A stretch of 64,000 nucleotides of DNA from Prochlorococcus sp. AG-418-I20 (GTDB lineage Bacteria; Cyanobacteriota; Cyanobacteriia; PCC-6307; Cyanobiaceae): the NCBI GenBank assembly GCA_003214175.1, contig QCLZ01000002.1, positions 158,605-222,604 of the forward strand. The letters are read 5' to 3'. Within the stretch, counting starts at the first letter, position 1, and every line of letters starts with the position of its first letter. The notes under the pieces were generated by a model. The model saw only the letters and a list, made by a program, of their open reading frames with translations, was not told where the DNA came from and ran no database searches. The position numbers and the translations under genes are program-made. Shown here one piece after another: positions 1 to 64,000 of this stretch.

Positions 1-145
1 ATTTATTCTTTTTATATTTTTTAAAAAATACAATATCCCCTTCTTTTAAGTAAGGTAACATCGAATCACCATTAATAATGGCGGTTTTTCTTAAACCTAA
101 AAAAAATAAAATTAAATCAAAAAAACTTTTGAAAATGATTCTGAT
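1..145 (-). CDS. sodX: Nickel superoxide dismutase maturation protease (partial)
   Basis: This is the N-terminal part of a small signal-peptidase-like protease that runs off the left edge. The frame reads a short hydrophobic stretch, then NGDSMLPYLKEGDIVFF, the catalytic-serine box (GDSM) and following strand of S24/S26 peptidases. It lies directly after sodN on the same strand, where the Ni-SOD leader-cleaving protease usually sits, so the job is inferred to be removal of the SodN leader. No ATG, GTG or TTG exists in this frame before an upstream in-frame stop. The likeliest start is an ATC that overlaps the sodN stop (TAATC), or an ATT three codons later. Confidence 0.75.
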   Translation of the reverse strand, partial: MRIIFKSFFDLILFFLGLRKTAIINGDSMLPYLKEGDIVFFKKYKKNK

Positions 146-618
146 TAACTAGCTTTTACAAAAGCGTCTGATCTTCCTTTTGAAGCCCAGAAAATATTAT
201 GGATCTTTTCTACATAACTCATAAGTTCTTCAGCTTGAGCTAAATCAATATTAACTTTGCATGCACTGCATAATTTGGCAGCCTTCCAAATGGTTTCATG
301 TAAATCAGGATAAGTTTCTAAGTGAACTGGTTTAAAGTAATCTGTCCACAAAATTAGAATTTCTTTCTTTGTTTCTTTTGCTTGCTCTTCTTTAACTGCA
401 ACATATCTAGAAAATGTATTACTGTAAGTTGCCCACTCTGCTGAATCAGTGCTTGAAGGAGCTTCTAGTGCAATAAGCTTTTTTGTCATTGATAAAACCG
501 CTTCAGCAGCAACTCTCGTAGATGCTGGATCGTAAACACCACAAGGGCCATCACAGTGAGCATGGACTGGCATTGGGGATTTTTTATCTAGAAAAGAATT
601 GATGAATTTACTTAACAT
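145..618 (-). CDS. sodN: Nickel-type superoxide dismutase
   Basis: The 157-residue protein disproportionates superoxide using nickel. After a 20-residue leader ending in PMPVHA it has the nickel hook HCDGPCGVY (residues 21 to 29), in which the new N-terminal His, Cys22 and Cys26 bind nickel after leader removal. The rest is the four-helix-bundle part of the family, and the length is normal. It is followed at once by the sodX protease, so the two form a maturation pair. Marine picocyanobacteria use Ni-SOD in place of iron SOD, which fits an iron-poor ocean. Confidence 0.97.
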   Translation of the reverse strand: MLSKFINSFLDKKSPMPVHAHCDGPCGVYDPASTRVAAEAVLSMTKKLIALEAPSSTDSAEWATYSNTFSRYVAVKEEQAKETKKEILILWTDYFKPVHLETYPDLHETIWKAAKLCSACKVNIDLAQAEELMSYVEKIHNIFWASKGRSDAFVKAS

Positions 619-696
619 TTCAAATATTTGGTGTTGTATATATATTACTTGGAGATTAACTAAATTGAAAAGTCTTAGATATTTTTCTTACTTAAT

Positions 697-1269
697 TTAA
701 TTGACTTTTAATAATTCAACTTCAAATATCAATGTTGCATTTGCAGGGATCACATTTCCTGCTCCTCTTGAGCCATATCCAAGCTCTGGAGGGATTGTTA
801 ATATTCTTTTGCCTCCAACCTTCATGCCTGCGACACCTTCATCCCAACCTTTTATTACTCGTCCAGCGCCTAAGGGGAAGCTGAATGGAGCTCTACCAAT
901 ACTTGTATCAAATTGTGTTCCGTCTTCAAGTGTTCCTGTGTAATTTACAGTGACAGTTTGGCCAGAGATGGCTGTATCACCCTCCCCATTAACGATATCA
1001 GTAATAATAAGACCGCTTTCTGTAGTCCTTGAATTACTGTCTGATTGTGTTTCTTCTGCCATAGCGAAAAGTATTGGGTTTGGATCTGATGGGTCTAATT
1101 CAAAAAGATTATTATTGGAAACATTTGATGGTTTTGCAACAACTTCTTTTTTAACTGATAGATTTTCTGATTCGGCAGCATTAACAATTTGAGGTGAATT
1201 AAATTGACTGAAAAGAGTTAATGAAACACAAAAAACAAAAATTGCAAAACTAATAAAAACTTCTTTCAC
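697..1269 (-). CDS. FKBP-type peptidyl-prolyl cis-trans isomerase, exported
   Basis: The 190-residue protein begins with a hydrophobic segment (residues 4 to 22) and a possible cleavage site near VNA/AES, so it is probably periplasmic, thylakoid-lumenal or membrane-anchored. A low-complexity linker leads to one FKBP domain (about residues 84 to 190) with [16 protein letters not shown], a [15 protein letters not shown] stretch and the closing [21 protein letters not shown]. It should catalyse prolyl isomerisation in exported proteins. It is transcribed away from lnt, with only an 85 to 91 base gap containing both promoters. Confidence 0.93.
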
Positions 1270-1311
1270 TTTGATTTTGAATTTACTAAATCTAATACTA
1301 CAGAATAAAGG

Positions 1312-1317
1312 TACAAT
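1312..1317 (+). promoter_or_regulatory. Possible -10 box for lnt
   Basis: TACAAT lies about 45 bases before the lnt ATG in the short divergent gap with the FKBP gene. No clear -35 box is visible, so this is only a weak match to a sigma-70 type promoter. Confidence 0.3.
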
Positions 1318-1360
1318 AAATGTGCGTTTTAAAATTTAATTTTGAAATTTTAGATTGTTA

Positions 1361-2842
1361 ATGCCAACTCAGCGTAAAAGTTTAAGACAATATTTTTATC
1401 CATGTTTAGGTGGCATTTTAGGAGGAATTTCTGTATCAACTCACTTTTGGTTGATCTTTATGCCTATTTCTTTATTCCTTTTGTGGAGAGGAAGTGAAAG
1501 AAAAATAGCAAATTTTTTATGGGGATTTTTCTTTATCTTTATTAGTCATTCATGGCTTGTTGATTTACATCCATTAACTTGGCTAGGGTTCTCATGGCTT
1601 ACAAGTTTAATATTCACAGTTTCAATATTATTATTATGTTCTTTTTTTGGGGGGTTATTAGTTTTTTTATGGGGGCTGTTAGTTAAAACGATTCTGTGGC
1701 AAGAAGATGTTTTTAAAATGAAAATTTTACCTTTGTTCTTAAAAGTATTTTTTTTATCTTTAACTTGGGGTGTTGGTGAATTGTTACTTTCACAAACACC
1801 TTTTTTTTGGATAGGTTTAGGAGAGAGTCTTGTCCCCAGTGATATTTATCTTGCTGGTTTGGCAAGATGGATTGGTGCAAGTGGTTTATGCGTATTACAA
1901 ATATTAATTGGATTTTGGATTTTTTTAAGTCACGGTAGATGGAGAAGAAAAATTCACTTTGAGAAGCCATTTATTTTTGGACTTTTGGTTATCACTCTCC
2001 TACATTTATTAGGAGGTTTAACAACCCCAATAGAAAGAAATTATGAATTTCCAGTGGCTATTTGGCAAACCAATATACCTACAAGAGAAAAGTTAAAAAT
2101 AGATGATGGATTTATTAAGGAAAAACTATCTATTGCTCAAAAATATGCTTTAGCCAACAAAGCAAAACTTCTTGTTGCTCCTGAAGGAACTTTATCTGAT
2201 AATTTTTATCTAGATAGAGGAAGTGAGACTAATATATTGGCAGGAGGTTTTAGAAATTTCAATAGTGAGTTAAGAAGTTCTTTACTAGGATTCCAAATTG
2301 GAGATCAATCTTTTACATCTTTTATAGATAAAAATAGACTTGTACCATTGGGAGAGAAAGTACCTAGATTTTTAGGTTATTTTTCAAGAGGTTTATCTGC
2401 ATTAGGAGGTATTCAAAAAGGCTCTGATTCAAGATTTTTTGATCCTAAATTCACGCCACCGTTAGCAGTAGCTATTTGTTATGAAATTAGTGATGGACTG
2501 AAAATAAGAGAGGCTATAAATAGCGGTGCAGAACTAATAATAACTTCAGCAAATTTGGACCCCTATCCAACTAAGCTCTACAATCAATTTTTGTCTTTGG
2601 CTAGATTAAGAAGTATTGAAAATAATAAAGACAATCTACTTGTATCGAACACTGGTCCTTCGGGTTTAGTAGGGGACGATGGGAAAATAATTCAACTTCT
2701 GGATTTAAACGTTGAGCAAAATGAAATAGTGTTCCCTGTTTTTTCATCAGAAAATACTTTTTACACAAAATTTGGAGATAAACCTATTTTGCTATTATTT
2801 TTATTTTTTATGGCATTAAATTTATTTTTGAAAATTAATTAA
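1361..2842 (+). CDS. lnt: Apolipoprotein N-acyltransferase
   Basis: This integral membrane enzyme adds the third acyl chain to the N-terminal cysteine of lipoproteins. The first 220 residues are hydrophobic segments; the second half is a nitrilase-type domain with the catalytic glutamate in VAPEGT, a lysine near LGEKVPRF and the catalytic cysteine in ICYEISDG, followed by SANLDPYP. At 493 residues it is close to the usual length. A TTG two codons upstream (1355) is in frame, but the ATG at 1361 is preferred. The 3' end overlaps the convergent mnmA gene by eight bases. Confidence 0.93.
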
Positions 2843-3992
2843 TCAACCCACCGCCTAATAAAATTTCTCCCTTATAGAAGACTGCAGCTTGACCAGGTGT
2901 TACCGAACTTTGGCTTTCTTCAAAAATTAATTTGAATGATTTAGTTGGAGTATCTGATTGTTGCAAAGGAATTAAAGTCCCTTTTACTGGATGACTTCTA
3001 TATCTTATTTGTGTTTCTACCTCTATTTTTTGCTTGGGTTCTTCAATTGAAACCCAGTTAACATTACTAATTATTGCTTCTTTTTTTAAAAGATCACTTT
3101 TATTTGCTACGTATACAATGTTTTTGTCTTTATCTAAACTTTTTACATATAGTGGTTCTGGCCAAGCAATACCCAAACCTTTTCTTTGACCTACCGTAAA
3201 GTGCTGAATACCATTGTGAGTTCCAACAATTTCACCATTTACATGCATAATTTCTCCTCCTTTGGGTTTAATGTGTTTGTCGATAAATCTCTGCATCGAT
3301 CCATAATGCTCAACTAAGCATAGGTCTTGACTTTCTTGTTTCTGGGCGGTTCTAAGCCCTAATCTAAGTGCTTCCTTTCTTGTCTCTTCTTTTTTCATTT
3401 CACCCAGCGGAAATTTTAATCTACTTAATATCTCTTGTGAAAGAGAATAAAGAAAATAACTCTGATCTTTATTTCTATCAGCCCCTCTGAGAAGTAGGAA
3501 GTCATTAAATTTCAAGTCCTTACAATCAAGATTTTCAATATTAGATGATTTTTTTATCCTTGCGTAATGTCCAGTAGCAATATGAGTAAATTCTTTTTTA
3601 TTTATTGCGTAATTAAGCATTTCTTCAAACTTTACATTCTTGTTGCACATCGAACATGGAAGGGGGGTTAATCCTTTCTCATAGCCTTCAGTAGTTTTTT
3701 TAATAACTTCTCTTTCGAAAATTGCTCTTGAATCTATTATTTCGTGGTGAATTCCTAAATCTTCACAAAGGCCTGCAGCATCTACTAGGCCTTCAGAGCA
3801 ACAAGAGCCTTGCCCTTTCATTAACCAAAGAGTTAGTCCTTCAACATTCCAACCATTTTCGATAAGAAGAGCAGCTGAAAGCGAACTATCTACACCACCA
3901 GAAAGACCTACAATAATATTTTTCTTCTTAATAGTTTTATTATTAATGGAAAAGCAGTTCTCTAATTTTTTATCCTTTTGTGTATTTAGCAT
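2835..3992 (-). CDS. mnmA: tRNA-specific 2-thiouridylase MnmA
   Basis: The enzyme thiolates U34 in the wobble position of Lys, Glu and Gln tRNAs. An N-terminal PP-loop ATP pyrophosphatase motif GLSGGVDSS (residues 29 to 37) is followed by PCSMCN, which carries the first catalytic cysteine, ATGHYAR, a second cysteine in [11 protein letters not shown] and the [16 protein letters not shown] barrel region. The 385-residue length is slightly long because of about 20 extra N-terminal residues; an internal start is possible. The gene is divergent from nnr (46 bases between starts) and overlaps the end of lnt. Confidence 0.95.
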
Positions 3993-4038
3993 GGAAGTCT
4001 AGATTTTTGAACAGTACTTAAATTGCTTTGTACTAATT

Positions 4039-5604
4039 ATGAATGAAATTGGATGGCCAACAATTGATTCAAAACATTTACTTGTTGATTCAAAGCAAAT
4101 GTTGAGACTAGAGAAAGAAATGTTTTTTGATGGGATGACTCAAGAAGCTTTGATGGAGAAAGCTGGAATCCAAATTAGTTATTGGCTACTAAAAAGAAAA
4201 CATCTCCTAAAGCATGGAATAGTTGTTTTAATAGGTCCTGGGCATAATGGTGGGGATGGCGCCGTAATAGCTAGAGAGCTTTTCTTGAAAGGTTGTCTAG
4301 TCAAAGTATGGTGTCCATTCCCTATTAAAAAAAAATTAACGATAGACCATGTTAATTATCTTACATCTATTGGAGTAACAAAATTAGCTGACTCTCCTGA
4401 TGTAAATGGTAAAGAACTCTGGATAGATGCAGTTTTTGGTAATAATCAAACAAGAAAAGTTGATAATAAATTAATCAAATTGCTTAACCAGAAATTTCAT
4501 AATAAATACGGTAACGTTTTAAGTATTGATGTCCCTACAGGATTATGTCCTGACAAGGGAGAGCCTTTTTTAGATAGTGCAGTAAAGGCAAACTACACTC
4601 TAGCCATTGGTCTTAACAAGATTGGGTTAACTCAAGACTCTGCTCTCCCTTTTATTGGAGAATTACACCATATTGATATTGGAATACCAATTAATAAGTT
4701 ATCTAAGGTTGAAAAAAAAATATTTAAAGTTACTTACAGTGATTTAAAAAATATTGGTTTACCCTCTTTAAAGAAAAATTTTAATAAATATAAAAGAGGA
4801 AGAACATTATTAATTGCCGGGAGTGAAAAATATCCAGGTGCTGCATATTTAGCATTAAAAGGGGCTTTATCCAGTGGCGCAGGTTTTATCTCTGCAGTCC
4901 TTCCTGAGTTAGTTGCGGAATCTATTTGGCAAGTTGCCCCAGAAATAGTTTTAAAAGGAACTATGCAATCTAATCAAAGTGGTAATGCATCCTTATATAG
5001 TGCATTAAAGAATATCGATCTAAGTGCATATGATTCATTAGCTGTTGGTCCAGGGATAGGAATTGATAATGATGATTGGCGAAAATCAAAAGACTTCCTT
5101 ATCGGGTTTCAAGGATTATTGATTTTGGATGCTGATGCTCTTAATAGAATTTCGGAATCTAAATTAGGATCAAAATTCTTTTTAGAGAGAAAATTTAAAA
5201 CATGGATTACACCTCATAGTAAAGAATTTTTAAGGTTATTCCCAAATATTAGATGTCAGACCAATGTTGGAAGAGCTCTAATTGCGGCAAAAGAATATAA
5301 TATCAGCATTTTGTTAAAGGGAGCTAACAGCATAGTCGCTGACAGTAAAAAAGCATGGCAACTTTTTGGGACAGATCCTCAGACAGCTAGAGCTGGATTG
5401 GGTGATCTCTTATCTGGATTTGTAGCTGGCAGTTCTGCGATGGATTTAACCATTTGCAGAAATATAACAACCGACTTTTTTGCAAAATACGTACTTTTAC
5501 ATTCTTTCGCTGCATCAATATGTAAAAGGGGGTCAAATGCATCTGCTATTGGTGATGAATTATCCATAATTATGAGAAATAGGAAAATGAGAGAAATATC
5601 TTGA
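4039..5604 (+). CDS. nnr: Bifunctional NAD(P)H-hydrate repair enzyme Nnr
   Basis: The 521-residue protein repairs hydrated NADH and NADPH. The N-terminal YjeF epimerase domain carries GPGHNGGDG (residues 66 to 74) and SIDVPTGL. The C-terminal ADP- or ATP-dependent dehydratase domain starts near residue 235 and shows LLIAGSEKYPGAA, AVGPGIG, LDADALN, TPHSKEF, LLKGANSIVA and the phosphate-binding ARAGLGDLLSGF. The two-domain fusion is normal in bacteria. It stands alone between mnmA and the sigma factor gene. Confidence 0.94.
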   Translation: MNEIGWPTIDSKHLLVDSKQMLRLEKEMFFDGMTQEALMEKAGIQISYWLLKRKHLLKHGIVVLIGPGHNGGDGAVIARELFLKGCLVKVWCPFPIKKKLTIDHVNYLTSIGVTKLADSPDVNGKELWIDAVFGNNQTRKVDNKLIKLLNQKFHNKYGNVLSIDVPTGLCPDKGEPFLDSAVKANYTLAIGLNKIGLTQDSALPFIGELHHIDIGIPINKLSKVEKKIFKVTYSDLKNIGLPSLKKNFNKYKRGRTLLIAGSEKYPGAAYLALKGALSSGAGFISAVLPELVAESIWQVAPEIVLKGTMQSNQSGNASLYSALKNIDLSAYDSLAVGPGIGIDNDDWRKSKDFLIGFQGLLILDADALNRISESKLGSKFFLERKFKTWITPHSKEFLRLFPNIRCQTNVGRALIAAKEYNISILLKGANSIVADSKKAWQLFGTDPQTARAGLGDLLSGFVAGSSAMDLTICRNITTDFFAKYVLLHSFAASICKRGSNASAIGDELSIIMRNRKMREIS

Positions 5605-5745
5605 AAGAAACAATTTAAGAGAGTTATTTCTAGTTTTAAACACATAAATATACAAATATTCATCGAAATCTGAAGCGCGCATTAAATATTGGGCTATTTC
5701 ACTAAAAATGTAGGAAAGTTTTAATACCTTATTCAGGTCATAAAA

Positions 5746-6687
5746 ATGGTTTCATCAGTAACAGCACAAGCAGAACCACAAAAAAGAAGAGGTAATGACC
5801 CAATTAGTTGGTATTTACAAAATATAGGAAGAGTTCCTTTATTAACGCCTGCTGAAGAGATTGAATTGGGTAATCAAGTTCAAAAAATGATGATTCTCAC
5901 AGAAGATGGCCAAATAAATGAAAAAAATAAAGAATTTACAACTCAACAAAAAAGAACAATAAAAATTGGTAGAAGATCTAAAGAGAGAATGATGAAAGCA
6001 AATTTAAGACTGGTTGTAAGTGTTGCAAAAAAATATCAAGGCAAAGGATTAGAACTCCTTGATTTAGTTCAAGAAGGTTCTCTTGGTTTGGAGAGGGCTG
6101 TTGAAAAATTTGATCCAACGAGGGGATATAAATTCTCTACGTATGCTTTTTGGTGGATCCGACAAAGTATGACAAGAGCAATCGCTTGTCAATCAAGAAC
6201 TATCCGTTTACCAGTTCATTTAAGTGAAAGGTTAGCATCCATAAGAAAGGTTAGTAGAGATTTAGCCCATAAGCTTGGAGCCATGCCAAGTAGAATTGAA
6301 ATTGCAGAGGCAATGGAAATTGATGTAGAAGAATTAGATTCTGTTTTAAGACAAGCTTTATCAACTAGTAGTTTAGATGCTCCAGTTAATGGCGACGATG
6401 GTAGGAGCTTCTTGGGGGATTTAATTGCAGATAGCAATAATGAAGAGCCTTTAGATCAAGTTGAGCAAAAAATGCATCAAGAGCAACTTGGAAACTGGTT
6501 AAGTCATTTAAGCGAGCAAGAGCAACATGTTCTTAAATTAAGGTTTGGACTAGAAGGAAATGAAAGACATACACTCGCTGAAATAGGAAGATTGCTAGAA
6601 GTTTCTAGGGAAAGAGTAAGACAAGTTGAACTTAAGGCATTAAGAAAATTAAGAAATTTAACTAGAAAATTACCCAGTGGTATTTAA
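5746..6687 (+). CDS. Group 2 (RpoD-like) RNA polymerase sigma factor
   Basis: The 313-residue protein directs RNA polymerase to alternative promoters. It lacks region 1.1 and begins with region 1.2 (DPISWYLQNIGRVPLL), then region 2 with DLVQEGSLGLERAVEKF and the -10-contacting YAFWWIRQSMTRAI, region 3, and region 4.2 with LAEIGRLLEVSRERVRQVE. The absence of an acidic N-terminal extension and the cyanobacterial style point to a non-essential group 2 factor (SigB/C/D/E type); which one cannot be told. It ends one base before the convergent pdhA gene. Confidence 0.93.
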   Translation: MVSSVTAQAEPQKRRGNDPISWYLQNIGRVPLLTPAEEIELGNQVQKMMILTEDGQINEKNKEFTTQQKRTIKIGRRSKERMMKANLRLVVSVAKKYQGKGLELLDLVQEGSLGLERAVEKFDPTRGYKFSTYAFWWIRQSMTRAIACQSRTIRLPVHLSERLASIRKVSRDLAHKLGAMPSRIEIAEAMEIDVEELDSVLRQALSTSSLDAPVNGDDGRSFLGDLIADSNNEEPLDQVEQKMHQEQLGNWLSHLSEQEQHVLKLRFGLEGNERHTLAEIGRLLEVSRERVRQVELKALRKLRNLTRKLPSGI

Positions 6688-6688
6688 A

Positions 6689-7726
6689 CTAATCTTCTGC
6701 CCATATATATTTGGTTAATTCTTGCAAAGGAGGTTCAGGTGCCTCTAAAGCATTTTTAACAGACTCAGTTATCTCGTTATCTATTCTATTCTCAATACTT
6801 TTTAATTCTTCTTCAGTTGCTAATTTATCCTCTATAATTTCTCGGGCTAATTTCTTAATAGGATCTCTTTTACCCCAGAACTCTTTTTCTTTATCAGACC
6901 TTAATTCATCAGGATCTGCAAGAGAGTGCCCTCTGTATCTATAAGTCAAACATTCTAAAAGAGTAGGGCCTTCTCCTGCTCTAGCTCGTTCAATTGCTCT
7001 TTGTGCGGCTCCTCTTACTGCTCTTACATCCATTCCATCAACTTCCTCTCCATGCATTCCAAATGCAGCGGCTTTTCTCCAGATTTCAGGATTACTAGTT
7101 GCCCGATCGTGAGCCATGCCAATAGCCCATTTATTATTCTCAACAACGAAGATTATGGGTAATTTCCACAATTGGGCCATATTTAAACATTCAAAAAACT
7201 GTCCATTATTGCAAGTTCCATCTCCAAAGAATGCAGCAGTTACAGCATCACTTTTTTTGTTACCAACAACTTCTTTTTTATATTTACTAGAAAATGCTGC
7301 TCCTAAAGCAACTGGAATTCCCTCCCCAATAAATGCATATCCTCCCAATAAGTGATGCTCCCTAGAAAATAAATGCATAGACCCCCCCCGGCCCTTACTA
7401 CAGCCTGTAGCTTTACCAAAAAGCTCACTCATTACTTCAAATGCCGGAACTCCTGCACTTAGTGCATGGACATGATCACGGTAGGTGCTACAAAACCAAT
7501 CATGTTTCTTTCTCATGGCACCAATTACTCCAGTGCTAATAGCCTCTTGACCGTTATATAAATGAACGAAACCAAACATTTTTCCCCTGTAGTACATTTC
7601 TGCACACTTATCCTCGAATCTTCGACCCAGTGTCATATCCTCATAAAGAAATAATCCTGTTTCTCGATCTAATTTGGCTTTTTTTACATCTTGAAGATTT
7701 GAGATTCTCTCTACGTGTGTTTCCAA
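6689..7726 (-). CDS. pdhA: Pyruvate dehydrogenase E1 component subunit alpha
   Basis: This subunit pairs with PdhB to decarboxylate pyruvate with thiamine diphosphate. The ThDP fold motif [15 protein letters not shown] lies near residue 168, followed by PIIFVVENN and the phosphorylation-loop-like [11 protein letters not shown]. The 345-residue length is normal. The codons for the GRGGSMHLF stretch contain a run of eight G bases (C run at 7382 to 7389), unusual in such an AT-rich genome. The gene is divergent from ftn2, with a 146-base gap in which no clear regulatory site was recognised. Confidence 0.95.
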
Positions 7727-7872
7727 GAAAATACCCTAGTGAAGTTTTGATTTGTTAACATTCTAAGCTGTGAAGGTCGAATTTAATCATTTTTTTTAAT
7801 AACTCTGTTAGACCTTTGAAAAAAATTTTTAACTTGATAAAATTTGTCTAAGAATTTTAATAGGATATTTGT

Positions 7873-9966
7873 TTGGAACTCCCCTTAGACCATTTTCGTT
7901 TAATTGGCGTAAGCCCTTCAGCAACTTCTGAGGAAATTTTAAGGGCGTTTCAATTACGGTTGGATAAAACCCCTGATGATGGTTTTACTTTTGAAGTCCT
8001 AACTCATAGATCAGAACTGCTTCGTTTTACTGCTGATTTACTTACAGATCCAGAAAGTAGGAGGTCATACGAAAATTTGCTACTAAATGGAGCTTCAGGA
8101 CTAGAGATTTCTTCAAGTAGAGAAGTAGCGGGGTTAATACTTCTTTGGGAATCAGGTTCCCCAAAGGAAGCTTTTAAAATAGCAAGAAAAGCTTTGCAAC
8201 CTCCGCAAACCCCCGCCTTAGGAAGTAGTAGAGAAGCTGATCTGACTTTATTAGCTGCTTTAACTGCTAGAGATTCTGCAATTCAAGAACAGCAGCGCAG
8301 ATCCTACTCAAACGCTGCAGACTTTTTGCAGGAGGGTATCCAACTACTACAAAGGATGGGAAAGCTTGAAGAAATGAGAAAAGATCTTGAGGAAGACTTA
8401 GTCTCTCTTCTCCCTTACAGGATATTGGATCTACTTAGTAGGGATTTAAATGATCTGGAGTCACATAAAAAAGGTTTAAGTATGTTGGAAAATTTAATAA
8501 TTAAAAGAGGAGGTTTGGAAGGGAATAATAAATCTGAATATGCTAATTATTTAAATCAGCAAGAATTTGAACGATTTTTTCAGCAAATTAAGCCATATTT
8601 GACAGTGCAGGAGCAGATAGATCTATTTCTTGAATTACAAAAAAGAGGTTCGTTAGAAGCAGGATTTTTAGCTTTTCTATCATTGACAGCTATTGGTTTC
8701 TCAAGAAGAAAACCGGAAAAATTGTTTGAAGCAAGGCGAATTTTAAAGAGATTAAATTTATCAGGTCTCGACTCAATGCCTCTTGTTGGCTGTTTAGACT
8801 TACTTTTGGCAGACGTTGATCAGGCCTCTGCTAGATTCTTCAGTAGTTCTGATGAGAATTTACGAGATTGGCTTGATAATTATTCTGGAAATAAATTAGA
8901 GGCAATATGTATCTTTTGTAAAAATTGGTTAGAGAATGATGTTTTAGTTGGTTATAGAGATATCGAATTAAAGGAGGTGGATTTAGATACTTGGTTTGAA
9001 GATAGGGAAATTCAAGAATTTATTGAGACATTAGAAAAGAAATCAAATAAAACTCCATTTAAATCAAATATTCAGAATAATCAAATAAATAAAGTATTTT
9101 CTACAACTGAAGATTTTGAAAGTTCATTAGATGATGAAAGAAAATTACCTTGGCCAGGCGGTATAAAACCAGAATTTGAAAAGCTAAACGAAGTAGAAAA
9201 CGAATCCAATGAGGAGAGATTCATCAATAAACCTGTTACCTTTTATAGGTACTTAATTGAAAAAATTGCTGAATTAAAGTTTAGTTTTGGGGAATTTTTG
9301 AAGGATAAAGAGATTTTTAGTAAGTCACCTTATCTTATTTATCTATATGCTTTTCTGATCTTATTTAGCTTTGGACTTGGTATTGGATTTTTAAGAAATA
9401 ATCCTAAAGAATCAATTCAGGATGAAGCTTTTGAGAATAAATCTCTAACATCTTTAGATAACAACCAAGAGTTGATTAAAAATGATTTAGATCAAGTAAT
9501 TCAGAAAAAACCTTCAAATGAATTGAAGTCTATCAATTTTGATTTAGTTGCAAACAAACCCTTCGAAGCCGAAGAATTAACAAAAGCTTCCCCTTCTTTG
9601 GATGAGATAAAACAATTAATTAACGTATGGCTTTTAAACAAAAGTAACTACTTAGCTGGGAAGAGTGAAATTAATCTTTCTAAAATTGTTAAAAAAGGTT
9701 TGATTAAAAGAACAATCGAAGAGAGACAAAATGATATCAAAAAAGGAATTTATAAAGAAATTAATTCTCAAATAAGGAAGATAGATTTACAATCGCAGAC
9801 CTCATCTAGGATAGTCGTTTTAGTTGAATTAGATTACTCAGAGAAGAGCATAAATAATTCTGGGGAGCTTCTCAATGAGATATCGTTTAACCCACTTAAA
9901 ATTAAATATATTTTAGGTTTTTCAAATAAAGCTTGGAAATTGGCAGATTTTGTAAGTGGTTTGTAA
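7873..9966 (+). CDS. ftn2: Cell division protein Ftn2/ARC6/ZipN
   Basis: The 697-residue protein anchors and organises the FtsZ ring in cyanobacteria and is the ancestor of plastid ARC6. It starts at TTG with a J-domain-like region (HFRLIGVSPSATSEEILRAF) that lacks the HPD triad, continues with a helical repeat region to about residue 380, has one membrane segment at about 484 to 505, and ends with the periplasmic IMS-type domain (about 565 to 697), which typically finishes with WKLADF. No upstream ATG is available. It is followed 47 bases later by ffh. Confidence 0.88.
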   Translation: MELPLDHFRLIGVSPSATSEEILRAFQLRLDKTPDDGFTFEVLTHRSELLRFTADLLTDPESRRSYENLLLNGASGLEISSSREVAGLILLWESGSPKEAFKIARKALQPPQTPALGSSREADLTLLAALTARDSAIQEQQRRSYSNAADFLQEGIQLLQRMGKLEEMRKDLEEDLVSLLPYRILDLLSRDLNDLESHKKGLSMLENLIIKRGGLEGNNKSEYANYLNQQEFERFFQQIKPYLTVQEQIDLFLELQKRGSLEAGFLAFLSLTAIGFSRRKPEKLFEARRILKRLNLSGLDSMPLVGCLDLLLADVDQASARFFSSSDENLRDWLDNYSGNKLEAICIFCKNWLENDVLVGYRDIELKEVDLDTWFEDREIQEFIETLEKKSNKTPFKSNIQNNQINKVFSTTEDFESSLDDERKLPWPGGIKPEFEKLNEVENESNEERFINKPVTFYRYLIEKIAELKFSFGEFLKDKEIFSKSPYLIYLYAFLILFSFGLGIGFLRNNPKESIQDEAFENKSLTSLDNNQELIKNDLDQVIQKKPSNELKSINFDLVANKPFEAEELTKASPSLDEIKQLINVWLLNKSNYLAGKSEINLSKIVKKGLIKRTIEERQNDIKKGIYKEINSQIRKIDLQSQTSSRIVVLVELDYSEKSINNSGELLNEISFNPLKIKYILGFSNKAWKLADFVSGL

Positions 9967-9986
9967 TTATAGACTTCTAGATCATC

Positions 9987-9992
9987 TATAAT
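9987..9992 (+). promoter_or_regulatory. Probable -10 box of ffh
   Basis: A perfect TATAAT lies 22 bases before the ffh ATG, just downstream of the ftn2 stop. A TTGTAA about 20 bases upstream is a poor -35 candidate. A start of transcription near 10,000 would give a very short leader. Confidence 0.45.
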
Positions 9993-10013
9993 ACTTAAAA
10001 CTACTTTTTAACA

Positions 10014-11618
10014 ATGTTTGATGAACTCTCGTCACGCTTTGAAGACGCAGTAAAGGGTTTAAGAGGCGAAGCAAAAATCAGTGAAAATAACATAGATAAT
10101 GCCCTAACTGAGGTTAAAAGAGCATTGCTTGATGCTGATGTTAGTTTATCTGTAGTAAAAGAGTTTATCTCAGAAGTTAAAGAAAAAGCTATCGGAGAAG
10201 AAGTAGTTAGGGGTGTAAATCCAGGTCAAAAATTTATAGAAGTTGTTAATAAAGAATTAATTAATATTATGGGGAATGAAAATTCTCCATTAAACGAAAA
10301 TAAAAGTGGCCCTACTGTTATTTTAATGGCAGGACTGCAGGGAGCTGGTAAAACAACTGCAACAGGAAAATTAGGACTTTATCTAAAGGAAAAAGATAAA
10401 AAAGTTCTTTTGGTAGCCGCAGATATTTATCGACCAGCAGCTGTGGATCAACTTAAAACATTAGGAAGTCAATATGAATTGGAAGTTTTTTCAGCAAAAG
10501 AAAAAAATAGTAAACCAGAAGAAATAACAAAAGATGCATTGAATTATGCGAATGAGCATGATTTCAATTCAATCATTATTGATACTGCAGGAAGATTACA
10601 AATTGATGACTCAATGATGAGTGAAATGGTTCGTATAAAACAAGTTTCTAATCCCGATGAAGTTTTACTTGTTGTTGACTCTATGATTGGGCAAGAAGCT
10701 GCTGATTTGACAAAATCATTTCATGAAAAAGTAGGAATTTCGGGGGCAATACTAACCAAATTAGATGGAGATTCAAGGGGAGGGGCTGCTTTATCAATAA
10801 GAAAAATAAGTGGCAAACCAATCAAATTCATTGGTGTTGGTGAAAAAATAGAGGCATTGCAACCATTCCATCCAGAAAGAATGGCCAGCAGAATTTTGGG
10901 TATGGGAGATGTATTGACTCTTGTTGAAAAAGCCCAAAAAGAAGTTGAACTTGCTGATGCAGAAGCGATGCAAAAGAAACTTCAAGAAGCGACTTTCGAT
11001 TTTAATGATTTTGTTAAGCAAATGAGATTAATTAAAAGGATGGGATCACTTGGTGGATTAATTAAATTGATTCCTGGAATGAATAAAATCGATGATGGGA
11101 TGATAAAAGATGGAGAAGATCAACTAAAGAAAATAGAATCTATGATCTCTTCAATGACTCTTGAAGAGAAACAAAAACCTGAAGTTCTTGCTGCCCAACC
11201 TTCGAGAAGACAAAGAATCGCCAAGGGTAGCGGTTATGAATCAAAAGATGTAGATAAAGTTTTAGCTGATTTTCAAAGAATGAGAGGTTTCATGAAACAA
11301 ATGTCCAATGGAGGAATGCCAGGAATGGGAGGAATGCCAGGAATGGGAGGAATGCCAGGAATGGGAGGAATGCCAGGAATGGGAGGAATGCCAGGAATGG
11401 GAGGAATGCCAGGAATGGGAGGAATGCCAGGAATGGGAGGAATGCCAGGAATGGGAGGAATGCCAGGAATGGGAGGAATGCCAGGAATGGGAGGAATGCC
11501 AGGAATGGGAGGAATGCCAGGAATGGGAGGAATGCCAGGAATGGGAGGAATGAACAGTAATAAACCGATGAAAAAACAAAAAAATAATAAAAAGAAAAAA
11601 GGTTTTGCAGATTTATAG
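10014..11618 (+). CDS. ffh: Signal recognition particle protein Ffh with expanded Gly-Met repeat
   Basis: Ffh binds signal peptides as they leave the ribosome and delivers them to the membrane through FtsY. The N domain is followed by the SRP-type GTPase with GLQGAGKTTATGKL (about residues 107 to 120), DTAGR and TKLDGD, then the methionine-rich M domain to about residue 430. The C-terminus carries 13 identical GGMPGM-type hexapeptide repeats (residues 434 to 511) and a lysine-rich tail. Short GGMPGM tails are common in cyanobacterial Ffh; this one is long and identical at the DNA level, so the 534-residue length exceeds the usual about 480. Confidence 0.96.
   Translation: MFDELSSRFEDAVKGLRGEAKISENNIDNALTEVKRALLDADVSLSVVKEFISEVKEKAIGEEVVRGVNPGQKFIEVVNKELINIMGNENSPLNENKSGPTVILMAGLQGAGKTTATGKLGLYLKEKDKKVLLVAADIYRPAAVDQLKTLGSQYELEVFSAKEKNSKPEEITKDALNYANEHDFNSIIIDTAGRLQIDDSMMSEMVRIKQVSNPDEVLLVVDSMIGQEAADLTKSFHEKVGISGAILTKLDGDSRGGAALSIRKISGKPIKFIGVGEKIEALQPFHPERMASRILGMGDVLTLVEKAQKEVELADAEAMQKKLQEATFDFNDFVKQMRLIKRMGSLGGLIKLIPGMNKIDDGMIKDGEDQLKKIESMISSMTLEEKQKPEVLAAQPSRRQRIAKGSGYESKDVDKVLADFQRMRGFMKQMSNGGMPGMGGMPGMGGMPGMGGMPGMGGMPGMGGMPGMGGMPGMGGMPGMGGMPGMGGMPGMGGMPGMGGMPGMGGMPGMGGMNSNKPMKKQKNNKKKKGFADL
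11313..11546 (+). repeat. Minisatellite: 13 perfect 18-base tandem repeats inside ffh
   Basis: The unit GGAATGCCAGGAATGGGA repeats 13 times without a single mismatch (234 bases). Because 18 is a multiple of three, copy number can change without a frameshift. The perfect identity at synonymous positions points to recent slippage or recombination. It creates long open frames in other frames and on the other strand that are not genes. Confidence 0.97.
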
Positions 11619-11672
11619 TTTCAAAATTTTTACCTTTAAATGATATTATTATTAAAAACCCATTAATTTAAA

Positions 11673-12038
11673 ATGATTAAATTGCGCCTTAAGCGCTTTG
11701 GAAAGAAAAAAGAGGCAAGTTTCAGAATTGTTGCATGCAATAGTACTTCCAGAAGAGATGGTAGACCTCTACAGGAACTAGGTTTTTATAACCCAAGAAC
11801 TAAGGAAACTAGACTTGATACTGAAGCTCTAAGAACAAGACTTTCTCAGGGTGCTCAGCCAACTGATGTTGTGAGAACTTTATTAGAAAAGGGAGGTTTA
11901 TTAGAAAAAATAGAGAGACCCTCTATAGCAATTGGTAAGGCAAAGTTAGAGAAGGAAAAATTAACTAAGGCTAAAACCAAAGATAAAGAAAATGATAGTA
12001 GTAAAGCAGAAAGCGATAGTAATGAATCTGAAAGCTAG
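11673..12038 (+). CDS. rpsP: 30S ribosomal protein S16
   Basis: The first 80 residues match ribosomal protein S16: [37 protein letters not shown] and the [14 protein letters not shown] [20 protein letters not shown] lysine, glutamate and serine-rich tail from about residue 85 to 121 is an added charged extension, common in picocyanobacterial S16. It follows ffh by 54 bases, an order (ffh, rpsP) often kept in bacteria, and is probably in the same transcription unit as phoH. Confidence 0.97.
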
Positions 12039-12074
12039 TGCTTTGATAAATTTTTATTCTTATAAAGTAACTAG

Positions 12075-13031
12075 ATGAAGGAAGTTTCCAAAACTGGTCA
12101 CTTCACAATAGATTTGCCAAGCTCTGACGCTGCTACAGCATTATCTGGCCCAGGAAATTCTTTCTTAAAAAAATTTGAGTCTTTAACAGGAGTTTCTTTA
12201 ACCATAAGAGGCTTACAACTTGAGATGAACGGAGTTATTTCTAAAATTGAAAGAGCATCAGCATTAGTAGAGTTGACAAGACCAATTTGGGAACAAGGGT
12301 TAGAGGTCCCAGAGGTAGATCTTAAAGCCGCTTTAAGTTCTCTAAATATGGGAGAATCATCTTCACATGCTGAACTTGGGAAGAAGGTTCTTGCGCGTTC
12401 CAAAGAAGGAAGATATTTAAGACCAAGAACTATAAGGCAAAAAGAATATGTTGAATCAATTGAAAATTTTGACCTTACATTTGCAATTGGTCCCGCTGGA
12501 ACTGGGAAGACATTTTTAGCAACTGTTTGCGCAGCGAGACTATTGAACGAGAAAAAAATAGATAAAATTGTTTTAACCAGACCAGCCGTAGAAGCTGGAG
12601 AAAGTCTAGGATTCCTGCCTGGAGATTTGCAACAAAAAGTAGATCCATACTTAAGACCGCTATTTGATTCTTTGCATAGTATCTTTGGTTTTGATAGGAC
12701 TAATTCGTTAATAGATAAAGGAATTATTGAAGTTGCTCCTTTAGCATTTATGAGGGGTAGAACCCTAGATAATTCTTTGGTAATTCTAGATGAAGCACAA
12801 AACACTACTTGTTCTCAAATGAGAATGTTTTTAACCAGATTGGGTGAGAGATCCAAAATGGTTGTAAACGGAGATATTACACAAATTGATTTAAAAAAAG
12901 ATCAGGAAAGCGGCCTCATCGAAGCATCAAGAATTTTCTCTGAAACTGAAGGTATAAAATTTTGTTATTTAACGGTTGAAGACGTAGTTCGTCATCCTTT
13001 AGTTCAGAAAATTATTGAGGCTTATCAATAA
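12075..13031 (+). CDS. PhoH family protein (PhoH-like ATPase)
   Basis: This 318-residue P-loop ATPase is probably linked to RNA metabolism or ribosome assembly (YbeZ-like). It has an N-terminal region like the KH-type fold of the family, Walker A GPAGTGKT at about residues 139 to 146 and Walker B LVILDEAQN at about 234 to 242, then TRLGERSKMVVNGDITQIDL. It is 36 bases after rpsP. Its precise substrate is not known from sequence. A long antisense open frame at 12098 to 12805 is a shadow. Confidence 0.93.
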   Translation: MKEVSKTGHFTIDLPSSDAATALSGPGNSFLKKFESLTGVSLTIRGLQLEMNGVISKIERASALVELTRPIWEQGLEVPEVDLKAALSSLNMGESSSHAELGKKVLARSKEGRYLRPRTIRQKEYVESIENFDLTFAIGPAGTGKTFLATVCAARLLNEKKIDKIVLTRPAVEAGESLGFLPGDLQQKVDPYLRPLFDSLHSIFGFDRTNSLIDKGIIEVAPLAFMRGRTLDNSLVILDEAQNTTCSQMRMFLTRLGERSKMVVNGDITQIDLKKDQESGLIEASRIFSETEGIKFCYLTVEDVVRHPLVQKIIEAYQ

Positions 13032-13104
13032 CTTTGTAACTCTGGAGATCCGTACACTGAAATTTTAAAAATCAAGTAGAATAAAATCATATTTCACAAA
13101 AAAA

Positions 13105-13833
13105 ATGCCAGCAAGTAGTAATTTCAATCAAGCTATTCGTGAAGCTCAAACAAGTTCAATTGTTGGACCTAATGTTATTCAAAAAGCTCTACCTTACGTT
13201 GGTGGAGGGATGGCTTTAACATCCTTTGGAGCTCTTGGAGGATTGACTCTTTCTCAAAGCCCCATATATGGACCTTTATTTTTAGTAGCAATCATTGCGC
13301 AATTAGTTTTGTTTTTTGTAGCTTCTAGCGCTGCTAATAATGCAAATAACACTAAAGCATTACCTTTATTAGCAACATATAGCTTGCTTACTGGATTTAC
13401 TTTAAGTGGAATTATTGCTTATGCAGCATTAACTATTGGTGTCGGATCTATTGCTACAGCAGCCTTAGCTACAGGGATTACATTTATTATTGCTTCTTAC
13501 ACTGGCCAAAGGATGAGTGATAATGTTGGCCAAGCACTAAGTGGAGTTGTAGGTCTAGGGTTGATTGGACTTGTTATCGCAATGGTAATCCAGTTAATTG
13601 GTAGTATTTTCTCTCCAGCATTTGGAACTGGTGGTTTTGAATTGTTAATAGCAGGATTTGGGACTGTTTTATTTGTAGCAATGTCTTTTGTTGATTTCTA
13701 TACTATGCCGAGAAGATATAGCGATGATCAATATTTAGCTGGAGCTCTTGGTATGTACTTAACTTATATAAACCTTTTTGTTTTTATTCTAAGATTAATG
13801 ATTGCACTCAATGGAGGCGGTAGAAGAGATTAG
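13105..13833 (+). CDS. Bax inhibitor-1 family membrane protein
   Basis: The 242-residue protein has seven hydrophobic segments and matches the BI-1/YccA/TMBIM family, with the typical charged loops, YTGQRMS and the final part DFYTMPRRYSDDQYLAGALGMYLTYINLFVFILRL. Bacterial members are putative pH-sensitive calcium leak channels or partners of FtsH; no specific role can be set here. The gene has its own hairpin terminator immediately downstream. Confidence 0.9.
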   Translation: MPASSNFNQAIREAQTSSIVGPNVIQKALPYVGGGMALTSFGALGGLTLSQSPIYGPLFLVAIIAQLVLFFVASSAANNANNTKALPLLATYSLLTGFTLSGIIAYAALTIGVGSIATAALATGITFIIASYTGQRMSDNVGQALSGVVGLGLIGLVIAMVIQLIGSIFSPAFGTGGFELLIAGFGTVLFVAMSFVDFYTMPRRYSDDQYLAGALGMYLTYINLFVFILRLMIALNGGGRRD

Positions 13834-13861
13834 ATTTCTTTATCCAAATACTTTAAAAATT

Positions 13862-13889
13862 AAGCGTAGGTTCGTATCTACGCTTTTTT
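13862..13889 (+). terminator. Rho-independent terminator after the BI-1 family gene
   Basis: An 8-base perfect stem AAGCGTAG / CTACGCTT with an 8-base loop is followed by a T-run. It lies 28 bases after the stop codon and ends exactly at the 3' end of the convergent gene at 13888. Confidence 0.85.
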
Positions 13890-14415
13890 ATTGGGCGATA
13901 TCAAGAATTTGTTTTTTTATAAATTCCTTTTGCTCTGAGTCATATTTTACTGAATTATCAAAACTATTTCCCATATTGTCTAAGTCTCTAAGCACTTGAT
14001 TGACAGACTTTGTAACTGACTTAGTTTCTAACACTCTTAAAATAGCCTTACATCTATCTGAAATGTTTTCCGATTTTATTTTATATTCATTATTATTATC
14101 TCTTCGATGAATAATAATTTGAGCGGAACTCATTATTAAATTTTTTACTACTATGTCTGTTACAGCATCTCCACCTTCGTTCAGTTTGTAAATTAGTGAA
14201 AAAGGAAGTTTATCTAACAAAAAACAATCTTTATCTGATAAAGCGTATGCAAAAAATCCTCTGAGCCCATTTCTTGTTTTAGTTAGCTCTGCGACTCTAT
14301 CTGCTAAAACCTCTTCGCTGAGTAAATCTTCACTCCACTCTTTGCACCATTGTGCGGATATGTTTATTGCTTGTGAGAACGAAGCTTCTTTAAAATTTAT
14401 GGTTTTTTTTTCCAT
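13888..14415 (-). CDS. Conserved hypothetical protein, picocyanobacterial
   Basis: This 175-residue soluble, mainly helical protein is not assigned to a characterised family. It has no signal peptide, membrane segment or obvious catalytic motif. A central region (RNGLRGFFAYALSDKDC) and a helical C-terminus (NQVLRDLDNMG) are notable. It is divergent from era with only 38 bases between the start codons, so the two promoters overlap. The reading frame is intact and ends in the terminator of the opposite gene. Confidence 0.75.
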   Translation of the reverse strand: MEKKTINFKEASFSQAINISAQWCKEWSEDLLSEEVLADRVAELTKTRNGLRGFFAYALSDKDCFLLDKLPFSLIYKLNEGGDAVTDIVVKNLIMSSAQIIIHRRDNNNEYKIKSENISDRCKAILRVLETKSVTKSVNQVLRDLDNMGNSFDNSVKYDSEQKEFIKKQILDIAQ

Positions 14416-14453
14416 TTTTGATCAGAATTTTATTATTGATGCATTAAAAGTCT

Positions 14454-15365
14454 TTGGCCAATTATAGATCTGGGTTTGTAACTTTACTAGGAAGGCCAAA
14501 TGTCGGTAAATCTACTTTAATAAATAAGTTGATTGGAGAAAAAATAACAATCACTTCTCCAATAGCGCAAACTACTAGAAATAAATCAAAAGGAATACTT
14601 ACTACAGACAATGGGCAAATAATTTTTGTTGATACGCCAGGTGTTCATAAACCTCATCATCGTCTTGGAGAAATATTAGTAAAAAACGCAAAATCAGCAA
14701 TTAATGGAGTAGATATGGTTATTTTTGTTATTGATTCAAGTGAAGAACCTGGTAGAGGTGATGAATATATTTTGAAATTTCTAATCGAAAATAAAACTGA
14801 GTTTATTGTTGCATTAAATAAGTGGGATTTGGTTAATAAAGAATATAGGAATTTACGATTAGATCAATATAGAAGATTTTTTGGAATTAATAGAAACTTT
14901 CAAATTGTAAGTGCTGCTAAAGGAGAAGGATGTTCAGAACTAGTCGATATGGCACTAAATTTCCTTCCAGAGGGACCAAAACTTTATGGTGAAGAGATGA
15001 TTTGCGACCAACCATTAGATAACTTATTATCGGATTTAGTAAGAGAGCAGGTATTAATTAATACAAGAGAAGAGGTGCCTCATAGTGTCGCAGTAAAGAT
15101 AGAGAAGAGAGAGGAAATGAAAAGAAAAAATGGCAAAGTTTTTACAGCAATTTTGGCTACTATTATTGTTGAAAGATCAACTCAAAAAGGCATACTTATT
15201 GGAAAGAAAGGTTCAATGTTAAAAATTATTGGTCAGTCAGCAAGATCAAATATGTCAAAATTAATTGATGGTCCAGTTCACTTGGAGTTGTTTGTGAAAG
15301 TTGTTCCAAATTGGAGAAAAAAAGAATCAAGGTTAATTGAGTTTGGTTATGAGGAAGATTGCTAG
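14454..15365 (+). CDS. era: GTPase Era
   Basis: Era is a ribosome-assembly GTPase that binds the 3' end of 16S rRNA. The 303-residue protein starts at TTG and has the G1 box GRPNVGKS (residues 13 to 20), switch region SPIAQTTRN, DTPGVHKP, NKWDL and a C-terminal KH domain with the GKKGSMLKIIG loop. The stop codon is directly followed by the trmD ATG without any gap, so the two are almost certainly co-translated. Confidence 0.96.
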   Translation: MANYRSGFVTLLGRPNVGKSTLINKLIGEKITITSPIAQTTRNKSKGILTTDNGQIIFVDTPGVHKPHHRLGEILVKNAKSAINGVDMVIFVIDSSEEPGRGDEYILKFLIENKTEFIVALNKWDLVNKEYRNLRLDQYRRFFGINRNFQIVSAAKGEGCSELVDMALNFLPEGPKLYGEEMICDQPLDNLLSDLVREQVLINTREEVPHSVAVKIEKREEMKRKNGKVFTAILATIIVERSTQKGILIGKKGSMLKIIGQSARSNMSKLIDGPVHLELFVKVVPNWRKKESRLIEFGYEEDC

Positions 15366-16154
15366 ATGAGTGGTTTTAATTTTGATGTTATTACATTGTT
15401 TCCTAAAGCTTTTGAATTAATAAAAAATTTAGGTGTAATAACAAGAGCTTTAGATAAGAATTTGATCGATGTAAATTTATATGATTTAAGAGAATATGGA
15501 GAAGGTTCTTATAGGCAGGTAGACGATAAGCCTTATGGAGGAGGAGCAGGAATGGTATTAAAACCAGAACCTATTTATAAGGCATATGAATCAATTAGAA
15601 AATCACCTAAAAGTAAAACTTTGTTGATGACCCCCCAGGGTAAAGTCTTAAAGCAAAAGGATCTTGCGAAATGGTCCACTTTGGATCAAATAATAATTAT
15701 TTGTGGTCAATATGAAGGTTTTGATGAAAGGATTAGATGTTTAGCTGATGAAGAGATATCGATAGGCGATTATGTACTTTCTGGAGGTGAAATACCTGCT
15801 ATTTCTATAATTAACGGTTTGACTAGATTATTGCCAGGAACTCTTGGAGATCCAGACTCTTTAGTCGATGAGAGTCATAATTCTTCTTTATTAGAATATC
15901 CTCAATACACGAGGCCGTTAACTTTTAAAGATATGAAAGTGCCAGATATTTTAGTGAGCGGTAATCATGAAGAGATTAAATTGTGGAGAAGACAAAAAAG
16001 TTTTGAAAGAACATTGGAGAGAAGAAGTGACTTAATTTCAAATGAATACGATAAAAAATTGCAACAAAGTAAAAGTAAGAGAATAATAAAAGAATCTAAT
16101 CAATTTATGAAATTTAGGATATGGAATGAATACGATACTTATCCTGATTGGTAA
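15366..16154 (+). CDS. trmD: tRNA (guanine-N1)-methyltransferase TrmD
   Basis: TrmD methylates G37 of tRNAs reading codons that begin with C, to prevent frameshifting. The 262-residue SPOUT enzyme shows [28 protein letters not shown] and the knot segment [14 protein letters not shown] followed by the [11 protein letters not shown] loop. The C-terminal arm has the usual [17 protein letters not shown]. It is transcribed directly after era. Confidence 0.96.
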
Positions 16155-16345
16155 TTATAAATAGGTTTTTGTGATAAGTTTGAGTTTCAGATGGGTTACA
16201 AATTAAGTTAAGTCCAAAAAACCAAATTTATAAATTACAAAACAGTGACAGATTATTTTCAATACTAAATTCTTTGAAACCGAGATTAAAAACTCTTTAA
16301 TTTGTATATTATGTTAGTATCTAAAAAAAAATTATTGATGTTGCA

Positions 16346-16579
16346 ATGAATAAATTACTTTTAATGCCCTTTTTTCTACTTTCTACTCTCATACCAAATG
16401 CTGTTTATGCAAATTCCGAAAGAAGACAATTTGTAAATGTATGTTCAAACGAACTTGTTGGGGTTTATCCCAATAGAACCGCTAAAAAAATTTGCGATTG
16501 TGCGTATGATTATTGGAAGTCGGGAGGAGATCCTGCCACTGGTGGTTACCTTTGTGCTTTAGAACATGCTAATTTTTAA
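16346..16579 (+). CDS. Small exported four-cysteine protein
   Basis: This 77-residue protein has a clear signal peptide (residues 1 to 22, cleavage near VYA/NS). The mature part of about 55 residues has cysteines at 33, 50, 52 and 70, which could form two disulfides or bind a metal. It matches no family I recognise, although the look is of a conserved picocyanobacterial small exported protein. A 190-base gap precedes it and a 233-base gap follows, so it is probably a single-gene transcription unit. Confidence 0.75.
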   Translation: MNKLLLMPFFLLSTLIPNAVYANSERRQFVNVCSNELVGVYPNRTAKKICDCAYDYWKSGGDPATGGYLCALEHANF

Positions 16580-16729
16580 TAATCTAAATTAAGAAAAATT
16601 AGAAGACTATAATTTATGCAAAATTGATTTTTAAAAGTTTGTTATAAAGAAAATAAATAGAAAAAATGTTTACTACCCCATTAACCATTTACTCTTATCT
16701 TTATTTGTTAAATACTAAAATAAATGGGA

Positions 16730-16816
16730 ATGACATCAAATTTTAAGCGAATTATCCATTTGGAATTACAGGGTAGCAACAGGTCGTTTTATGATGCTCT
16801 AAATTCATTACTATGA
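16730..16816 (+). CDS. Possible 28-codon leader ORF overlapping ispF
   Basis: An ATG at 16730 opens 28 codons (start [14 protein letters not shown]) that stop at a TGA sharing four bases (ATGA) with the ispF start. This geometry is typical of translational coupling and is repeated at the next two gene junctions of the same operon. The peptide resembles nothing I know, and chance remains a fair explanation. Confidence 0.3.
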
Positions 16817-17313
16817 ATACAAAATCTCCACAGTTTCGTATTGGTAATGGATACGATATTCATAGATTAGTAGAGGAAAGAGATCTAATTATTGGAGGTG
16901 TAAGATTGCAACATCCAGATAAATTAGGGTTGGACGGTCATAGTGATGCTGATGTTTTAACTCATTCAATAATGGACGCATTATTGGGAGCACTTTCACT
17001 GGGTGATATAGGAAAATACTTCCCGCCATCTGATGAGAAATGGAAAAATGCAGATAGTTTGTTTTTATTATCAAAAGTAATTGACTTGATAAGACAAGAT
17101 GGTTGGGAAATAAATAATATTGACAGTGTTATTGTCGCTGAAAGACCAAAAATTATGCCGCATATAAAATTAATGAAAAAAAATATTTCTGAGATCTTAA
17201 TTATTGATGAGAATTTAATTGGGATCAAAGCAACAACGAATGAAAGATTGGGCCCAGAAGGAAGAGAAGAGGGTATAAGTTGCCATTCTGTAGTGTTACT
17301 TGAGAAAAAATGA
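16813..17313 (+). CDS. ispF: 2-C-methyl-D-erythritol 2,4-cyclodiphosphate synthase
   Basis: IspF makes the cyclic diphosphate intermediate of the MEP isoprenoid pathway that feeds carotenoid, chlorophyll and quinone side chains. Zinc ligands are in GYDIHRL (Asp15, His17), and further motifs are [30 protein letters not shown] and [15 protein letters not shown]. The 166-residue length is normal. The stop overlaps the next gene by four bases (ATGA), so the three genes ispF, TIGR03792 and larB are a coupled operon. Confidence 0.97.
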
Positions 17314-17750
17314 ATTTAAATTTACAAAGAAAATTCCAAAGATTTTTTTTAATATTAGTTTGTTTAGGAGTTTTAGTTTCTCAATCTGATATTCCCAATT
17401 TAAAAGCTCTTCCTATGGATAATTATCAAGGTGAAATGGTTATAGAAGAATTAAGACTTAAAGTCCCTGCTTTTGCTAAAGCAGCATGGTTGAATGCTGA
17501 AAAAGAAATATGGGATCCATGGTTATCTTCTAAAGATGGTTTCTTAGGAAGACAATTATTTTGGGATAAAGAAAAAGAAGAAGCTTTGATATTGGTAAAT
17601 TGGAAAAGTAAAAAATTATGGAAAAGTATCCCAATGTCAGAAGTTAACATAGTCCAAGGAAAATTTGAGGATAATGTTAAAAATGCTTTAAATGTTAGTA
17701 AAAATCCTTTTGAATTAATTTATGAGGGAGAGTTAGATAAGCAAGGATGA
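17310..17750 (+). CDS. TIGR03792 family protein
   Basis: This 146-residue cyanobacterial protein has an N-terminal hydrophobic segment (residues 10 to 25) and a ferredoxin-like monooxygenase-type domain with [27 protein letters not shown] and [17 protein letters not shown]. The family has no proven role. The signal-like N-terminus suggests an exported or membrane-facing location. It overlaps both ispF and larB by four bases. Confidence 0.85.
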
Positions 17751-18403
17751 ATCTAGATATCAGGTTTGATTTCCAAAGAAGAGAGAGGATTGGACTCATT
17801 GAAGCAATTTGGGGACAAGACAAGAGTATTGATCAATTAAAGAGATTATCTGAAAATGTATTAGCTAAAAATGAAGTAGTTTTCATTACAAGGATTAATA
17901 GTGAAAAAGCTAAGAATCTTTTAAATTTGTATGATAATGCACGATTCTATGAGGAAGCTAAATGTCTAATAATTGGTGAAAATTTGAATAAACTAAATAC
18001 AAGTAAAAAAGTTGCGATCATTTCTGGAGGTTCAAGTGATTTAGCCGTAACACTTGAAACACAATTAGCTCTTGAAATTTATGGAGTGAATTGTCAATCT
18101 TTTATAGATGTTGGAGTAGCAGGGCTTCATCGATTAATGAGTCAGTTAGAAGAAATTAATAAATGTGATGTGTTAATAGTTTGTGCTGGAATGGAAGGAG
18201 CTTTAGCAACGGTTGTAGGAGGACTGTTGGCGCAACCTATAATTGCAGTCCCTGTCTCGGTGGGCTACGGCGTTAGTAAGAATGGAGTGACGGCTTTAAA
18301 TAGTATGTTGTCAAGTTGTTCTCCAGGTATTGCAGTTATGAATATAGATAATGGTTACGGAGCAGCAATGGCAGCTCTAAGAATTATTAAAAGCATCATA
18401 TAA
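17747..18403 (+). CDS. larB: LarB-type nicotinate-dinucleotide carboxylase (nickel-pincer cofactor)
   Basis: The 218-residue protein matches LarB/AIR-carboxylase-like proteins: a short N-terminal part with GIIEAIWGQ-like GLIEAIWGQ, then a PurE-like domain with ISGGSSD, DVGVAGLHRL, VCAGMEGALATVVGGL and the closing GYGAAMAA. In the nickel-pincer pathway LarB carboxylates and hydrolyses nicotinic acid adenine dinucleotide. No larC or larE is in this window, so whether it makes the pincer cofactor here is not shown. Confidence 0.88.
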   Translation: MNLDIRFDFQRRERIGLIEAIWGQDKSIDQLKRLSENVLAKNEVVFITRINSEKAKNLLNLYDNARFYEEAKCLIIGENLNKLNTSKKVAIISGGSSDLAVTLETQLALEIYGVNCQSFIDVGVAGLHRLMSQLEEINKCDVLIVCAGMEGALATVVGGLLAQPIIAVPVSVGYGVSKNGVTALNSMLSSCSPGIAVMNIDNGYGAAMAALRIIKSII

Positions 18404-18408
18404 AAATT

Positions 18409-18540
18409 CTACTTTTTTTCAATTTCTAATAGGTTTTCTATCCATAAATTTAGTTGTCTAGATAACATACCTTCTTCTCGCATTTTGATCGCCTTAATCA
18501 CCACTTCTGTGTTTACCCATTCTGGAAATCTTTTCGGCAT
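18409..18540 (-). CDS. Small conserved-looking protein (43 residues)
   Basis: An ATG at 18540 opens 43 codons beginning MPKRFPEWVNTEVVIKAI and ending in LWIENLLEIEKK, before a TAG convergent with larB (six bases after its stop). The composition (amphipathic helices, charged end) looks coding. No family was recognised. Confidence 0.6.
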   Translation of the reverse strand: MPKRFPEWVNTEVVIKAIKMREEGMLSRQLNLWIENLLEIEKK

Positions 18541-18606
18541 TTATTTTTTGTTTAGTATTTATAATTTGGTACAAATTCTTATAAAAACAAGATCTAATTT
18601 ACAAAT

Positions 18607-18774
18607 TTAATCTTTTATTTTTGATTTAGTGCCTAACCTAGATAGCTCAGAGGAGGTATGCTCACTTTCTACATTTTTTAATCTCTCTATTAACTCTGAC
18701 AAATCTTTATGGGCCAATTCACCATTTTGTTCCCATTTTAAGGACCTTGAATTGCTATCAGCTCTTTCTTTCAT
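18607..18774 (-). CDS. Small charged protein (55 residues)
   Basis: An ATG at 18774 opens 55 codons beginning MKERADSNSRSLKWEQNG with a hydrophilic helix ELAHKDLSELIERLKNVE and a basic tail. It lies 66 bases upstream of the 43-residue gene on the same strand. Together they fill most of the 484-base space between larB and thiS. No family was recognised. Confidence 0.6.
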   Translation of the reverse strand: MKERADSNSRSLKWEQNGELAHKDLSELIERLKNVESEHTSSELSRLGTKSKIKD

Positions 18775-18887
18775 CGTTATTTTTATTTATTAAAAATATA
18801 TAACGGAAAAAGTAAAAATTTGGTTATTGTTTCAAGCTTAAACTTAAAAGATTATGAAGATTTTTAATTTACAGATAATTTGATCTT

Positions 18888-19097
18888 TTATCCACCTCCA
18901 ACTATTGAAACGATTTCTAAATTATCACCATTTTTAAGTTTCACTTTCTCCCAATTTATTGAATTAATAATTAAATTATTTAACTCCACGACAACTGTGT
19001 TGGGTTTATATCCCATTAAATTTAGTGCTGTGGATAGTAGAGCATTTTCCTGATCAAGTTCTATTTTTTTTTCTTCTCCATTTACTTTAATTTTCAT
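18888..19097 (-). CDS. thiS: Thiamine biosynthesis sulfur carrier protein ThiS
   Basis: This 69-residue ubiquitin-fold protein ends in the diagnostic VGGG (a di-glycine end that is adenylated and thiocarboxylated). It starts MKIKVNGE and contains NTVVVELNN. It delivers sulfur for the thiazole ring of thiamine. It overlaps the 3' end of thiE by 11 bases, forming a ribF, thiE, thiS operon on the minus strand. Confidence 0.94.
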   Translation of the reverse strand: MKIKVNGEEKKIELDQENALLSTALNLMGYKPNTVVVELNNLIINSINWEKVKLKNGDNLEIVSIVGGG

Positions 19098-20142
19098 GAG
19101 CCAACTCTTTTAGAATAATAATAGCTTCTTCTTTGGGATCTTCAGAATTCATTAATTGCGAAACTAATGCAACTTTTTTAAACCCATTACTTTTTAAATA
19201 TGAAATATTATTTGACTTAATTCCACCGATAGCAAACCAGGGAATATTTAAATCTTTTGTTAATGTTTTGATCTTTTTAATACCTAAAGGCTTTTTATTC
19301 TTTTTTGTGGCACTTTCAAATACTGGTCCTATCCCTAAGTAATCGCAACCATCTTTAAGAGCATTGGAAATATCAATTTCATTATTTGCGCTTATACCAA
19401 TAATTTTTGAAAATCCTAGTAATTTTCTTGCGGTTTTTAAGTCTAAATCATCTTGTCCAAGATGAATACCATCTGCATCTGATGCTAAAGCTATATCAAC
19501 CCTATCATTGATTATGAAAAGTGAATTATATCTCTTACATAGATTTTTAATCTTTATGGCTTCTTGAAGATTATCTTTATCTGTCCCACTCTTAAATCTA
19601 TGTTGAATGATTTTGACTCCTGCAATTAATATATCCTCTATTGTTTCTAATAAGTTTTCTTTTTGATCTGAGATGACATATAAGTCATTTTCCTTTAAAA
19701 TCTCCTCTGACTTTTTGCGCTTGCTTAAACATAATAAGTCGACTTCTAGAGTATAAATTTCATATCTAATTTCAGAAGCGATTTGTGAAAGTTCATGATT
19801 ATGTAGTCTTGAGAATTCTTCAATAACTCTTAATGCTTCTTGAACTCTGCCTGAATTAGAACTTATAATTTGCTCAGAGGTTTTTCTTTTAATTTGCTCT
19901 TGATGAGTTAATCCTTTGCATTTGTCCTCAATATGATTCCTAGATTGTTTATAAACTTCTAAATGACATTTTCCTAAAATTTGTCTAAAATTTTTAATCT
20001 TTTCTACATATTTTTCTTTGCCTAGACCAAATCTAGCCCAATCCTCTATTACTCTTAGTCCTTCTCTGGCTCTATCAAGATTAGCGTCAATAATTTGATA
20101 AATTCTTAAATCTTCAGCGTTTGTTGAATTGGGATTCAGCAT
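19087..20142 (-). CDS. thiE: Thiamine-phosphate synthase ThiE with N-terminal extension
   Basis: This 351-residue protein couples the thiazole and pyrimidine units of thiamine. The C-terminal half is the ThiE barrel: VKIIQHRFK, LFIINDRVDIALASDADGIHLGQDDL, IIGISANN, DYLGIGPVFESATKKNK and PWFAIGGI. Residues 1 to 145 are an additional helical domain (IDANLDRAREGLRVIEDWARF, QEALRVIEEFSRL) found in cyanobacterial ThiE. The order ribF, thiE, thiS joins flavin and thiamine synthesis. Confidence 0.93.
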   Translation of the reverse strand: MLNPNSTNAEDLRIYQIIDANLDRAREGLRVIEDWARFGLGKEKYVEKIKNFRQILGKCHLEVYKQSRNHIEDKCKGLTHQEQIKRKTSEQIISSNSGRVQEALRVIEEFSRLHNHELSQIASEIRYEIYTLEVDLLCLSKRKKSEEILKENDLYVISDQKENLLETIEDILIAGVKIIQHRFKSGTDKDNLQEAIKIKNLCKRYNSLFIINDRVDIALASDADGIHLGQDDLDLKTARKLLGFSKIIGISANNEIDISNALKDGCDYLGIGPVFESATKKNKKPLGIKKIKTLTKDLNIPWFAIGGIKSNNISYLKSNGFKKVALVSQLMNSEDPKEEAIIILKELAHEN

Positions 20143-20147
20143 GTAAT

Positions 20148-21071
20148 TTAATCTCTGTAATTTTTAAAAATTCTTAGGGCATTATTTCTATCCTTTTTTA
20201 TTTGATTAGAAAGTTCATCTATATTTTTAAATTGGATTTGAGATCTAAGCTTTTCAACTGGTTCTACAGATAGATTTAAACCATATAGATCGATATCTTT
20301 ATTTATTAGATGAACTTCAACTGAAGATGGTAATAAAGGATTTATTGTTGGTTGAGTTCCAAGATTCATAATTGATTCAATTTTCTGGTTGAAATTTCCT
20401 ATAGTTGTCCAAGCTGCGTAAACACCTTTTCCGGGTAAAAATTTCCTACCATCTATTTCAAGATTTGCGGTGGGCCATCCTATACTTTTCCCAATCCCTT
20501 TACCTTTAACAACCTTTCCATTAAAAGAATAAGGCCTATTAAGAATTTTGAAAGCATTTTTCAGATCACTTTCCTCTAATAAGTCTCTTATTCTGCTGCT
20601 ACTGATTCTACCTTCTTTGTCTTCTAAAATTGGAGTAATCTTTAGTTTTATATCTGTATCTTTAATCGTATTTTTTATAGTATTTATATCTCCACTTCTT
20701 CTGAAACCAAATTTAAAATTAGCGCCTACAGAAATGTTTTTTGCTTGTAATTGATTTATCAAAATATCTCTTACAAATCTTTCTGCACTTAATTTAGATA
20801 GTTCCTCATCAAAAGGAATCAGAACTAATTGTTCAATCCCGAGATCTTCAAGAATAGGTAGTTTTTCATCAGGGAGATCAAGTCTAAGCCGCGTCTCTTT
20901 GTATAAAACTTCTCTAGGATGAGGCCAGAAGCTGGCAATTGTCGGGGTATATTGATTTTCTTCAACAACACTTTTTATTAATTTTCTGTGGCCAGCATGT
21001 AGGCCGTCAAAACTTCCAATAGCTATTGAAGTGGGGTTCTTAACTTCAGATGGCGATATTAAAGAGATCAA
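20148..21071 (-). CDS. ribF: Bifunctional riboflavin kinase / FAD synthetase
   Basis: The 307-residue enzyme phosphorylates riboflavin to FMN and adenylates it to FAD. The N-terminal nucleotidyltransferase domain has GSFDGLHAGHRKLI (HxGH) and SSSRIRDLLEE; the C-terminal kinase domain has GKGIGKSIGWPTANLEI with the PTAN motif and GVYAAW. It lies five bases upstream of thiE and is divergent from the DUF3611 gene. Confidence 0.96.
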   Translation of the reverse strand: MISLISPSEVKNPTSIAIGSFDGLHAGHRKLIKSVVEENQYTPTIASFWPHPREVLYKETRLRLDLPDEKLPILEDLGIEQLVLIPFDEELSKLSAERFVRDILINQLQAKNISVGANFKFGFRRSGDINTIKNTIKDTDIKLKITPILEDKEGRISSSRIRDLLEESDLKNAFKILNRPYSFNGKVVKGKGIGKSIGWPTANLEIDGRKFLPGKGVYAAWTTIGNFNQKIESIMNLGTQPTINPLLPSSVEVHLINKDIDLYGLNLSVEPVEKLRSQIQFKNIDELSNQIKKDRNNALRIFKNYRD

Positions 21072-21095
21072 AAGATTACGTGCAATTTTATGATT

Positions 21096-21123
21096 TTGAT
21101 GGCAAATTTGAATAGATTATAGT
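21096..21123 (+). promoter_or_regulatory. Likely sigma-70 promoter of the DUF3611 gene
   Basis: TTGATG and TATAGT are separated by 16 bases, and TATAGT ends 17 bases before the ATG at 21140. Both lie in the 68-base divergent gap with ribF. This is a good match for position, but only moderate for sequence. Confidence 0.4.
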
Positions 21124-21139
21124 TTATTCAAGCAAATGA

Positions 21140-21670
21140 ATGTCTGACAAAATTGATTTTCAGTCGCTTTCATTTGGAATGCGGCGCATGGGATGGATAC
21201 GCTTTTGGGCTCAATCCATTTTAGGGGTGGTCGTGACGGCTGTTTTGCTTTTCTCAAATGTTGTAAACAATAATAGCGAAAATCAAGTTACTTTGAATCT
21301 TGGCCTCTCAATCACAACAATTTCTTTAATCTTCCTAATTTTTAGTTTGTGGCAAAGTTGGTTAATAGTAAGAACTGGAAGGTCATTATCAAGTAATGCC
21401 AGGCCTTCACGTGGTCAGACAAGTAAATTAATAAAAAGAGGATTAGTTAACGATTTGCTTGGAATGGTTTTTGGGTTAATTGGATACCAAGCTTTTATGG
21501 GAGAGCTTTTTATTCAGGCATCTTCTCAGGCTACAGGACAACTTAGTACGGATAAAACAACAATAACGGGCTTAGAGATTTTATCGGTACTGAGTAATAC
21601 ACAAGTTATTGCTGCTCATTTTTTTGGACTTTGCTTTTCTTTATGGCTATTGAGAAGGATTTATAAATGA
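21140..21670 (+). CDS. DUF3611 family membrane protein
   Basis: This 176-residue protein with four predicted membrane segments (about residues 25 to 45, 55 to 75, 110 to 128, 155 to 172) fits the cyanobacterial and plastid DUF3611 family. The start [23 protein letters not shown] is typical. The function is unknown; a chloroplast or thylakoid membrane location is suggested by the family's distribution. The 3' end overlaps the convergent surE by 24 bases. Confidence 0.82.
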
Positions 21671-22459
21671 GTTATTTATTTTAGGTAAGTCTTCTAGATC
21701 ACCCCTCCAAAATAGATCTGGTTCTACAGGTGTAAGAGATATTTTATTGTCTTGTATTTGAGATACGTCACTGGGCCAGTTTCTTGGACCATAGCCTTTT
21801 GACTGAAGATCTAAAACTACCTCACCCGCTAACCAATAATAATCATCACCCCTTGGGTCTTCCCTTTTGGAAAATTGATTTTTATATTTTCTTACCGATA
21901 ATCTTGTCCAGGATAATTCTTTTATTTTGCTTTTCTCGCAAGGGGGTATATTCAAGTTTAATAGAAGTGAGGCTGGCCAATTATCGTTAATTGCTTGTTC
22001 GGCAATATTCATTGCAATTTCTCCAGCAAATTCAAAATTCTTCCATTTAAAACTTGCAACACTTATTGCCATGGAGGGAACATTTTCCAAAGTGCCTTCC
22101 ATGGCTGCAGCGACTGTTCCTGAACAAAAAATATCTGTTCCTAAATTAGGACCGTGATTTATTCCAGATAAAACGAGATCAGGTTTATGATCTAAGAGTT
22201 CAGATAGTGCTAATTTGACGCAATCAGCAGGCGTGCCAGAACATCCCCAAGCTTTAATTCCCTCCCCAAATAATTCGTCTGCTCTTTCCACTCTTAAGGG
22301 AGATTGCAAAGTAAGACCATGACCAGTAGCTGATCTTTCCTGGTCAGGACATACTACTTTTACGTTATGTCCTCTTTTTTGTGCTGATTTAGCTAAAGCT
22401 CTTATCCCTGCGGCAAAAACACCATCATCGTTGCTTATTAATATATTTAACGGTTTCAT
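21647..22459 (-). CDS. surE: 5'/3'-nucleotidase SurE
   Basis: SurE hydrolyses nucleoside monophosphates, and in some species short polyphosphates. The 270-residue protein has the metal-binding [66 protein letters not shown] and LLNLNIP motifs. Length is normal. It overlaps the DUF3611 gene at its 3' end and is divergent from pheS. Confidence 0.95.
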
Positions 22460-22527
22460 TAATCAAAACATTTTATTTATGGACGATATTTAAGTAAGAT
22501 AAAGCAATACTTATTTTTACTATATCA

Positions 22528-23535
22528 GTGAGTCAAATTGAATCATTAGGTCAAATTGAGGAAAAACTAAATAAACTTTCTCTAACAGCAAAAAATAATA
22601 TAGAAAATTCTAATACTCATGAAGAACTTGATCAATTGAGAGTTTCCTTGATAGGAAAAAAAGGTGATTTGTCTATTATTTTGAAAACAATGGGTCAATT
22701 ATCTGCCACTGATAGACCAATAATTGGCCAGAAGGCAAATTTAATAAAGATAAATTTGCAAGAATTAATAACTGCGAGAAAAAATCAACTAAATAGTGAA
22801 GCCTTAAATAAAAAGATTAAAAAAGAAAAAATTGATGTGACTATCCCTCCAGTTGGAACACCCCCAGGAAGTAAACACCCCTTAATTTCAACTCAAGATG
22901 AAATAATAGATATTTTTTGTGGTTTAGGTTACTCAGTAGAAAGTGGCCCTGAAATAGAAACTGATTTTTATAATTTTGAATCCCTTAATATTCCTAAAGA
23001 TCATCCCGCAAGAGATATGCAGGATACTTTTTACTTAGATGAAAATAGACTATTAAGAACTCACACTTCTCCTGTTCAGATAAGGTTCTTAGAAAATAAT
23101 TTACCTCCAGTAAGAATTATTGCTCCTGGGAGAGTTTATAGGAGAGATGCCGTAGATGCTACACATTCCCCAGTGTTCAATCAAGTTGAGGTTTTATGTA
23201 TCGATCAAGATATTAATTTTAGTCACTTAAGAGGAACAGTTCTTACATTTTTAAAAACTTTTTTTGGAGATATTCCTGTAAGATTTAGAGCTAGTTATTT
23301 CCCATTCACTGAACCTTCAGCAGAAGTCGACGTCCAGTGGAAAGGGAAATGGCTAGAGGTAATGGGCTGCGGAATGGTAGATCCTAAGGTCTTAGAAAAA
23401 TTAGGAATAGATTCTGAGAAATGGACTGGTTTTGCGGCAGGATTAGGAGTAGAAAGATTTTGTATGGTGAGACATCAGATCGACGACATCAGAAAATTTT
23501 ATACAAATGATCTTAGATTCTTGGAACAGTTTTAA
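22528..23535 (+). CDS. pheS: Phenylalanyl-tRNA synthetase alpha chain
   Basis: PheS is the catalytic subunit of the alpha2-beta2 enzyme that charges tRNA-Phe. It starts at GTG, has an N-terminal coiled-coil region (residues 1 to 85), then class II motifs: [52 protein letters not shown], the [17 protein letters not shown] stretch, and motif 3 [14 protein letters not shown]. At 335 residues it has the normal length. pheT is not in the window. Confidence 0.96.
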
Positions 23536-23559
23536 TAGAATTGAATTATTAAATTAGGG

Positions 23560-23586
23560 TTGTCCAACAAATTAGTTTATTATAGT
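23560..23586 (+). promoter_or_regulatory. Possible nadK promoter
   Basis: TTGTCC and TATAGT are separated by 15 bases in the 70-base gap between pheS and nadK; the -10 box ends 19 bases before the TTG start. The spacing is slightly short, so it is a weak assignment. Confidence 0.3.
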
Positions 23587-23605
23587 CATAGTTTTAATTA
23601 TTTGC

Positions 23606-24514
23606 TTGGGACGTAAAGCTGGACTAATAGTTAATGATGGGAAAGAACTTGCCGTTCAAACAGCAAGTTCTGTGCAAAAAAAGTTGGAAGATTCTAATTA
23701 TGAGGTTGTAAGAGTAAGTAGCTCTGGTGGTATGGTCGGATTTGCTAACCCTGATCAACATGTTCGTCCCTTGGGATATATGAATTGTGTCCCAGAAGGA
23801 TTTGATTCATCAATTGAATTCGCAATTGTTCTTGGAGGAGATGGAACTGTGCTTTCCGCGGCAAGACAAACAGCACCCGCTAAAATCCCAATACTTACAA
23901 TTAATACTGGTCATTTAGGATTTCTTGCAGAAGCTTATTTATCTAACTTAGATGAGGCTATTGATAAGATTATTGCTGGAGATTGGGATATTGAGGAAAG
24001 AACTTGTTTTATAGTTAGTGTAATGAGAAATGATCAGAGAAGGTGGGAGTCTCTTTGTCTAAACGAGATGGCTCTTCATAGAGAACCTCTGACAAGTATG
24101 TGTCATTTTGAGATTTCTATAGGTCGACATGCACCTGTGGATATTTCAGCTGATGGAGTAATTTTATCTACTCCAACTGGCTCAACAGCATATTCTTTAA
24201 GTGCCGGAGGACCAGTAATTACACCTGATTGCCCAGTAGTGCAATTAACTCCAATTGCTCCACACTCTTTAGCATCAAGGGCACTTGTTTTTAATGATTC
24301 AGAACCAGTTACTGTGTTTCCCGCGACTCCGGAAAGATTAGTAATGGTTGTTGATGGAAATGCTGGTTGTTATGTTTGGCCTGAAGATAGAGTTTTAATA
24401 AGAAAAAGTAAACATTCAGTAAAGTTTATTAGACTTGAAGATCATGAATTTTTCCAAGTTTTAAGAAATAAACTTGGTTGGGGACTCCCTCATGTGGCTA
24501 AACCAAACAAATAA
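23606..24514 (+). CDS. nadK: NAD kinase
   Basis: The enzyme phosphorylates NAD to NADP, the photosynthetic electron acceptor. The 302-residue protein starts at TTG ([16 protein letters not shown]) and has the [11 protein letters not shown] motif near residue 78, [22 protein letters not shown] and the glycine-rich [21 protein letters not shown]. Cyanobacteria often carry two NAD kinases; this form with the [20 protein letters not shown] section is one of them. Confidence 0.94.
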
Positions 24515-24527
24515 AAATGATTTAGAT

Positions 24528-25802
24528 TTATTTTTTCCCTTTCAATAAAAAAATAGGGTTATTTGGTTCTAATCTCATTCCACTTGCAATAGTTAAACTT
24601 TTGTATGTCTGAATTAAATTTAAATTTGTTTTAAAGTTTTTTTCCTCCAATTCTTCTTTTAATTCCTCTATATTCTGAATGTCAATTATTGGGATTACTA
24701 CAATATCTCCAATTCTCATACCTTGACCAATTTCATTAATAATTTGCAGTTTAGTTTCTTTATCACACCCTCCAATTATTAATCTGTTAGGTATTTCCAA
24801 AGAACTTAGATTTCTCTTATTCAAGGTGTCAATAATATCTTCCTCAAAAATAAATCTTGGTTCAACTCCAAGCCTCTTTGAATTTTCTAGGATTAATGAT
24901 TTTGAGCCTATTCTTTTATCGATACAAAATAAATCTAAATTAGGACTTAGTTTTAATGCCTCCAAACCAATTGATCCACAACCAGCGCCTATATCCCAAA
25001 TGACACCTTTTTTTGGGAGCTCTAAATCAGCCAAGATTTGGATGCGAACCTCCCTTTTAGTTAATAAATTTGGTCTGTCTTCAAAAGTTTTAAAAATAGA
25101 GTCATTGAGTCCAAAAAGAGGGAGATTATTATTCGAATAACTTTTCTTGGTTTTTGTTAGAACAGCAATGTTCAAGCTTGAAATATCGGATGGTAATGAC
25201 TCTTTAAGATTTAATTTTCTTATCTTTTCATTGTCGAAACCTATTTCTTCACAAAGCCAAAAATCATAAAAATCAATTAAATTCAACTCTAACAGGTTTT
25301 TTCTGACTATTTCTAGACTTTTGCTTGTTGAATCGGTAATAATAGCCAAATTTGAAGGCTTTGTCTTAAGGGCCTCAATTAACTTAGTTGAATCTCTTCC
25401 ATGAATACTTACATTAATTGCATCTTGCCAAGGGATTTTTAATTTATTAAATGCTAACTGAATACAAGTATTTGAAGGGTAGAAGATTAACTCATCCTTT
25501 GAAAAACTTTCTAGGAGTATTCTCCCAATTCCAAACCAAAGAGGATCTCCTCTTGAAATTAAAATAACATCATTTTCTTTAGATCTAAGCCATTTTATGA
25601 GTTCGTCGTTACTTTGGCTTGCAAAAAATAATTTTCTGTTAAAGAGATTATTTCCGCTCCATGATTTAATTTTTTCAAAGTATGAATTGGGAACTGCAAT
25701 ATTCACAGTGTCCATAAATAGATTTTGTAATTTGATGGGTAAATCTTCAAATTTAAAAGAATTTATCCCTACAACATGAATTTTTCTATTTATTTCTGTC
25801 AT
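24528..25802 (-). CDS. cobL: Precorrin-6Y C5,15-methyltransferase (decarboxylating)
   Basis: This bifunctional cobalamin-pathway enzyme methylates precorrin-6Y at C5 and C15 and decarboxylates it. The N-terminal CbiE-like domain (1 to about 205) has ISRGDPLWFGIGR and SIHGRDS; the CbiT-like C-terminal domain (about 225 to 424) has LTKREVRIQILADLELPKKG, WDIGAGCGSIGLEAL and RLIIGGCDK. The length of 424 residues is normal. It is convergent with nadK. No cobalamin riboswitch was recognised upstream. Confidence 0.93.
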   Translation of the reverse strand: MTEINRKIHVVGINSFKFEDLPIKLQNLFMDTVNIAVPNSYFEKIKSWSGNNLFNRKLFFASQSNDELIKWLRSKENDVILISRGDPLWFGIGRILLESFSKDELIFYPSNTCIQLAFNKLKIPWQDAINVSIHGRDSTKLIEALKTKPSNLAIITDSTSKSLEIVRKNLLELNLIDFYDFWLCEEIGFDNEKIRKLNLKESLPSDISSLNIAVLTKTKKSYSNNNLPLFGLNDSIFKTFEDRPNLLTKREVRIQILADLELPKKGVIWDIGAGCGSIGLEALKLSPNLDLFCIDKRIGSKSLILENSKRLGVEPRFIFEEDIIDTLNKRNLSSLEIPNRLIIGGCDKETKLQIINEIGQGMRIGDIVVIPIIDIQNIEELKEELEEKNFKTNLNLIQTYKSLTIASGMRLEPNNPIFLLKGKK

Positions 25803-25831
25803 GAATATTTAATGAAGAGAAGCTAATTTAT

Positions 25832-26137
25832 TTGAATGTTTTGTTGAATTATCTTATTATTGGCAGAGTTACTATAATAAATGAATTGTCTGAAAGGAGA
25901 AAGAGATTACATGATTTATTGTTAACTCTTATAAATAAAGATAATGAATTTAAGTTTATTGAGGAGGATTCTAGCGATTTAACATCTAGCTATTCTGACA
26001 AAGACACTTTGAATTTATCTCGAGTTATAGAAAAAAATCGTAAAATAATCAAAAGATACCAAGCTCTTGTTAGAACAGCAGTAACTCTCGATGCCTTGAT
26101 GGATTCAGAAAATGAAGAAAATTACAAAATCACATAA
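25832..26137 (+). CDS. Small conserved hypothetical protein
   Basis: The frame gives up to 101 residues from a TTG at 25832; a second TTG at 25886 would give an 83-residue protein beginning with the basic SERRKRLHDLLLTLI. The C-terminal half is helical and charged (IEKNRKIIKRYQALVRTAVTLDAL). It has no membrane segment or known motif. The end overlaps the DUF3122 gene by 26 bases, so the two are probably translated together. Function is unknown. Confidence 0.65.
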   Translation: MNVLLNYLIIGRVTIINELSERRKRLHDLLLTLINKDNEFKFIEEDSSDLTSSYSDKDTLNLSRVIEKNRKIIKRYQALVRTAVTLDALMDSENEENYKIT

Positions 26138-26612
26138 GATAAATTTTTTAAAAGGGATATTATCTTTCTCTCTACTTCTTTCTTTTATTTTGAACCCATT
26201 AAAAGTTAATGCAGAAATTGCAGAGACAGAGATTAATGGAGAATTGATAGTTGCTAGTAGTGATTTTTTAAGAGATTTGGACTTTGAAACTTGGCAGTTG
26301 GTAGCTTATAAATCACCTCTTTTTGAAAACAAACTGATTTTAAGGGTTATTGGATATCCAGGAAATCTTAGGATTGACCATCCAACTGAATTGAAGGTTG
26401 AATCTGGAAGAAAACATTGGTTATTGAATGACAAAACATTACTTAATAAAGAATTAGCAAATGATGGTAGGCAAGCTGCTGCAGAATTCGATCTTAATGA
26501 GTTGATTAAAAATTTAGATAAAAATAGACCATTAAGATTATCTTTGTCAGGAGTTTTTTCTGAGTTACCTGTTCCACCCTTCGTTGTGAAAGAGTGGAGA
26601 TCAATAAACTGA
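26112..26612 (+). CDS. DUF3122 family exported protein
   Basis: This 166-residue cyanobacterial protein has an N-terminal hydrophobic export signal (residues 14 to 30, cleavage near VNA/EIA). The rest resembles DUF3122 proteins: a beta-rich domain with FETWQLVAYK, LRVIGYPGNLRIDHP, and the final ELPVPPFVVKEWRS. Its location is probably periplasmic or lumenal. It lies 15 bases upstream of ribD. Confidence 0.85.
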   Translation: MKKITKSHKINFLKGILSFSLLLSFILNPLKVNAEIAETEINGELIVASSDFLRDLDFETWQLVAYKSPLFENKLILRVIGYPGNLRIDHPTELKVESGRKHWLLNDKTLLNKELANDGRQAAAEFDLNELIKNLDKNRPLRLSLSGVFSELPVPPFVVKEWRSIN

Positions 26613-26627
26613 ATTTGATTTTTGCAG

Positions 26628-27722
26628 ATGTCTGAAAAAAATGTAAGCCATACAAAATGGATGAAGAGAGCAATTTTTTTGGCTTCCCTAGGCAAAAATA
26701 CAACAAGTCCTAACCCTATGGTGGGAGCAGTGATACTTGATAAGAATGGAAACCTTATTTCAGAGGGGTTTCATTTTAAGGCAGGGATGCCTCATGCAGA
26801 GTCAATGGCTTTTAATAATTTAAAAAAGGATGCTAAAGGTGGAACAATGTATGTGAATCTTGAACCTTGTTGCCATCAAGGTAAAACACCTCCATGTGTA
26901 GATAAGGTGATATCCTCTGGGTTAAAAAAGGTATATATATCTATTGAAGATCCTGATAAAAGAGTCTCTGGTAAAGGTATTAAGCTTCTAAAAGAAGCTG
27001 GAATTCAAGTTCACTTAGGATTATGTAAAAAAGAATCCTTAGATCTAAACAAGGCTTTTATTCATAGAAATATTACTAAAAAGGCATTTGGTGTACTTAA
27101 ATGGGCAATGAGTATAGATGGAAGAATTGCTTTAAAAAATGGAAAAAGTAAATGGATTACTAATGATGAATCAAGATCATTAGTTCATTCTTTTAGAGCA
27201 GAATTTGATGCAATAATCATTGGGGGAAACACTTTAAGAAGAGATAACCCAATTTTGACTACTAGAGGTTCCAAAAATCCTGAGCCTTTGCGAGTTGTTT
27301 TCACAAAAAGTTTAGATCTTCCTTTAAAATCTAATCTTTGGGATTGTAGTAAGGCAAAAACACTAGTTATTTATGATTCTTCTACAGCAAATGAAAGCTA
27401 CCTCTCAAGGATTCCGAAATGTGTGGAGGTTGAAAAGGTATTATCAGATAATCCAGAGTTAATTTCAAAAATACTTGCAAAAAGAGGATGTAATAAAGTT
27501 CTTTGGGAATGTGGCCCGGGATTGGCTACTGCCGCTATTCAATCTAATTGTATTCAGGAACTTATTACTTTTATTGCCCCAAAAATTTTAGGTGGAGAAA
27601 ATAGTATGAATCCTCTAAGTGATTTTGAATTTAAAGAAATGCGCGAAATTATTAAATTAAGTGCTTCTCAGTTTAGTTTGATTGGAAATGATATATGTGT
27701 TAAAAGTTCATTCAAAGATTAA
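26628..27722 (+). CDS. ribD: Bifunctional riboflavin deaminase/reductase RibD
   Basis: RibD makes the pyrimidine intermediate of riboflavin synthesis by deamination then reduction. The deaminase domain shows TSPNPMVGAVI, the zinc ligand HAES and PCCHQGKTPPC; the reductase domain (from about residue 150) shows LKWAMSIDGRIA, DAIIIGGNTLRRDNPILTTR and LWECGPGLATAAIQ. An in-frame TTG six bases upstream exists; ATG is preferred. No FMN riboswitch was found in the 15-base spacer upstream. Confidence 0.95.
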   Translation: MSEKNVSHTKWMKRAIFLASLGKNTTSPNPMVGAVILDKNGNLISEGFHFKAGMPHAESMAFNNLKKDAKGGTMYVNLEPCCHQGKTPPCVDKVISSGLKKVYISIEDPDKRVSGKGIKLLKEAGIQVHLGLCKKESLDLNKAFIHRNITKKAFGVLKWAMSIDGRIALKNGKSKWITNDESRSLVHSFRAEFDAIIIGGNTLRRDNPILTTRGSKNPEPLRVVFTKSLDLPLKSNLWDCSKAKTLVIYDSSTANESYLSRIPKCVEVEKVLSDNPELISKILAKRGCNKVLWECGPGLATAAIQSNCIQELITFIAPKILGGENSMNPLSDFEFKEMREIIKLSASQFSLIGNDICVKSSFKD

Positions 27723-27739
27723 TTCTTATACTAATTTTT

Positions 27740-27859
27740 ATGAGTCAAAGTACCGTACGGTTCTTACCCAAAAAAAATAATACGGATACGGAAACTCTTC
27801 GTTTAGTTTATAATAAGTTCAATCTTGACCATAACTATGCCAATAAGACAAGACGATAA
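27740..27859 (+). CDS. Possible 39-codon upstream ORF at the ftsH promoter
   Basis: ATG at 27740 opens 39 codons (start MSQSTVRFLPKKNNTD) that run through the ftsH promoter and end 20 bases inside ftsH in another frame. The ribD stop is 18 bases upstream. It could be a real small protein or upstream ORF, but the promoter-like TATAAT inside it argues that this is mostly regulatory DNA. Confidence 0.25.
   Translation: MSQSTVRFLPKKNNTDTETLRLVYNKFNLDHNYANKTRR
27809..27814 (+). promoter_or_regulatory. Probable -10 box of ftsH
   Basis: TATAAT lies 22 bases before the chosen ftsH ATG. The TTG at 27825 falls almost at the expected transcription start, which favours the ATG at 27837. A perfect palindrome ACCGTACGGT (27752 to 27761) and two further TACGG copies (27781 and 27787) lie upstream and may bind a regulator. 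Confidence 0.45.
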
Positions 27860-29699
27860 TCAACCTAATAGAAGATTTGGAATTGTAAATATCATTTTGA
27901 TAGGAGTTGGAGCATTACTTCTATTTAGTAGCCTTTTCCCTAGCCAAAATATGCAAATTCCTAGGGTTCCTTATTCATTATTTATTGATCAGGTTAATGA
28001 TGGAGAAGTTAAGCGTGCATATATCACTCAAGAACAGATTAGATATGAGTTAAATGGAGCTGAAGAGGGCGCACCTTCCGTTTTAGCAACAACCCCAATT
28101 TTTGATATGGACCTTCCACAAAGATTAGAGAGTAAAGGGGTGGAATTTGCTGCCGCTCCTCCCAAAAAACCTAATTTTTTCTCAACTATATTGAGTTGGG
28201 TTGTTCCTCCTTTAATTTTTATTCTTGTTTTACAATTCTTCGCTAGAAGAAGTATGGGTGGAGGAGGAGCTCAGGGTGCTCTTAGTTTCACAAAAAGTAA
28301 AGCGAAAGTTTACGTTCCCGATGATGAATCAAAAGTAACATTTGCTGATGTTGCTGGCGTTGATGAAGCCAAGGATGAATTAACGGAAATAGTTGATTTT
28401 TTAAAAAAACCTGAGAGATACACAGATATCGGTGCGAGAATACCTAAAGGAGTTCTTCTTGTAGGACCTCCTGGGACAGGAAAAACTCTTCTTTCAAAGG
28501 CAGTTGCGGGAGAAGCAGAAGTTCCTTTTTTCATTATTTCAGGTTCTGAATTTGTTGAACTTTTTGTGGGTGCAGGTGCAGCTAGAGTTAGGGATCTATT
28601 TGAACAGGCTAAGAAAAAAGCTCCATGTATTATTTTTATTGATGAATTAGATGCTATTGGTAAAAGTCGTTCTGGATCTATGGGAGTCGTTGGCGGCAAT
28701 GATGAAAGAGAACAAACATTAAATCAACTTCTTACCGAAATGGATGGCTTTGCTTCCGCAGATAAGCCAGTTATAGTTCTTGCCGCTACTAACCAACCGG
28801 AAGTCCTAGACGCAGCGTTATTAAGGCCTGGTAGATTTGATAGGCAAGTGTTAGTTGATAGACCTGATTTGTCTGGTAGAAAAACTATATTGGAGATATA
28901 TACTAAAAAGGTTAAACTTGCTGATTCAATTGACTTGGACTCTATTGCCCAAGCTACTAGTGGGTTCGCTGGAGCCGATTTAGCCAATATGGTAAATGAG
29001 GCTGCTTTACTTGCTGCTAGAGCAAAAAGGAAAAGTGTAGAACAACAAGACTTAAGCGAAGCTATAGAAAGGGTAGTTGCCGGATTGGAAAAGAAGAGTC
29101 GTGTTTTGCAAGATGATGAGAAGAAAGTTGTTGCCTATCACGAAGTAGGGCATGCAATCGTTGGACATCTTATGCCTGGAGGTTCAAAAGTTGCAAAGAT
29201 CTCCATTGTACCAAGAGGTATGAGTGCACTTGGTTATACTCTGCAATTACCAACTGAAGAAAGATTTTTGAATTCTAAAGAAGAATTAAAAGGTCAAATA
29301 GCTACTCTTCTTGGAGGAAGATCTGCAGAAGAGGTTGTCTTTGGAAAGATCACTACTGGTGCTTCAAATGATTTGCAAAGAGCAACTGACATAGCTGAAC
29401 AAATGGTAGGGACATTTGGAATGAGTGATATCCTAGGCCCCCTTGCTTATGACAAGCAGGGTGGTGGTCAGTTTTTAGGGAATGGGAATAATCCTAGAAG
29501 ATCTGTTAGTGATGCTACAGCGCAAGCAATAGATAAGGAGGTTAGAGATTTAGTTGATGATGCCCATGAAACCGCACTTAATATTTTGAGAAATAATTTA
29601 CCTCTCCTTGAATCGATTTCTCAAAAAATTCTCAAAGAGGAAGTTATAGAAGGTGAAGATCTAAAAACTCTCTTAGCAGAGAGTAAAATGCCTGCATAG
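27837..29699 (+). CDS. ftsH: ATP-dependent zinc metalloprotease FtsH
   Basis: FtsH extracts and degrades membrane proteins, including damaged photosystem II D1. The 620-residue protein has two membrane segments (about residues 20 to 38 and 115 to 135) flanking a lumenal or periplasmic domain, an AAA domain with [41 protein letters not shown], and a zinc protease domain with HEVGH and the distal aspartate in [12 protein letters not shown]. Cyanobacteria hold several FtsH; the form with [17 protein letters not shown] matches the FtsH2-like thylakoid group. Confidence 0.95.
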
Positions 29700-29727
29700 T
29701 AGAATCTAGATCTAACTAGAGTTATTC

Positions 29728-30654
29728 ATGCTACAACCAAATAAGCTTGCAAATAAAAACTTTTTATCAAGCTTGGATATTTCAACTGAAGAGTTAATGC
29801 ATGTGCTTGAGCTTGCTAGTTCTTTTAAAAATAAGGACCTAAATCTTAAGTTTGATGGTAAGGTTTTAGGTTTAATATTTGATAAATCTTCAACACGTAC
29901 AAGAGTCAGTTTCCAAGTAGCGATGTCAAGACTTGGTGGATCCACTATCGATCTTAATCCGACGACATCACAAATAGGAAGAGGAGAGCCAATTAAAGAT
30001 ACTGCAAGAGTTCTGAGTAGATATTGCGATGTTATTGCAATTAGAACATTTGATCACTCAGATCTGGAAGAATATGCAAAGTGGTCTACGAAGCCAGTTA
30101 TTAATGCTCTTACAGATTTTGAACATCCTTGTCAGGCTTTAGCTGATTTTTTAACAATTCATGAGGAATTTCTTGATTTTAAGGATGTGGTTTTGACATT
30201 TATAGGTGATGGTAATAATGTTGCAAATTCACTTATTTTGTGTGGGGCATTACTAGGAATTGAAGTGAGGATTGCATGTCCTAAAGGTTATGAACCGCAT
30301 GATTTGATAATTAATAATGCAAAAAAAATATGCAAGAATAAAAACTTATTAAAAATTACTAACGATCCTATTACTGCGGTACAGGGAGCAAATGTTTTAT
30401 ATACCGATGTTTGGTCATCTATGGGGGAAGAAAATCAAAAGGAAGAGAAAGATAAAGACTTTAATGGATTTACTATTGATAGTAATTTAGTAGAAAAGGC
30501 AGATAAAGATGCAATTATTTTGCATTGCCTTCCTGCTTATCGATCCAAAGAAATTACAGATGAAGTATTTGAAAGTAAACATAGTAGAATTTTTGATCAA
30601 GCTGAAAATAGGCTACATGCTCAACAAGCTCTTTTATCTTGCCTACTCTCTTAA
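29728..30654 (+). CDS. argF: Ornithine carbamoyltransferase
   Basis: ArgF transfers a carbamoyl group to ornithine for arginine synthesis. The 308-residue protein has the carbamoyl-phosphate site STRTRVSF, RTFDHS, the HPCQALADFLT motif, the FIGDGNNVANS fold motif, and the ornithine-binding HCLPAYRSKEIT. It lies 28 bases after ftsH and is followed by lexA. Confidence 0.96.
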   Translation: MLQPNKLANKNFLSSLDISTEELMHVLELASSFKNKDLNLKFDGKVLGLIFDKSSTRTRVSFQVAMSRLGGSTIDLNPTTSQIGRGEPIKDTARVLSRYCDVIAIRTFDHSDLEEYAKWSTKPVINALTDFEHPCQALADFLTIHEEFLDFKDVVLTFIGDGNNVANSLILCGALLGIEVRIACPKGYEPHDLIINNAKKICKNKNLLKITNDPITAVQGANVLYTDVWSSMGEENQKEEKDKDFNGFTIDSNLVEKADKDAIILHCLPAYRSKEITDEVFESKHSRIFDQAENRLHAQQALLSCLLS

Positions 30655-30682
30655 GTAAAAGTTGCAATTTTTATTAGAAATA

Positions 30683-30696
30683 GGTACAAATGTATT
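30683..30696. promoter_or_regulatory. LexA-box-like operator 1
   Basis: GGTACAAATGTATT matches the cyanobacterial LexA consensus RGTAC-N3-DGTWCB with one mismatch (T for C at position 13). It lies 16 bases upstream of lexA. It is followed 16 bases later (start to start) by a second such site. Confidence 0.5.
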
Positions 30697-30698
30697 AG

Positions 30699-30712
30699 AG
30701 TACATATGTTTT
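30699..30712. promoter_or_regulatory. LexA-box-like operator 2
   Basis: AGTACATATGTTTT matches the same consensus with one mismatch and contains the palindrome ACATATGT. It abuts the lexA ATG at 30713. Two tandem sites at this position suggest autoregulation of lexA. Confidence 0.5.
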
Positions 30713-31330
30713 ATGGAAAAACCTGATCATAATAATCTTACTGATGCTCAAAATGAGCTTTATGGATGGATTAAGGATTATATGAAAAACTTTAAACACA
30801 GTCCCTCAATTAGACAGATGATGCAAGCTATGAAATTAAAATCTCCAGCTCCTATTCAAAGTCGTTTAAAGCATCTTCAAGAAAAAGGGTACATATCTTG
30901 GCAAGAAGGCAAAGCTAGAACTATGCAATTATTGGAGGAAATTGCTGAGGGGGTACCAATTATGGGTTCAGTAGCTGCAGGAGGATTGATTGAAACTTTC
31001 TCTGATGTTCAAGAAAATTTAGATATTTCTGAAGTTTTAAGAAAGAAAAATGTATTTGCGCTTACCGTAAATGGTGATTCAATGATAGATGCATGCATTG
31101 CTGACGGAGATATGGTTTTAATGGAACCAATTAGTGATTCATGCTCAATAAGAAATGGAGATATCGTTAGCGCAATGGTTCCAGGATTAGGAACAACTTT
31201 AAAATATTTTATTAAACGGGGTGGAAAAATTTTTCTTGAAGCTGCAAATCCAGCATATGATCCTATTGAGTTGAATCTAAATGAAGTTGTTTTTCAAGGA
31301 AAACTATTAGCAGTCTGGAGAAAAATATGA
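30713..31330 (+). CDS. lexA: LexA repressor
   Basis: LexA represses DNA-damage genes and self-cleaves when RecA is activated. The 205-residue protein has an N-terminal winged helix (LTDAQNELYGWIKDYM, HSPSIRQMMQAM, SPAPIQSRLKHLQEKGYI) and a C-terminal S24 peptidase domain with the cleavage pair in SVAAGGLIE (Ala-Gly), the catalytic serine in VNGDSM and the lysine in TTLKYF. A longer frame from TTG at 30662 would cover both operators; 205 residues is the family norm, so ATG at 30713 is chosen. Confidence 0.93.
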   Translation: MEKPDHNNLTDAQNELYGWIKDYMKNFKHSPSIRQMMQAMKLKSPAPIQSRLKHLQEKGYISWQEGKARTMQLLEEIAEGVPIMGSVAAGGLIETFSDVQENLDISEVLRKKNVFALTVNGDSMIDACIADGDMVLMEPISDSCSIRNGDIVSAMVPGLGTTLKYFIKRGGKIFLEAANPAYDPIELNLNEVVFQGKLLAVWRKI

Positions 31331-31394
31331 TTTTTTATAAATTAAATTTAATGTAAAGGGACAAAGAAATATAATTAAATAAAGAATTAAAAAT

Positions 31395-33527
31395 TTGAAT
31401 CAAATAATAAATTTTAAAATTTTATATTTATTTTTCTTCTTAGTTTTAGAAAGTATTATTCCTTTGAATAATATTGTTAATTCAGGAGAATTAAAAAATT
31501 TAAAAAATCAAAAAGTCTTTCTTGAATATTTAGGAAAAGAGCCATTCCCAGTAAAAGTTAACGATGATGATTTAGGAAAAATACTTAAATATAAATTATT
31601 GAACTCAAGTAATAAATTGGTAAATCTAATTTTAGATGGAGAAGAAAGCATGAATGAAGATTTAGCTCTTGAAATAATTTCAGACACTCAATATCAGAAA
31701 GATAATAAATTTGTTGCTGAAGGTAATGTTGTCGTTTACCTTAAAAATGGCGAGCTCAATGCAGATAAAATTATTTATGACAAGGTTGAAGAGACCTTAA
31801 TAATAGAGGGAAATATAGTTTATTTGGAAGGCAATCAGTATTTTCAAGCATCTTATTTGACTTTTTCATTTAAAGAAAATAAAGGATTTTTAAAAGATAT
31901 CTATGGAGTTCTAGATTTAATGACTTTTAGTGATGATACCGATTATCAATTAGAAGGAGATATTAATGTTAAAAAGGATTATTCTAATTCTTATAATGTG
32001 AGTAAAATAAAGTACGAGAATAGTGCGAATATAGGACTAGAGAATACTTTCGAAAATGAAAGCGGAAAAAAACTAAATATTACTGAACTAAAATTTGATG
32101 TACCACAAATAAAGAAATGGAGATTTAAGTCAAATAAAATTTCAATTATAAATAATGATTTATTCTCAGAGGAAATATTTTTTACAAACGATCCATTAAA
32201 TAAACCTCAGTTTTATCTTAAGAGTAAAAATTTTTCTGTAAAAACAATTAATAATAAGTTAAGACTTATAAGTAAAAATACACGAATTAATTTTGATGAT
32301 GTTTTTTCCTTCCCAATAGGCACGAGAAGGATTATCAATAGAAATCCAATCTCAAGGTGGGGTATTGGAAGTGATTATGAGGACAAAGATGGTTTCTATC
32401 TTTCTAGATCTTTTAATAGTAGAAAAATATTTGGAAAATACGATTTACAATTAACTCCTTATTTCCTAATCCAAAGAACATTAAAAGAGAATACCAACTC
32501 TTTTGTCCAAAATAAATCTTCTATTTTAAGTGAAAAGGTTACTCAAGATATATCTCTGTCAGATATTTTTGCTTTGGATATCTCGATGAAAGGCAATATT
32601 GGTTCCTGGGATTTAAATATTAATAAAGAAGTTAATTCTCTTGATATGAGTAAACTTCCTAACTCGTCAAGAGTACTAGTATCATTAGATAAATCTTATG
32701 ATTTGAATTCTAAGAAATTTAATGACAATAAAGAAGGCAAATATAAAGATAATTTTCTTGATTTGCAGTTTTACGGTGCTTATAGACAGAAGGTAGTAAG
32801 AGATTTTACAGGAGATGAAGAAATTTATTTAGGTAAAGGATTTACGATATCTAATAGAAAATCATGGCAATCAAAATCTTCAAAGAACAATTTTTCAATA
32901 AATTATGATATCGGAGAGTTTTCAGCAAAAGAGAAAAGTATAAATAATTTGAAGACTTTAACTAGAAATGTTTTTCTCTCTACTTATGACAATGAATTCC
33001 CACTTTGGCAAAAGCAAAATCTAGACAAAGAAATAGATATTTCATATAAGTATTCTCCCGAAGTAATTGCCCAAGGATTAACTTGGCTATCTTCTGTTAA
33101 ATCTGGTATTTACCTTTATAGCAATGGTTCACAACAAAATGCAATTTCTTTTTCTAGTGGTCCAAAATTAATATTAGGGTCTTTTAAGAAAAATTTTCTT
33201 GACTATACTGAGTTAGATTTGCAAGCAAATTACATTATAAAAAATGGAATAAGCCCTTTTGCTTTTGACGATATAGATAAAACACCTAAAATAAATATCA
33301 TTTTTCAACAACAAATTATAGGGCCATTAATTTTTGGGTACCAATCATTTTTTAATTTAGATAAAAATTCAGATAATTATTTGAAGTTTTCTAATAATAC
33401 CTATTCTTTAAATATTGAAAGAAGGGCTTACTCCGTTGGTGCTTTTTATAAAGAGTCTTCTAAAGCTTTTGGTATCCAGTTCAGTTTAAATAATTTTAAC
33501 TTTCAAGGATCATCCTCACCATTTTAA
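31395..33527 (+). CDS. LptD-like outer-membrane protein (DUF3769 type)
   Basis: The 710-residue protein starts at TTG with a hydrophobic signal (residues 8 to 26). Residues 95 to 180 show OstA/LptA-like strands: FVAEGNVVVYLKNGELNADKI and the IEGNIVYLEGNQYFQASYLTF repeat. The rest is rich in alternating strands and Asn, Ser and aromatic residues, as in an outer-membrane beta barrel, and ends with QFSLNNFNFQG. Cyanobacterial DUF3769 proteins are LptD homologues that would insert lipopolysaccharide into the outer membrane. It directly borders the surface-glycan island. Confidence 0.78.
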   Translation: MNQIINFKILYLFFFLVLESIIPLNNIVNSGELKNLKNQKVFLEYLGKEPFPVKVNDDDLGKILKYKLLNSSNKLVNLILDGEESMNEDLALEIISDTQYQKDNKFVAEGNVVVYLKNGELNADKIIYDKVEETLIIEGNIVYLEGNQYFQASYLTFSFKENKGFLKDIYGVLDLMTFSDDTDYQLEGDINVKKDYSNSYNVSKIKYENSANIGLENTFENESGKKLNITELKFDVPQIKKWRFKSNKISIINNDLFSEEIFFTNDPLNKPQFYLKSKNFSVKTINNKLRLISKNTRINFDDVFSFPIGTRRIINRNPISRWGIGSDYEDKDGFYLSRSFNSRKIFGKYDLQLTPYFLIQRTLKENTNSFVQNKSSILSEKVTQDISLSDIFALDISMKGNIGSWDLNINKEVNSLDMSKLPNSSRVLVSLDKSYDLNSKKFNDNKEGKYKDNFLDLQFYGAYRQKVVRDFTGDEEIYLGKGFTISNRKSWQSKSSKNNFSINYDIGEFSAKEKSINNLKTLTRNVFLSTYDNEFPLWQKQNLDKEIDISYKYSPEVIAQGLTWLSSVKSGIYLYSNGSQQNAISFSSGPKLILGSFKKNFLDYTELDLQANYIIKNGISPFAFDDIDKTPKINIIFQQQIIGPLIFGYQSFFNLDKNSDNYLKFSNNTYSLNIERRAYSVGAFYKESSKAFGIQFSLNNFNFQGSSSPF

Positions 33528-33557
33528 TAATTAAGGACTACTTCGAGTGAATATAAT

Positions 33558-34700
33558 TTATAAAATTTCTTTAAAAGCTTCTTTTATTATGGATTTTTCG
33601 TCAGTTTTAAATAAAACCGGATTATAAAAATCATTTAATAAGATTATTGTAAGTTTTTTCCCCTTACCTTTCTTATCGTTCATTGCGGTTTCAACTAATT
33701 TATCCAGTAAAACCTCTCTTGATAATCCTAGTTTAACAATATATTCCTCAGGAATTCTAGTAGGTAAATTAAATGTTGAGAGTAATTCTTTTATCAAAGT
33801 TAGATTATGAGTTTTGAAAATCTTGTCACTTAAAGAAATACAGGATATTAAACCAAGACTTACCGCCTCTCCATGTCTATAATATTCCTCAGTATTTAGA
33901 TCTTGGATACTTTCGATAGCATGTCCAAATGTATGCCCAATATTCAGAAATAATCTTTTATTATTTTCTTGAATGTCTCCATCAGTAAAATCTAATTTAT
34001 ATTTTATCGAGGTTGCTAAAATTGATTCAAGTTCTTTAAGCTCAATTTGATTAGAGAAATTCTTTCGACTTAGGTTTTGTATTAATTCAAATAAACCTTG
34101 GTTTTTTATTATTGAGATTTTTATAATTTCGGCAAAACCCGCCACAAAATCTCTTTGAGGGAGGCTAGATAAGAAATCAAGATAGATTAATGTGAAATTA
34201 GGATGTTTATATGTTCCTAGTGTATTAACATGTCCAGATGTATTAACAGCGGTTTTGCCTCCAATAGCAGAATCAGTCATTGAAATTAAATTTGTAGGTA
34301 TATGAGCTAATGAAACACCTCTGAAATATATGGAGGATAAAAATCCAATGAGATCACCAATAACCCCACCTCCAATAGATATAAATAAAGAATCCCTTTG
34401 TACATTATTTTTTAATAGCCAATTCGCAAGAAATTCAATAGTATTTAAATTTTTTGATTGTTTACCTGGTTCAAGATGGCAGACTAGAATTCTTCGATTT
34501 AATGAATTTAATACATCCGAGAATATTTTTAATATTTGGTTGGTTGAATCAAGGCCCTTTATAAAACTATCAACAAAAATTACAGTCGTAGAAAAATCTC
34601 CAATATTTTCCTCTACACAAGAAACTAAATCTTGTTTATTGGAAATTATATAAATTGGGTAATTGAACTTTTGATTTTGATAAGCAGAAATTCTAATCAT
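33558..34700 (-). CDS. Dehydroquinate-synthase-like sugar phosphate cyclase
   Basis: The 380-residue protein has the DHQS fold: ISIGGGVIGDLIGFLSSIYFRG, HIPTNLISMTDSAIGGKTAVN, the zinc ligands in FAEIIK (Glu), IGHTFGHA (His) and YRHGEAVSLG (His). It differs from true AroB at the GK-N element: here HVN replaces GKN after TAVNTSG, so the usual lysine is absent, and YKHP replaces the usual F-x-QP. Its place in a sugar operon with a CMP transferase suggests a paralogue acting on another sugar phosphate. A longer start (34742) would overlap the upstream gene; ATG at 34700 leaves four bases after its stop. Confidence 0.72.
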   Translation of the reverse strand: MIRISAYQNQKFNYPIYIISNKQDLVSCVEENIGDFSTTVIFVDSFIKGLDSTNQILKIFSDVLNSLNRRILVCHLEPGKQSKNLNTIEFLANWLLKNNVQRDSLFISIGGGVIGDLIGFLSSIYFRGVSLAHIPTNLISMTDSAIGGKTAVNTSGHVNTLGTYKHPNFTLIYLDFLSSLPQRDFVAGFAEIIKISIIKNQGLFELIQNLSRKNFSNQIELKELESILATSIKYKLDFTDGDIQENNKRLFLNIGHTFGHAIESIQDLNTEEYYRHGEAVSLGLISCISLSDKIFKTHNLTLIKELLSTFNLPTRIPEEYIVKLGLSREVLLDKLVETAMNDKKGKGKKLTIILLNDFYNPVLFKTDEKSIIKEAFKEIL

Positions 34701-34704
34701 TATT

Positions 34705-35493
34705 TTACAAGTAGATTTTCCTTGCTTCCTCAAGGTCATCAATAGTATCTATAGAGAATGTTTTAGATTGTGATCTTGGGCTATAAATAATTATATTGTT
34801 TTCAAGAGCTCTCAATAATTCGATATCCTCTATTGACTCTAATAATGATTCGTTAAGTTTACTATATTTTAACAAACCTTTTTTTGTAAAACCTATTACT
34901 GACAAGTGTTTTTTGAAACTTATTTTTCCATAAGATAATAAATTATTTTTATGATTTAAGGGGATAGCAGATCTGCTCATATATCTTACCCTTGAATTTT
35001 TATCGACAGCTAATTTTACCACACTTATGTTTTGCGACTCTTCTTTATTAATTACCTGATGAGGTAAAATTATACCTTTTTGATTTAAGGGGTCATTAAA
35101 TTTAGAAGTTAACTCATTTACGACTAATTCTAGAATTTCAGAATTTATGAACGGCTCATCGCCTTGTACATCTATAATATAATCTGCGTCAATTTTATTA
35201 TTGGCAAATGCTTCTGCTATTCTTTCAGTACCATTCTTTGGATTACTACTGGTTTCTAAAAATGGGATTGAGGATTTCCTGAGGAAATCTATAATCTCAT
35301 ATGAGTCAGTGCATACATAAATCTCAGAATCAATTTTTAGAGCTTTTAAACTGCTTAAAGTATTCTTGTAAACAAGCCCTATCAGCGGTATATCTCCTAT
35401 AGTTAAAAGTGCTTTTCTAGGCAATCTTCTTGAGTTTAATCTGCAAGGTATTAAAACTACCAACTTTTTAGGAACTAGCAAGCCATCCTCCAT
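34705..35493 (-). CDS. KdsB-like cytidylyltransferase
   Basis: The 262-residue protein resembles 3-deoxy-manno-octulosonate cytidylyltransferase: LIPCRLNSRRLPRKAL, TSSNPKNGTERIAEA, IIDVQGDEPFI, VRYMSRSAIP, SVIGFTKKGLL, IEDIELLRALENN and the C-terminal SIDTIDDLEEAR. It should activate a sugar acid with CTP. The start is uncertain: ATG at 35493 overlaps the SDR gene by 26 bases; in-frame TTG codons at 35481 and 35463 could also serve. Its neighbours suggest a non-standard sugar rather than Kdo for lipid A. Confidence 0.75.
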   Translation of the reverse strand: MEDGLLVPKKLVVLIPCRLNSRRLPRKALLTIGDIPLIGLVYKNTLSSLKALKIDSEIYVCTDSYEIIDFLRKSSIPFLETSSNPKNGTERIAEAFANNKIDADYIIDVQGDEPFINSEILELVVNELTSKFNDPLNQKGIILPHQVINKEESQNISVVKLAVDKNSRVRYMSRSAIPLNHKNNLLSYGKISFKKHLSVIGFTKKGLLKYSKLNESLLESIEDIELLRALENNIIIYSPRSQSKTFSIDTIDDLEEARKIYL

Positions 35494-36205
35494 CCACTAC
35501 TAATCTTTGACCAGTTATGTAACTACTATGATTACTTAGTAAAAAATTTATCGCAGAACAAATTTCTTTAGACTCAGCCCATCTTTTAGTTGGAATTCTG
35601 CTTAAAGTCCAATCATATAAATCAGGTAAATTTTTCATGAAGTTATTTGCATAGGATGTTTTTGTAAAGCCAGGAGCTACACTATTAAATCTTGAATTTG
35701 GATATTTCACCGCTATAGATCTTAACAAAGATTCAGCGGCAGCCTTTGTAGCGCCATAATCATCAAGATTTATAAAACCTACATTTGCAACTATGGATGA
35801 TACATATACTAGGGATATATTTTTTTTTATTATCGATTGATCCACCAATAAAATAAGTAATTTTCTTAGCCCGAAATAATTGGTATTCCATAAATTTTCC
35901 AAAGTATCATTTTTAATATCTTCTATATTTGATCGGCATCTAACTCCAGCATTAACTAAATATTTTTGGGGAAGATCATTAAAAATTTTTTTAGAAGAAC
36001 TAAAGCATTTTTCCAATAATTGTGTTTCTGAAGCATCACCTTGAACTAAACATAATCTATCTGCATATTTTTCTAATTCATTTTCTTTTTCTATAATTGA
36101 TCTATATATACCAACTACTTTATTTTTTTCATCGGATTTCAACCAATTATCGATCATCTCCCGGCCAATACCCTTGCCGCAACCTGTAATAAAAAGAATA
36201 GTCAT
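35468..36205 (-). CDS. Short-chain dehydrogenase/reductase
   Basis: The 245-residue Rossmann protein has the cofactor site TGCGKGIG, the NAGV motif, the catalytic serine in VSSIVAN and YGATKAAAES (YxxxK), and the end FLLSNHSSYITGQRLVVDGG. It probably oxidises or reduces a hydroxyl or keto group of an activated sugar. It is transcribed between the epimerase gene (3 bases upstream) and the cytidylyltransferase. Substrate unknown. Confidence 0.85.
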   Translation of the reverse strand: MTILFITGCGKGIGREMIDNWLKSDEKNKVVGIYRSIIEKENELEKYADRLCLVQGDASETQLLEKCFSSSKKIFNDLPQKYLVNAGVRCRSNIEDIKNDTLENLWNTNYFGLRKLLILLVDQSIIKKNISLVYVSSIVANVGFINLDDYGATKAAAESLLRSIAVKYPNSRFNSVAPGFTKTSYANNFMKNLPDLYDWTLSRIPTKRWAESKEICSAINFLLSNHSSYITGQRLVVDGGWLASS

Positions 36206-36208
36206 TTA

Positions 36209-37144
36209 TTATTCGAAATATTTATTTTGATTAATCGCATCAATCATAGTTTTAATTCCCTGTTTAATATTGATTTTTGTGCTAAGGCCGGTTAGAGACT
36301 CTAATTTTTTTGTACATCCTAACATTCTATTGATATCCCCAGAAGTCTTTTCTTGTTGTATTATTTTAATTTCTTTCCCAATCTCTGATATTATTTCATC
36401 AAGTAATTCTTGAACACTTGTTTCAATACCTGAGCAAATATTTATAGATTGATTAAAACAGCTTTGATTATTTTCTATCTTTCTAAGAAAATTTAATACA
36501 TCAAAAATATGAACAAAATCTCTTGTTCTTTTTAAACTACCTTTAACTATTATTTGATTACTTTCTAGTGCTTGAGCTAAGTAAATTGATAACATGCCTT
36601 GTGATAAATTTTTTAAGTTTTGTCCTGGGCCATATATATTAAAAAGCCTTACCGAAGTATAGTTAATATTCTTCATTGAAGAATAAATGCTTAAGTAAGA
36701 TTCACTCGCTTTTTTACCAATCGCATAAAAGTTTTGTCCTTTTAAATCATCATTCTCTGATTTTGGCATTGGTTCAGATCCACCATAAACTGACATAGAA
36801 CTAGCGTAAATAATATGACATTTAAAATTAGAATCGGACAAATGCTTGAGGATTCTCAGCGTTGATTTTGTATTTGTATCAAGATCATAAACTGGGTCTT
36901 GATAAGATATTTCTACTGAGCTTTGACCGGCAAAATGATAGATTAAATCAAAATCATTTTTGAATATTTCATCTAAATTATCTTTACCTAAGTCCAAATT
37001 ATAAAAATTTTTGATTCCAATTAAATTTCTTTCATCACCAGTTCTCATATTATCCACGACAAAAACCTCATGACCTCTTTTAAGTAAATCTCTTGCAATA
37101 TGCCCACCTATAAAACCAGCCCCACCAGTTACTAAAACCTTCAT
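36209..37144 (-). CDS. NAD-dependent sugar epimerase/dehydratase
   Basis: This 311-residue extended SDR has GGAGFIGGHIARDLL, the NAD-binding acid in VVDNMRTG, SSMSVYGG, the catalytic FYAIGKKASE (YxxxK) and RLFNIYGPGQN. It acts on a nucleotide sugar, probably as a 4-epimerase, 4,6-dehydratase or decarboxylase. It is the first gene of the leftward four-gene operon; a 241-base divergent gap separates it from the AAC(3)-like gene and no clear promoter was identified there. Confidence 0.87.
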   Translation of the reverse strand: MKVLVTGGAGFIGGHIARDLLKRGHEVFVVDNMRTGDERNLIGIKNFYNLDLGKDNLDEIFKNDFDLIYHFAGQSSVEISYQDPVYDLDTNTKSTLRILKHLSDSNFKCHIIYASSMSVYGGSEPMPKSENDDLKGQNFYAIGKKASESYLSIYSSMKNINYTSVRLFNIYGPGQNLKNLSQGMLSIYLAQALESNQIIVKGSLKRTRDFVHIFDVLNFLRKIENNQSCFNQSINICSGIETSVQELLDEIISEIGKEIKIIQQEKTSGDINRMLGCTKKLESLTGLSTKINIKQGIKTMIDAINQNKYFE

Positions 37145-37385
37145 AAATTTAAAGTCTCACTTGGTACTATAGTATAATTTTATTTCTCAAATATTCTTCA
37201 GTAAAATTACTCTTTATAAAAGTTTAATTTAAAGTTTATTTTTAAATGAAAAAAAGACTATCAAAAGGTTAGTTTAATTATCTTTTGAAGATGATTTTTG
37301 AAGTTTAAAACTTGATTATGCAAGTACAATAAACTAATAATTTACATTTTAAACTCTGGCCTCAAATTCAAGTGAAGCATAAGTT

Positions 37386-38165
37386 ATGAAACAAAAATTT
37401 CAAAATCAAATTAATTTATCTCTAAATCAGTTTGCTTATATTTCATCAAAATCTCCAATGATTATGCATCTAAATCCTGCTGGTTTACTTCGTTTAGGAA
37501 ATGATAATGAATCTAGATTTATGGCTTTTAATTCTCTTATAAATTCTGTGGCAGATAAAGGAGGAAATTTAGCTATTCCAGTTTTTAGCTATTCATTCCT
37601 AGGAGGCTTAAATTTATTTGATATGAATAAAACGCCCTCTAAATTAGAAAAATTAAGCGAATATCTTAGAAAAAAAAATATTTTTAATCGTACATGTGAT
37701 CCTAATTTTTCTTATCTTTTGTTTGGAAATAATTTTGATTTTAGGCATAAAAAAGTTCATGATTATAATACATTTGGTGAAGGAGGTTTGATTGATGATA
37801 TTTTCAAATCAAAAGGTTATTTGTGTGCATTAGGGGGAGTTTTAGAGCATTTAACAGAATTGCATTATATTGAAAACAGATTAAAACTAAGTTATCGGTC
37901 AAATAAAATTTTCAGTGGGAGTATAATTGATTATAAAGGAATAAAACATAATCAAAATACAACTTACTATTGCCGAGAACTAGAATCAAACTACGTATCA
38001 TCTTTTGTGAAATTCAAAAAAGATATAAGAGAATCAGGATTGTTAAAAAAATATTTTATTTCAGAATATGCAATTCGCTTAGAGGTGGTAAAATTTAAAG
38101 ACTGTTATGATTTCTTAAAAGAAAAAATATCTATTGACCCCGCATATTGTTTGGGTAAAAAATAA
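37386..38165 (+). CDS. AAC(3)-family N-acyltransferase of surface glycans
   Basis: The 259-residue protein resembles aminoglycoside 3-N-acetyltransferase-like (Antibiotic_NAT) enzymes: MIMHLNPAGLLRLG at the start, NLAIPVFSYSF, a RTCDPNFSYLLFG segment, TFGEGGLIDDIF, the ALGG loop and TELHYIENRLKLSYR. Such genes in glycan clusters transfer acyl groups to amino sugars and need not confer resistance. Being first in an operon with an acyl carrier protein and acyl-tailoring enzymes, it could use an unusual acyl group. Confidence 0.75.
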   Translation: MKQKFQNQINLSLNQFAYISSKSPMIMHLNPAGLLRLGNDNESRFMAFNSLINSVADKGGNLAIPVFSYSFLGGLNLFDMNKTPSKLEKLSEYLRKKNIFNRTCDPNFSYLLFGNNFDFRHKKVHDYNTFGEGGLIDDIFKSKGYLCALGGVLEHLTELHYIENRLKLSYRSNKIFSGSIIDYKGIKHNQNTTYYCRELESNYVSSFVKFKKDIRESGLLKKYFISEYAIRLEVVKFKDCYDFLKEKISIDPAYCLGKK

Positions 38166-38180
38166 TTTAACAAGGTAATT

Positions 38181-39371
38181 ATGAGCAGATATTCTAAGTT
38201 TAAAATTGGAGATAATGCTACTATTATCCATCAAATTACAAAAGAAGATATTGAGAAATTTGTTTCTTTGAGTGGCGATAATAATAAATTACATGTGGAT
38301 AATGAATTTGCAAGTAAAACATCATACAAAAAACCTGTAGTCCATGGAATGATAGGTGCCTCATTCATTTCAACTTTAATAGGAACAAAAATTCCTGGAG
38401 ATGGAGCATTATGGTATTCACAAAATATCGATTTTTTACTTCCAGTTCGAATAGGTGACATTTTAACTATTAAGGCAGAAATAATTAAAATGATTCCTAG
38501 ATTAAACTCTATTGAGTTAAAGACAGAGATTATTAATCAAAAAAAACAAAAAGTAACCAAAGGGGTGGCAAAAGTAAAAATTATTGAAGATGATATTCAA
38601 TATAAAATTAAGGAGAAAAAAAAATCAAATAAAAAAGTTATTCTTATATTAGGATCAACTGGAGGAATCGGATCAGAAACAGCAAGGATATTTGCAAAAA
38701 AAGGTTACGAATTAATTCTTCATTATAATAAAAATCATGAAAAAGCAATTCAACTAAAAAATCAACTTTCAGCAAATAATAGTCAAAAAATAATTACTGT
38801 TAAAGCAAATATTCTAGATCAAAAAGATATTTCATATATGTTTGATGAAATAAAGAGAAATTTTGATCATATAACAGGATTAGTTAATGCTACAATTTTA
38901 AATTTTTCAAATATAAAATTTTCTGCAATAGATTGGAATGATATATCCCAGCAAATTGAAATCAATATAAAGTCTTCATTTTACATAATGAAAAATGTTA
39001 TTCCTTTAATGAAAAAGGATAATTATGGCAAAATTGTTTTTTTAACTACGCAGGCTACGGAGCAATTTGTCCCTGAATGGTTACATTATAGTACCGCTAA
39101 ATCAGCCTTAAATGGATTTGCAAAAACATTAGCTATTGAACTTGCTCCTTTTGGGATAAGAATAAATCTAGTTTCTCCTGGTATGACAGATACTAATTTA
39201 GTAACTGATATACCAGAGAAAATTAAATTAGTAACTGCAGCAAAAACACCTCTTAAGCGAATTGCAAAACCTATTGATGTTGCTGAAGCAATAGCTTATC
39301 TTATCTCCAGTAAATCAGACTTTTTGACTGGAGAAACATTGAGAGTTAATGGAGGACAAAATATGTTATGA
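38181..39371 (+). CDS. Fused MaoC-like hydratase and FabG-like reductase
   Basis: This 396-residue two-domain protein has an N-terminal hotdog domain (1 to about 135) with the R-hydratase residues in SGDNNKLHVD and KPVVHGMIG, and a C-terminal SDR (from about 150) with GSTGGIG, a NAT element and YSTAKSALNGFA. The usual catalytic serine of FabG is a threonine here (13 residues before the Tyr). The pair suggests reversible conversion of 3-ketoacyl, 3-hydroxyacyl and enoyl thioesters on the carrier protein encoded downstream. Overlap with the next gene is four bases. Confidence 0.85.
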   Translation: MSRYSKFKIGDNATIIHQITKEDIEKFVSLSGDNNKLHVDNEFASKTSYKKPVVHGMIGASFISTLIGTKIPGDGALWYSQNIDFLLPVRIGDILTIKAEIIKMIPRLNSIELKTEIINQKKQKVTKGVAKVKIIEDDIQYKIKEKKKSNKKVILILGSTGGIGSETARIFAKKGYELILHYNKNHEKAIQLKNQLSANNSQKIITVKANILDQKDISYMFDEIKRNFDHITGLVNATILNFSNIKFSAIDWNDISQQIEINIKSSFYIMKNVIPLMKKDNYGKIVFLTTQATEQFVPEWLHYSTAKSALNGFAKTLAIELAPFGIRINLVSPGMTDTNLVTDIPEKIKLVTAAKTPLKRIAKPIDVAEAIAYLISSKSDFLTGETLRVNGGQNML

Positions 39372-41086
39372 GAGATATAAAGTACAGTGAAATAATTAAG
39401 TTAAATAAAATTCTTGGAGTAAATTTTAAAGAGAAGAATAGTAAAAAATATAAAATATCAATATTATCTAATATAATGGTCCATCAGAGTAAAGAAATAG
39501 GTGAATACTCTTTAAGAAAGAATGATATTTATGCCGAAATAGATATTGGAAATTATGATAACTTGGTGCAAGATAGTGAAAATATTGATAAAAGTGACGC
39601 CATTATAATTTTTTGGGAATTATGCAATATTTTTGATGGTATTGAATATAAGATTGATTTAATTAGCGAAAAAAAATATGGTGAATTAATTAAAAAAGTA
39701 AAAAAAGAAATAGAATTGATCTTTAATAATATTCAATTAGTTCCTTTAGTATTAATTAATAGATTCTCATCATTAATTTTTACCCAAGATGAATTAAATA
39801 ATTTTCGATTAAAAAAATTAGAACTCACTTTTAATAAATTTTTAGAAAAATATTCTTCTAAATATAAAAATATAAAGATTATCGATACAGATAAGATTTT
39901 ATCAAAATGCGGAATTGAAAACTCTGTTGACTATAGATTTTTTTATGCATCTAAAACGCTTTACAGCATAAATTTTTTTAAATTTTATTTTAATTCAATA
40001 GCCCCAATTTTTAAAGCGGCAAATGGAAAAATAAAAAAAGCGCTTATTTTGGATTGTGATAATACCTTGTGGAAAGGGATATTAGGAGAGGATGGTTTTG
40101 AAAATATAATTATTAATAAAGAAATTCAATACTATGCAAGAAAACTTTCTAGAAGAGGAATATTAATAGGATTATGTAGTAAAAATAATTATGAAGACGT
40201 TGAAAATGTTTTAAATAATCATAAAGAGATGGTTTTAAAAAATAAAGACATCGTTATAAAAAAAGTTAACTGGATAGATAAGGTAACTAATCTAAAATCT
40301 ATTTCTAATGAACTTAATATTGGTCTTGATAGTATTATTTTTATGGACGATTCGGATTTCGAGTTGAACCTTATTCGTAAAGGGCTTCCAATGGTTGAGG
40401 TAATAAAGGTTCCAAATAAAAATCATGAGCTGCCAATTCTTTTTAATTATTTAAACAGAATTTTCTATAATTTTATAGAAACTTCTGAAGACAAAAAAAA
40501 GACTTTGTTATATAAAGCACAAATTGAGAGAGATAACTATAAAAACGAGTCAACTAATATAAATGAATATTTGATTAATCTGAGATTAAAAATTAAAGTC
40601 TATTTTAATAATGAAAAATTGATTTCTAGAATGGCTCAATTGACACAAAAAACTAATCAATTTAATTTAACAACAAAAAGATATACAGAAAATGATTTAG
40701 AAATCTTTTTAAAAGATACACAACAAATTGTTATCGCTATAAATGTTTCTGATATGTTTGGAGACTATGGAATTGTTGGTTTAATAATTATTAAATATAA
40801 AGAATCAATCGCTGAAATAGATACCTTTTTACTAAGTTGCAGAGTTTTGGGAAGAAACATTGAATTTAGATTAATGGATATTATTTGCAATAAATTAAAG
40901 AATCTTGGGATTAAACGACTATATGGAAAATATCAAAAAACAAAAAAAAATATACAAGTAAGTGATTTATATGAAAGATTTGGCTTTGAAATCAAAAGTT
41001 CTTATAAGGATACATTAAATTATGAGTTAATTTTAAATAACTATTGCCATTCTAATTTTGATTATATTAAGGTAATAGAAAATTGA
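39368..41086 (+). CDS. FkbH-like HAD-IIIC family protein
   Basis: The 572-residue protein has an N-terminal SGNH-hydrolase-like region, a HAD domain with LDCDNTLW (residues 228 to 235), GILGEDG, LCSKNN, NWIDKVTNL and IIFMDDSDFELNLI, and a GNAT-like C-terminal domain with RMAQLTQKTNQFNLTT and VSDMFGDYGIVG. FkbH-type proteins load glyceryl units from 1,3-bisphosphoglycerate on acyl carrier proteins. It is followed at once by such a carrier, which fits. The exact acyl group is inference. Confidence 0.85.
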   Translation: MRDIKYSEIIKLNKILGVNFKEKNSKKYKISILSNIMVHQSKEIGEYSLRKNDIYAEIDIGNYDNLVQDSENIDKSDAIIIFWELCNIFDGIEYKIDLISEKKYGELIKKVKKEIELIFNNIQLVPLVLINRFSSLIFTQDELNNFRLKKLELTFNKFLEKYSSKYKNIKIIDTDKILSKCGIENSVDYRFFYASKTLYSINFFKFYFNSIAPIFKAANGKIKKALILDCDNTLWKGILGEDGFENIIINKEIQYYARKLSRRGILIGLCSKNNYEDVENVLNNHKEMVLKNKDIVIKKVNWIDKVTNLKSISNELNIGLDSIIFMDDSDFELNLIRKGLPMVEVIKVPNKNHELPILFNYLNRIFYNFIETSEDKKKTLLYKAQIERDNYKNESTNINEYLINLRLKIKVYFNNEKLISRMAQLTQKTNQFNLTTKRYTENDLEIFLKDTQQIVIAINVSDMFGDYGIVGLIIIKYKESIAEIDTFLLSCRVLGRNIEFRLMDIICNKLKNLGIKRLYGKYQKTKKNIQVSDLYERFGFEIKSSYKDTLNYELILNNYCHSNFDYIKVIEN

Positions 41087-41093
41087 AAGATTT

Positions 41094-41333
41094 ATGAATG
41101 AAATTGATCAAAGAATAAAACTAATAATGAGTACAATTTTTGAAATTGATATTAATACAATAAATGATAACTCTTCTTTTGATTTAATTGAAAATTGGGA
41201 TTCAATGAATCACATGAACTTAATTGTAGCTTTAGAAGAAGAGTTTAACATTCAATTTAGCGATGATGATATTGAAAACTTGCTAAATTTCAAACTTATT
41301 AAATTTATAATTAAAGAATTAATTAATAAATAA
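41094..41333 (+). CDS. Acyl carrier protein (stand-alone)
   Basis: This 79-residue acidic helical protein has the phosphopantetheine site WDSMNHMNLI with Ser37, and the following EEEFNIQFSDDDIENL helix. It is not the fatty-acid AcpP, which should lie elsewhere, but a second ACP of the glycan island. It starts seven bases after the FkbH-like gene and should carry the acyl unit that module handles. Confidence 0.88.
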   Translation: MNEIDQRIKLIMSTIFEIDINTINDNSSFDLIENWDSMNHMNLIVALEEEFNIQFSDDDIENLLNFKLIKFIIKELINK

Positions 41334-41492
41334 TTTCTTATAAGTAATTTAAAAAGTTAATTTAATTTTTAAAAATTTAATTTAGTTTAAAAACTAATCT
41401 TATATTTATTTCAAAAATAATAATAAATTTTAAATTCAATCTTTTTTAATTCTACTTTAAAAGTTAGAATATCTAAAATATTAAATAAAGTT

Positions 41493-42215
41493 TTGGATTA
41501 TAGAAAAGTTAGTGATGAAAATATTTTTAATGCAAGAAATATATTAAATGAGAGCAATAGTAATAATTTGTTTGAATTTATAGATCAATATCCACTATAT
41601 GCATGTCCACAAACTATTTTAAGGTATTGCAAAATATATGAACTTATTAAAGAAGCATTAAAGATTCCTGGTGATTTTTGTGAGTTTGGTACTTGGAAAG
41701 GTTCAACAGCTTTATTTATGGGGAAGATTATTAATGAAATAGAACCTCATTCAACTAGAAAAGTTTTGGTTTTTGATACATTTAGTGGATTACCTGATGC
41801 TACTAATAAAGATGGTTCCTATGCTAAAAATCAATCAAAAAAATATAAAGGCAATAAGCAAAATATGGAAAAAATCATTGATCTTTTCAATTTAAACCAT
41901 AGAATAAACCTAATAGAGGGAAATGCTGAAAAAACAATTCCTGAATTTTTTAATAAACAGAATCCTGTAATTATAAGTCTCGCATATTTTGACTTTGATT
42001 TATACAATCCAACAATTTTAGCTTGGAAGTTCATTAAAGATAGACTTCTAAAGGGCTCTATATTAGCTTTTGATGAAGGTTACACAAGAGATGAATGGAT
42101 TGGGGAATGCCAAGCAGTTTATGAAATTTTGAATGACAAAACATTTAAATATCAAATCACAACAAGTCAAAATAATATTTCCAGGCAACCAGAAATAATA
42201 TTGAATATTTCTTAA
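41493..42215 (+). CDS. TylF/MycF-family O-methyltransferase
   Basis: The 240-residue protein, starting at TTG, has EFGTWKGSTALFMG (from residue 64, SAM-binding), FDTFSGLPD, the RINLIEGNAEKTIPEF segment and the metal site FDFDLYNPTILAW..LKGSILAFDE, as in macrocin O-methyltransferase (TylF/MycF) enzymes that methylate sugars. In this context it probably methylates a glycan residue. A 159-base AT-rich gap separates it from the ACP gene, and a 155-base gap in which nothing was recognised separates it from the convergent gene at 42371. Confidence 0.82.
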   Translation: MDYRKVSDENIFNARNILNESNSNNLFEFIDQYPLYACPQTILRYCKIYELIKEALKIPGDFCEFGTWKGSTALFMGKIINEIEPHSTRKVLVFDTFSGLPDATNKDGSYAKNQSKKYKGNKQNMEKIIDLFNLNHRINLIEGNAEKTIPEFFNKQNPVIISLAYFDFDLYNPTILAWKFIKDRLLKGSILAFDEGYTRDEWIGECQAVYEILNDKTFKYQITTSQNNISRQPEIILNIS

Positions 42216-42370
42216 AATTTAAATGGGTATGAGCGTAAATTACTGCGAAAACTTAATAAGTTCAGACCAATAAAAAAAAGAATATTTATTATATTAATTT
42301 ATCAAAACCAATTTTTTTAAATTCTAATAATAGGACAAATAAATTTCTATAAATGTTGTTATTCTATCTT

Positions 42371-43753
42371 TTAATTATTTCCTTGTTCTAGTAGTGAGAT
42401 TACATGAGATTTTATTCTATCAGTAGGTAATAAACCATTATCATCTAGCAATTTAATCGGAAATGGTTTTGTATTCTTGCCATACATATAGAGAATCCCA
42501 TGAGGTGTGTGATAAGCAGAACTTCCAGTATTTTCTCTTATTATTCTTTTCTTAAGACCTTTCACCTTAATTATCTCGTTTGTTAATTTATCTTTGAAAA
42601 TTAATTTATCTAAGTTTGATGCATCAAAAAAGAGTGTTAGTGAATTTTTATCTCTGCTTCTTAACCAGAATTTTGAATTACTTTCTATTTCTTTTAATCG
42701 ATAAACAATTTTATTTATGATATTTGAATCTGCTGTAATTGAATAATGTGGAATCATTTGAGGATTTTCCTTCACTATTAGTTCTTCTTTACATAATGAA
42801 CTAAGAAATTTTTTACAACTACTAATATCCCAAAAAAAATCTTCTGGTTCATAGTTTTGTACAGCTTCCTGACCCATACTGGAAAGAACCCAAAGTTCAT
42901 AATCATCATGCTCATCAACAAAATTTGTTAATTGATTTAAAAAATATGCGGTTGATCTCATAGAGAATTTAATTTCATTTTTATAAGTTTTTATCCATCC
43001 ATCAGTATTTATTTGAGCTTTATAATCATTTGGGAAAGATGCCTCCCAAAATCTATGCATAGAGGAAGCGACATGATTGGTAAAAAAAGTACAAAAATCT
43101 GGTTTCTCTCTTATTAGGCAACTCATAAAGGCATCGAAAAGAATATCTGCTTGCAAAGTCCTTCTTCTCACATTAGTCCAAGGCATAAAAATTTCAATAA
43201 AAAGTTGTCTTATGGTGCAGAAAAAAGCTCTAAATCGATACGAATTTTTAAGATAAGATATTATGGCATCCTTCAAAATAAACAAATTTGGTAGAGATGT
43301 GTCAACTACTCTAGCTGATCTTCTAGACATAATATTATTTAATCTTTGTAAACCATTCATTGATTTTGGTTTGCATTTGAAGTTTTCTGAAAAAGAGTCA
43401 GGAATTACAAAAGAATAATTACTATGGTCTTTTATCTTTGATGAGTGGAATGATCCAAAAATACCAACTTTAAAACCTTTTTGGCTTAGTGTAGTCCATA
43501 AACTTGGATATTTTTTTTCGGTTTCGAAACTAGATATATTTATATCCTTTATCTTGTGTTTAGCATCTGTAACTCCTCTATGAATAGTAGGCCATGTTAC
43601 CCAAGGCGATAAGTGACCTTCATCTCGAGTTACAGTAGGTTGATATATAAATGAAGATATATTTTTTTTAAAAAAAGTATTTTCTGAGAAAATTTTTTCA
43701 AATACATTGTTAGGCACTTCATTTAATTCAAAAAAGATTATCTTAGTCATCAT
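42371..43753 (-). CDS. Alkaline-phosphatase-fold protein with altered metal ligands
   Basis: This 460-residue protein has the general layout of type I phosphodiesterase / alkaline phosphatase superfamily proteins: IIFFELNEVP at the start, WVTWPTIHRGV (the usual nucleophile position), TNHVASSMHRFW and YHTPHGILYMYG near the end. Yet the usual metal-binding SDHG element reads SSMGQE, and Asp positions are Glu or Asn. It may be a glycan phospho-substituent enzyme or a non-catalytic member. ATG codons at 43753 and 43750 are possible starts; a TTG at 43759 is less likely. Confidence 0.65.
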   Translation of the reverse strand: MMTKIIFFELNEVPNNVFEKIFSENTFFKKNISSFIYQPTVTRDEGHLSPWVTWPTIHRGVTDAKHKIKDINISSFETEKKYPSLWTTLSQKGFKVGIFGSFHSSKIKDHSNYSFVIPDSFSENFKCKPKSMNGLQRLNNIMSRRSARVVDTSLPNLFILKDAIISYLKNSYRFRAFFCTIRQLFIEIFMPWTNVRRRTLQADILFDAFMSCLIREKPDFCTFFTNHVASSMHRFWEASFPNDYKAQINTDGWIKTYKNEIKFSMRSTAYFLNQLTNFVDEHDDYELWVLSSMGQEAVQNYEPEDFFWDISSCKKFLSSLCKEELIVKENPQMIPHYSITADSNIINKIVYRLKEIESNSKFWLRSRDKNSLTLFFDASNLDKLIFKDKLTNEIIKVKGLKKRIIRENTGSSAYHTPHGILYMYGKNTKPFPIKLLDDNGLLPTDRIKSHVISLLEQGNN

Positions 43754-43890
43754 TCTCAATTTCTATAAATAAATAGTACATTATAAATTTTAAAAAATCT
43801 AAGATTTCTTTTGTTGTCTTTTCTCTACACAATATTAGATTTAAACGTAACTCTGCCGTTTTCATAATTTCTATCTATTTACATAACCAT

Positions 43891-43999
43891 CTATCTTGCC
43901 GCAGACCTCTACCTCTCTTCCCCTTAAATTCCACCCTTTTCTGAAATGGCCGCGAATGTCAGCTCATGAACTTTTGACCCAATCGAGAGTTGTTGCCAT
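43891..43999. other. GC-rich block of unknown nature beside tRNA-Ala
   Basis: The 575-base space 43754 to 44334 contains a 90-base segment with about 49% G+C, against roughly 30% in the surroundings. It is not covered by a normal gene. Read on the minus strand, a 30-codon frame (start ADIRGHFRKGWNLRGRE) follows a TGA and ends at a TAG. A short dyad ATGGC (43946) / GCCAT (43995) is present. It may be a decayed gene, a noncoding RNA or part of an integrated element. Confidence 0.5.
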
Positions 44000-44137
44000 A
44001 AATTAACTTTCATTAATAATCCCATTGCGAGAATTATTGTGGAATTTAGCTATATCGTCAACTATCAACCTATATAAGTCTAATCATTAGATTTATGAGA
44101 ATCTCCCGAATCTATTGCTATCAATAATGAAATTCAA

Positions 44138-44210
44138 TGGAGCCAAGCGGACTCGAACCGCTGACCCCCTGCATGCCATGCAGGTGCTCTACCAACTGAG
44201 CTATGGCCCC
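44138..44210 (-). tRNA. tRNA-Ala (GGC)
   Basis: On the minus strand the 73 bases fold as a tRNA: acceptor GGGGCCA / TGGCTCC with discriminator A, D arm around AGCTCAGTTGGTAGAGC, anticodon stem CCTGC / GCAGG with loop ATGGCAT (anticodon GGC), and T arm GCGGTTCGAGTCCGC. CCA is not encoded. It lies inside the glycan island. Confidence 0.96.
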
Positions 44211-44334
44211 TTACCAAAAGGCTTCATTAAGATGAATCTTAAAGGTTACTAAACTATAAACCATTTATGGAACTTATTAATTTAAATTCTATCCTTAAAG
44301 CAATTGATTTTTATATAAATAAATATTTATAGAT

Positions 44335-45174
44335 CTACTTTTTTACATGAAATGATCTTTGCCTAGCAAATAATCTTAGAAAATAACCAAATTCAGATAA
44401 AAAAGAATCTATTTTTCCTAATAATGATGAATCTTTACCACCTAAAGGTAATTTATATTCTGGAGAAAAAATTATTTCTGTATACCTTGTAAAAACTTCT
44501 TGCTTAAAAATCTTAAATAACAATGACTTAGAACTATTTTTTGATCTTCTTAGAAAAAAGTAATTTTCTAATTGACCTTCATCTATATATGATTTCCCCA
44601 ATAATTTATGAATAAACATTTGTAGATTTGAATGGTTGAGATTATAGTCCGCAAGAAAACCATCTACTTTTATTACTCTATAAAACTCTTGATAAGCTAT
44701 ATCTATTTGTGGAATATGTTGCGTAGTTTGAACTGACCATAAACCATCAAAGGATGAATTCTTGAAAGGTAATTTAATGGCATTTGCATGTACTAAAAAT
44801 ATGTTTTTGTTTATGGATTCTCCAAGCAATTTTTTAGCGATTGTCAAATTAGATCTTATAAAGTCAACAATAATAACTTTTATATCTGGGCGAGTTTTTC
44901 TTAAATTTCTCCAATGCCATCCCCAGCAACCTCCTACGTCTAATATATAACCGTTAAGAGGTATATCTTTTAGAAACTTTTCAATTTCCATGTCCATAAC
45001 CGGAATACTGTGATGTTTTGAGATCTCTATTAAAATTGAGGTTTTTATCTGGGTATTATTTTTCTTTCTTGTTTCTACTTCTAACAATTGATCTCCATAT
45101 TCTATTTGATTTCCATAAATTCCATCCTCTGAGAGAAGTTGATTATCATTTTCATTTAGTAAAAAATCTATCAT
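44335..45174 (-). CDS. Class I SAM-dependent methyltransferase
   Basis: The 279-residue protein has motif I ILDVGGCWGW (about residues 77 to 86), an acidic IIVDF motif, HANAIKLPFKNSSFDGLWSVQTTQHI and FYRVIKVDGFL. It belongs to the Methyltransf_11 type. The C-terminal 80 residues are not recognised. It may methylate a sugar or lipid in glycan assembly. The gene is transcribed toward the tRNA; 311 bases without any recognised feature separate its start from the next gene. Confidence 0.82.
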   Translation of the reverse strand: MIDFLLNENDNQLLSEDGIYGNQIEYGDQLLEVETRKKNNTQIKTSILIEISKHHSIPVMDMEIEKFLKDIPLNGYILDVGGCWGWHWRNLRKTRPDIKVIIVDFIRSNLTIAKKLLGESINKNIFLVHANAIKLPFKNSSFDGLWSVQTTQHIPQIDIAYQEFYRVIKVDGFLADYNLNHSNLQMFIHKLLGKSYIDEGQLENYFFLRRSKNSSKSLLFKIFKQEVFTRYTEIIFSPEYKLPLGGKDSSLLGKIDSFLSEFGYFLRLFARQRSFHVKK

Positions 45175-45485
45175 CTTTTAAAACTTCTTACTCAATAATT
45201 ATGATAGCAATACTAAACCATATTCATTTCAATTAATCTGAAAAATAGTTTTCAATATATTTACTAAAAATTTAATCCTACTATGTTTATTCATTTAAAT
45301 ATTTCAAAAATAAATTTATTGAATAATTAATATTGGTAATTTTTGAAATATATAAATTACAGTTTTGAGTTGAATAAATTTATAGAAATCATATATTTTT
45401 TTATCTTTAATAAAGATATTTTTTATAGCAAAAAAATAATTTTCAAACAAAAAGTTGCTATAGTTATCTGGTTTAATAAAAAAAT
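45175..45485. other. AT-rich intergenic space, nothing recognised
   Basis: This divergent gap of 311 bases is very AT-rich with scattered short inverted repeats such as ATCTTTAATAAAGAT at 45401 to 45415. It must hold the promoters of the flanking divergent genes, but none stands out. No coding frame longer than about 40 codons with good composition was noticed. Confidence 0.4.
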
Positions 45486-46391
45486 ATGGAAAAATTTTTT
45501 ATACATCCATATCCACATTTAGTAATAGATAATTTTTTGACTCAGGATTATTGTGAAAGGCTAATTAATGATGCTGATAAATGTCTAAAAAATAACACCG
45601 ATATAATTCATGGGGGGCGAAAATTTTTACCAAGAACAAGTGAAGAGTTTAAGCTTCTTTTAAATAGTAGTAAATCATGGAGTGAATTAGATCGAAAGAT
45701 GAATTCTAAGGAATTATATGAATTACTTATAAAAAAAGTAATGGATCATAATTCCCCTAATAAATATAAAAGATGGCTGACTAAAAAAAATATATATTTC
45801 GCAAATTTACCTTCAATTAAAAACTTTATGCCGGAAAGGATGAAATCTAAATGGATAAAAATGTTAAATTCTAAAGTTAAAACAATATCTTCATATAAGT
45901 TGTTTCAGCTTTTGTTGATTAATCAGTTGGATAATATTTATAGATTATTTGTTTCTATTTTTGATTATTTCCGGAATAGGAGAAGGATATCACTTTTATA
46001 CGATTACTCTTTAGCAAATAAAGGATATTCTAGAGAAGTTCATCGCGATTCAGATTCAAGATTAGTAGTTTTTCTTCTTTATTTAAACGAATTAGAAAGT
46101 AATAGCGGGGGTAACTTAGAAATATTTGAATCAAAAAGAAATCATGGCGCTTTTAGTCCTAATCCTGATATAAAATCTTTAAATAAAATTAAAGAGATAT
46201 CTCCATCTCCTGGAAAACTGGTTTTATTTTTAAATACATCCAATGCATATCATGCTGTTTCGTTAATGAATAAGTCAAAATCCGGGAGACATTTTCTTTA
46301 TGGTGGTTATACTTTAAGTACCTCATTATTTTCATTATCCCGTATTGGTTCTTCCAAAAAATTAAATACTGAATACCACCTTTATAGATGA
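45486..46391 (+). CDS. 2-oxoglutarate/Fe(II)-dependent oxygenase (prolyl-4-hydroxylase type)
   Basis: The 301-residue protein begins PHLVIDNFLTQDYCERL, as in many 2OG-Fe(II) oxygenases, and has the iron ligands HRD (His186, Asp188) in EVHRDSDSRLVVFLLYLNE, GGNLEIFES, the distal histidine in NAYHAVS and the 2OG-binding arginine in GRHFLYGGY. It probably hydroxylates a sugar, lipid or protein. It is followed seven bases later by a methyltransferase gene, and a second such oxygenase lies at 47645. Confidence 0.85.
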   Translation: MEKFFIHPYPHLVIDNFLTQDYCERLINDADKCLKNNTDIIHGGRKFLPRTSEEFKLLLNSSKSWSELDRKMNSKELYELLIKKVMDHNSPNKYKRWLTKKNIYFANLPSIKNFMPERMKSKWIKMLNSKVKTISSYKLFQLLLINQLDNIYRLFVSIFDYFRNRRRISLLYDYSLANKGYSREVHRDSDSRLVVFLLYLNELESNSGGNLEIFESKRNHGAFSPNPDIKSLNKIKEISPSPGKLVLFLNTSNAYHAVSLMNKSKSGRHFLYGGYTLSTSLFSLSRIGSSKKLNTEYHLYR

Positions 46392-46398
46392 TTTATAA

Positions 46399-47508
46399 AT
46401 GAATAAAATAATTTATAAATGCAGAGTTTGTCATTCAAAAAATATTGCGAATATAACGATTCCTACAAAATTGATTTTTTTTCCTATTTATTTGACAAGG
46501 GATAGGCTTTTTTTAAATTTCTTTTGTAAAGATTGCGGAGCTTTAAGTCATTTTCCTAAGACTGAAGCTTCAAAAACAAAATATCGAGGTGGTTCCTACC
46601 GATCGAGAAATTTATCCACAAAAAACATACAACCAATCTCATTGCCTTGGTCTTCGATTACAAATAAAAGATCAAATCATATTTATAAATATTTAAAAAA
46701 CTATAAAAAAAATCTTGAAAATTTTGATTTAATCAAAAATAAGCCAATTACCTCAATTCTTGATTATGGGGGTTATAACGGATTCACCTCTTATGGTTTG
46801 GCAAGTCTTTTTAATTTAAATCTAGCTGATATTGTAGTAGCTGATTTAGATGAAAATGGACTCAATATTGCAAAATCTTTGGGAATGAAAATTATTGACT
46901 TAGGATTGCAAAAAATTGAGGATGTTGACTTGTCTAAAATAGATTGTTGTATCTTAGTACATGTTTTAGAACATGTTGAGGATCCACTTCAATTGATATC
47001 TAATTTAAATAAAATTTTACCTTTAAACTCCTTAATTTATATTGAAGTGCCAAATTTATACGGAGTCCCCCTTTGTGATCCAGCTCATCTCACTTCATTT
47101 AGTAGAGGATCACTAAAGAAGTTATTACATCGAGCGGGGGTTTCTAACATAGAGTCAGGTTTTTCTCATACTCCATCTGAAGCGAGATTATATGGGTATC
47201 CTTATTCTGGATATCAAGAAAATAATTATTTCTTGTGTCTAACTAATAAAAATAATGTCAAAATTAACTCCCCAAGTGCATTATTAAATTTTAAAAATCA
47301 AAGACTTCATAATGTATCGTCAATATTTTATTTTTTTTTAAAATTATTTATTGCAAATATAAAAGTTTCGCTGAGTGGAGTATTAAATTATTTGATCATA
47401 ATTTTGAATATATTGCCTAGGTTATGTTTATATTTTTTAAGGCTAATTTTATCGCCCCTCTCTTTCTTGTATTTTTTAATTATAAATTTAAAAAATTTTA
47501 TCAAATAG
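46399..47508 (+). CDS. SAM methyltransferase with zinc-ribbon N-terminus
   Basis: The 369-residue protein starts with CRVCHS and CKDCG (a Cys4 zinc-binding unit), followed by a SAM domain with ILDYGGYNGF, VVADLDENGL and HVLEHVEDPLQLISNLNKILP. The last 60 residues are hydrophobic, suggesting membrane attachment. This architecture is typical of methyltransferases of O-antigen and capsule clusters. Substrate unknown. Confidence 0.83.
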   Translation: MNKIIYKCRVCHSKNIANITIPTKLIFFPIYLTRDRLFLNFFCKDCGALSHFPKTEASKTKYRGGSYRSRNLSTKNIQPISLPWSSITNKRSNHIYKYLKNYKKNLENFDLIKNKPITSILDYGGYNGFTSYGLASLFNLNLADIVVADLDENGLNIAKSLGMKIIDLGLQKIEDVDLSKIDCCILVHVLEHVEDPLQLISNLNKILPLNSLIYIEVPNLYGVPLCDPAHLTSFSRGSLKKLLHRAGVSNIESGFSHTPSEARLYGYPYSGYQENNYFLCLTNKNNVKINSPSALLNFKNQRLHNVSSIFYFFLKLFIANIKVSLSGVLNYLIIILNILPRLCLYFLRLILSPLSFLYFLIINLKNFIK

Positions 47509-47644
47509 GATAATAATTTTTAATTTTTCAAATAATTACAAAAAATATATGGAATTAATTTTAAATATTTAGAAAAGAAATTTTAGTTTTATCAATTTTG
47601 ATTTATATTGAATATGTAAATAAAAATAGATTTACTTTATAAAT

Positions 47645-48562
47645 ATGTCTTTAGATTTTGAGAAATTAAATCTATACATAAGTCAAAAAGAAGTTGAGTG
47701 GCAATATTTTCCTTACCCTCATGCAATTATTGATGATTTCTTGCCTGAAGATATTTTTAATAGTATTTCTTCTATTGAACTTTCTTCAAGAGATGATTTG
47801 CGAAGATCTAATACCTCTGGTCTTGAATTAAATAAAAAAGAATTTGGGATAAAGGGTAAATCGTCATTATTTAGATTACCTATTGAAATTATGGGACATG
47901 GAGATGGTAAAAATCTATTTAGCAAATTTATTGATCCTGCCAAGATTATTACCCTTGCTTCTTTTAGAGACTTTGGAAATTACTACCCCTATCACAGCAG
48001 TACTAAAAATGGATTACTTGGATCACATATTGATCATTCATGCCTAAAGGAAAATATACATTTTGCAAATAGTATTTTCTATGTACATAAAACTTGGGAA
48101 AAAGAGTGGGGTGGTGAAACAATCCTTTTTTCAGAGAATGGATTAAAACCTAGAGTTTATATAGAGCCAAAGCCTAATAGAATAATTCTTTTTATTCATT
48201 CAAATTCGAGTTTTCATGGCGTAAATAAAATTTTGTGTCCAGACAATATAAAAAGAAATACCTACTATATGGATTATTATTTGAAGTTGTCTGATATTAA
48301 ACTTTTAACAAAAAATGTATATAAAGAAAGCTCCTTTTCTCATAAATTAAGATATACCTTCCATGAAACTACATTCATACCTTTTTTCCCTTTAGGAATA
48401 AATTCTAGGATTAGTTTCAATTTTAAGAGAATCTTTCCATATCTCTTTAGTTACATACTTTATTTATTTTTTAAATTTATTCCCCTAAAAATAAATGTTT
48501 CAATCAAATTATATAAATTAATTAATTATCTCAAAAAGCCTTTTCGAAAAGTTGTTTTTTAG
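47645..48562 (+). CDS. 2-oxoglutarate/Fe(II)-dependent oxygenase, second copy
   Basis: The 305-residue protein has YPHAIIDDFLPEDIF near the start, iron ligands in GSHIDHS (His127, Asp129), WGGETILFSENG, the distal histidine in SSFHGVN and a basic residue in RNTYYMDYYL. It is distantly related to the oxygenase at 45486, but the two are clearly different sequences. It is directly upstream of galE (two bases between). Confidence 0.83.
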   Translation: MSLDFEKLNLYISQKEVEWQYFPYPHAIIDDFLPEDIFNSISSIELSSRDDLRRSNTSGLELNKKEFGIKGKSSLFRLPIEIMGHGDGKNLFSKFIDPAKIITLASFRDFGNYYPYHSSTKNGLLGSHIDHSCLKENIHFANSIFYVHKTWEKEWGGETILFSENGLKPRVYIEPKPNRIILFIHSNSSFHGVNKILCPDNIKRNTYYMDYYLKLSDIKLLTKNVYKESSFSHKLRYTFHETTFIPFFPLGINSRISFNFKRIFPYLFSYILYLFFKFIPLKINVSIKLYKLINYLKKPFRKVVF

Positions 48563-48564
48563 CA

Positions 48565-49620
48565 ATGAATAATGTTCTTTTAACAGGTGGAACTGGATAT
48601 ATAGGTAGTCATACCTGCTTGATTTTATTAAAGCAGGGGTTCAAAGTTATAGTTTTGGATTCATGTATTAGTAGCTCATCAAAATCTCTAGAAGGTGTAA
48701 AGAAAGTTTTTGGTAAAGACTGGGATTCTTTTTCAGATAAGCTCCAATTTATAAAGGGTGATATAAATAATTTTGGTCTTTTGAAGCAATTATTTCAAGA
48801 GAACATATTACTTGGAGAGCCTATTGATGGAGTTATTCATTTTGCAGGTCTCAAATCTGTAAAAGATTCAATAATAAAACCAATCGAATATTGGGAATCC
48901 AATGTTATGGGTACTATTAATTTGATAAAAGTTATGAATTTATTTTCATGTTATAAAATTATTTTTAGCAGTAGTGCCACAATTTATGGAATAAATAAGG
49001 GGGAGAAAATAAAAGAAACTAGTGATATATCTCCTGTGAATCCATATGGAAGTACAAAGGCTACCGTTGAAAGGCTTTTGCAAGATACATATCTTAGCGA
49101 TAAATCCAAGTGGAGCATTATGAAGTTACGGTACTTTAATCCCATCGGTGCCCATGCCTCAGGATTAATCGGAGAAAGTCCCTTACAAAGTCCTAATAAT
49201 ATATTCCCTTTACTTATGGATGTAGCTGCAGGAAGAAAAAAAGAATTAAAAATTTTTGGAAATGATTGGGATACATTTGATGGTACATGTATTAGAGACT
49301 ATGTACATGTAATGGATTTAGCAGAAGCACATGTGAAGTCTTTTGAATACCTTTTTTCTACTGAGCCAGCATGTATAAGCATAAATATTGGTACTGGGAA
49401 AGGTACAAGTGTTTTGGAGTTGATTAATGTATTTAAGAAAGTTAATTTGGTAGATATTAAATTCTCTTTTACTTCTAGAAGAAAAGGAGACTTGTCTTGT
49501 GTTGTAGCTGATAACTCAAAAGCTAAAGAAGTATTAGGTTGGAATCCTACTAGAAACTTGTCAGATATGTGCAGAGATGGATGGAAATGGAAAAAATCTA
49601 ATCCTTATGGTTATAAATAA
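48565..49620 (+). CDS. galE: UDP-glucose 4-epimerase
   Basis: GalE interconverts UDP-glucose and UDP-galactose. The 351-residue protein has GGTGYIGSHTCLIL, VVLDSC-like VIVLDSCIS, DGVIHFAGLKSVKDSI, the catalytic SSSATIYG and NPYGSTKATVER, LRYFNPIGAHASGLIGE and GTCIRDYVHVMDLAEAH. It provides UDP-galactose for glycan synthesis. The gene sits at the boundary between the oxygenase block and the NeuB-like block. Confidence 0.94.
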   Translation: MNNVLLTGGTGYIGSHTCLILLKQGFKVIVLDSCISSSSKSLEGVKKVFGKDWDSFSDKLQFIKGDINNFGLLKQLFQENILLGEPIDGVIHFAGLKSVKDSIIKPIEYWESNVMGTINLIKVMNLFSCYKIIFSSSATIYGINKGEKIKETSDISPVNPYGSTKATVERLLQDTYLSDKSKWSIMKLRYFNPIGAHASGLIGESPLQSPNNIFPLLMDVAAGRKKELKIFGNDWDTFDGTCIRDYVHVMDLAEAHVKSFEYLFSTEPACISINIGTGKGTSVLELINVFKKVNLVDIKFSFTSRRKGDLSCVVADNSKAKEVLGWNPTRNLSDMCRDGWKWKKSNPYGYK

Positions 49621-49690
49621 TTTCGAAAAGAAATAAATTAAGAAAAAAAGCAGCTTTTTGTCTTAATCTGTTACATATTTAGAGTTATTT

Positions 49691-50494
49691 ATGACTGAAT
49701 TAATTGCTGAAATTGGCTGGAATCATATGGGAGATATGAAGTTAGCGGAAGAAATGATTAATAAAGCATCTTCATCTGGAGCACATTATGCAAAGTTTCA
49801 AACTTGGTCCGTGGATAGATTAAAGAGCGGTGAATGGGATCATGATGGACGTAGACAAATTTATGAAAAAGCACAACTTTCATATGAGAATCATGAACTT
49901 TTAATTGAATTATGCAAAAAACATGAAATTAATTTTCTTAGCTCTTGCTTTTCTATAGAGGATGCATCTTTACTAAAAAATCTTGGTCAAAAAAAAATAA
50001 AAATTCCTAGTTTTGAGATTAGAAATGCAAATTTAATAAAATTTTGTTTAAGAGAATTTGAACATGTATTTATATCCACTGGTACTGCAAATACTAAAGA
50101 CATAGATGATTTACATAAGTTAGTAGATGGAAAGTCAACTACAGTAATGCATTGTGTCTCAAGCTATCCATGTAATTATGAAAATGCAAATTTGCCAAGA
50201 ATTTCAAAATTATCAAAAATCTTTAATGATGTTGGCTATAGTGACCACATTGAGGGTTTAGATGCTGCAATTGCATCATTGGAATTCTCTCCTTCTTATA
50301 TAGAAAAGCACTTCACTATTGATAATAATTTACCAGGAAGAGATAACAAATTTGCAATATTACCTGAACAGCTACTTTTTTTAACCAAATATATTAAGAA
50401 TAAAGAATTATTAATGATAGATCATGGTTTGAATTATCAATCATGTGAAGAAACTTCTAGAAGAGATTATCAAGGCCGTTTCGCTAAAGTATGA
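49691..50494 (+). CDS. NeuB-like synthase lacking the SAF domain
   Basis: The 267-residue protein matches the barrel domain of N-acetylneuraminate synthase: LIAEIGWNHMGDMKLAEEMI, AKFQTW, NFLSSCFSIEDASLL, KIPSFEIRNANLIK, ISTGTA, MHCVSSYPC, VGYSDHI and YIEKHFTID. It ends soon after the barrel, without the C-terminal antifreeze-like (SAF) domain that closes the active site in the second copy at 60839. It may condense phosphoenolpyruvate with a sugar, or act as a partner. Confidence 0.8.
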   Translation: MTELIAEIGWNHMGDMKLAEEMINKASSSGAHYAKFQTWSVDRLKSGEWDHDGRRQIYEKAQLSYENHELLIELCKKHEINFLSSCFSIEDASLLKNLGQKKIKIPSFEIRNANLIKFCLREFEHVFISTGTANTKDIDDLHKLVDGKSTTVMHCVSSYPCNYENANLPRISKLSKIFNDVGYSDHIEGLDAAIASLEFSPSYIEKHFTIDNNLPGRDNKFAILPEQLLFLTKYIKNKELLMIDHGLNYQSCEETSRRDYQGRFAKV

Positions 50495-50526
50495 TTTTAT
50501 AATATTAAGCAATTAAATTTTAAATA

Positions 50527-51690
50527 ATGAAGTTAATTTCATTTTTAATATTTAAAAAGCATAAAAAGGATATTCTTCTTTGGGATAGTATTAGCGAAAA
50601 AATAATTAATAACGCATTCGGTCAATATAGTTTTATCTCAATAGATACAAGGCACATTATTAATATTGCACCTTTTTATTTATTAAAGTCTTTAAAGATT
50701 TTTCTGAAAAATTATAAAAATATATATTCTTGCTCACTAGGTAGTACTAGAGGAGTTCTTTATATAATGAATCCAAAAATATTAAATTTTTTAAAAAGGA
50801 TTAAATATTCAATTGAATGCATAACTGGTTTATCTGTAATACTTTATTACAATCCAAGATTGATTATTAGTAATACTGATAATTCAGTATGTTTAGAATT
50901 TATTGATGCAATCATTAGTGATTCAATTCCATTAATCACAATTCAAAATGGGAACAGATGGCATAGTGAATCCTTAAAAAATATTAAATATATGGAACAT
51001 CTTTTTAGGCCGAAAGGATACCATTCATGTTTTGCCGCTCTTAGTAGATGCGATATTGATATGTATCGAAATAGCGGTTGGGAATGTGAAGATTATGAAG
51101 TTGTAGGAAGTCTAAATACTGATACAAACCTTAAGACGGTTTGTAAAGAAAAAGTTTTTGATATTTGTATAGTCGCTGAATCTATAAATAAAAGAAAAAG
51201 TACATTAGAACTTTCTAGATTATTAAGAAGTTTCTTAAAAAATAAATCATTGAAAGTTTGTGTCGCTTTGAAAAGATCTCCATCAAATAAGGATTTTGCT
51301 GAATATTATCAAGAACTCAATTATTTATTTGGAGACTTTGCTTTTTTAATTCCAAATAACTCAAGTAATGTAGGTTTAATGTTTTCATCGGAAGTTGTTA
51401 TTGGAATTATTTCTACATCATTAAGGGATGTTTTTTCGCTAGGCAAAAAGATTTATCCAATAAATTTTGGTCCTTTAGAGTTAAATTCATACATGAATTT
51501 TTTAAACATTAATTTAAAACCTTCACAAGAAGAATTTAACAATCAATTAGAAGAATTGCTTAAGATGTCAAATAAATCATATTTTTCAAAATACGAACAT
51601 ATTTTTAAATATTTAGGGAGTTTCCCTCAAGATGTTCGTCCAACAGAGAGATTAAGTACCTTAATAGAAAGAAAAATAAAAAATTTTTAG
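50527..51690 (+). CDS. Putative GT-B-like glycosyltransferase
   Basis: This 387-residue protein has no confident family. A middle section (PLITIQNGNRWHS, YHSCFAALSRCDIDMYRNSGWECEDYEVVGSLNTD) and a later one (FDICIVAESINKRKS, VGLMFSSEVVIGIISTSLRDVFSLGKKIYPINF) resemble the surface-carbohydrate proteins that have a GT-B-like layout. The island context supports a transferase, but acceptor and donor are unknown. Two adjacent gaps are short, so it is part of the operon. Confidence 0.5.
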   Translation: MKLISFLIFKKHKKDILLWDSISEKIINNAFGQYSFISIDTRHIINIAPFYLLKSLKIFLKNYKNIYSCSLGSTRGVLYIMNPKILNFLKRIKYSIECITGLSVILYYNPRLIISNTDNSVCLEFIDAIISDSIPLITIQNGNRWHSESLKNIKYMEHLFRPKGYHSCFAALSRCDIDMYRNSGWECEDYEVVGSLNTDTNLKTVCKEKVFDICIVAESINKRKSTLELSRLLRSFLKNKSLKVCVALKRSPSNKDFAEYYQELNYLFGDFAFLIPNNSSNVGLMFSSEVVIGIISTSLRDVFSLGKKIYPINFGPLELNSYMNFLNINLKPSQEEFNNQLEELLKMSNKSYFSKYEHIFKYLGSFPQDVRPTERLSTLIERKIKNF

Positions 51691-51757
51691 ATATTAATTT
51701 CTGTTGTTGTTTTTTTTATGGAGATGATAAAATTTTAAAGATTATTATAGTTTTCTT

Positions 51758-52735
51758 ATGCAACATAAAAATAATCCAAAAGATTTAAAAGATAATAATT
51801 ATCAAGTCGATGATGATGTTGCTAAGCATTATGATGCATCTGCTGAAAGTTATCATCTCCAGTATGAGAGAAATCTGCTTTCAGATCTATCGAGGGAATA
51901 TCCCGCTAATTATTTTAGATTGCACCAATTAATTAATTCATTTTTAGAAAATAATATAAAACATGTTGTTGAAATAGGAGTAGGAGAAGGTACACCTCTG
52001 GTTACTCTTGCCAAAGCAGGAATGGATGTTTATGGTTGTGACATAAGTAGGAATATGGTTGAAAAAACTAAATTAAATTTCAGAAAAAATAATTTAGATG
52101 AAAGTAGAATTATTTGGGCTGATGTGCAAGATCCGATTACTTATTCCCCTTTACTTGAAGGCGGAAGGTTTGAAGGTCTACTTGCAATGGGAGTAATGCC
52201 TCATGTTAGAAATGAAAAATTTGTTTTGAACAATATGAAAAATATAGTAAAGCCTGGTGGCAAAGTATTTATTGAATTTAGAAATAAATTGTTTTCAATG
52301 TTTACTTTTAATAGACATACGTATGAATTTATTATGGATGATCTTTTAAAAAATGTAAGTTCAAAACTAAAAAATCATGTTTCGAAAGATTTGTTAAAAA
52401 GATTGGAAATGGATAAACCCACACCCCGTTTAAAAGGAGAGAGCGGTAATTTATCTGATGGTTTTGAAAATGAAGAATGTATTGGATATGATGCTATTTT
52501 ATCTAAATTCCATAACCCTTTTGAGATAGAAAAGCTTTTCAGGGTTAATCAATTTACAAATATAAAATTACTCTGGTATCACTATCATCCTGCTATGCCA
52601 TATCTAGAATCAGAAGATAATGCTTTGTTTAGAGATGAAGGATTAAAGCTCGAACATGAAGATTCTAATTGGAGAGGTCTATTTCTATGCTCAGCTTTTG
52701 TTGTTGAAGCAAATGCACCAAATTTTAAAGATTAA
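51758..52735 (+). CDS. Class I SAM-dependent methyltransferase
   Basis: The 325-residue protein has motif I VVEIGVGEGTPLVTL, VYGCDISRNMVEKTK, ADVQDP, EGLLAMGVMPHV and IVKPGGKVFIEFRN. It resembles glycan-cluster methyltransferases. The last 120 residues are not recognised. It lies 11 bases upstream of the DUF4910 gene, suggesting joint expression. Confidence 0.83.
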   Translation: MQHKNNPKDLKDNNYQVDDDVAKHYDASAESYHLQYERNLLSDLSREYPANYFRLHQLINSFLENNIKHVVEIGVGEGTPLVTLAKAGMDVYGCDISRNMVEKTKLNFRKNNLDESRIIWADVQDPITYSPLLEGGRFEGLLAMGVMPHVRNEKFVLNNMKNIVKPGGKVFIEFRNKLFSMFTFNRHTYEFIMDDLLKNVSSKLKNHVSKDLLKRLEMDKPTPRLKGESGNLSDGFENEECIGYDAILSKFHNPFEIEKLFRVNQFTNIKLLWYHYHPAMPYLESEDNALFRDEGLKLEHEDSNWRGLFLCSAFVVEANAPNFKD

Positions 52736-52746
52736 TTTGCATTTTT

Positions 52747-54033
52747 ATGAACATTGATGGTCAAGTACTGCATCGATTTGCAAAAAGTTTATGGGGGCTT
52801 AACAGAAGTATTACTGGCGATGGTGTAAGAAAAACTTTAAAAGAAATAAAAGCAGTAATTCCAAATTTAGAAATTCATGAAGTACCAAGTGGAACAAAAG
52901 TTTTTGACTGGACTGTTCCAAAAGAATGGCATGTTAAAGAAGCATATATAATTGATCCAGATGGGAAAAAGATCTGTGATTTTAAAGAGAATAATCTACA
53001 TCTTGTTGGTTATAGTCATTCGGTAAATAAATCTGTTCCACTTCAGGAACTCCAATATAATTTGCATTCTTTGCCTAATCAACCTAACGCTATCCCTTAC
53101 GTTACTTCTTATTACAGTAAGAATTGGGGATTCTGCATTTCTCATCAACAAAGAGAAAAATTAAAGCAAGGAAATTATAAAGTTTTTATTGATTCAGAGT
53201 TGTTTGATGGAAATTTAACTTATGGTGAATTAATCATTGAAGGTGAATCAAAAAAGGAAATTTTTATTTCTTCTTATATTTGTCATCCCTCAATGGCAAA
53301 TAATGAATTATCAGGCCCTGTTGTCAGTACTCATATTGCTAAAAACATTTTACTGAAAAAAAATATTTACTATACGTATAGATTTGTTTTTATTCCAGAG
53401 ACTATAGGTTCCATAACCTACTTAAGTAAGAATTTAGAAATATTAAAGAAAAATATATTTGCAGGTTTTAATTTGACTTGTATAGGTGATGAAAGAAATT
53501 ATTCTTATCTCCCTTCTCGAATGGGTAATTCAATAAGTGATCAGGTTATAAAACATGTTTTATCTTTTGTAGATCCGAACTATAAGTCATTTGATTGGAG
53601 CGAGCGAGGCAGTGATGAGAGACAATATTGTGCCCCAGGTATTGATCTCCCCGTAGCTTCAATAATGAGAACTAAATATGGCGAATACCCTGAATACCAT
53701 ACCTCTTTAGATAATCTTGATAATGTAGTCACACCGGATGGTTTATTTGGGGGATTTAAAGTGGTTGATAAATGTCTTAATCTTTTAGAAAATAATGGTT
53801 ATCCAATTACGAAAGTCTTATGTGAACCTCAGTTAGGTAAAAGGGGATTGTATCCAAATTTATCAGCAAAAAAGGACTATCAAAAAACAAATTTAATTAT
53901 GGATTTCTTAACTTGGTCTGATGGTAAGAAATCTATTCTAGAAATAAGTGATTATTTAAATCAACCAATGTGGAAAATATTAGAAATAGTAAAAATATTA
54001 GAGGAATCAGAACTTATAGAGATTAAAAAATAA
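52747..54033 (+). CDS. DUF4910 (M28-like) domain protein
   Basis: The 428-residue protein has the features of DUF4910/DUF2172 proteins: LWGLNRSITGDGVRKTL, VFDWTVPKEWHVKEAYI, ISSYICHPSMANNELSGP (a zinc-peptidase-like site), FIPETIGSITYLS, GSDERQYCAPGIDLP and YPEYHTSLDN; it ends in a winged-helix-like part. Such proteins are frequent in O-antigen and nonulosonic-acid clusters; the fold suggests an amidohydrolase or deacetylase, but no activity is proven. Confidence 0.82.
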   Translation: MNIDGQVLHRFAKSLWGLNRSITGDGVRKTLKEIKAVIPNLEIHEVPSGTKVFDWTVPKEWHVKEAYIIDPDGKKICDFKENNLHLVGYSHSVNKSVPLQELQYNLHSLPNQPNAIPYVTSYYSKNWGFCISHQQREKLKQGNYKVFIDSELFDGNLTYGELIIEGESKKEIFISSYICHPSMANNELSGPVVSTHIAKNILLKKNIYYTYRFVFIPETIGSITYLSKNLEILKKNIFAGFNLTCIGDERNYSYLPSRMGNSISDQVIKHVLSFVDPNYKSFDWSERGSDERQYCAPGIDLPVASIMRTKYGEYPEYHTSLDNLDNVVTPDGLFGGFKVVDKCLNLLENNGYPITKVLCEPQLGKRGLYPNLSAKKDYQKTNLIMDFLTWSDGKKSILEISDYLNQPMWKILEIVKILEESELIEIKK

Positions 54034-54047
54034 TTATATATTTCTGA

Positions 54048-55013
54048 TTAGAATTTCCTAATCAATGAATTTATATTTGTTCCATTTTCTATGAGATCCC
54101 AACAGGTTTTAATGGTCATAAAAGCATCTTTGAATGAGCAGCTATTACAATCTTTTTTTTCTACAAATAATTTAAAATTTTTATACATTGAATTGAATCC
54201 AGGCTTCAATTTACAATCTTCTAAATAATAATTCTGTAAATGAGGGATATATTTGCGGATGGGTTCTTTTTTTGTGGGCTCAATAATATCCATACCATTG
54301 TATATAGATAACTTTTCAATAGGTTTAAGTTCAAAAACACTCTTATTAGAATTTACAGTTATTGAAAAATTTGCAGGTACTTGACTATGCGCATTTATTA
54401 ATATATCCCATTTTTCATTTCTACATAATGCTGAGAAAGAGAATAGATCATTATTTGCGGGATCTATTTTTTTTACGTTGCCAATTATTTTAAAGTCTCC
54501 TACTAAATACCTAAGAGTATCTATCATGTGACAACCATTATTTATAAATTGTTTAATTCCATAATCACTTTCAGGCATATTTAAAAAAATAGTCCCTCCT
54601 CCGGAATTAAGACATAACTCTTTTAGCTTGTTTGTGGTTTCATAAAATCTTCTATTATAACCAACAAATACATTTTTAATATTTCTATGGTTTAAAAATC
54701 TATTTAAAGTATTTGGATTTGATGAAATAGGTTTTTCTACAAAAATTGGCTTATTAGTTTCTAATGCTTTTTCTAGGACATTAATAGTAGCTTTAATGTC
54801 TAGACAAATTGCAAAAGCATCAAGATCTCTAGATAAAACTTCCTCCCAACCTCCTTTACAGTATTTCTCTTGAATTTTGTGTTGTGATGCAAAAATTTCG
54901 CAGCGACTTGAATTTTTTCTTGATCCAATTGCCTCTATTTTAAAATCATTATTTTTAATAGCAGGAATATGGAAATTACTAATTGGGCCTGAACCTATGT
55001 ATCCGATGTTCAT
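54048..55013 (-). CDS. Gfo/Idh/MocA family oxidoreductase (first copy)
   Basis: The 321-residue NAD(P)-dependent protein has IGYIGSGPISNFHIPAI, FVEKPISSNP (the family EKP motif), FVGYNRRFYE and a substrate-side GCHMIDTLRYLVGD. It probably oxidises or reduces a sugar. It overlaps the following gene (second copy) by one base and both run against the operon direction of their neighbours. Confidence 0.87.
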   Translation of the reverse strand: MNIGYIGSGPISNFHIPAIKNNDFKIEAIGSRKNSSRCEIFASQHKIQEKYCKGGWEEVLSRDLDAFAICLDIKATINVLEKALETNKPIFVEKPISSNPNTLNRFLNHRNIKNVFVGYNRRFYETTNKLKELCLNSGGGTIFLNMPESDYGIKQFINNGCHMIDTLRYLVGDFKIIGNVKKIDPANNDLFSFSALCRNEKWDILINAHSQVPANFSITVNSNKSVFELKPIEKLSIYNGMDIIEPTKKEPIRKYIPHLQNYYLEDCKLKPGFNSMYKNFKLFVEKKDCNSCSFKDAFMTIKTCWDLIENGTNINSLIRKF

Positions 55014-56011
55014 TAACTTATTAGGATTCCGTTGTCTTTAATTTTATCAAACTTCACTTTGTGCATCGATAAATGACTGTCTATTGCCCCTAAAACCATC
55101 AATAGTGAAGTTTCTGCATGATCAATACTTACTGTTGGATTAGTGCCATTAAACAAGTTTTCTAAAATTAAGTCAATCGTCGATATATCCTCATAATTGA
55201 TATCTGATACAAACTCTAGATCGCCATATCTAGTAATTTTTTCACCAAATTTCAGAATATCTTCTTCTTTCCTTTTGAAACATCTAATTTTAAAATCAGT
55301 ATTGATTTCAATAATTGCATGCCTATAAACAATTTCCGTTCTAAAAGCTTGGCTATTATTATTGGAAAAAGAAACGTGAATAAAAGTACCGTTTTTCATT
55401 CTATATGATGCCATTCCGCCAATATTGACCAAGTCGATACTTCTTGGATTTATGTAATCTAATTCAAGATCACCTGTAATTTCTTGGGGAATAGATTGAA
55501 GAATTGAGCATGCTAAATCTAAAAAATGAGTTCCATTCGTACTTAAGCAAACAGATCCACCCATTAACCTGATGCCAACAGGATTTCCCAAATTAAACTT
55601 TAGTTCACTTTCTTTTAAAATTTTTAAAATATTTGTATAGTTCCAATGATGATGTACTGTCACAAAAATATTTTCTTCATTACATCTTTTTTTTAGATAG
55701 ATCAATTCATCTATTCTATTTGATACAGGTTTTTCGATTATTAATCTCTTGCATCCCAAATCTATAAGTTCATGAGCGGTTTTGACGTGATCTGGCCCCC
55801 AGTTTGCTACTATTCCATGAGAAATCAGTCCACTTTCAGAGTTTATTTGTGAAACTGATTTAAAACAATTAAATCCCTCTTTAGTTAAAGAATCTATTAA
55901 TGAAATATTTTTGTCAACGATAATTAAATTATTATATGAGTTTATAAATTTTAATAAACTTTTTTTATATCTTGAACCAATTGACCCATGTCCTACTAAA
56001 ACTACATTCAT
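55013..56011 (-). CDS. Gfo/Idh/MocA family oxidoreductase (second copy)
   Basis: The 332-residue protein begins VVLVGHGSIGSRYKKSL, has IEKPVSNRID (EKP motif), the TVHHHWNYTN element and GTHFLDLACSIL. It is distinct from the copy at 54048 and is transcribed first on the minus strand. Substrate unknown; the family includes PtmF-like enzymes of nonulosonic acid synthesis. Divergent from the GT2 gene with a 154-base gap. Confidence 0.86.
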   Translation of the reverse strand: MNVVLVGHGSIGSRYKKSLLKFINSYNNLIIVDKNISLIDSLTKEGFNCFKSVSQINSESGLISHGIVANWGPDHVKTAHELIDLGCKRLIIEKPVSNRIDELIYLKKRCNEENIFVTVHHHWNYTNILKILKESELKFNLGNPVGIRLMGGSVCLSTNGTHFLDLACSILQSIPQEITGDLELDYINPRSIDLVNIGGMASYRMKNGTFIHVSFSNNNSQAFRTEIVYRHAIIEINTDFKIRCFKRKEEDILKFGEKITRYGDLEFVSDINYEDISTIDLILENLFNGTNPTVSIDHAETSLLMVLGAIDSHLSMHKVKFDKIKDNGILIS

Positions 56012-56165
56012 ACCATATAAAAACTTTAAATAAAACCCTAATGTAGAACATAGCCAAAAACTAGTTTACTTTAATTAATTTAAAATTATTAAATAATTAA
56101 ATCTAAATACTTAGATTACTGAAAATTTATTGGAATGGAAAATGATATAATTTAAGAAAAAAGAA

Positions 56166-56831
56166 ATGGTAAAAATATCAGTCATTATTTCAACTTTTAA
56201 TGATGATCAATATATAGGTAGATGTATTAGATCTCTATTAAATCAGGCTCTTCCACATAATAAATATGAAATAATAATTATCAATGATGGAAGTACAGAT
56301 AAAACTGCTTATGCACTAGAACTTTTAAAAACTCCAAATGATAAAACTTTAAAAATCATAACCAACGAAGTTAACAAAGGCCTTCCATATTCAGTGAATT
56401 TAGGAATTAATTCTGCAGAAGGAGAATATATAGTTAGAGTTGATGCAGACGATTATGTAAACATAAATTTCTTGTCATCTTTAAGCTATTATCTTGACGT
56501 ATATAAAGATATTGGAGCGGTTGCATGTGATTATATATTAGTTGATAAGTTCGAAGAGATTATTGAAATAGTTAAAAGTAAAGAAAAACCAATCGCTTGC
56601 GGAATTATGTTTAGAAAAAAAAATCTTGAAAAGATTGGGTTGTATGATGAAAAATTTAGATGTTATGAAGACGAGGATTTAAGAATCAGATTCACGAAAA
56701 AGTTTAAGATGGATTTTTTAAACTTGCCTTTATATAGATACAGAAAACATGAACGAAATATGACTAATGATAGATCGGTTCTCAATAACTACAAAAAACT
56801 ACTAATATCCAAACATGGTTCAAGTTCCTAA
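56166..56831 (+). CDS. GT2-family glycosyltransferase
   Basis: The 221-residue protein has the GT-A start VIISTFNDDQYIGRCIRSLLNQ-like beginning (SVIISTFNDDQYIGRC), NDGSTDKT, VDADDYV as the DxD metal site, and IMFRKKNLEKIGLYDE with CYEDEDLRIRF as the acceptor side. It is short but complete for a cytosolic family 2 enzyme. The donor is unknown; it would build a glycan repeat in the island. Confidence 0.87.
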   Translation: MVKISVIISTFNDDQYIGRCIRSLLNQALPHNKYEIIIINDGSTDKTAYALELLKTPNDKTLKIITNEVNKGLPYSVNLGINSAEGEYIVRVDADDYVNINFLSSLSYYLDVYKDIGAVACDYILVDKFEEIIEIVKSKEKPIACGIMFRKKNLEKIGLYDEKFRCYEDEDLRIRFTKKFKMDFLNLPLYRYRKHERNMTNDRSVLNNYKKLLISKHGSSS

Positions 56832-56843
56832 GAATTTTGCTTA

Positions 56844-57815
56844 ATGGAAAATAAGAATTGTTTGATAGTTGGTTCTGGCTCAATTGGAGAACGTCATGCA
56901 AAAAATTTAATAAATATTTTTAACAAAAATGTATTTGTTTTAAGCAGAAATCCACAAAATAAATTTAGAGATCAATTTCTAAACGCATCAGAAAAAGTAA
57001 AAAAAATAGCTAAAAGTGAATTAAAAGATTTTGATGAATTTGAGATATTAATTTTCGCAACTCCTTCCTCAATTAGATATTTGTCTTTAGAAAATGCAGA
57101 TAAATTAAAAATTAAAAATATATATACTGAGGTCCCTGCAGCAATATCTTTTTCTCATTGGGAGAATTTGAAATTATATTCTTCTAATTTAAATGCCAAA
57201 TTATATGCAGGTTATAATATGCGTTTTCATCCTGGTTTAATAAAACTAAAAAGTCTTTCTAATAAAAACTTTTTATCCTTGAGAGGAGTATTTGGTGAAT
57301 ATCTACCTGATTTACATAAATGGGAAGATTACAAAAAAAGATATGAAGCTATTAATATTCTTGGCGGAGGTCCGCTTCTGACAAGTCATCATGAAATTGA
57401 CATAGCAATATTGTTAATGGGAAAGGTGGAAAAAGTTTCATGTATTATGCGTAATACTCATCTAGATATTGATTCTTATGATCATGCGATAGTTAATTTG
57501 TTTCATGAAAATAATTCAATAAGTAATTTAGATTTAAATTTCTTTTATAAAGAATATGTTAGAGGTATTGAAATCGCTAATTCTAATGAAATAATCAAAT
57601 ATCATCCATTCCATGATGGATTAAAAATTGGTAAAGAAGAAGCTATTTCATTTAAAGATTTTGATTTTAATCAAACCTATATTGATTCATTAAGTTCAGT
57701 TTTTTCAGCTAATTATGATAAGCTGCCCTCTTTAGAAAATATTGATCATTTGATGAAGGTTTCGGATGCTTGCTTGAAATCTAGTAATAATGATGGGAGA
57801 CTTATTAAAGTTTAA
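56844..57815 (+). CDS. Gfo/Idh/MocA family oxidoreductase (third copy)
   Basis: The 323-residue protein has IVGSGSIGERHAKNL and GYNMRFHPG, and TSHHEIDIAILLMG for the substrate side. The family EKP motif is EVP here (YTEVPAAIS), so the conserved lysine is replaced by valine. It resembles PtmF/LegF-neighbour type oxidoreductases. It starts 12 bases after the GT2 gene and is followed by the PtmA-like SDR with an 8-base gap. Confidence 0.85.
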   Translation: MENKNCLIVGSGSIGERHAKNLINIFNKNVFVLSRNPQNKFRDQFLNASEKVKKIAKSELKDFDEFEILIFATPSSIRYLSLENADKLKIKNIYTEVPAAISFSHWENLKLYSSNLNAKLYAGYNMRFHPGLIKLKSLSNKNFLSLRGVFGEYLPDLHKWEDYKKRYEAINILGGGPLLTSHHEIDIAILLMGKVEKVSCIMRNTHLDIDSYDHAIVNLFHENNSISNLDLNFFYKEYVRGIEIANSNEIIKYHPFHDGLKIGKEEAISFKDFDFNQTYIDSLSSVFSANYDKLPSLENIDHLMKVSDACLKSSNNDGRLIKV

Positions 57816-57823
57816 ATAAAAAA

Positions 57824-58618
57824 ATGGTTGAAAATAGTTTTTCTCTTCAAAATAAAATTATTCTTTTAACAGGTGCCTCTGGGAAACTCGCACTAAGCTT
57901 TATTAGGAAGTTTTTAGAATATAAAGCAATTGTTATTGGACTTGATATAAAAGATGAGCCACCTGTAATAGATTCTTTGGACGCAAATTTGAAGAAAAAT
58001 TTTCATTATTATAAGAGTGATATCACAAATAAATCTGATTTAAAAGAAATTTTCAACGATTTAAGTTTAAAAAAAATATTGCCAAATACTCTGATTAATA
58101 ATGCTGCTGCTGGACAGGTTACCTTTTTAAATGGAAGTCTTGTAGAGTTTACTCAATTTCCACATGAGGTTTGGGATGCGAATCTAAGGGTTAATTTAAC
58201 TGGAGCTTTAAATATATGTCAGGTTTTTGGTAAATACTTGGAAGATACCAAGAATGGTTCAGTTATTAATATGAGTAGCACATATGGAATCGCAGGATGC
58301 GATCAAAGGATTTATGGCGATAGTGGATTAAATTCTAGTATCGCATATGCAGCTACTAAGTCTGCCTTGATAGGTATGACAAAGTATTTAGCTGCATACT
58401 GGGGTGATTTAAATATAAGAGTCAATGCAGTTGCTCCCGCAGGTGTATTTAATGATCATAAAGATCCTTTTTACAGCAATTATGTTAATAAAATAATGTT
58501 AGGTAAGATGTGTGAAGCAGATGATATTACTAATGCTTTAATTTATTTATCCTCTGATGCCTCAAAATATATTACTGGGACAGTTTTATCAGTTGATGGG
58601 GGTTATACGGCTTGGTAA
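57824..58618 (+). CDS. PtmA-like short-chain dehydrogenase/reductase
   Basis: The 264-residue SDR has LTGASGKLALSF (a GxxGxxx site), NNAAAG, NMSSTYGIAGCDQRIYG, SIAYAATKSALIGMTKYLA (YxxxK) and ITGTVLSVDGGYTAW. The SSTYGIAGCDQRIYG element and its position next to a Gfo/Idh gene and a cytidylyltransferase match PtmA-type enzymes of the legionaminic acid pathway. Substrate still unproven. Confidence 0.83.
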   Translation: MVENSFSLQNKIILLTGASGKLALSFIRKFLEYKAIVIGLDIKDEPPVIDSLDANLKKNFHYYKSDITNKSDLKEIFNDLSLKKILPNTLINNAAAGQVTFLNGSLVEFTQFPHEVWDANLRVNLTGALNICQVFGKYLEDTKNGSVINMSSTYGIAGCDQRIYGDSGLNSSIAYAATKSALIGMTKYLAAYWGDLNIRVNAVAPAGVFNDHKDPFYSNYVNKIMLGKMCEADDITNALIYLSSDASKYITGTVLSVDGGYTAW

Positions 58619-58633
58619 TTCTTTTTAAGATAT

Positions 58634-59887
58634 ATGTTAAGTAATAAAGAATTAAATACAATTTTTAAGTTTAATTTATTAAATTATCAATGTTTTTTTG
58701 ATCAAGAATCTAATGTAGAATTTTTCGTTAAAGAAAAATATTTTATTGTTTCATCAAATCAAATTTTTATTAAAGATTTATGGATTCTTTTACAAATTTT
58801 TCAAAAACATTCTGTTGAGGCTAATATTTGTTTTTTGTTTTATTCTGCGAATGATGAGTTATTAAAAAGTTTTATAGAAGAAGCAAAACCACATTTTAAA
58901 AAACTAAATCTCTTTTTAGTTCCTAAAGAAATTTTAAATAAATCTCTTTTAGAAAATTCAATTTTTATGTTAGAAGAGTTTATAAATCGATCGAAATTAA
59001 ATTCATTAGTATCTCATAACTTTATTTTAATTTTAAATAAGCATATAAAAAATAATCTTTTTTTTCTGACCAGACTAGTAAATTATAGAGAAATTAATAA
59101 TGAGCAATATAAAAAAGAAAAAATTAATTTAGGAATTATAGTGCATGCAAGAATGTCTTCCACAAGATTGCCTGGAAAAGCAATGTTAGAAATTAATGGC
59201 GAGCCAGTGATATTTAAAATTTTGAAAAGAATTAAAGAATATTTTGTTAATGCAAAGACTATATTATCAACTAGTACAAATAAAAATGATGATTATATGG
59301 CCTCATACATTAATCAAAAAGGATTTCAAGTTTATCGTGGAGAAGAAGAGGATCTTGTTAGCAGATTTGTAGATATTGCTTTAAATGAGGACCTTACTCA
59401 TATAGTCAGAATTACAGGTGATGACATGTTTAGGGATTTGATTTCAATAAATAAATTGTTAGCAAGATTTATAAATAATGATCTTGATTATATTTTCTCA
59501 GATGATTTAATTTTAGGATGTAATTCTGAAATTATGAATATAGAGAGTTTATTGTTTATAAATAAATTTGCTACCTTCCCAAATTCAACAAACGCATTAA
59601 GTTGGTTTTTAGACAGAGAGGAAATTTTTAATATTGAGGAATTTTTTCATGATGTTCCTAAAAGGTATCCTATCTCTCTGATGTTAGATGAAAAAAAAGA
59701 CTATCTCTCCTTTTTAAAACTCTGGGAAAATGATGAAACATTCTTTTCTTCCTGCTGGAAATATAATGAATTATTTATTAAGTTAGAAAAAGATTTAGGA
59801 ATTTTTTCTTTTCATCCAGAGGATGTTGGCCTTTTAAATCGTGATAAAATAAGATTCTCCTTTCGATTTGATAAAAAAGTTGAATAA
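58634..59887 (+). CDS. SpsF/NeuA-like cytidylyltransferase with N-terminal extension
   Basis: Residues 162 to about 400 of this 417-residue protein match SpsF-like CMP-sugar synthetases: LGIIVHARMSSTRLPGKAML, EPVIFKILKRIK, STSTNKNDD, VYRGEEEDLVSRF and VRITGDDMF. The first 160 residues form a separate unassigned alpha-beta domain. It should activate a nonulosonic acid with CTP. Its stop overlaps the next gene's possible start by 20 bases. Confidence 0.82.
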   Translation: MLSNKELNTIFKFNLLNYQCFFDQESNVEFFVKEKYFIVSSNQIFIKDLWILLQIFQKHSVEANICFLFYSANDELLKSFIEEAKPHFKKLNLFLVPKEILNKSLLENSIFMLEEFINRSKLNSLVSHNFILILNKHIKNNLFFLTRLVNYREINNEQYKKEKINLGIIVHARMSSTRLPGKAMLEINGEPVIFKILKRIKEYFVNAKTILSTSTNKNDDYMASYINQKGFQVYRGEEEDLVSRFVDIALNEDLTHIVRITGDDMFRDLISINKLLARFINNDLDYIFSDDLILGCNSEIMNIESLLFINKFATFPNSTNALSWFLDREEIFNIEEFFHDVPKRYPISLMLDEKKDYLSFLKLWENDETFFSSCWKYNELFIKLEKDLGIFSFHPEDVGLLNRDKIRFSFRFDKKVE

Positions 59888-60833
59888 TTCCCAAAAAATA
59901 AAAAAATATATATCTTCTAAAAAAAAAGCAATAGAAAATTGTTTTATTTGTGGTAGTAATTTTAAAAATCCTCCCAAAATTTTTAATTCTAAAATTACTT
60001 ATATTCCAGAGGGTTTAGATAGGTCTAATAGAGTTAAGTCTTATATTTATTGGTGCAAAAAATGCAATAGTTTTTCATGTATGCCAATTCAAAAACAAAA
60101 AAAATATTCTGAGTCATTATGCTTCGAGGCTTCCAAAAAAACTTTGGATAATTCTGATTCATTTTATCCTTATAGTTCAAGTTTAATTCCTAATTCAATT
60201 AAAGATTTAATCAAATCGAAAACATTTGTTGATTATGGGTGTGGAGCGGGCTTTTTTACTAGAGAATTACAAAAATATGTAAAAAAGGTAATTGGTGTTG
60301 ATATAGATCCTAGTAGTATAAAATCTCTAAAAGAAAATAATATAGAAGCTTATGAGGGAGATAAAAAGGTCTTAGAAAATTTACAGTTTGATTCTATAAG
60401 TATGGTTGGTGTATTAGAACATTTTAAAAATCCAACTGATTTTTTGAGAGAAATTAATGAAATATTGCCAAAAAAAAATTCTCTCTTCTTAATTTACTAC
60501 CCAAATACTAATTCTTTTTCCTCTTTATTATGTAGATTTTTTAATAAACCATGGGATATGTTTCTAGAACCTGGACATTATTCTTTTCCTTCAAAAAAAT
60601 TTCTAATAAGTGAAATGCTAAACTCAAATTTTAAGTGTAAAAAATTTTGGACTACTAGTAATATATCCAGAGGAAAAAATCCTTTTGGAATAGTGAGAAA
60701 TGTAGTTCTAGAGGAATTTATTAGATCTCTAATAAAAAAATATCCATTTATTAAAGCTGTTTATGTTTTATTGTTTAAAGGGTTAGATTTTCTTAAACTT
60801 GGAGATATAAATTGCTACTTTTTTTATAGATAA
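59868..60833 (+). CDS. SAM methyltransferase with Cys4 zinc-binding N-terminus
   Basis: The 321-residue protein has CFICGS and CKKCNS (zinc unit), FVDYGCGAGFFTREL, VIGVDIDPSSIKSL, MVGVLEHFKNPTDFLREI and LIYYPNTNSFSSLL, the same design as the gene at 46399. Starts at TTG 59868 or 59880 are possible; either overlaps the cytidylyltransferase stop. It is followed by the second NeuB-like gene after five bases. Confidence 0.83.
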   Translation: MIKKLNNSQKIKKYISSKKKAIENCFICGSNFKNPPKIFNSKITYIPEGLDRSNRVKSYIYWCKKCNSFSCMPIQKQKKYSESLCFEASKKTLDNSDSFYPYSSSLIPNSIKDLIKSKTFVDYGCGAGFFTRELQKYVKKVIGVDIDPSSIKSLKENNIEAYEGDKKVLENLQFDSISMVGVLEHFKNPTDFLREINEILPKKNSLFLIYYPNTNSFSSLLCRFFNKPWDMFLEPGHYSFPSKKFLISEMLNSNFKCKKFWTTSNISRGKNPFGIVRNVVLEEFIRSLIKKYPFIKAVYVLLFKGLDFLKLGDINCYFFYR

Positions 60834-60838
60834 CTTAT

Positions 60839-61903
60839 ATGATTAGTACTGCTAAAACTTTAAATCAGATTTTAGACCAAAATACAAATCCATACATTAT
60901 TGCTGAAATAGGAGTAAATCATGAAGGATCTTATGAAAAAGCTATCGAACTTATTAAACTTGCAAAAAAAGGTGGAGCGAATGCCGCAAAGTTTCAAAGT
61001 TATAAAGCCTCTACATTAGCTTCAAAGAATTCACCAAGTTACTGGGACACCTCAAAAGAAAAAACTAAAAGTCAATATGAATTATTCAAAAAGTTTGATA
61101 ATTTTGGCGAAAAAGAATATATATCCTTATCAAATTTTTGTAAAAAAATTGGGATTGATTTTCTTTCAACTCCGTTTGATGATGAATCAATTGACTTTCT
61201 AGAACCTCTAGTGCCTTTTTATAAAATAGCTTCAGCAGATTTAACCAATATCCCTTTTTTAAAAAAAATTGCTTCAAAAAATAAACCAATAGTTTTATCA
61301 ACTGGCGCTGCAAATCTCTCCGAAATTGATCAAGCCGTCACAACCATTGAAGAGATTAGTGGAAACTCACCAGCACTAATGCACTGCATACTATGTTACC
61401 CGACTCATAATGAAGATGCTAATCTTGCAATGATTAAGCATCTTAAAAGATCATATCCCAATTCAATTATCGGATATTCTGACCATACAATACCTGATTC
61501 ATCAATGACAACTGTAGTTTCATCTTTTCTTCTTGGTGCTGAAATTATAGAAAAACATTTTACTTTTGACAAAGAATTAGAAGGGAATGATCACTATCAT
61601 GCAATGGATATAAAAGATCTTAAAAATTTAAAGAATATTTTAGATAAGATATTAATTCTCTTAGGAAATTCAAGAATTAAGCAACCTATAAAGAATGAAA
61701 GTTTGTCTAGGAAAAATGCTAGAAGAAGCATTGTCCTAAAAAATAAATTAAATTCTAATCAAATTATTAAAGAAGAAGACCTTACTTATAAAAGACCTGG
61801 AACAGGAATAAGCCCAATTTTTTGGGGTGATGTAATTGGTAAAAAAGTTAAATATGATTTAGAAGAAGACTATATATTAGATTGGAGAGATTTAAAGGAT
61901 TAA
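60839..61903 (+). CDS. NeuB-type nonulosonic acid synthase (full length)
   Basis: The 354-residue protein has the complete barrel and SAF domains: IIAEIGVNHEGSYEKAIELI, AAKFQSYKA, DFLSTPFDDES, KIASADLTNIP, LSTGAA, MHCILCYPT, IIGYSDHT, EIIEKHFTFD, then ARRSIVLKN and the RPGTGISPIFW..VIGKK end typical of the antifreeze-like domain. It condenses phosphoenolpyruvate with a hexosamine derivative to make a nonulosonic acid. Whether the product is sialic, legionaminic or pseudaminic-like cannot be told from sequence. Confidence 0.88.
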   Translation: MISTAKTLNQILDQNTNPYIIAEIGVNHEGSYEKAIELIKLAKKGGANAAKFQSYKASTLASKNSPSYWDTSKEKTKSQYELFKKFDNFGEKEYISLSNFCKKIGIDFLSTPFDDESIDFLEPLVPFYKIASADLTNIPFLKKIASKNKPIVLSTGAANLSEIDQAVTTIEEISGNSPALMHCILCYPTHNEDANLAMIKHLKRSYPNSIIGYSDHTIPDSSMTTVVSSFLLGAEIIEKHFTFDKELEGNDHYHAMDIKDLKNLKNILDKILILLGNSRIKQPIKNESLSRKNARRSIVLKNKLNSNQIIKEEDLTYKRPGTGISPIFWGDVIGKKVKYDLEEDYILDWRDLKD

Positions 61904-61923
61904 TTTAAAATAAATAAATAATA

Positions 61924-63711
61924 ATGAAAAAAAAAAATACTCTAAAAAATTTAGTTGTCTCTCCCTATAATATTAAGCTAAATAAGAATCTGATTATATT
62001 TTTAGCTGATTATTCTAAGCCATTTGATTTTGATAATTCAAAGTCTCATATCATTTCTAATTACCATTGGAATGATAAATTAAAAGCAGAAAACGATTAT
62101 AAATATTTAAGTAATTTAAAGAGTAAAATACTATCTTTTCTTGTTCCAGAATTAAACTATTTGCATAATACGAACCTTTCTAAAAAATCCTGGAATTTAA
62201 TAATTGGATATTGGTTAACTTCTTTTCTAATTGTTTCTTATGATAGATTCTCAATGCTTAAGATGGTCGATGAAAAATATAAAAATTTAGTTACTTACTT
62301 TTGCGAAGCTAATCAAAAAGACTATATTCCATTTGATACTTTTAGTTCAAGAATAGATTTTGAAGATGAAAAATGGAACTATTTATTTATAAATAATTTA
62401 ATAGAGTATTTCCCCAATATAAATGTTAAAAAATATAAGACTAATCAAAATCAATTTAAATATAAAGTCAACTTAAAAAAAAGTCTGATATCTTTTTTTA
62501 CTGGAAAAATAAAAATATTAATATTTAATTTTTTTAGTTTAATTTTAAGGAATATTAGATTAGGAAAGAAAATATTTATAATCACTGGTATAGGAATTTC
62601 GTTTATCAATCTTTTAAAAATTAGATTTAGATTAAAAGGAAAAATATTTTTTGAACCTCAATTTTCTTGTTTAAAACGTATTACTTATTCTGAATCTTAT
62701 AGGAAATGGAAATTGAAGAGTGAGAAATCAGATGGCGAATTTGAAAAAATTTTAAAAGAATTAATCCCAAAATGGATGCCTTTAATATTTCTAGAAGGAT
62801 TTAAAAAAATTGAAATTAAAAATAATGAGCTTGCTAATTTAAGAAATATAGATGTTATTTTTACATCTTATGATCATTTTCATGGGGATTATCTTAAAAT
62901 TTGGTCATCAAAATTTATTGATAAAGGATGTAAATTAGTTGTTGCATCCCATCTAGGAGGGGTCTTACCAAAATATCAGATGCATTTAGACTATGAAGCT
63001 GAAGTTTGTGATCATTATCTTACAACTGGTCAGCAAAATAAAAAATTTAGCAATTCAGTACAAGTAGGCCAATTTTGGAACTACCTTCAATTTAATAAAC
63101 ATAATCCAAAAGGAAAAATCCTTTTAATTCCAACTATTAACTCTAAGTTTACAAGAGATTTGGCTTCATTCCCTTTAGGAGAACAAATGCATCTGTATTT
63201 CAAAGATCAATTTAAATTTTATAATAATTTGAATCTTGAGACCAAAAAAAACCTAAGATTGCGTTTATATAAAACGAATCAAGGATGGAATCAGAAAGAG
63301 TATTGGATGGAAAATTGTAAAGGTATCTTATTCGCCAACAATGAACATAGTTATTCTAGACAAGTTTCTAAATCTAGCATAATTATTTGTACATATTTAG
63401 GCAGAGGTTTTATTGAACTTTTGTCAGCCAATATACCAGCAATAATTTTCTGGGATACAACATTGTGGGAAGTTAACGAGTTTGTTGAAAGTGATTTAAA
63501 TCATCTAAAAAAAGTAGGAATTTTCTACGATTGTCCATTAAATGCTGCTAATAAATTAAACTCAATATTTAACGAAATAGATAAATGGTGGTTTTCAGAT
63601 GAATTACAAAAACAAAGAATTCTATTTTGTGAAAAATATGGATATTTAAATTCAAAAATGTATAAAGAAATTGGAAGTATTGTAAATAATATTGCTTATA
63701 AGAAAAGATGA
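61924..63711 (+). CDS. LIC12162-family transferase
   Basis: The 595-residue protein fits the LIC12162 family (TIGR04331) of putative transferases: NYHWNDKLKAENDYKYL near residue 50, LNYLHNTNLSKKSWNLIIGYWL, DRFSML, a central HFHGDYLKIWSS..GCKLVVASHLGG with GQQNKKF, and a late RGFIELLSANIPAIIFWD. It is a large GT-B-like protein found in bacterial nonulosonic-acid and O-antigen clusters. The activity is unproven; its neighbours suggest transfer of a CMP-activated sugar. Confidence 0.82.
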   Translation: MKKKNTLKNLVVSPYNIKLNKNLIIFLADYSKPFDFDNSKSHIISNYHWNDKLKAENDYKYLSNLKSKILSFLVPELNYLHNTNLSKKSWNLIIGYWLTSFLIVSYDRFSMLKMVDEKYKNLVTYFCEANQKDYIPFDTFSSRIDFEDEKWNYLFINNLIEYFPNINVKKYKTNQNQFKYKVNLKKSLISFFTGKIKILIFNFFSLILRNIRLGKKIFIITGIGISFINLLKIRFRLKGKIFFEPQFSCLKRITYSESYRKWKLKSEKSDGEFEKILKELIPKWMPLIFLEGFKKIEIKNNELANLRNIDVIFTSYDHFHGDYLKIWSSKFIDKGCKLVVASHLGGVLPKYQMHLDYEAEVCDHYLTTGQQNKKFSNSVQVGQFWNYLQFNKHNPKGKILLIPTINSKFTRDLASFPLGEQMHLYFKDQFKFYNNLNLETKKNLRLRLYKTNQGWNQKEYWMENCKGILFANNEHSYSRQVSKSSIIICTYLGRGFIELLSANIPAIIFWDTTLWEVNEFVESDLNHLKKVGIFYDCPLNAANKLNSIFNEIDKWWFSDELQKQRILFCEKYGYLNSKMYKEIGSIVNNIAYKKR

Positions 63712-64000
63712 AAATAAAAAAAATAGAAAAGAAGATAGATATAGATATAGCTAAGAAAATCTATTGTGTTTTCTTAAGAAGAAATAGATTAATCCAATTG
63801 AAAAATGAGAGATTTATACGCAATAATAAATTAAGTTTATTAACTACTGTATTTGAGAGAGATATTTTTGCTCAAGAAAACTGTAATATTGATGCCCCTT
63901 TTATTTTAGGAAAATATAACCTCGAATTATCCGAAGACCTTAAGAAAACTTTAAATAAAGAACAATATATTGCATATAAATTTGGAAAATTATTTTCAAA
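63708..64000 (+). CDS. Hypothetical protein (partial, right edge)
   Basis: An ATG overlapping the preceding stop (ATGA) opens a frame that continues to the window end (97 codons seen). The start is lysine and isoleucine-rich (MKIKKIEKKID), followed by YCVFLRRNRLIQLKNERF and FERDIFAQENCNIDAPF. No family was recognised. The four-base overlap suggests translational coupling with the LIC12162-family gene and a common pathway. Confidence 0.55.
   Translation, partial: MKIKKIEKKIDIDIAKKIYCVFLRRNRLIQLKNERFIRNNKLSLLTTVFERDIFAQENCNIDAPFILGKYNLELSEDLKKTLNKEQYIAYKFGKLFS

What the first reader, a model, noticed from the sequence alone, without database searches (positions are those of the whole stretch)
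37386..41333. Ketosynthase-free acyl module for sugar N-acylation
Four tightly linked genes encode an AAC(3)-like N-acyltransferase, a MaoC-FabG fusion, an FkbH-like glyceryl loader and a stand-alone acyl carrier protein. Together they could load a three-carbon unit on the ACP, reduce or dehydrate it, and transfer it to an amino sugar of the surface glycan. No ketosynthase or adenylation gene is present. This may be an undescribed way of making uncommon N-acyl groups.
Basis: inference. Interest (0 to 1): 0.75.

Follow-up and report, generated by a model that had tools for sequence, protein, structure and literature searches.

The report
Glycerate-fed sugar N-acyl swap cassette
A small marine cyanobacterium carries a gene cassette, likely acquired from unrelated bacteria, that is predicted to build an unusual three-carbon acyl group without a ketosynthase and would hang it on an amino sugar of the cell surface; a related gene set is likely what puts dimethylglyceroyl groups on Campylobacter flagella.

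Summary
All four genes are at the stated coordinates; no ketosynthase or adenylation gene lies in the window. MaoC-FabG, FkbH and ACP form a conserved set: in 57 loci of at least 14 phyla, FkbH lies within 500 bp of MaoC-FabG in 55, and ACP within 500 bp of FkbH in 49 of 52 with room. Around DUF4910 in Campylobacterota, 37 of 38 stretches hold an AAC(3)-like gene and 11 hold FkbH. C. jejuni needs its DUF2172 gene Cj1295 for 5-N-(di-O-methylglyceroyl)-pseudaminic acid (PMC3068675). Best reading: an N-acyl swap module, in which DUF4910 removes N-acetyl, FkbH makes glyceryl-ACP, MaoC-FabG likely turns it into lactyl-ACP and the AAC(3)-like protein transfers it. Every catalytic step is inferred. 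The host is Prochlorococcus by named relatives; the cassette looks foreign. New variant of a known kind; acceptor unresolved.

The parts
37386..38165 (+). AAC(3)-fold N-acyltransferase, predicted delivery enzyme
   Evidence: PF02522; AlphaFold model pLDDT 91.7, PDB matches AAC(3), YokD, BA2930, FrbF at TM about 0.57-0.67; NF033082 AAC_3 only 19.4 bits against a cut-off of 270; R102 kept in 28 of 28, E163 in 26 of 28, H160 in 25 of 28 aligned proteins
38181..39371 (+). MaoC-FabG fusion (hydratase/dehydratase + ketoreductase)
   Evidence: Pfam; D33, N35, H38 and Y303, K307 invariant in 27 sequences, N262 and T290 at 90% or more
39368..41086 (+). FkbH, predicted 1,3-bisphosphoglycerate-to-glyceryl-ACP loader
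   Evidence: TIGR01686 280.3 bits; D229, D231, T233, K305, D328 and S490-C491-R492 invariant in 28 sequences; model matches 3slr (HAD) and GNAT-type acetyltransferases in the PDB
41094..41333 (+). stand-alone acyl carrier protein, Ser37 in WDS
   Evidence: PP-binding; the WDS motif is in all 42 aligned sequences, the window's included
41493..42215 (+). TylF-type methyltransferase, possible O-methylation; membership in the cassette uncertain
   Evidence: PF05711 1.8e-14; TylF relatives in only 2 of 57 loci
52747..54033 (+). DUF4910/DUF2172/HTH_47 protein, Cj1295 family by domains, predicted N-deacylase
   Evidence: 47-55% identity to copies in L012, L029, L061, L115, L118, L119, L125, L126, all beside AAC(3)-like genes, but 26% to L049
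49691..50494 (+). NeuB-family synthase (no SAF domain found), candidate acceptor pathway
60839..61903 (+). NeuB-family synthase with SAF domain, candidate acceptor pathway
   Evidence: TIGR03569 323.9 bits, below its cut-off of 399.65
58634..59887 (+). protein with cytidylyltransferase domain, candidate acceptor pathway
   Evidence: PF02348 8.5e-16
34705..35493 (-). KdsB-like cytidylyltransferase, candidate acceptor pathway
   Evidence: NF003952 199.7 bits against a cut-off of 193

Best explanation
The cassette, whose MaoC-FabG, FkbH and ACP genes recur side by side in most of 57 loci from at least 14 phyla, is predicted to make a glycerate-derived three-carbon acyl-ACP without a ketosynthase, and its AAC(3)-fold protein would likely move that group onto an amine of a surface sugar that the DUF4910 protein is predicted to free of its acetyl group. 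Steps, all inferred unless marked: (1) FkbH dephosphorylates 1,3-bisphosphoglycerate and loads glyceryl, via Cys491, onto Ser37 of the ACP (the residues are shown; the chemistry is borrowed from characterised FkbH proteins). (2) The MaoC domain removes the 3-hydroxyl to give an enol/pyruvyl thioester, and the FabG domain reduces C2, giving lactyl-ACP (the weakest step). (3) DUF4910 removes the N-acetyl of an amino sugar, as was proposed for Cj1295. (4) The AAC(3)-like protein transfers the acyl group to that nitrogen. (5) A methyltransferase may cap the hydroxyl. The acceptor is probably a CMP-ulosonic acid or its precursor, since the island holds two NeuB-type genes and two cytidylyltransferase-domain genes, but no gene there passes a Pse/Leg dehydratase cut-off and no DegT-type aminotransferase is in the window.
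For: The trio is linked in 55 of 57 (FkbH) and 49 of 52 (ACP) loci. FkbH and ACP distances across loci correlate at r 0.86 (42 sequences), FkbH and MaoC-FabG at 0.59 (54), each above all of 2000 permutations. AAC(3)-like and DUF4910 genes occur in the same 4 of 57 loci (Fisher 2.5e-6), and together in 37 of 38 Campylobacterota stretches. In Oceanospirillum beijerinckii one run of genes reads AAC3, methyltransferase, MaoC-FabG, FkbH, ACP, DUF4910 (L012). In one unnamed Campylobacterota genome (L126) a run of overlapping genes holds DUF4910, FkbH, ACP and a MaoC-AAC(3) fusion protein, with no ketosynthase hit in 17.5 kb. A Cj1295 mutant loses 5-N-(di-O-methylglyceroyl)-Pse (PMC3068675). Of three C. 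jejuni strains, the one with a broken fkbH (cj1302) lacks this group and NCTC 11168, with it intact, has it (PMC7099621). Presumed catalytic residues are kept in MaoC-FabG, FkbH, ACP and the AAC(3)-like protein.
Against: No enzyme was assayed, and the acyl group and acceptor are unknown. The window's DUF4910 gene lies 11 kb from the cassette. The nearest sugar aminotransferase on a glycan contig lies on C10, beside CDP-glucose genes. The third C. jejuni strain, 12661, is not the one said to lack fkbH (it lacks cj1301) yet also lacks the group, and the Cj1295 state of both negative strains was not stated in what I read. L126 has MaoC but no FabG found in its run, and in the other ten FkbH-bearing DUF4910 stretches there is no MaoC-FabG fusion, so the lactyl step cannot be general. 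AAC(3)-fold enzymes in the PDB are solved with CoA or acetyl-CoA (titles), not with acyl-ACP. Presumed catalytic positions are not universal: H28 is kept in 23 of 28 and H160 in 25 of 28. That C. jejuni itself has the AAC(3)-like gene beside Cj1295 is recalled; I read it only in unnamed Campylobacterota.
Confidence: 0.58

Rival explanations
1. The same N-acyl swap, but the group delivered is plain or O-methylated glyceroyl, as in C. jejuni. MaoC-FabG then has a side role, or acts on a different acyl group.
For: The C. jejuni product is di-O-methylglyceroyl (PMC3068675). In the 38 DUF4910 stretches of Campylobacterota, FkbH goes with an MT310-type methyltransferase in 10 of 11 and never with a MaoC-FabG fusion. 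A TylF methyltransferase lies next to the ACP.
Against: In the 57 loci MaoC-FabG and FkbH stay together in 55 and MaoC-FabG keeps its presumed active-site residues; one of these loci, L009, is Campylobacterota too. The MT310-type methyltransferase has only weak hits in the window, 25.9 bits at best.
Confidence: 0.25
2. MaoC-FabG makes a 3-hydroxyacyl group (for example 3-hydroxybutyryl) from a fatty-acid or CoA intermediate, and FkbH serves another branch.
For: MaoC/FabG domain families normally act on C4 or longer 3-hydroxyacyl thioesters (recalled). 15 of 57 loci also have a KAS III.
Against: 30 of 40 loci with at least 5 kb on both sides have no KAS III hit, and the window's genome has only one KAS III and one PF00109 ketosynthase, both on other contigs. 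FkbH and MaoC-FabG would not need to stay adjacent.
Confidence: 0.1
3. The first gene is an ordinary AAC(3) acetyl-CoA-dependent acetyltransferase (drug resistance), unrelated to the rest.
For: Fold match to AAC(3).
Against: 19.4 bits against the AAC_3 equivalog cut-off of 270; it lies 15 bp from the trio in a glycan island; its relative in L012 (43% identity) sits in the same kind of run.
Confidence: 0.03
4. The cassette makes a methoxymalonyl-like or tetronate-like unit for a small molecule.
For: FkbH + ACP is the shared core (PMC7489565, PMC4979870, passages).
Against: No FabH-like protein, acyl-CoA-type dehydrogenase or PKS domain among the 27 ORFs of 150 aa or more at 33.5-63.7 kb scanned with Pfam; sugar genes all around.
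Confidence: 0.04

Closest known systems
C. jejuni flagellin locus around Cj1293-Cj1304 (di-O-methylglyceroyl-pseudaminic acid)
   Same: DUF4910/DUF2172 (Cj1295), ACP (Cj1299) and FkbH (Cj1302) by published labels (PMC6321876, PMC3749442, PMC7099621); unnamed Campylobacterota show the same set with an AAC(3)-like gene and a methyltransferase; three-carbon acid as N-acyl group
   Different: those loci have KAS III and DegT/epimerase genes beside them and no MaoC-FabG fusion; the window has MaoC-FabG, no KAS III, a different methyltransferase family, and DUF4910 11 kb away. The AAC(3)-like gene of C. jejuni itself is recalled
Tetronate glycerate-utilisation operon (e.g. tetromadurin Mad7/Mad8/Mad16)
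   Same: FkbH-like protein + stand-alone ACP, likely making glyceryl-ACP (PMC7489565, passages)
   Different: uses a FabH-like condensing enzyme and a polyketide; the window has neither
Methoxymalonyl-ACP genes (FK520 type)
   Same: FkbH + ACP
   Different: two dehydrogenases are proposed to oxidise the primary hydroxyl (PMC7489565, passages); the window has MaoC-FabG
FkbH loading modules that start polyketides (FR901464; bryostatin BryA, recalled)
   Same: FkbH with DH-type partners; PMC7901079 (passage) models FkbH as giving D-lactate-ACP, citing Zhang 2011 (not read). OocJ has DH-MT-FkbH-ACP in one module (PMC4552970, passage)
   Different: those are type I PKS domains feeding a ketosynthase; here the proteins are discrete and would feed a sugar transferase. 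The OocJ module is judged not functional by its authors apart from its ACP

Membership tests
FkbH (TIGR01686) | profile score over cut-off | tested here: met
   280.3 vs 146.65 bits
FkbH (TIGR01686) | HAD DxDxT motif and C-terminal conserved Cys | tested here: met
   D229, D231, T233, C491 invariant in 28 sequences; roles recalled
FkbH (TIGR01686) | loads glyceryl from 1,3-bisphosphoglycerate | not testable with these tools
   needs an assay
Aminoglycoside AAC(3) equivalog (NF033082) | equivalog score | tested here: not met
   19.4 vs 270 bits
Antibiotic_NAT (PF02522) | domain score and fold | tested here: met
   47 vs 25 bits; TM about 0.57-0.67 to AAC(3)/FrbF structures
C. jejuni DMGA-Pse locus | DUF4910/DUF2172 + AAC(3)-like + FkbH + ACP in one glycan locus | tested here: met
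   DUF4910 in the same island, 11 kb away
C. jejuni DMGA-Pse locus | MT310-type methyltransferase and KAS III | tested here: not met
   no KAS III; methyltransferase hits of 25.9, 22.0 and 14.3 bits only
C. jejuni DMGA-Pse locus | PseB/PseC-type acceptor genes adjacent | tested here: not met
   no DegT-type aminotransferase in the window
C. jejuni DMGA-Pse locus | product N-(di-O-methylglyceroyl)-Pse | not testable with these tools
   needs glycan mass spectrometry
Methoxymalonyl-ACP pathway | acyl-CoA-type dehydrogenase(s) beside FkbH | tested here: not met
   none among the 27 Pfam-scanned ORFs at 33.5-63.7 kb
Tetronate glycerate operon | FabH-like condensing enzyme | tested here: not met
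R-specific MaoC hydratase | Asp/His active-site pair | tested here: met
   D33, N35, H38 invariant in 27; role of the residues recalled

The most novel reading that the evidence does not exclude
MaoC-FabG/FkbH/ACP is an undescribed, discrete ketosynthase-free factory that converts a glycolytic intermediate into lactyl-ACP (glyceryl to pyruvyl to lactyl). Bacteria of at least 14 phyla plug it into interchangeable transferases (AAC(3)-fold, GNAT, hexapeptide, WxcM) to decorate surface sugars. With DUF4910 it forms a deacylate-and-reacylate editing module, a cousin of the one Campylobacter uses for flagella, that this Prochlorococcus uses for its surface glycan.
Probability: 0.33. Interest if true: 0.8.

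Novelty: new variant of a known kind. Interest (0 to 1): 0.62.

Why it matters
If true, it names likely partner genes for a published flagellar N-acyl group in Campylobacter whose making is not explained in the passages I saw. It would explain why AAC(3)-like, FkbH and ACP genes sit in flagellin-glycan loci, and it gives a testable rule: the DUF4910 + AAC(3) pair swaps N-acyl groups, and the neighbouring gene (FkbH, KAS III or AMP-ligase) tells which group. It also suggests how surface chemistry, a plausible phage and grazer target, enters marine cyanobacteria by gene transfer. Resistance-style annotations of such AAC(3)-like genes would be wrong.

Tried and rejected
Tried without result: the MaoC-FabG protein in viral contigs (2 pattern matches, no relative), in annotated phages and in plasmids, both at E 1e-40. 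Papers joining FkbH with O-antigen, or with acyl carrier protein, glyceric acid and polysaccharide, or HAD-IIIC family phosphatase with acyl carrier protein and glycosyltransferase: none in the held library. A tree of MaoC-FabG to see whether ketosynthase-bearing loci form one clade: they do not (4 changes; shuffles as low in 218 of 500), so I claim no single gain.

Considered and rejected: aminoglycoside resistance (equivalog cut-off failed); methoxymalonyl or tetronate unit (partner enzymes absent); a primary fatty-acid origin (the only ketosynthases are single genes on other contigs). Legionaminic/pseudaminic acceptor: left open, because no LegB/LegC/PseB/PseC/PseI/NeuB match passes its cut-off in the proteins I scanned with NCBIfam (21 of the window's proteins and 6 of L143; eight window ORFs of 150 aa or more at 33.5-63.7 kb were scanned with Pfam only).

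Limits of the counts: the 57 loci are those that matched peptide patterns of A1 (65 loci returned; L066-L073 dropped as distant or partial, 25-36% identity). 'With room' in 49 of 52 means over 2.1 kb after MaoC-FabG, or an ACP found. One of the 49 ACP neighbours (L034) overlaps FkbH by 472 bp and may be misplaced. Several loci are metagenome bins. The 38 Campylobacterota stretches come from 37 of the 56 DUF4910-positive genomes and were picked by me, not at random; in the 30 shorter loci (about 4.2 kb) given, 21 of 30 hold an AAC(3)-like gene. The one of 38 without AAC(3) (L161) lies on a 10.7 kb contig, and in L146 the AAC(3) hit is a 77-aa piece. The profiles for DUF4910, FkbH, ACP and the rest were built from the 57 loci and the window, that for AAC(3) from A2 (25 sequences), so counts in the 57 lean towards what built them. 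The bryostatin precedent is recalled only (searches listed no paper from which I could confirm it; of those listings I opened PMC4552970, PMC7489565, PMC4979870 and PMC7901079).


Full report
Observation. The four ORFs are exactly at the given coordinates and on one strand, with gaps of 15, -4 and 7 bp. Domain scans give PF02522 (Antibiotic_NAT), MaoC + FabG, FkbH (280.3 bits, cut-off 146.65) and a PP-binding ACP. A divergent cluster (epimerase, SDR, KdsB-like, AroB-like) lies upstream and a TylF-type methyltransferase downstream. No relative of KAS III or AMP-ligase is among the window's ORFs. The genome has one KAS III, one PF00109 protein and two AMP-binding proteins, all on other contigs, and no second PF02522 protein.

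Host. The genome is 1.5 Mb in 24 contigs and 95.6% complete. It has two long and two short PF00421 (PSII antenna family) genes. Among the 120 listed relatives of its argF protein, the 3 that carry an organism name are all Prochlorococcus (86-87% identity). The cassette looks foreign: 24.8% GC against 33.2% on average, and at least 29.3%, in windows of its size over the first 33.5 kb; the island as a whole (33.6-64 kb) has 27.1%. FkbH has no close match in 36 congeners, many of them incomplete; one, G007, has a weak hit of 1.9e-32. MaoC-FabG groups with a Helicobacteraceae, an Oceanospirillum and a Flavobacteriaceae sequence at 100/99 support, away from the three Phormidium/Pseudanabaena sequences. 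That this is horizontal transfer is inference from these facts.

The conserved core. Searching with an alignment of MaoC-FabG relatives (A1) gave 65 loci, of which I used 57 (L009-L065). They come from at least 14 phyla by the labels (56 of the 57 are in that tree); several are metagenome bins, so single odd placements such as Woesearchaeota need care. FkbH lies within 500 bp of MaoC-FabG in 55 of 57 (misses: L016, and L063 at a contig end), and an ACP within 500 bp of FkbH in 49 of 52 loci with room (misses: L016, L020, L045). In Thiothrix the gene order changes but the trio stays together. Distances correlate between FkbH and ACP (r 0.86, 42 sequences) and between FkbH and MaoC-FabG (r 0.59, 54 sequences), above all 2000 permutations each; shared ancestry adds to this. 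Presumed active-site residues are kept: MaoC D33/N35/H38, SDR Y303/K307, FkbH D229/D231/T233/K305/D328 and S490-C491-R492, ACP serine. That Cys491 carries the glyceryl group is recalled from work on other FkbH proteins.

Two flavours. KAS III occurs in 15 of 57 loci, and AMP-ligase in 11, all with KAS III; among 40 loci with at least 5 kb on both sides, 10 have KAS III. So a ketosynthase-free form is the majority in this sample, and the window belongs to it. The transferase candidates near the trio vary: GNAT (15), WxcM (8), AAC(3)-like (4), and hexapeptide proteins (17 loci) and other GNAT-like proteins. DegT aminotransferases are near in 36 of 57, so amino sugars are the likely acceptors.

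The AAC(3)/DUF4910 pair. AAC(3)-like genes occur in L012, L029, L049, L061 and the window, and DUF4910/DUF2172 genes in exactly the same loci (Fisher 2.5e-6 for the 57 without the window). L029 and L061 also have KAS III, and L049's DUF4910 is only 26% identical to the window's. In Campylobacterota, DUF4910 occurs in 56 of 249 genomes. In 38 stretches of up to 19.5 kb that I took around it, from 37 of those 56 genomes, AAC(3)-like genes are in 37, FkbH in 11, the MT310 methyltransferase in 10 (all with FkbH), KAS III in 20 and AMP-ligase in 5; no MaoC-FabG fusion above 250 bits is in any. So the pair is not tied to FkbH: most of these stretches have another or no visible acyl source. In the stretches with both FkbH and methyltransferase the usual order is DegT aminotransferase, DUF4910, AAC(3), ACP, methyltransferase, FkbH, KAS III, ACP. 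Published labels of C. jejuni fit this order: Cj1293 and Cj1294 make pseudaminic acid (PMC3068675), Cj1295 is a DUF2172 protein (PMC6321876, passages), Cj1299 an acyl carrier protein (PMC3749442, passages), Cj1302 an FkbH-domain gene (PMC7099621, section 28). That Cj1296/Cj1297 is the AAC(3)-like gene and Cj1303 the KAS III is recalled; I held no genome named C. jejuni. The MaoC part scores 24.7 bits, under Pfam's cut-off of 27, matches the window's MaoC-FabG at 1e-11 and keeps the GD...LH motif, with Ser for Asn. In another (L125) the acyl source near AAC(3)/DUF4910 is an AMP-ligase.

Experimental anchor. PMC3068675 (passages and its whole Discussion read): loss of Cj1295 abolishes the di-O-methylglyceric acid derivative of pseudaminic acid, with the glyceroyl on the C5 nitrogen, and the authors propose that Cj1295 cleaves the acetamido group so that it can be replaced. 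PMC7099621 (section 28 and passages read): strain 12664, whose cj1302 (fkbH) is a pseudogene, shows no dimethylglyceric glycans; NCTC 11168 does; strain 12661, which lacks cj1301 and is not the one said to lack fkbH, shows none either. The authors do not draw a link to fkbH in what I read, n is 3, and other genes differ between the strains. In the passages I saw, nobody assigns the FkbH or AAC(3)-like gene a role in this pathway (paper searches).

Mechanism. FkbH + free ACP giving glyceryl-ACP is the accepted route in tetronates and methoxymalonyl units (PMC7489565, PMC4979870, passages). On glyceryl-ACP a MaoC dehydratase has only the 3-hydroxyl as a beta-hydroxyl, so its expected product is the enol of pyruvyl-ACP, and a FabG-type reductase would then give lactyl-ACP. 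This is chemical inference. PMC7901079 (passage) models FkbH modules as yielding D-lactate-ACP, citing the FR901464 work, which I did not read. The AAC(3)-like protein has the AAC(3)/FrbF fold and would transfer the group to nitrogen. DUF4910 would first remove acetyl. The acceptor is unresolved: two NeuB-type genes and two cytidylyltransferase-domain genes are in the island, but none passes a Pse/Leg/Neu equivalog cut-off. The contig ends at the window's end, and a second contig (C10) ends inside a glycan cluster with two DegT hits, one at the very end, and CDP-glucose genes.

Verdict. I rate it a new variant of a known kind: a MaoC-FabG-equipped, ketosynthase-free relative of the Campylobacter N-acyl swap, on a core spread over many phyla whose chemistry has not, in my ten searches of the held library, been described.

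Noticed in passing
L126:6551-7735 (-): MaoC-AAC(3) fusion protein in a KS-free run with ACP, FkbH, DUF4910 and, by eye, a methyltransferase-like gene.
   Followed up: partly
L024:6429-6725 and relatives in 13 of 57 loci: A ~98-aa protein without Pfam match, found only in loci with KAS III; it carries a DSL motif by eye and may be a divergent second ACP.
   Followed up: no
L038:13111-14004 and 10 other loci: A ~297-aa protein without Pfam match, in most of these loci directly after the ACP where other loci have a transferase; possible new acyltransferase family.
   Followed up: no
window 42371-43759 (-): 462-aa protein without Pfam or NCBIfam match; by eye resembles alkaline-phosphatase-superfamily phosphodiesterases.
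   Followed up: no
window 61924-63711 (+): LIC12162-family transferase (TIGR04331, 312 bits) directly after a NeuB gene; relatives near the trio in L009 and L044.
   Followed up: partly
window 45486-46391 and 47645-48562 (+): Two 2OG-Fe(II) oxygenase-like proteins in the same glycan island.
   Followed up: no
L125 (G189): AMP-ligase, ACP-like, AAC(3)-like and DUF4910 genes within about 6 kb, suggesting the swap pair may also take other acids.
   Followed up: partly
L143 (G000:C10 end): Contig ends inside a glycan cluster with CDP-glucose genes and a LegC/PseC-like aminotransferase below cut-off; may be another part of the same island.
   Followed up: partly
PMC7099621: The strain with a broken fkbH lacks dimethylglyceric glycans, but so does a strain not said to lack fkbH; a natural experiment worth a proper test.
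   Followed up: partly
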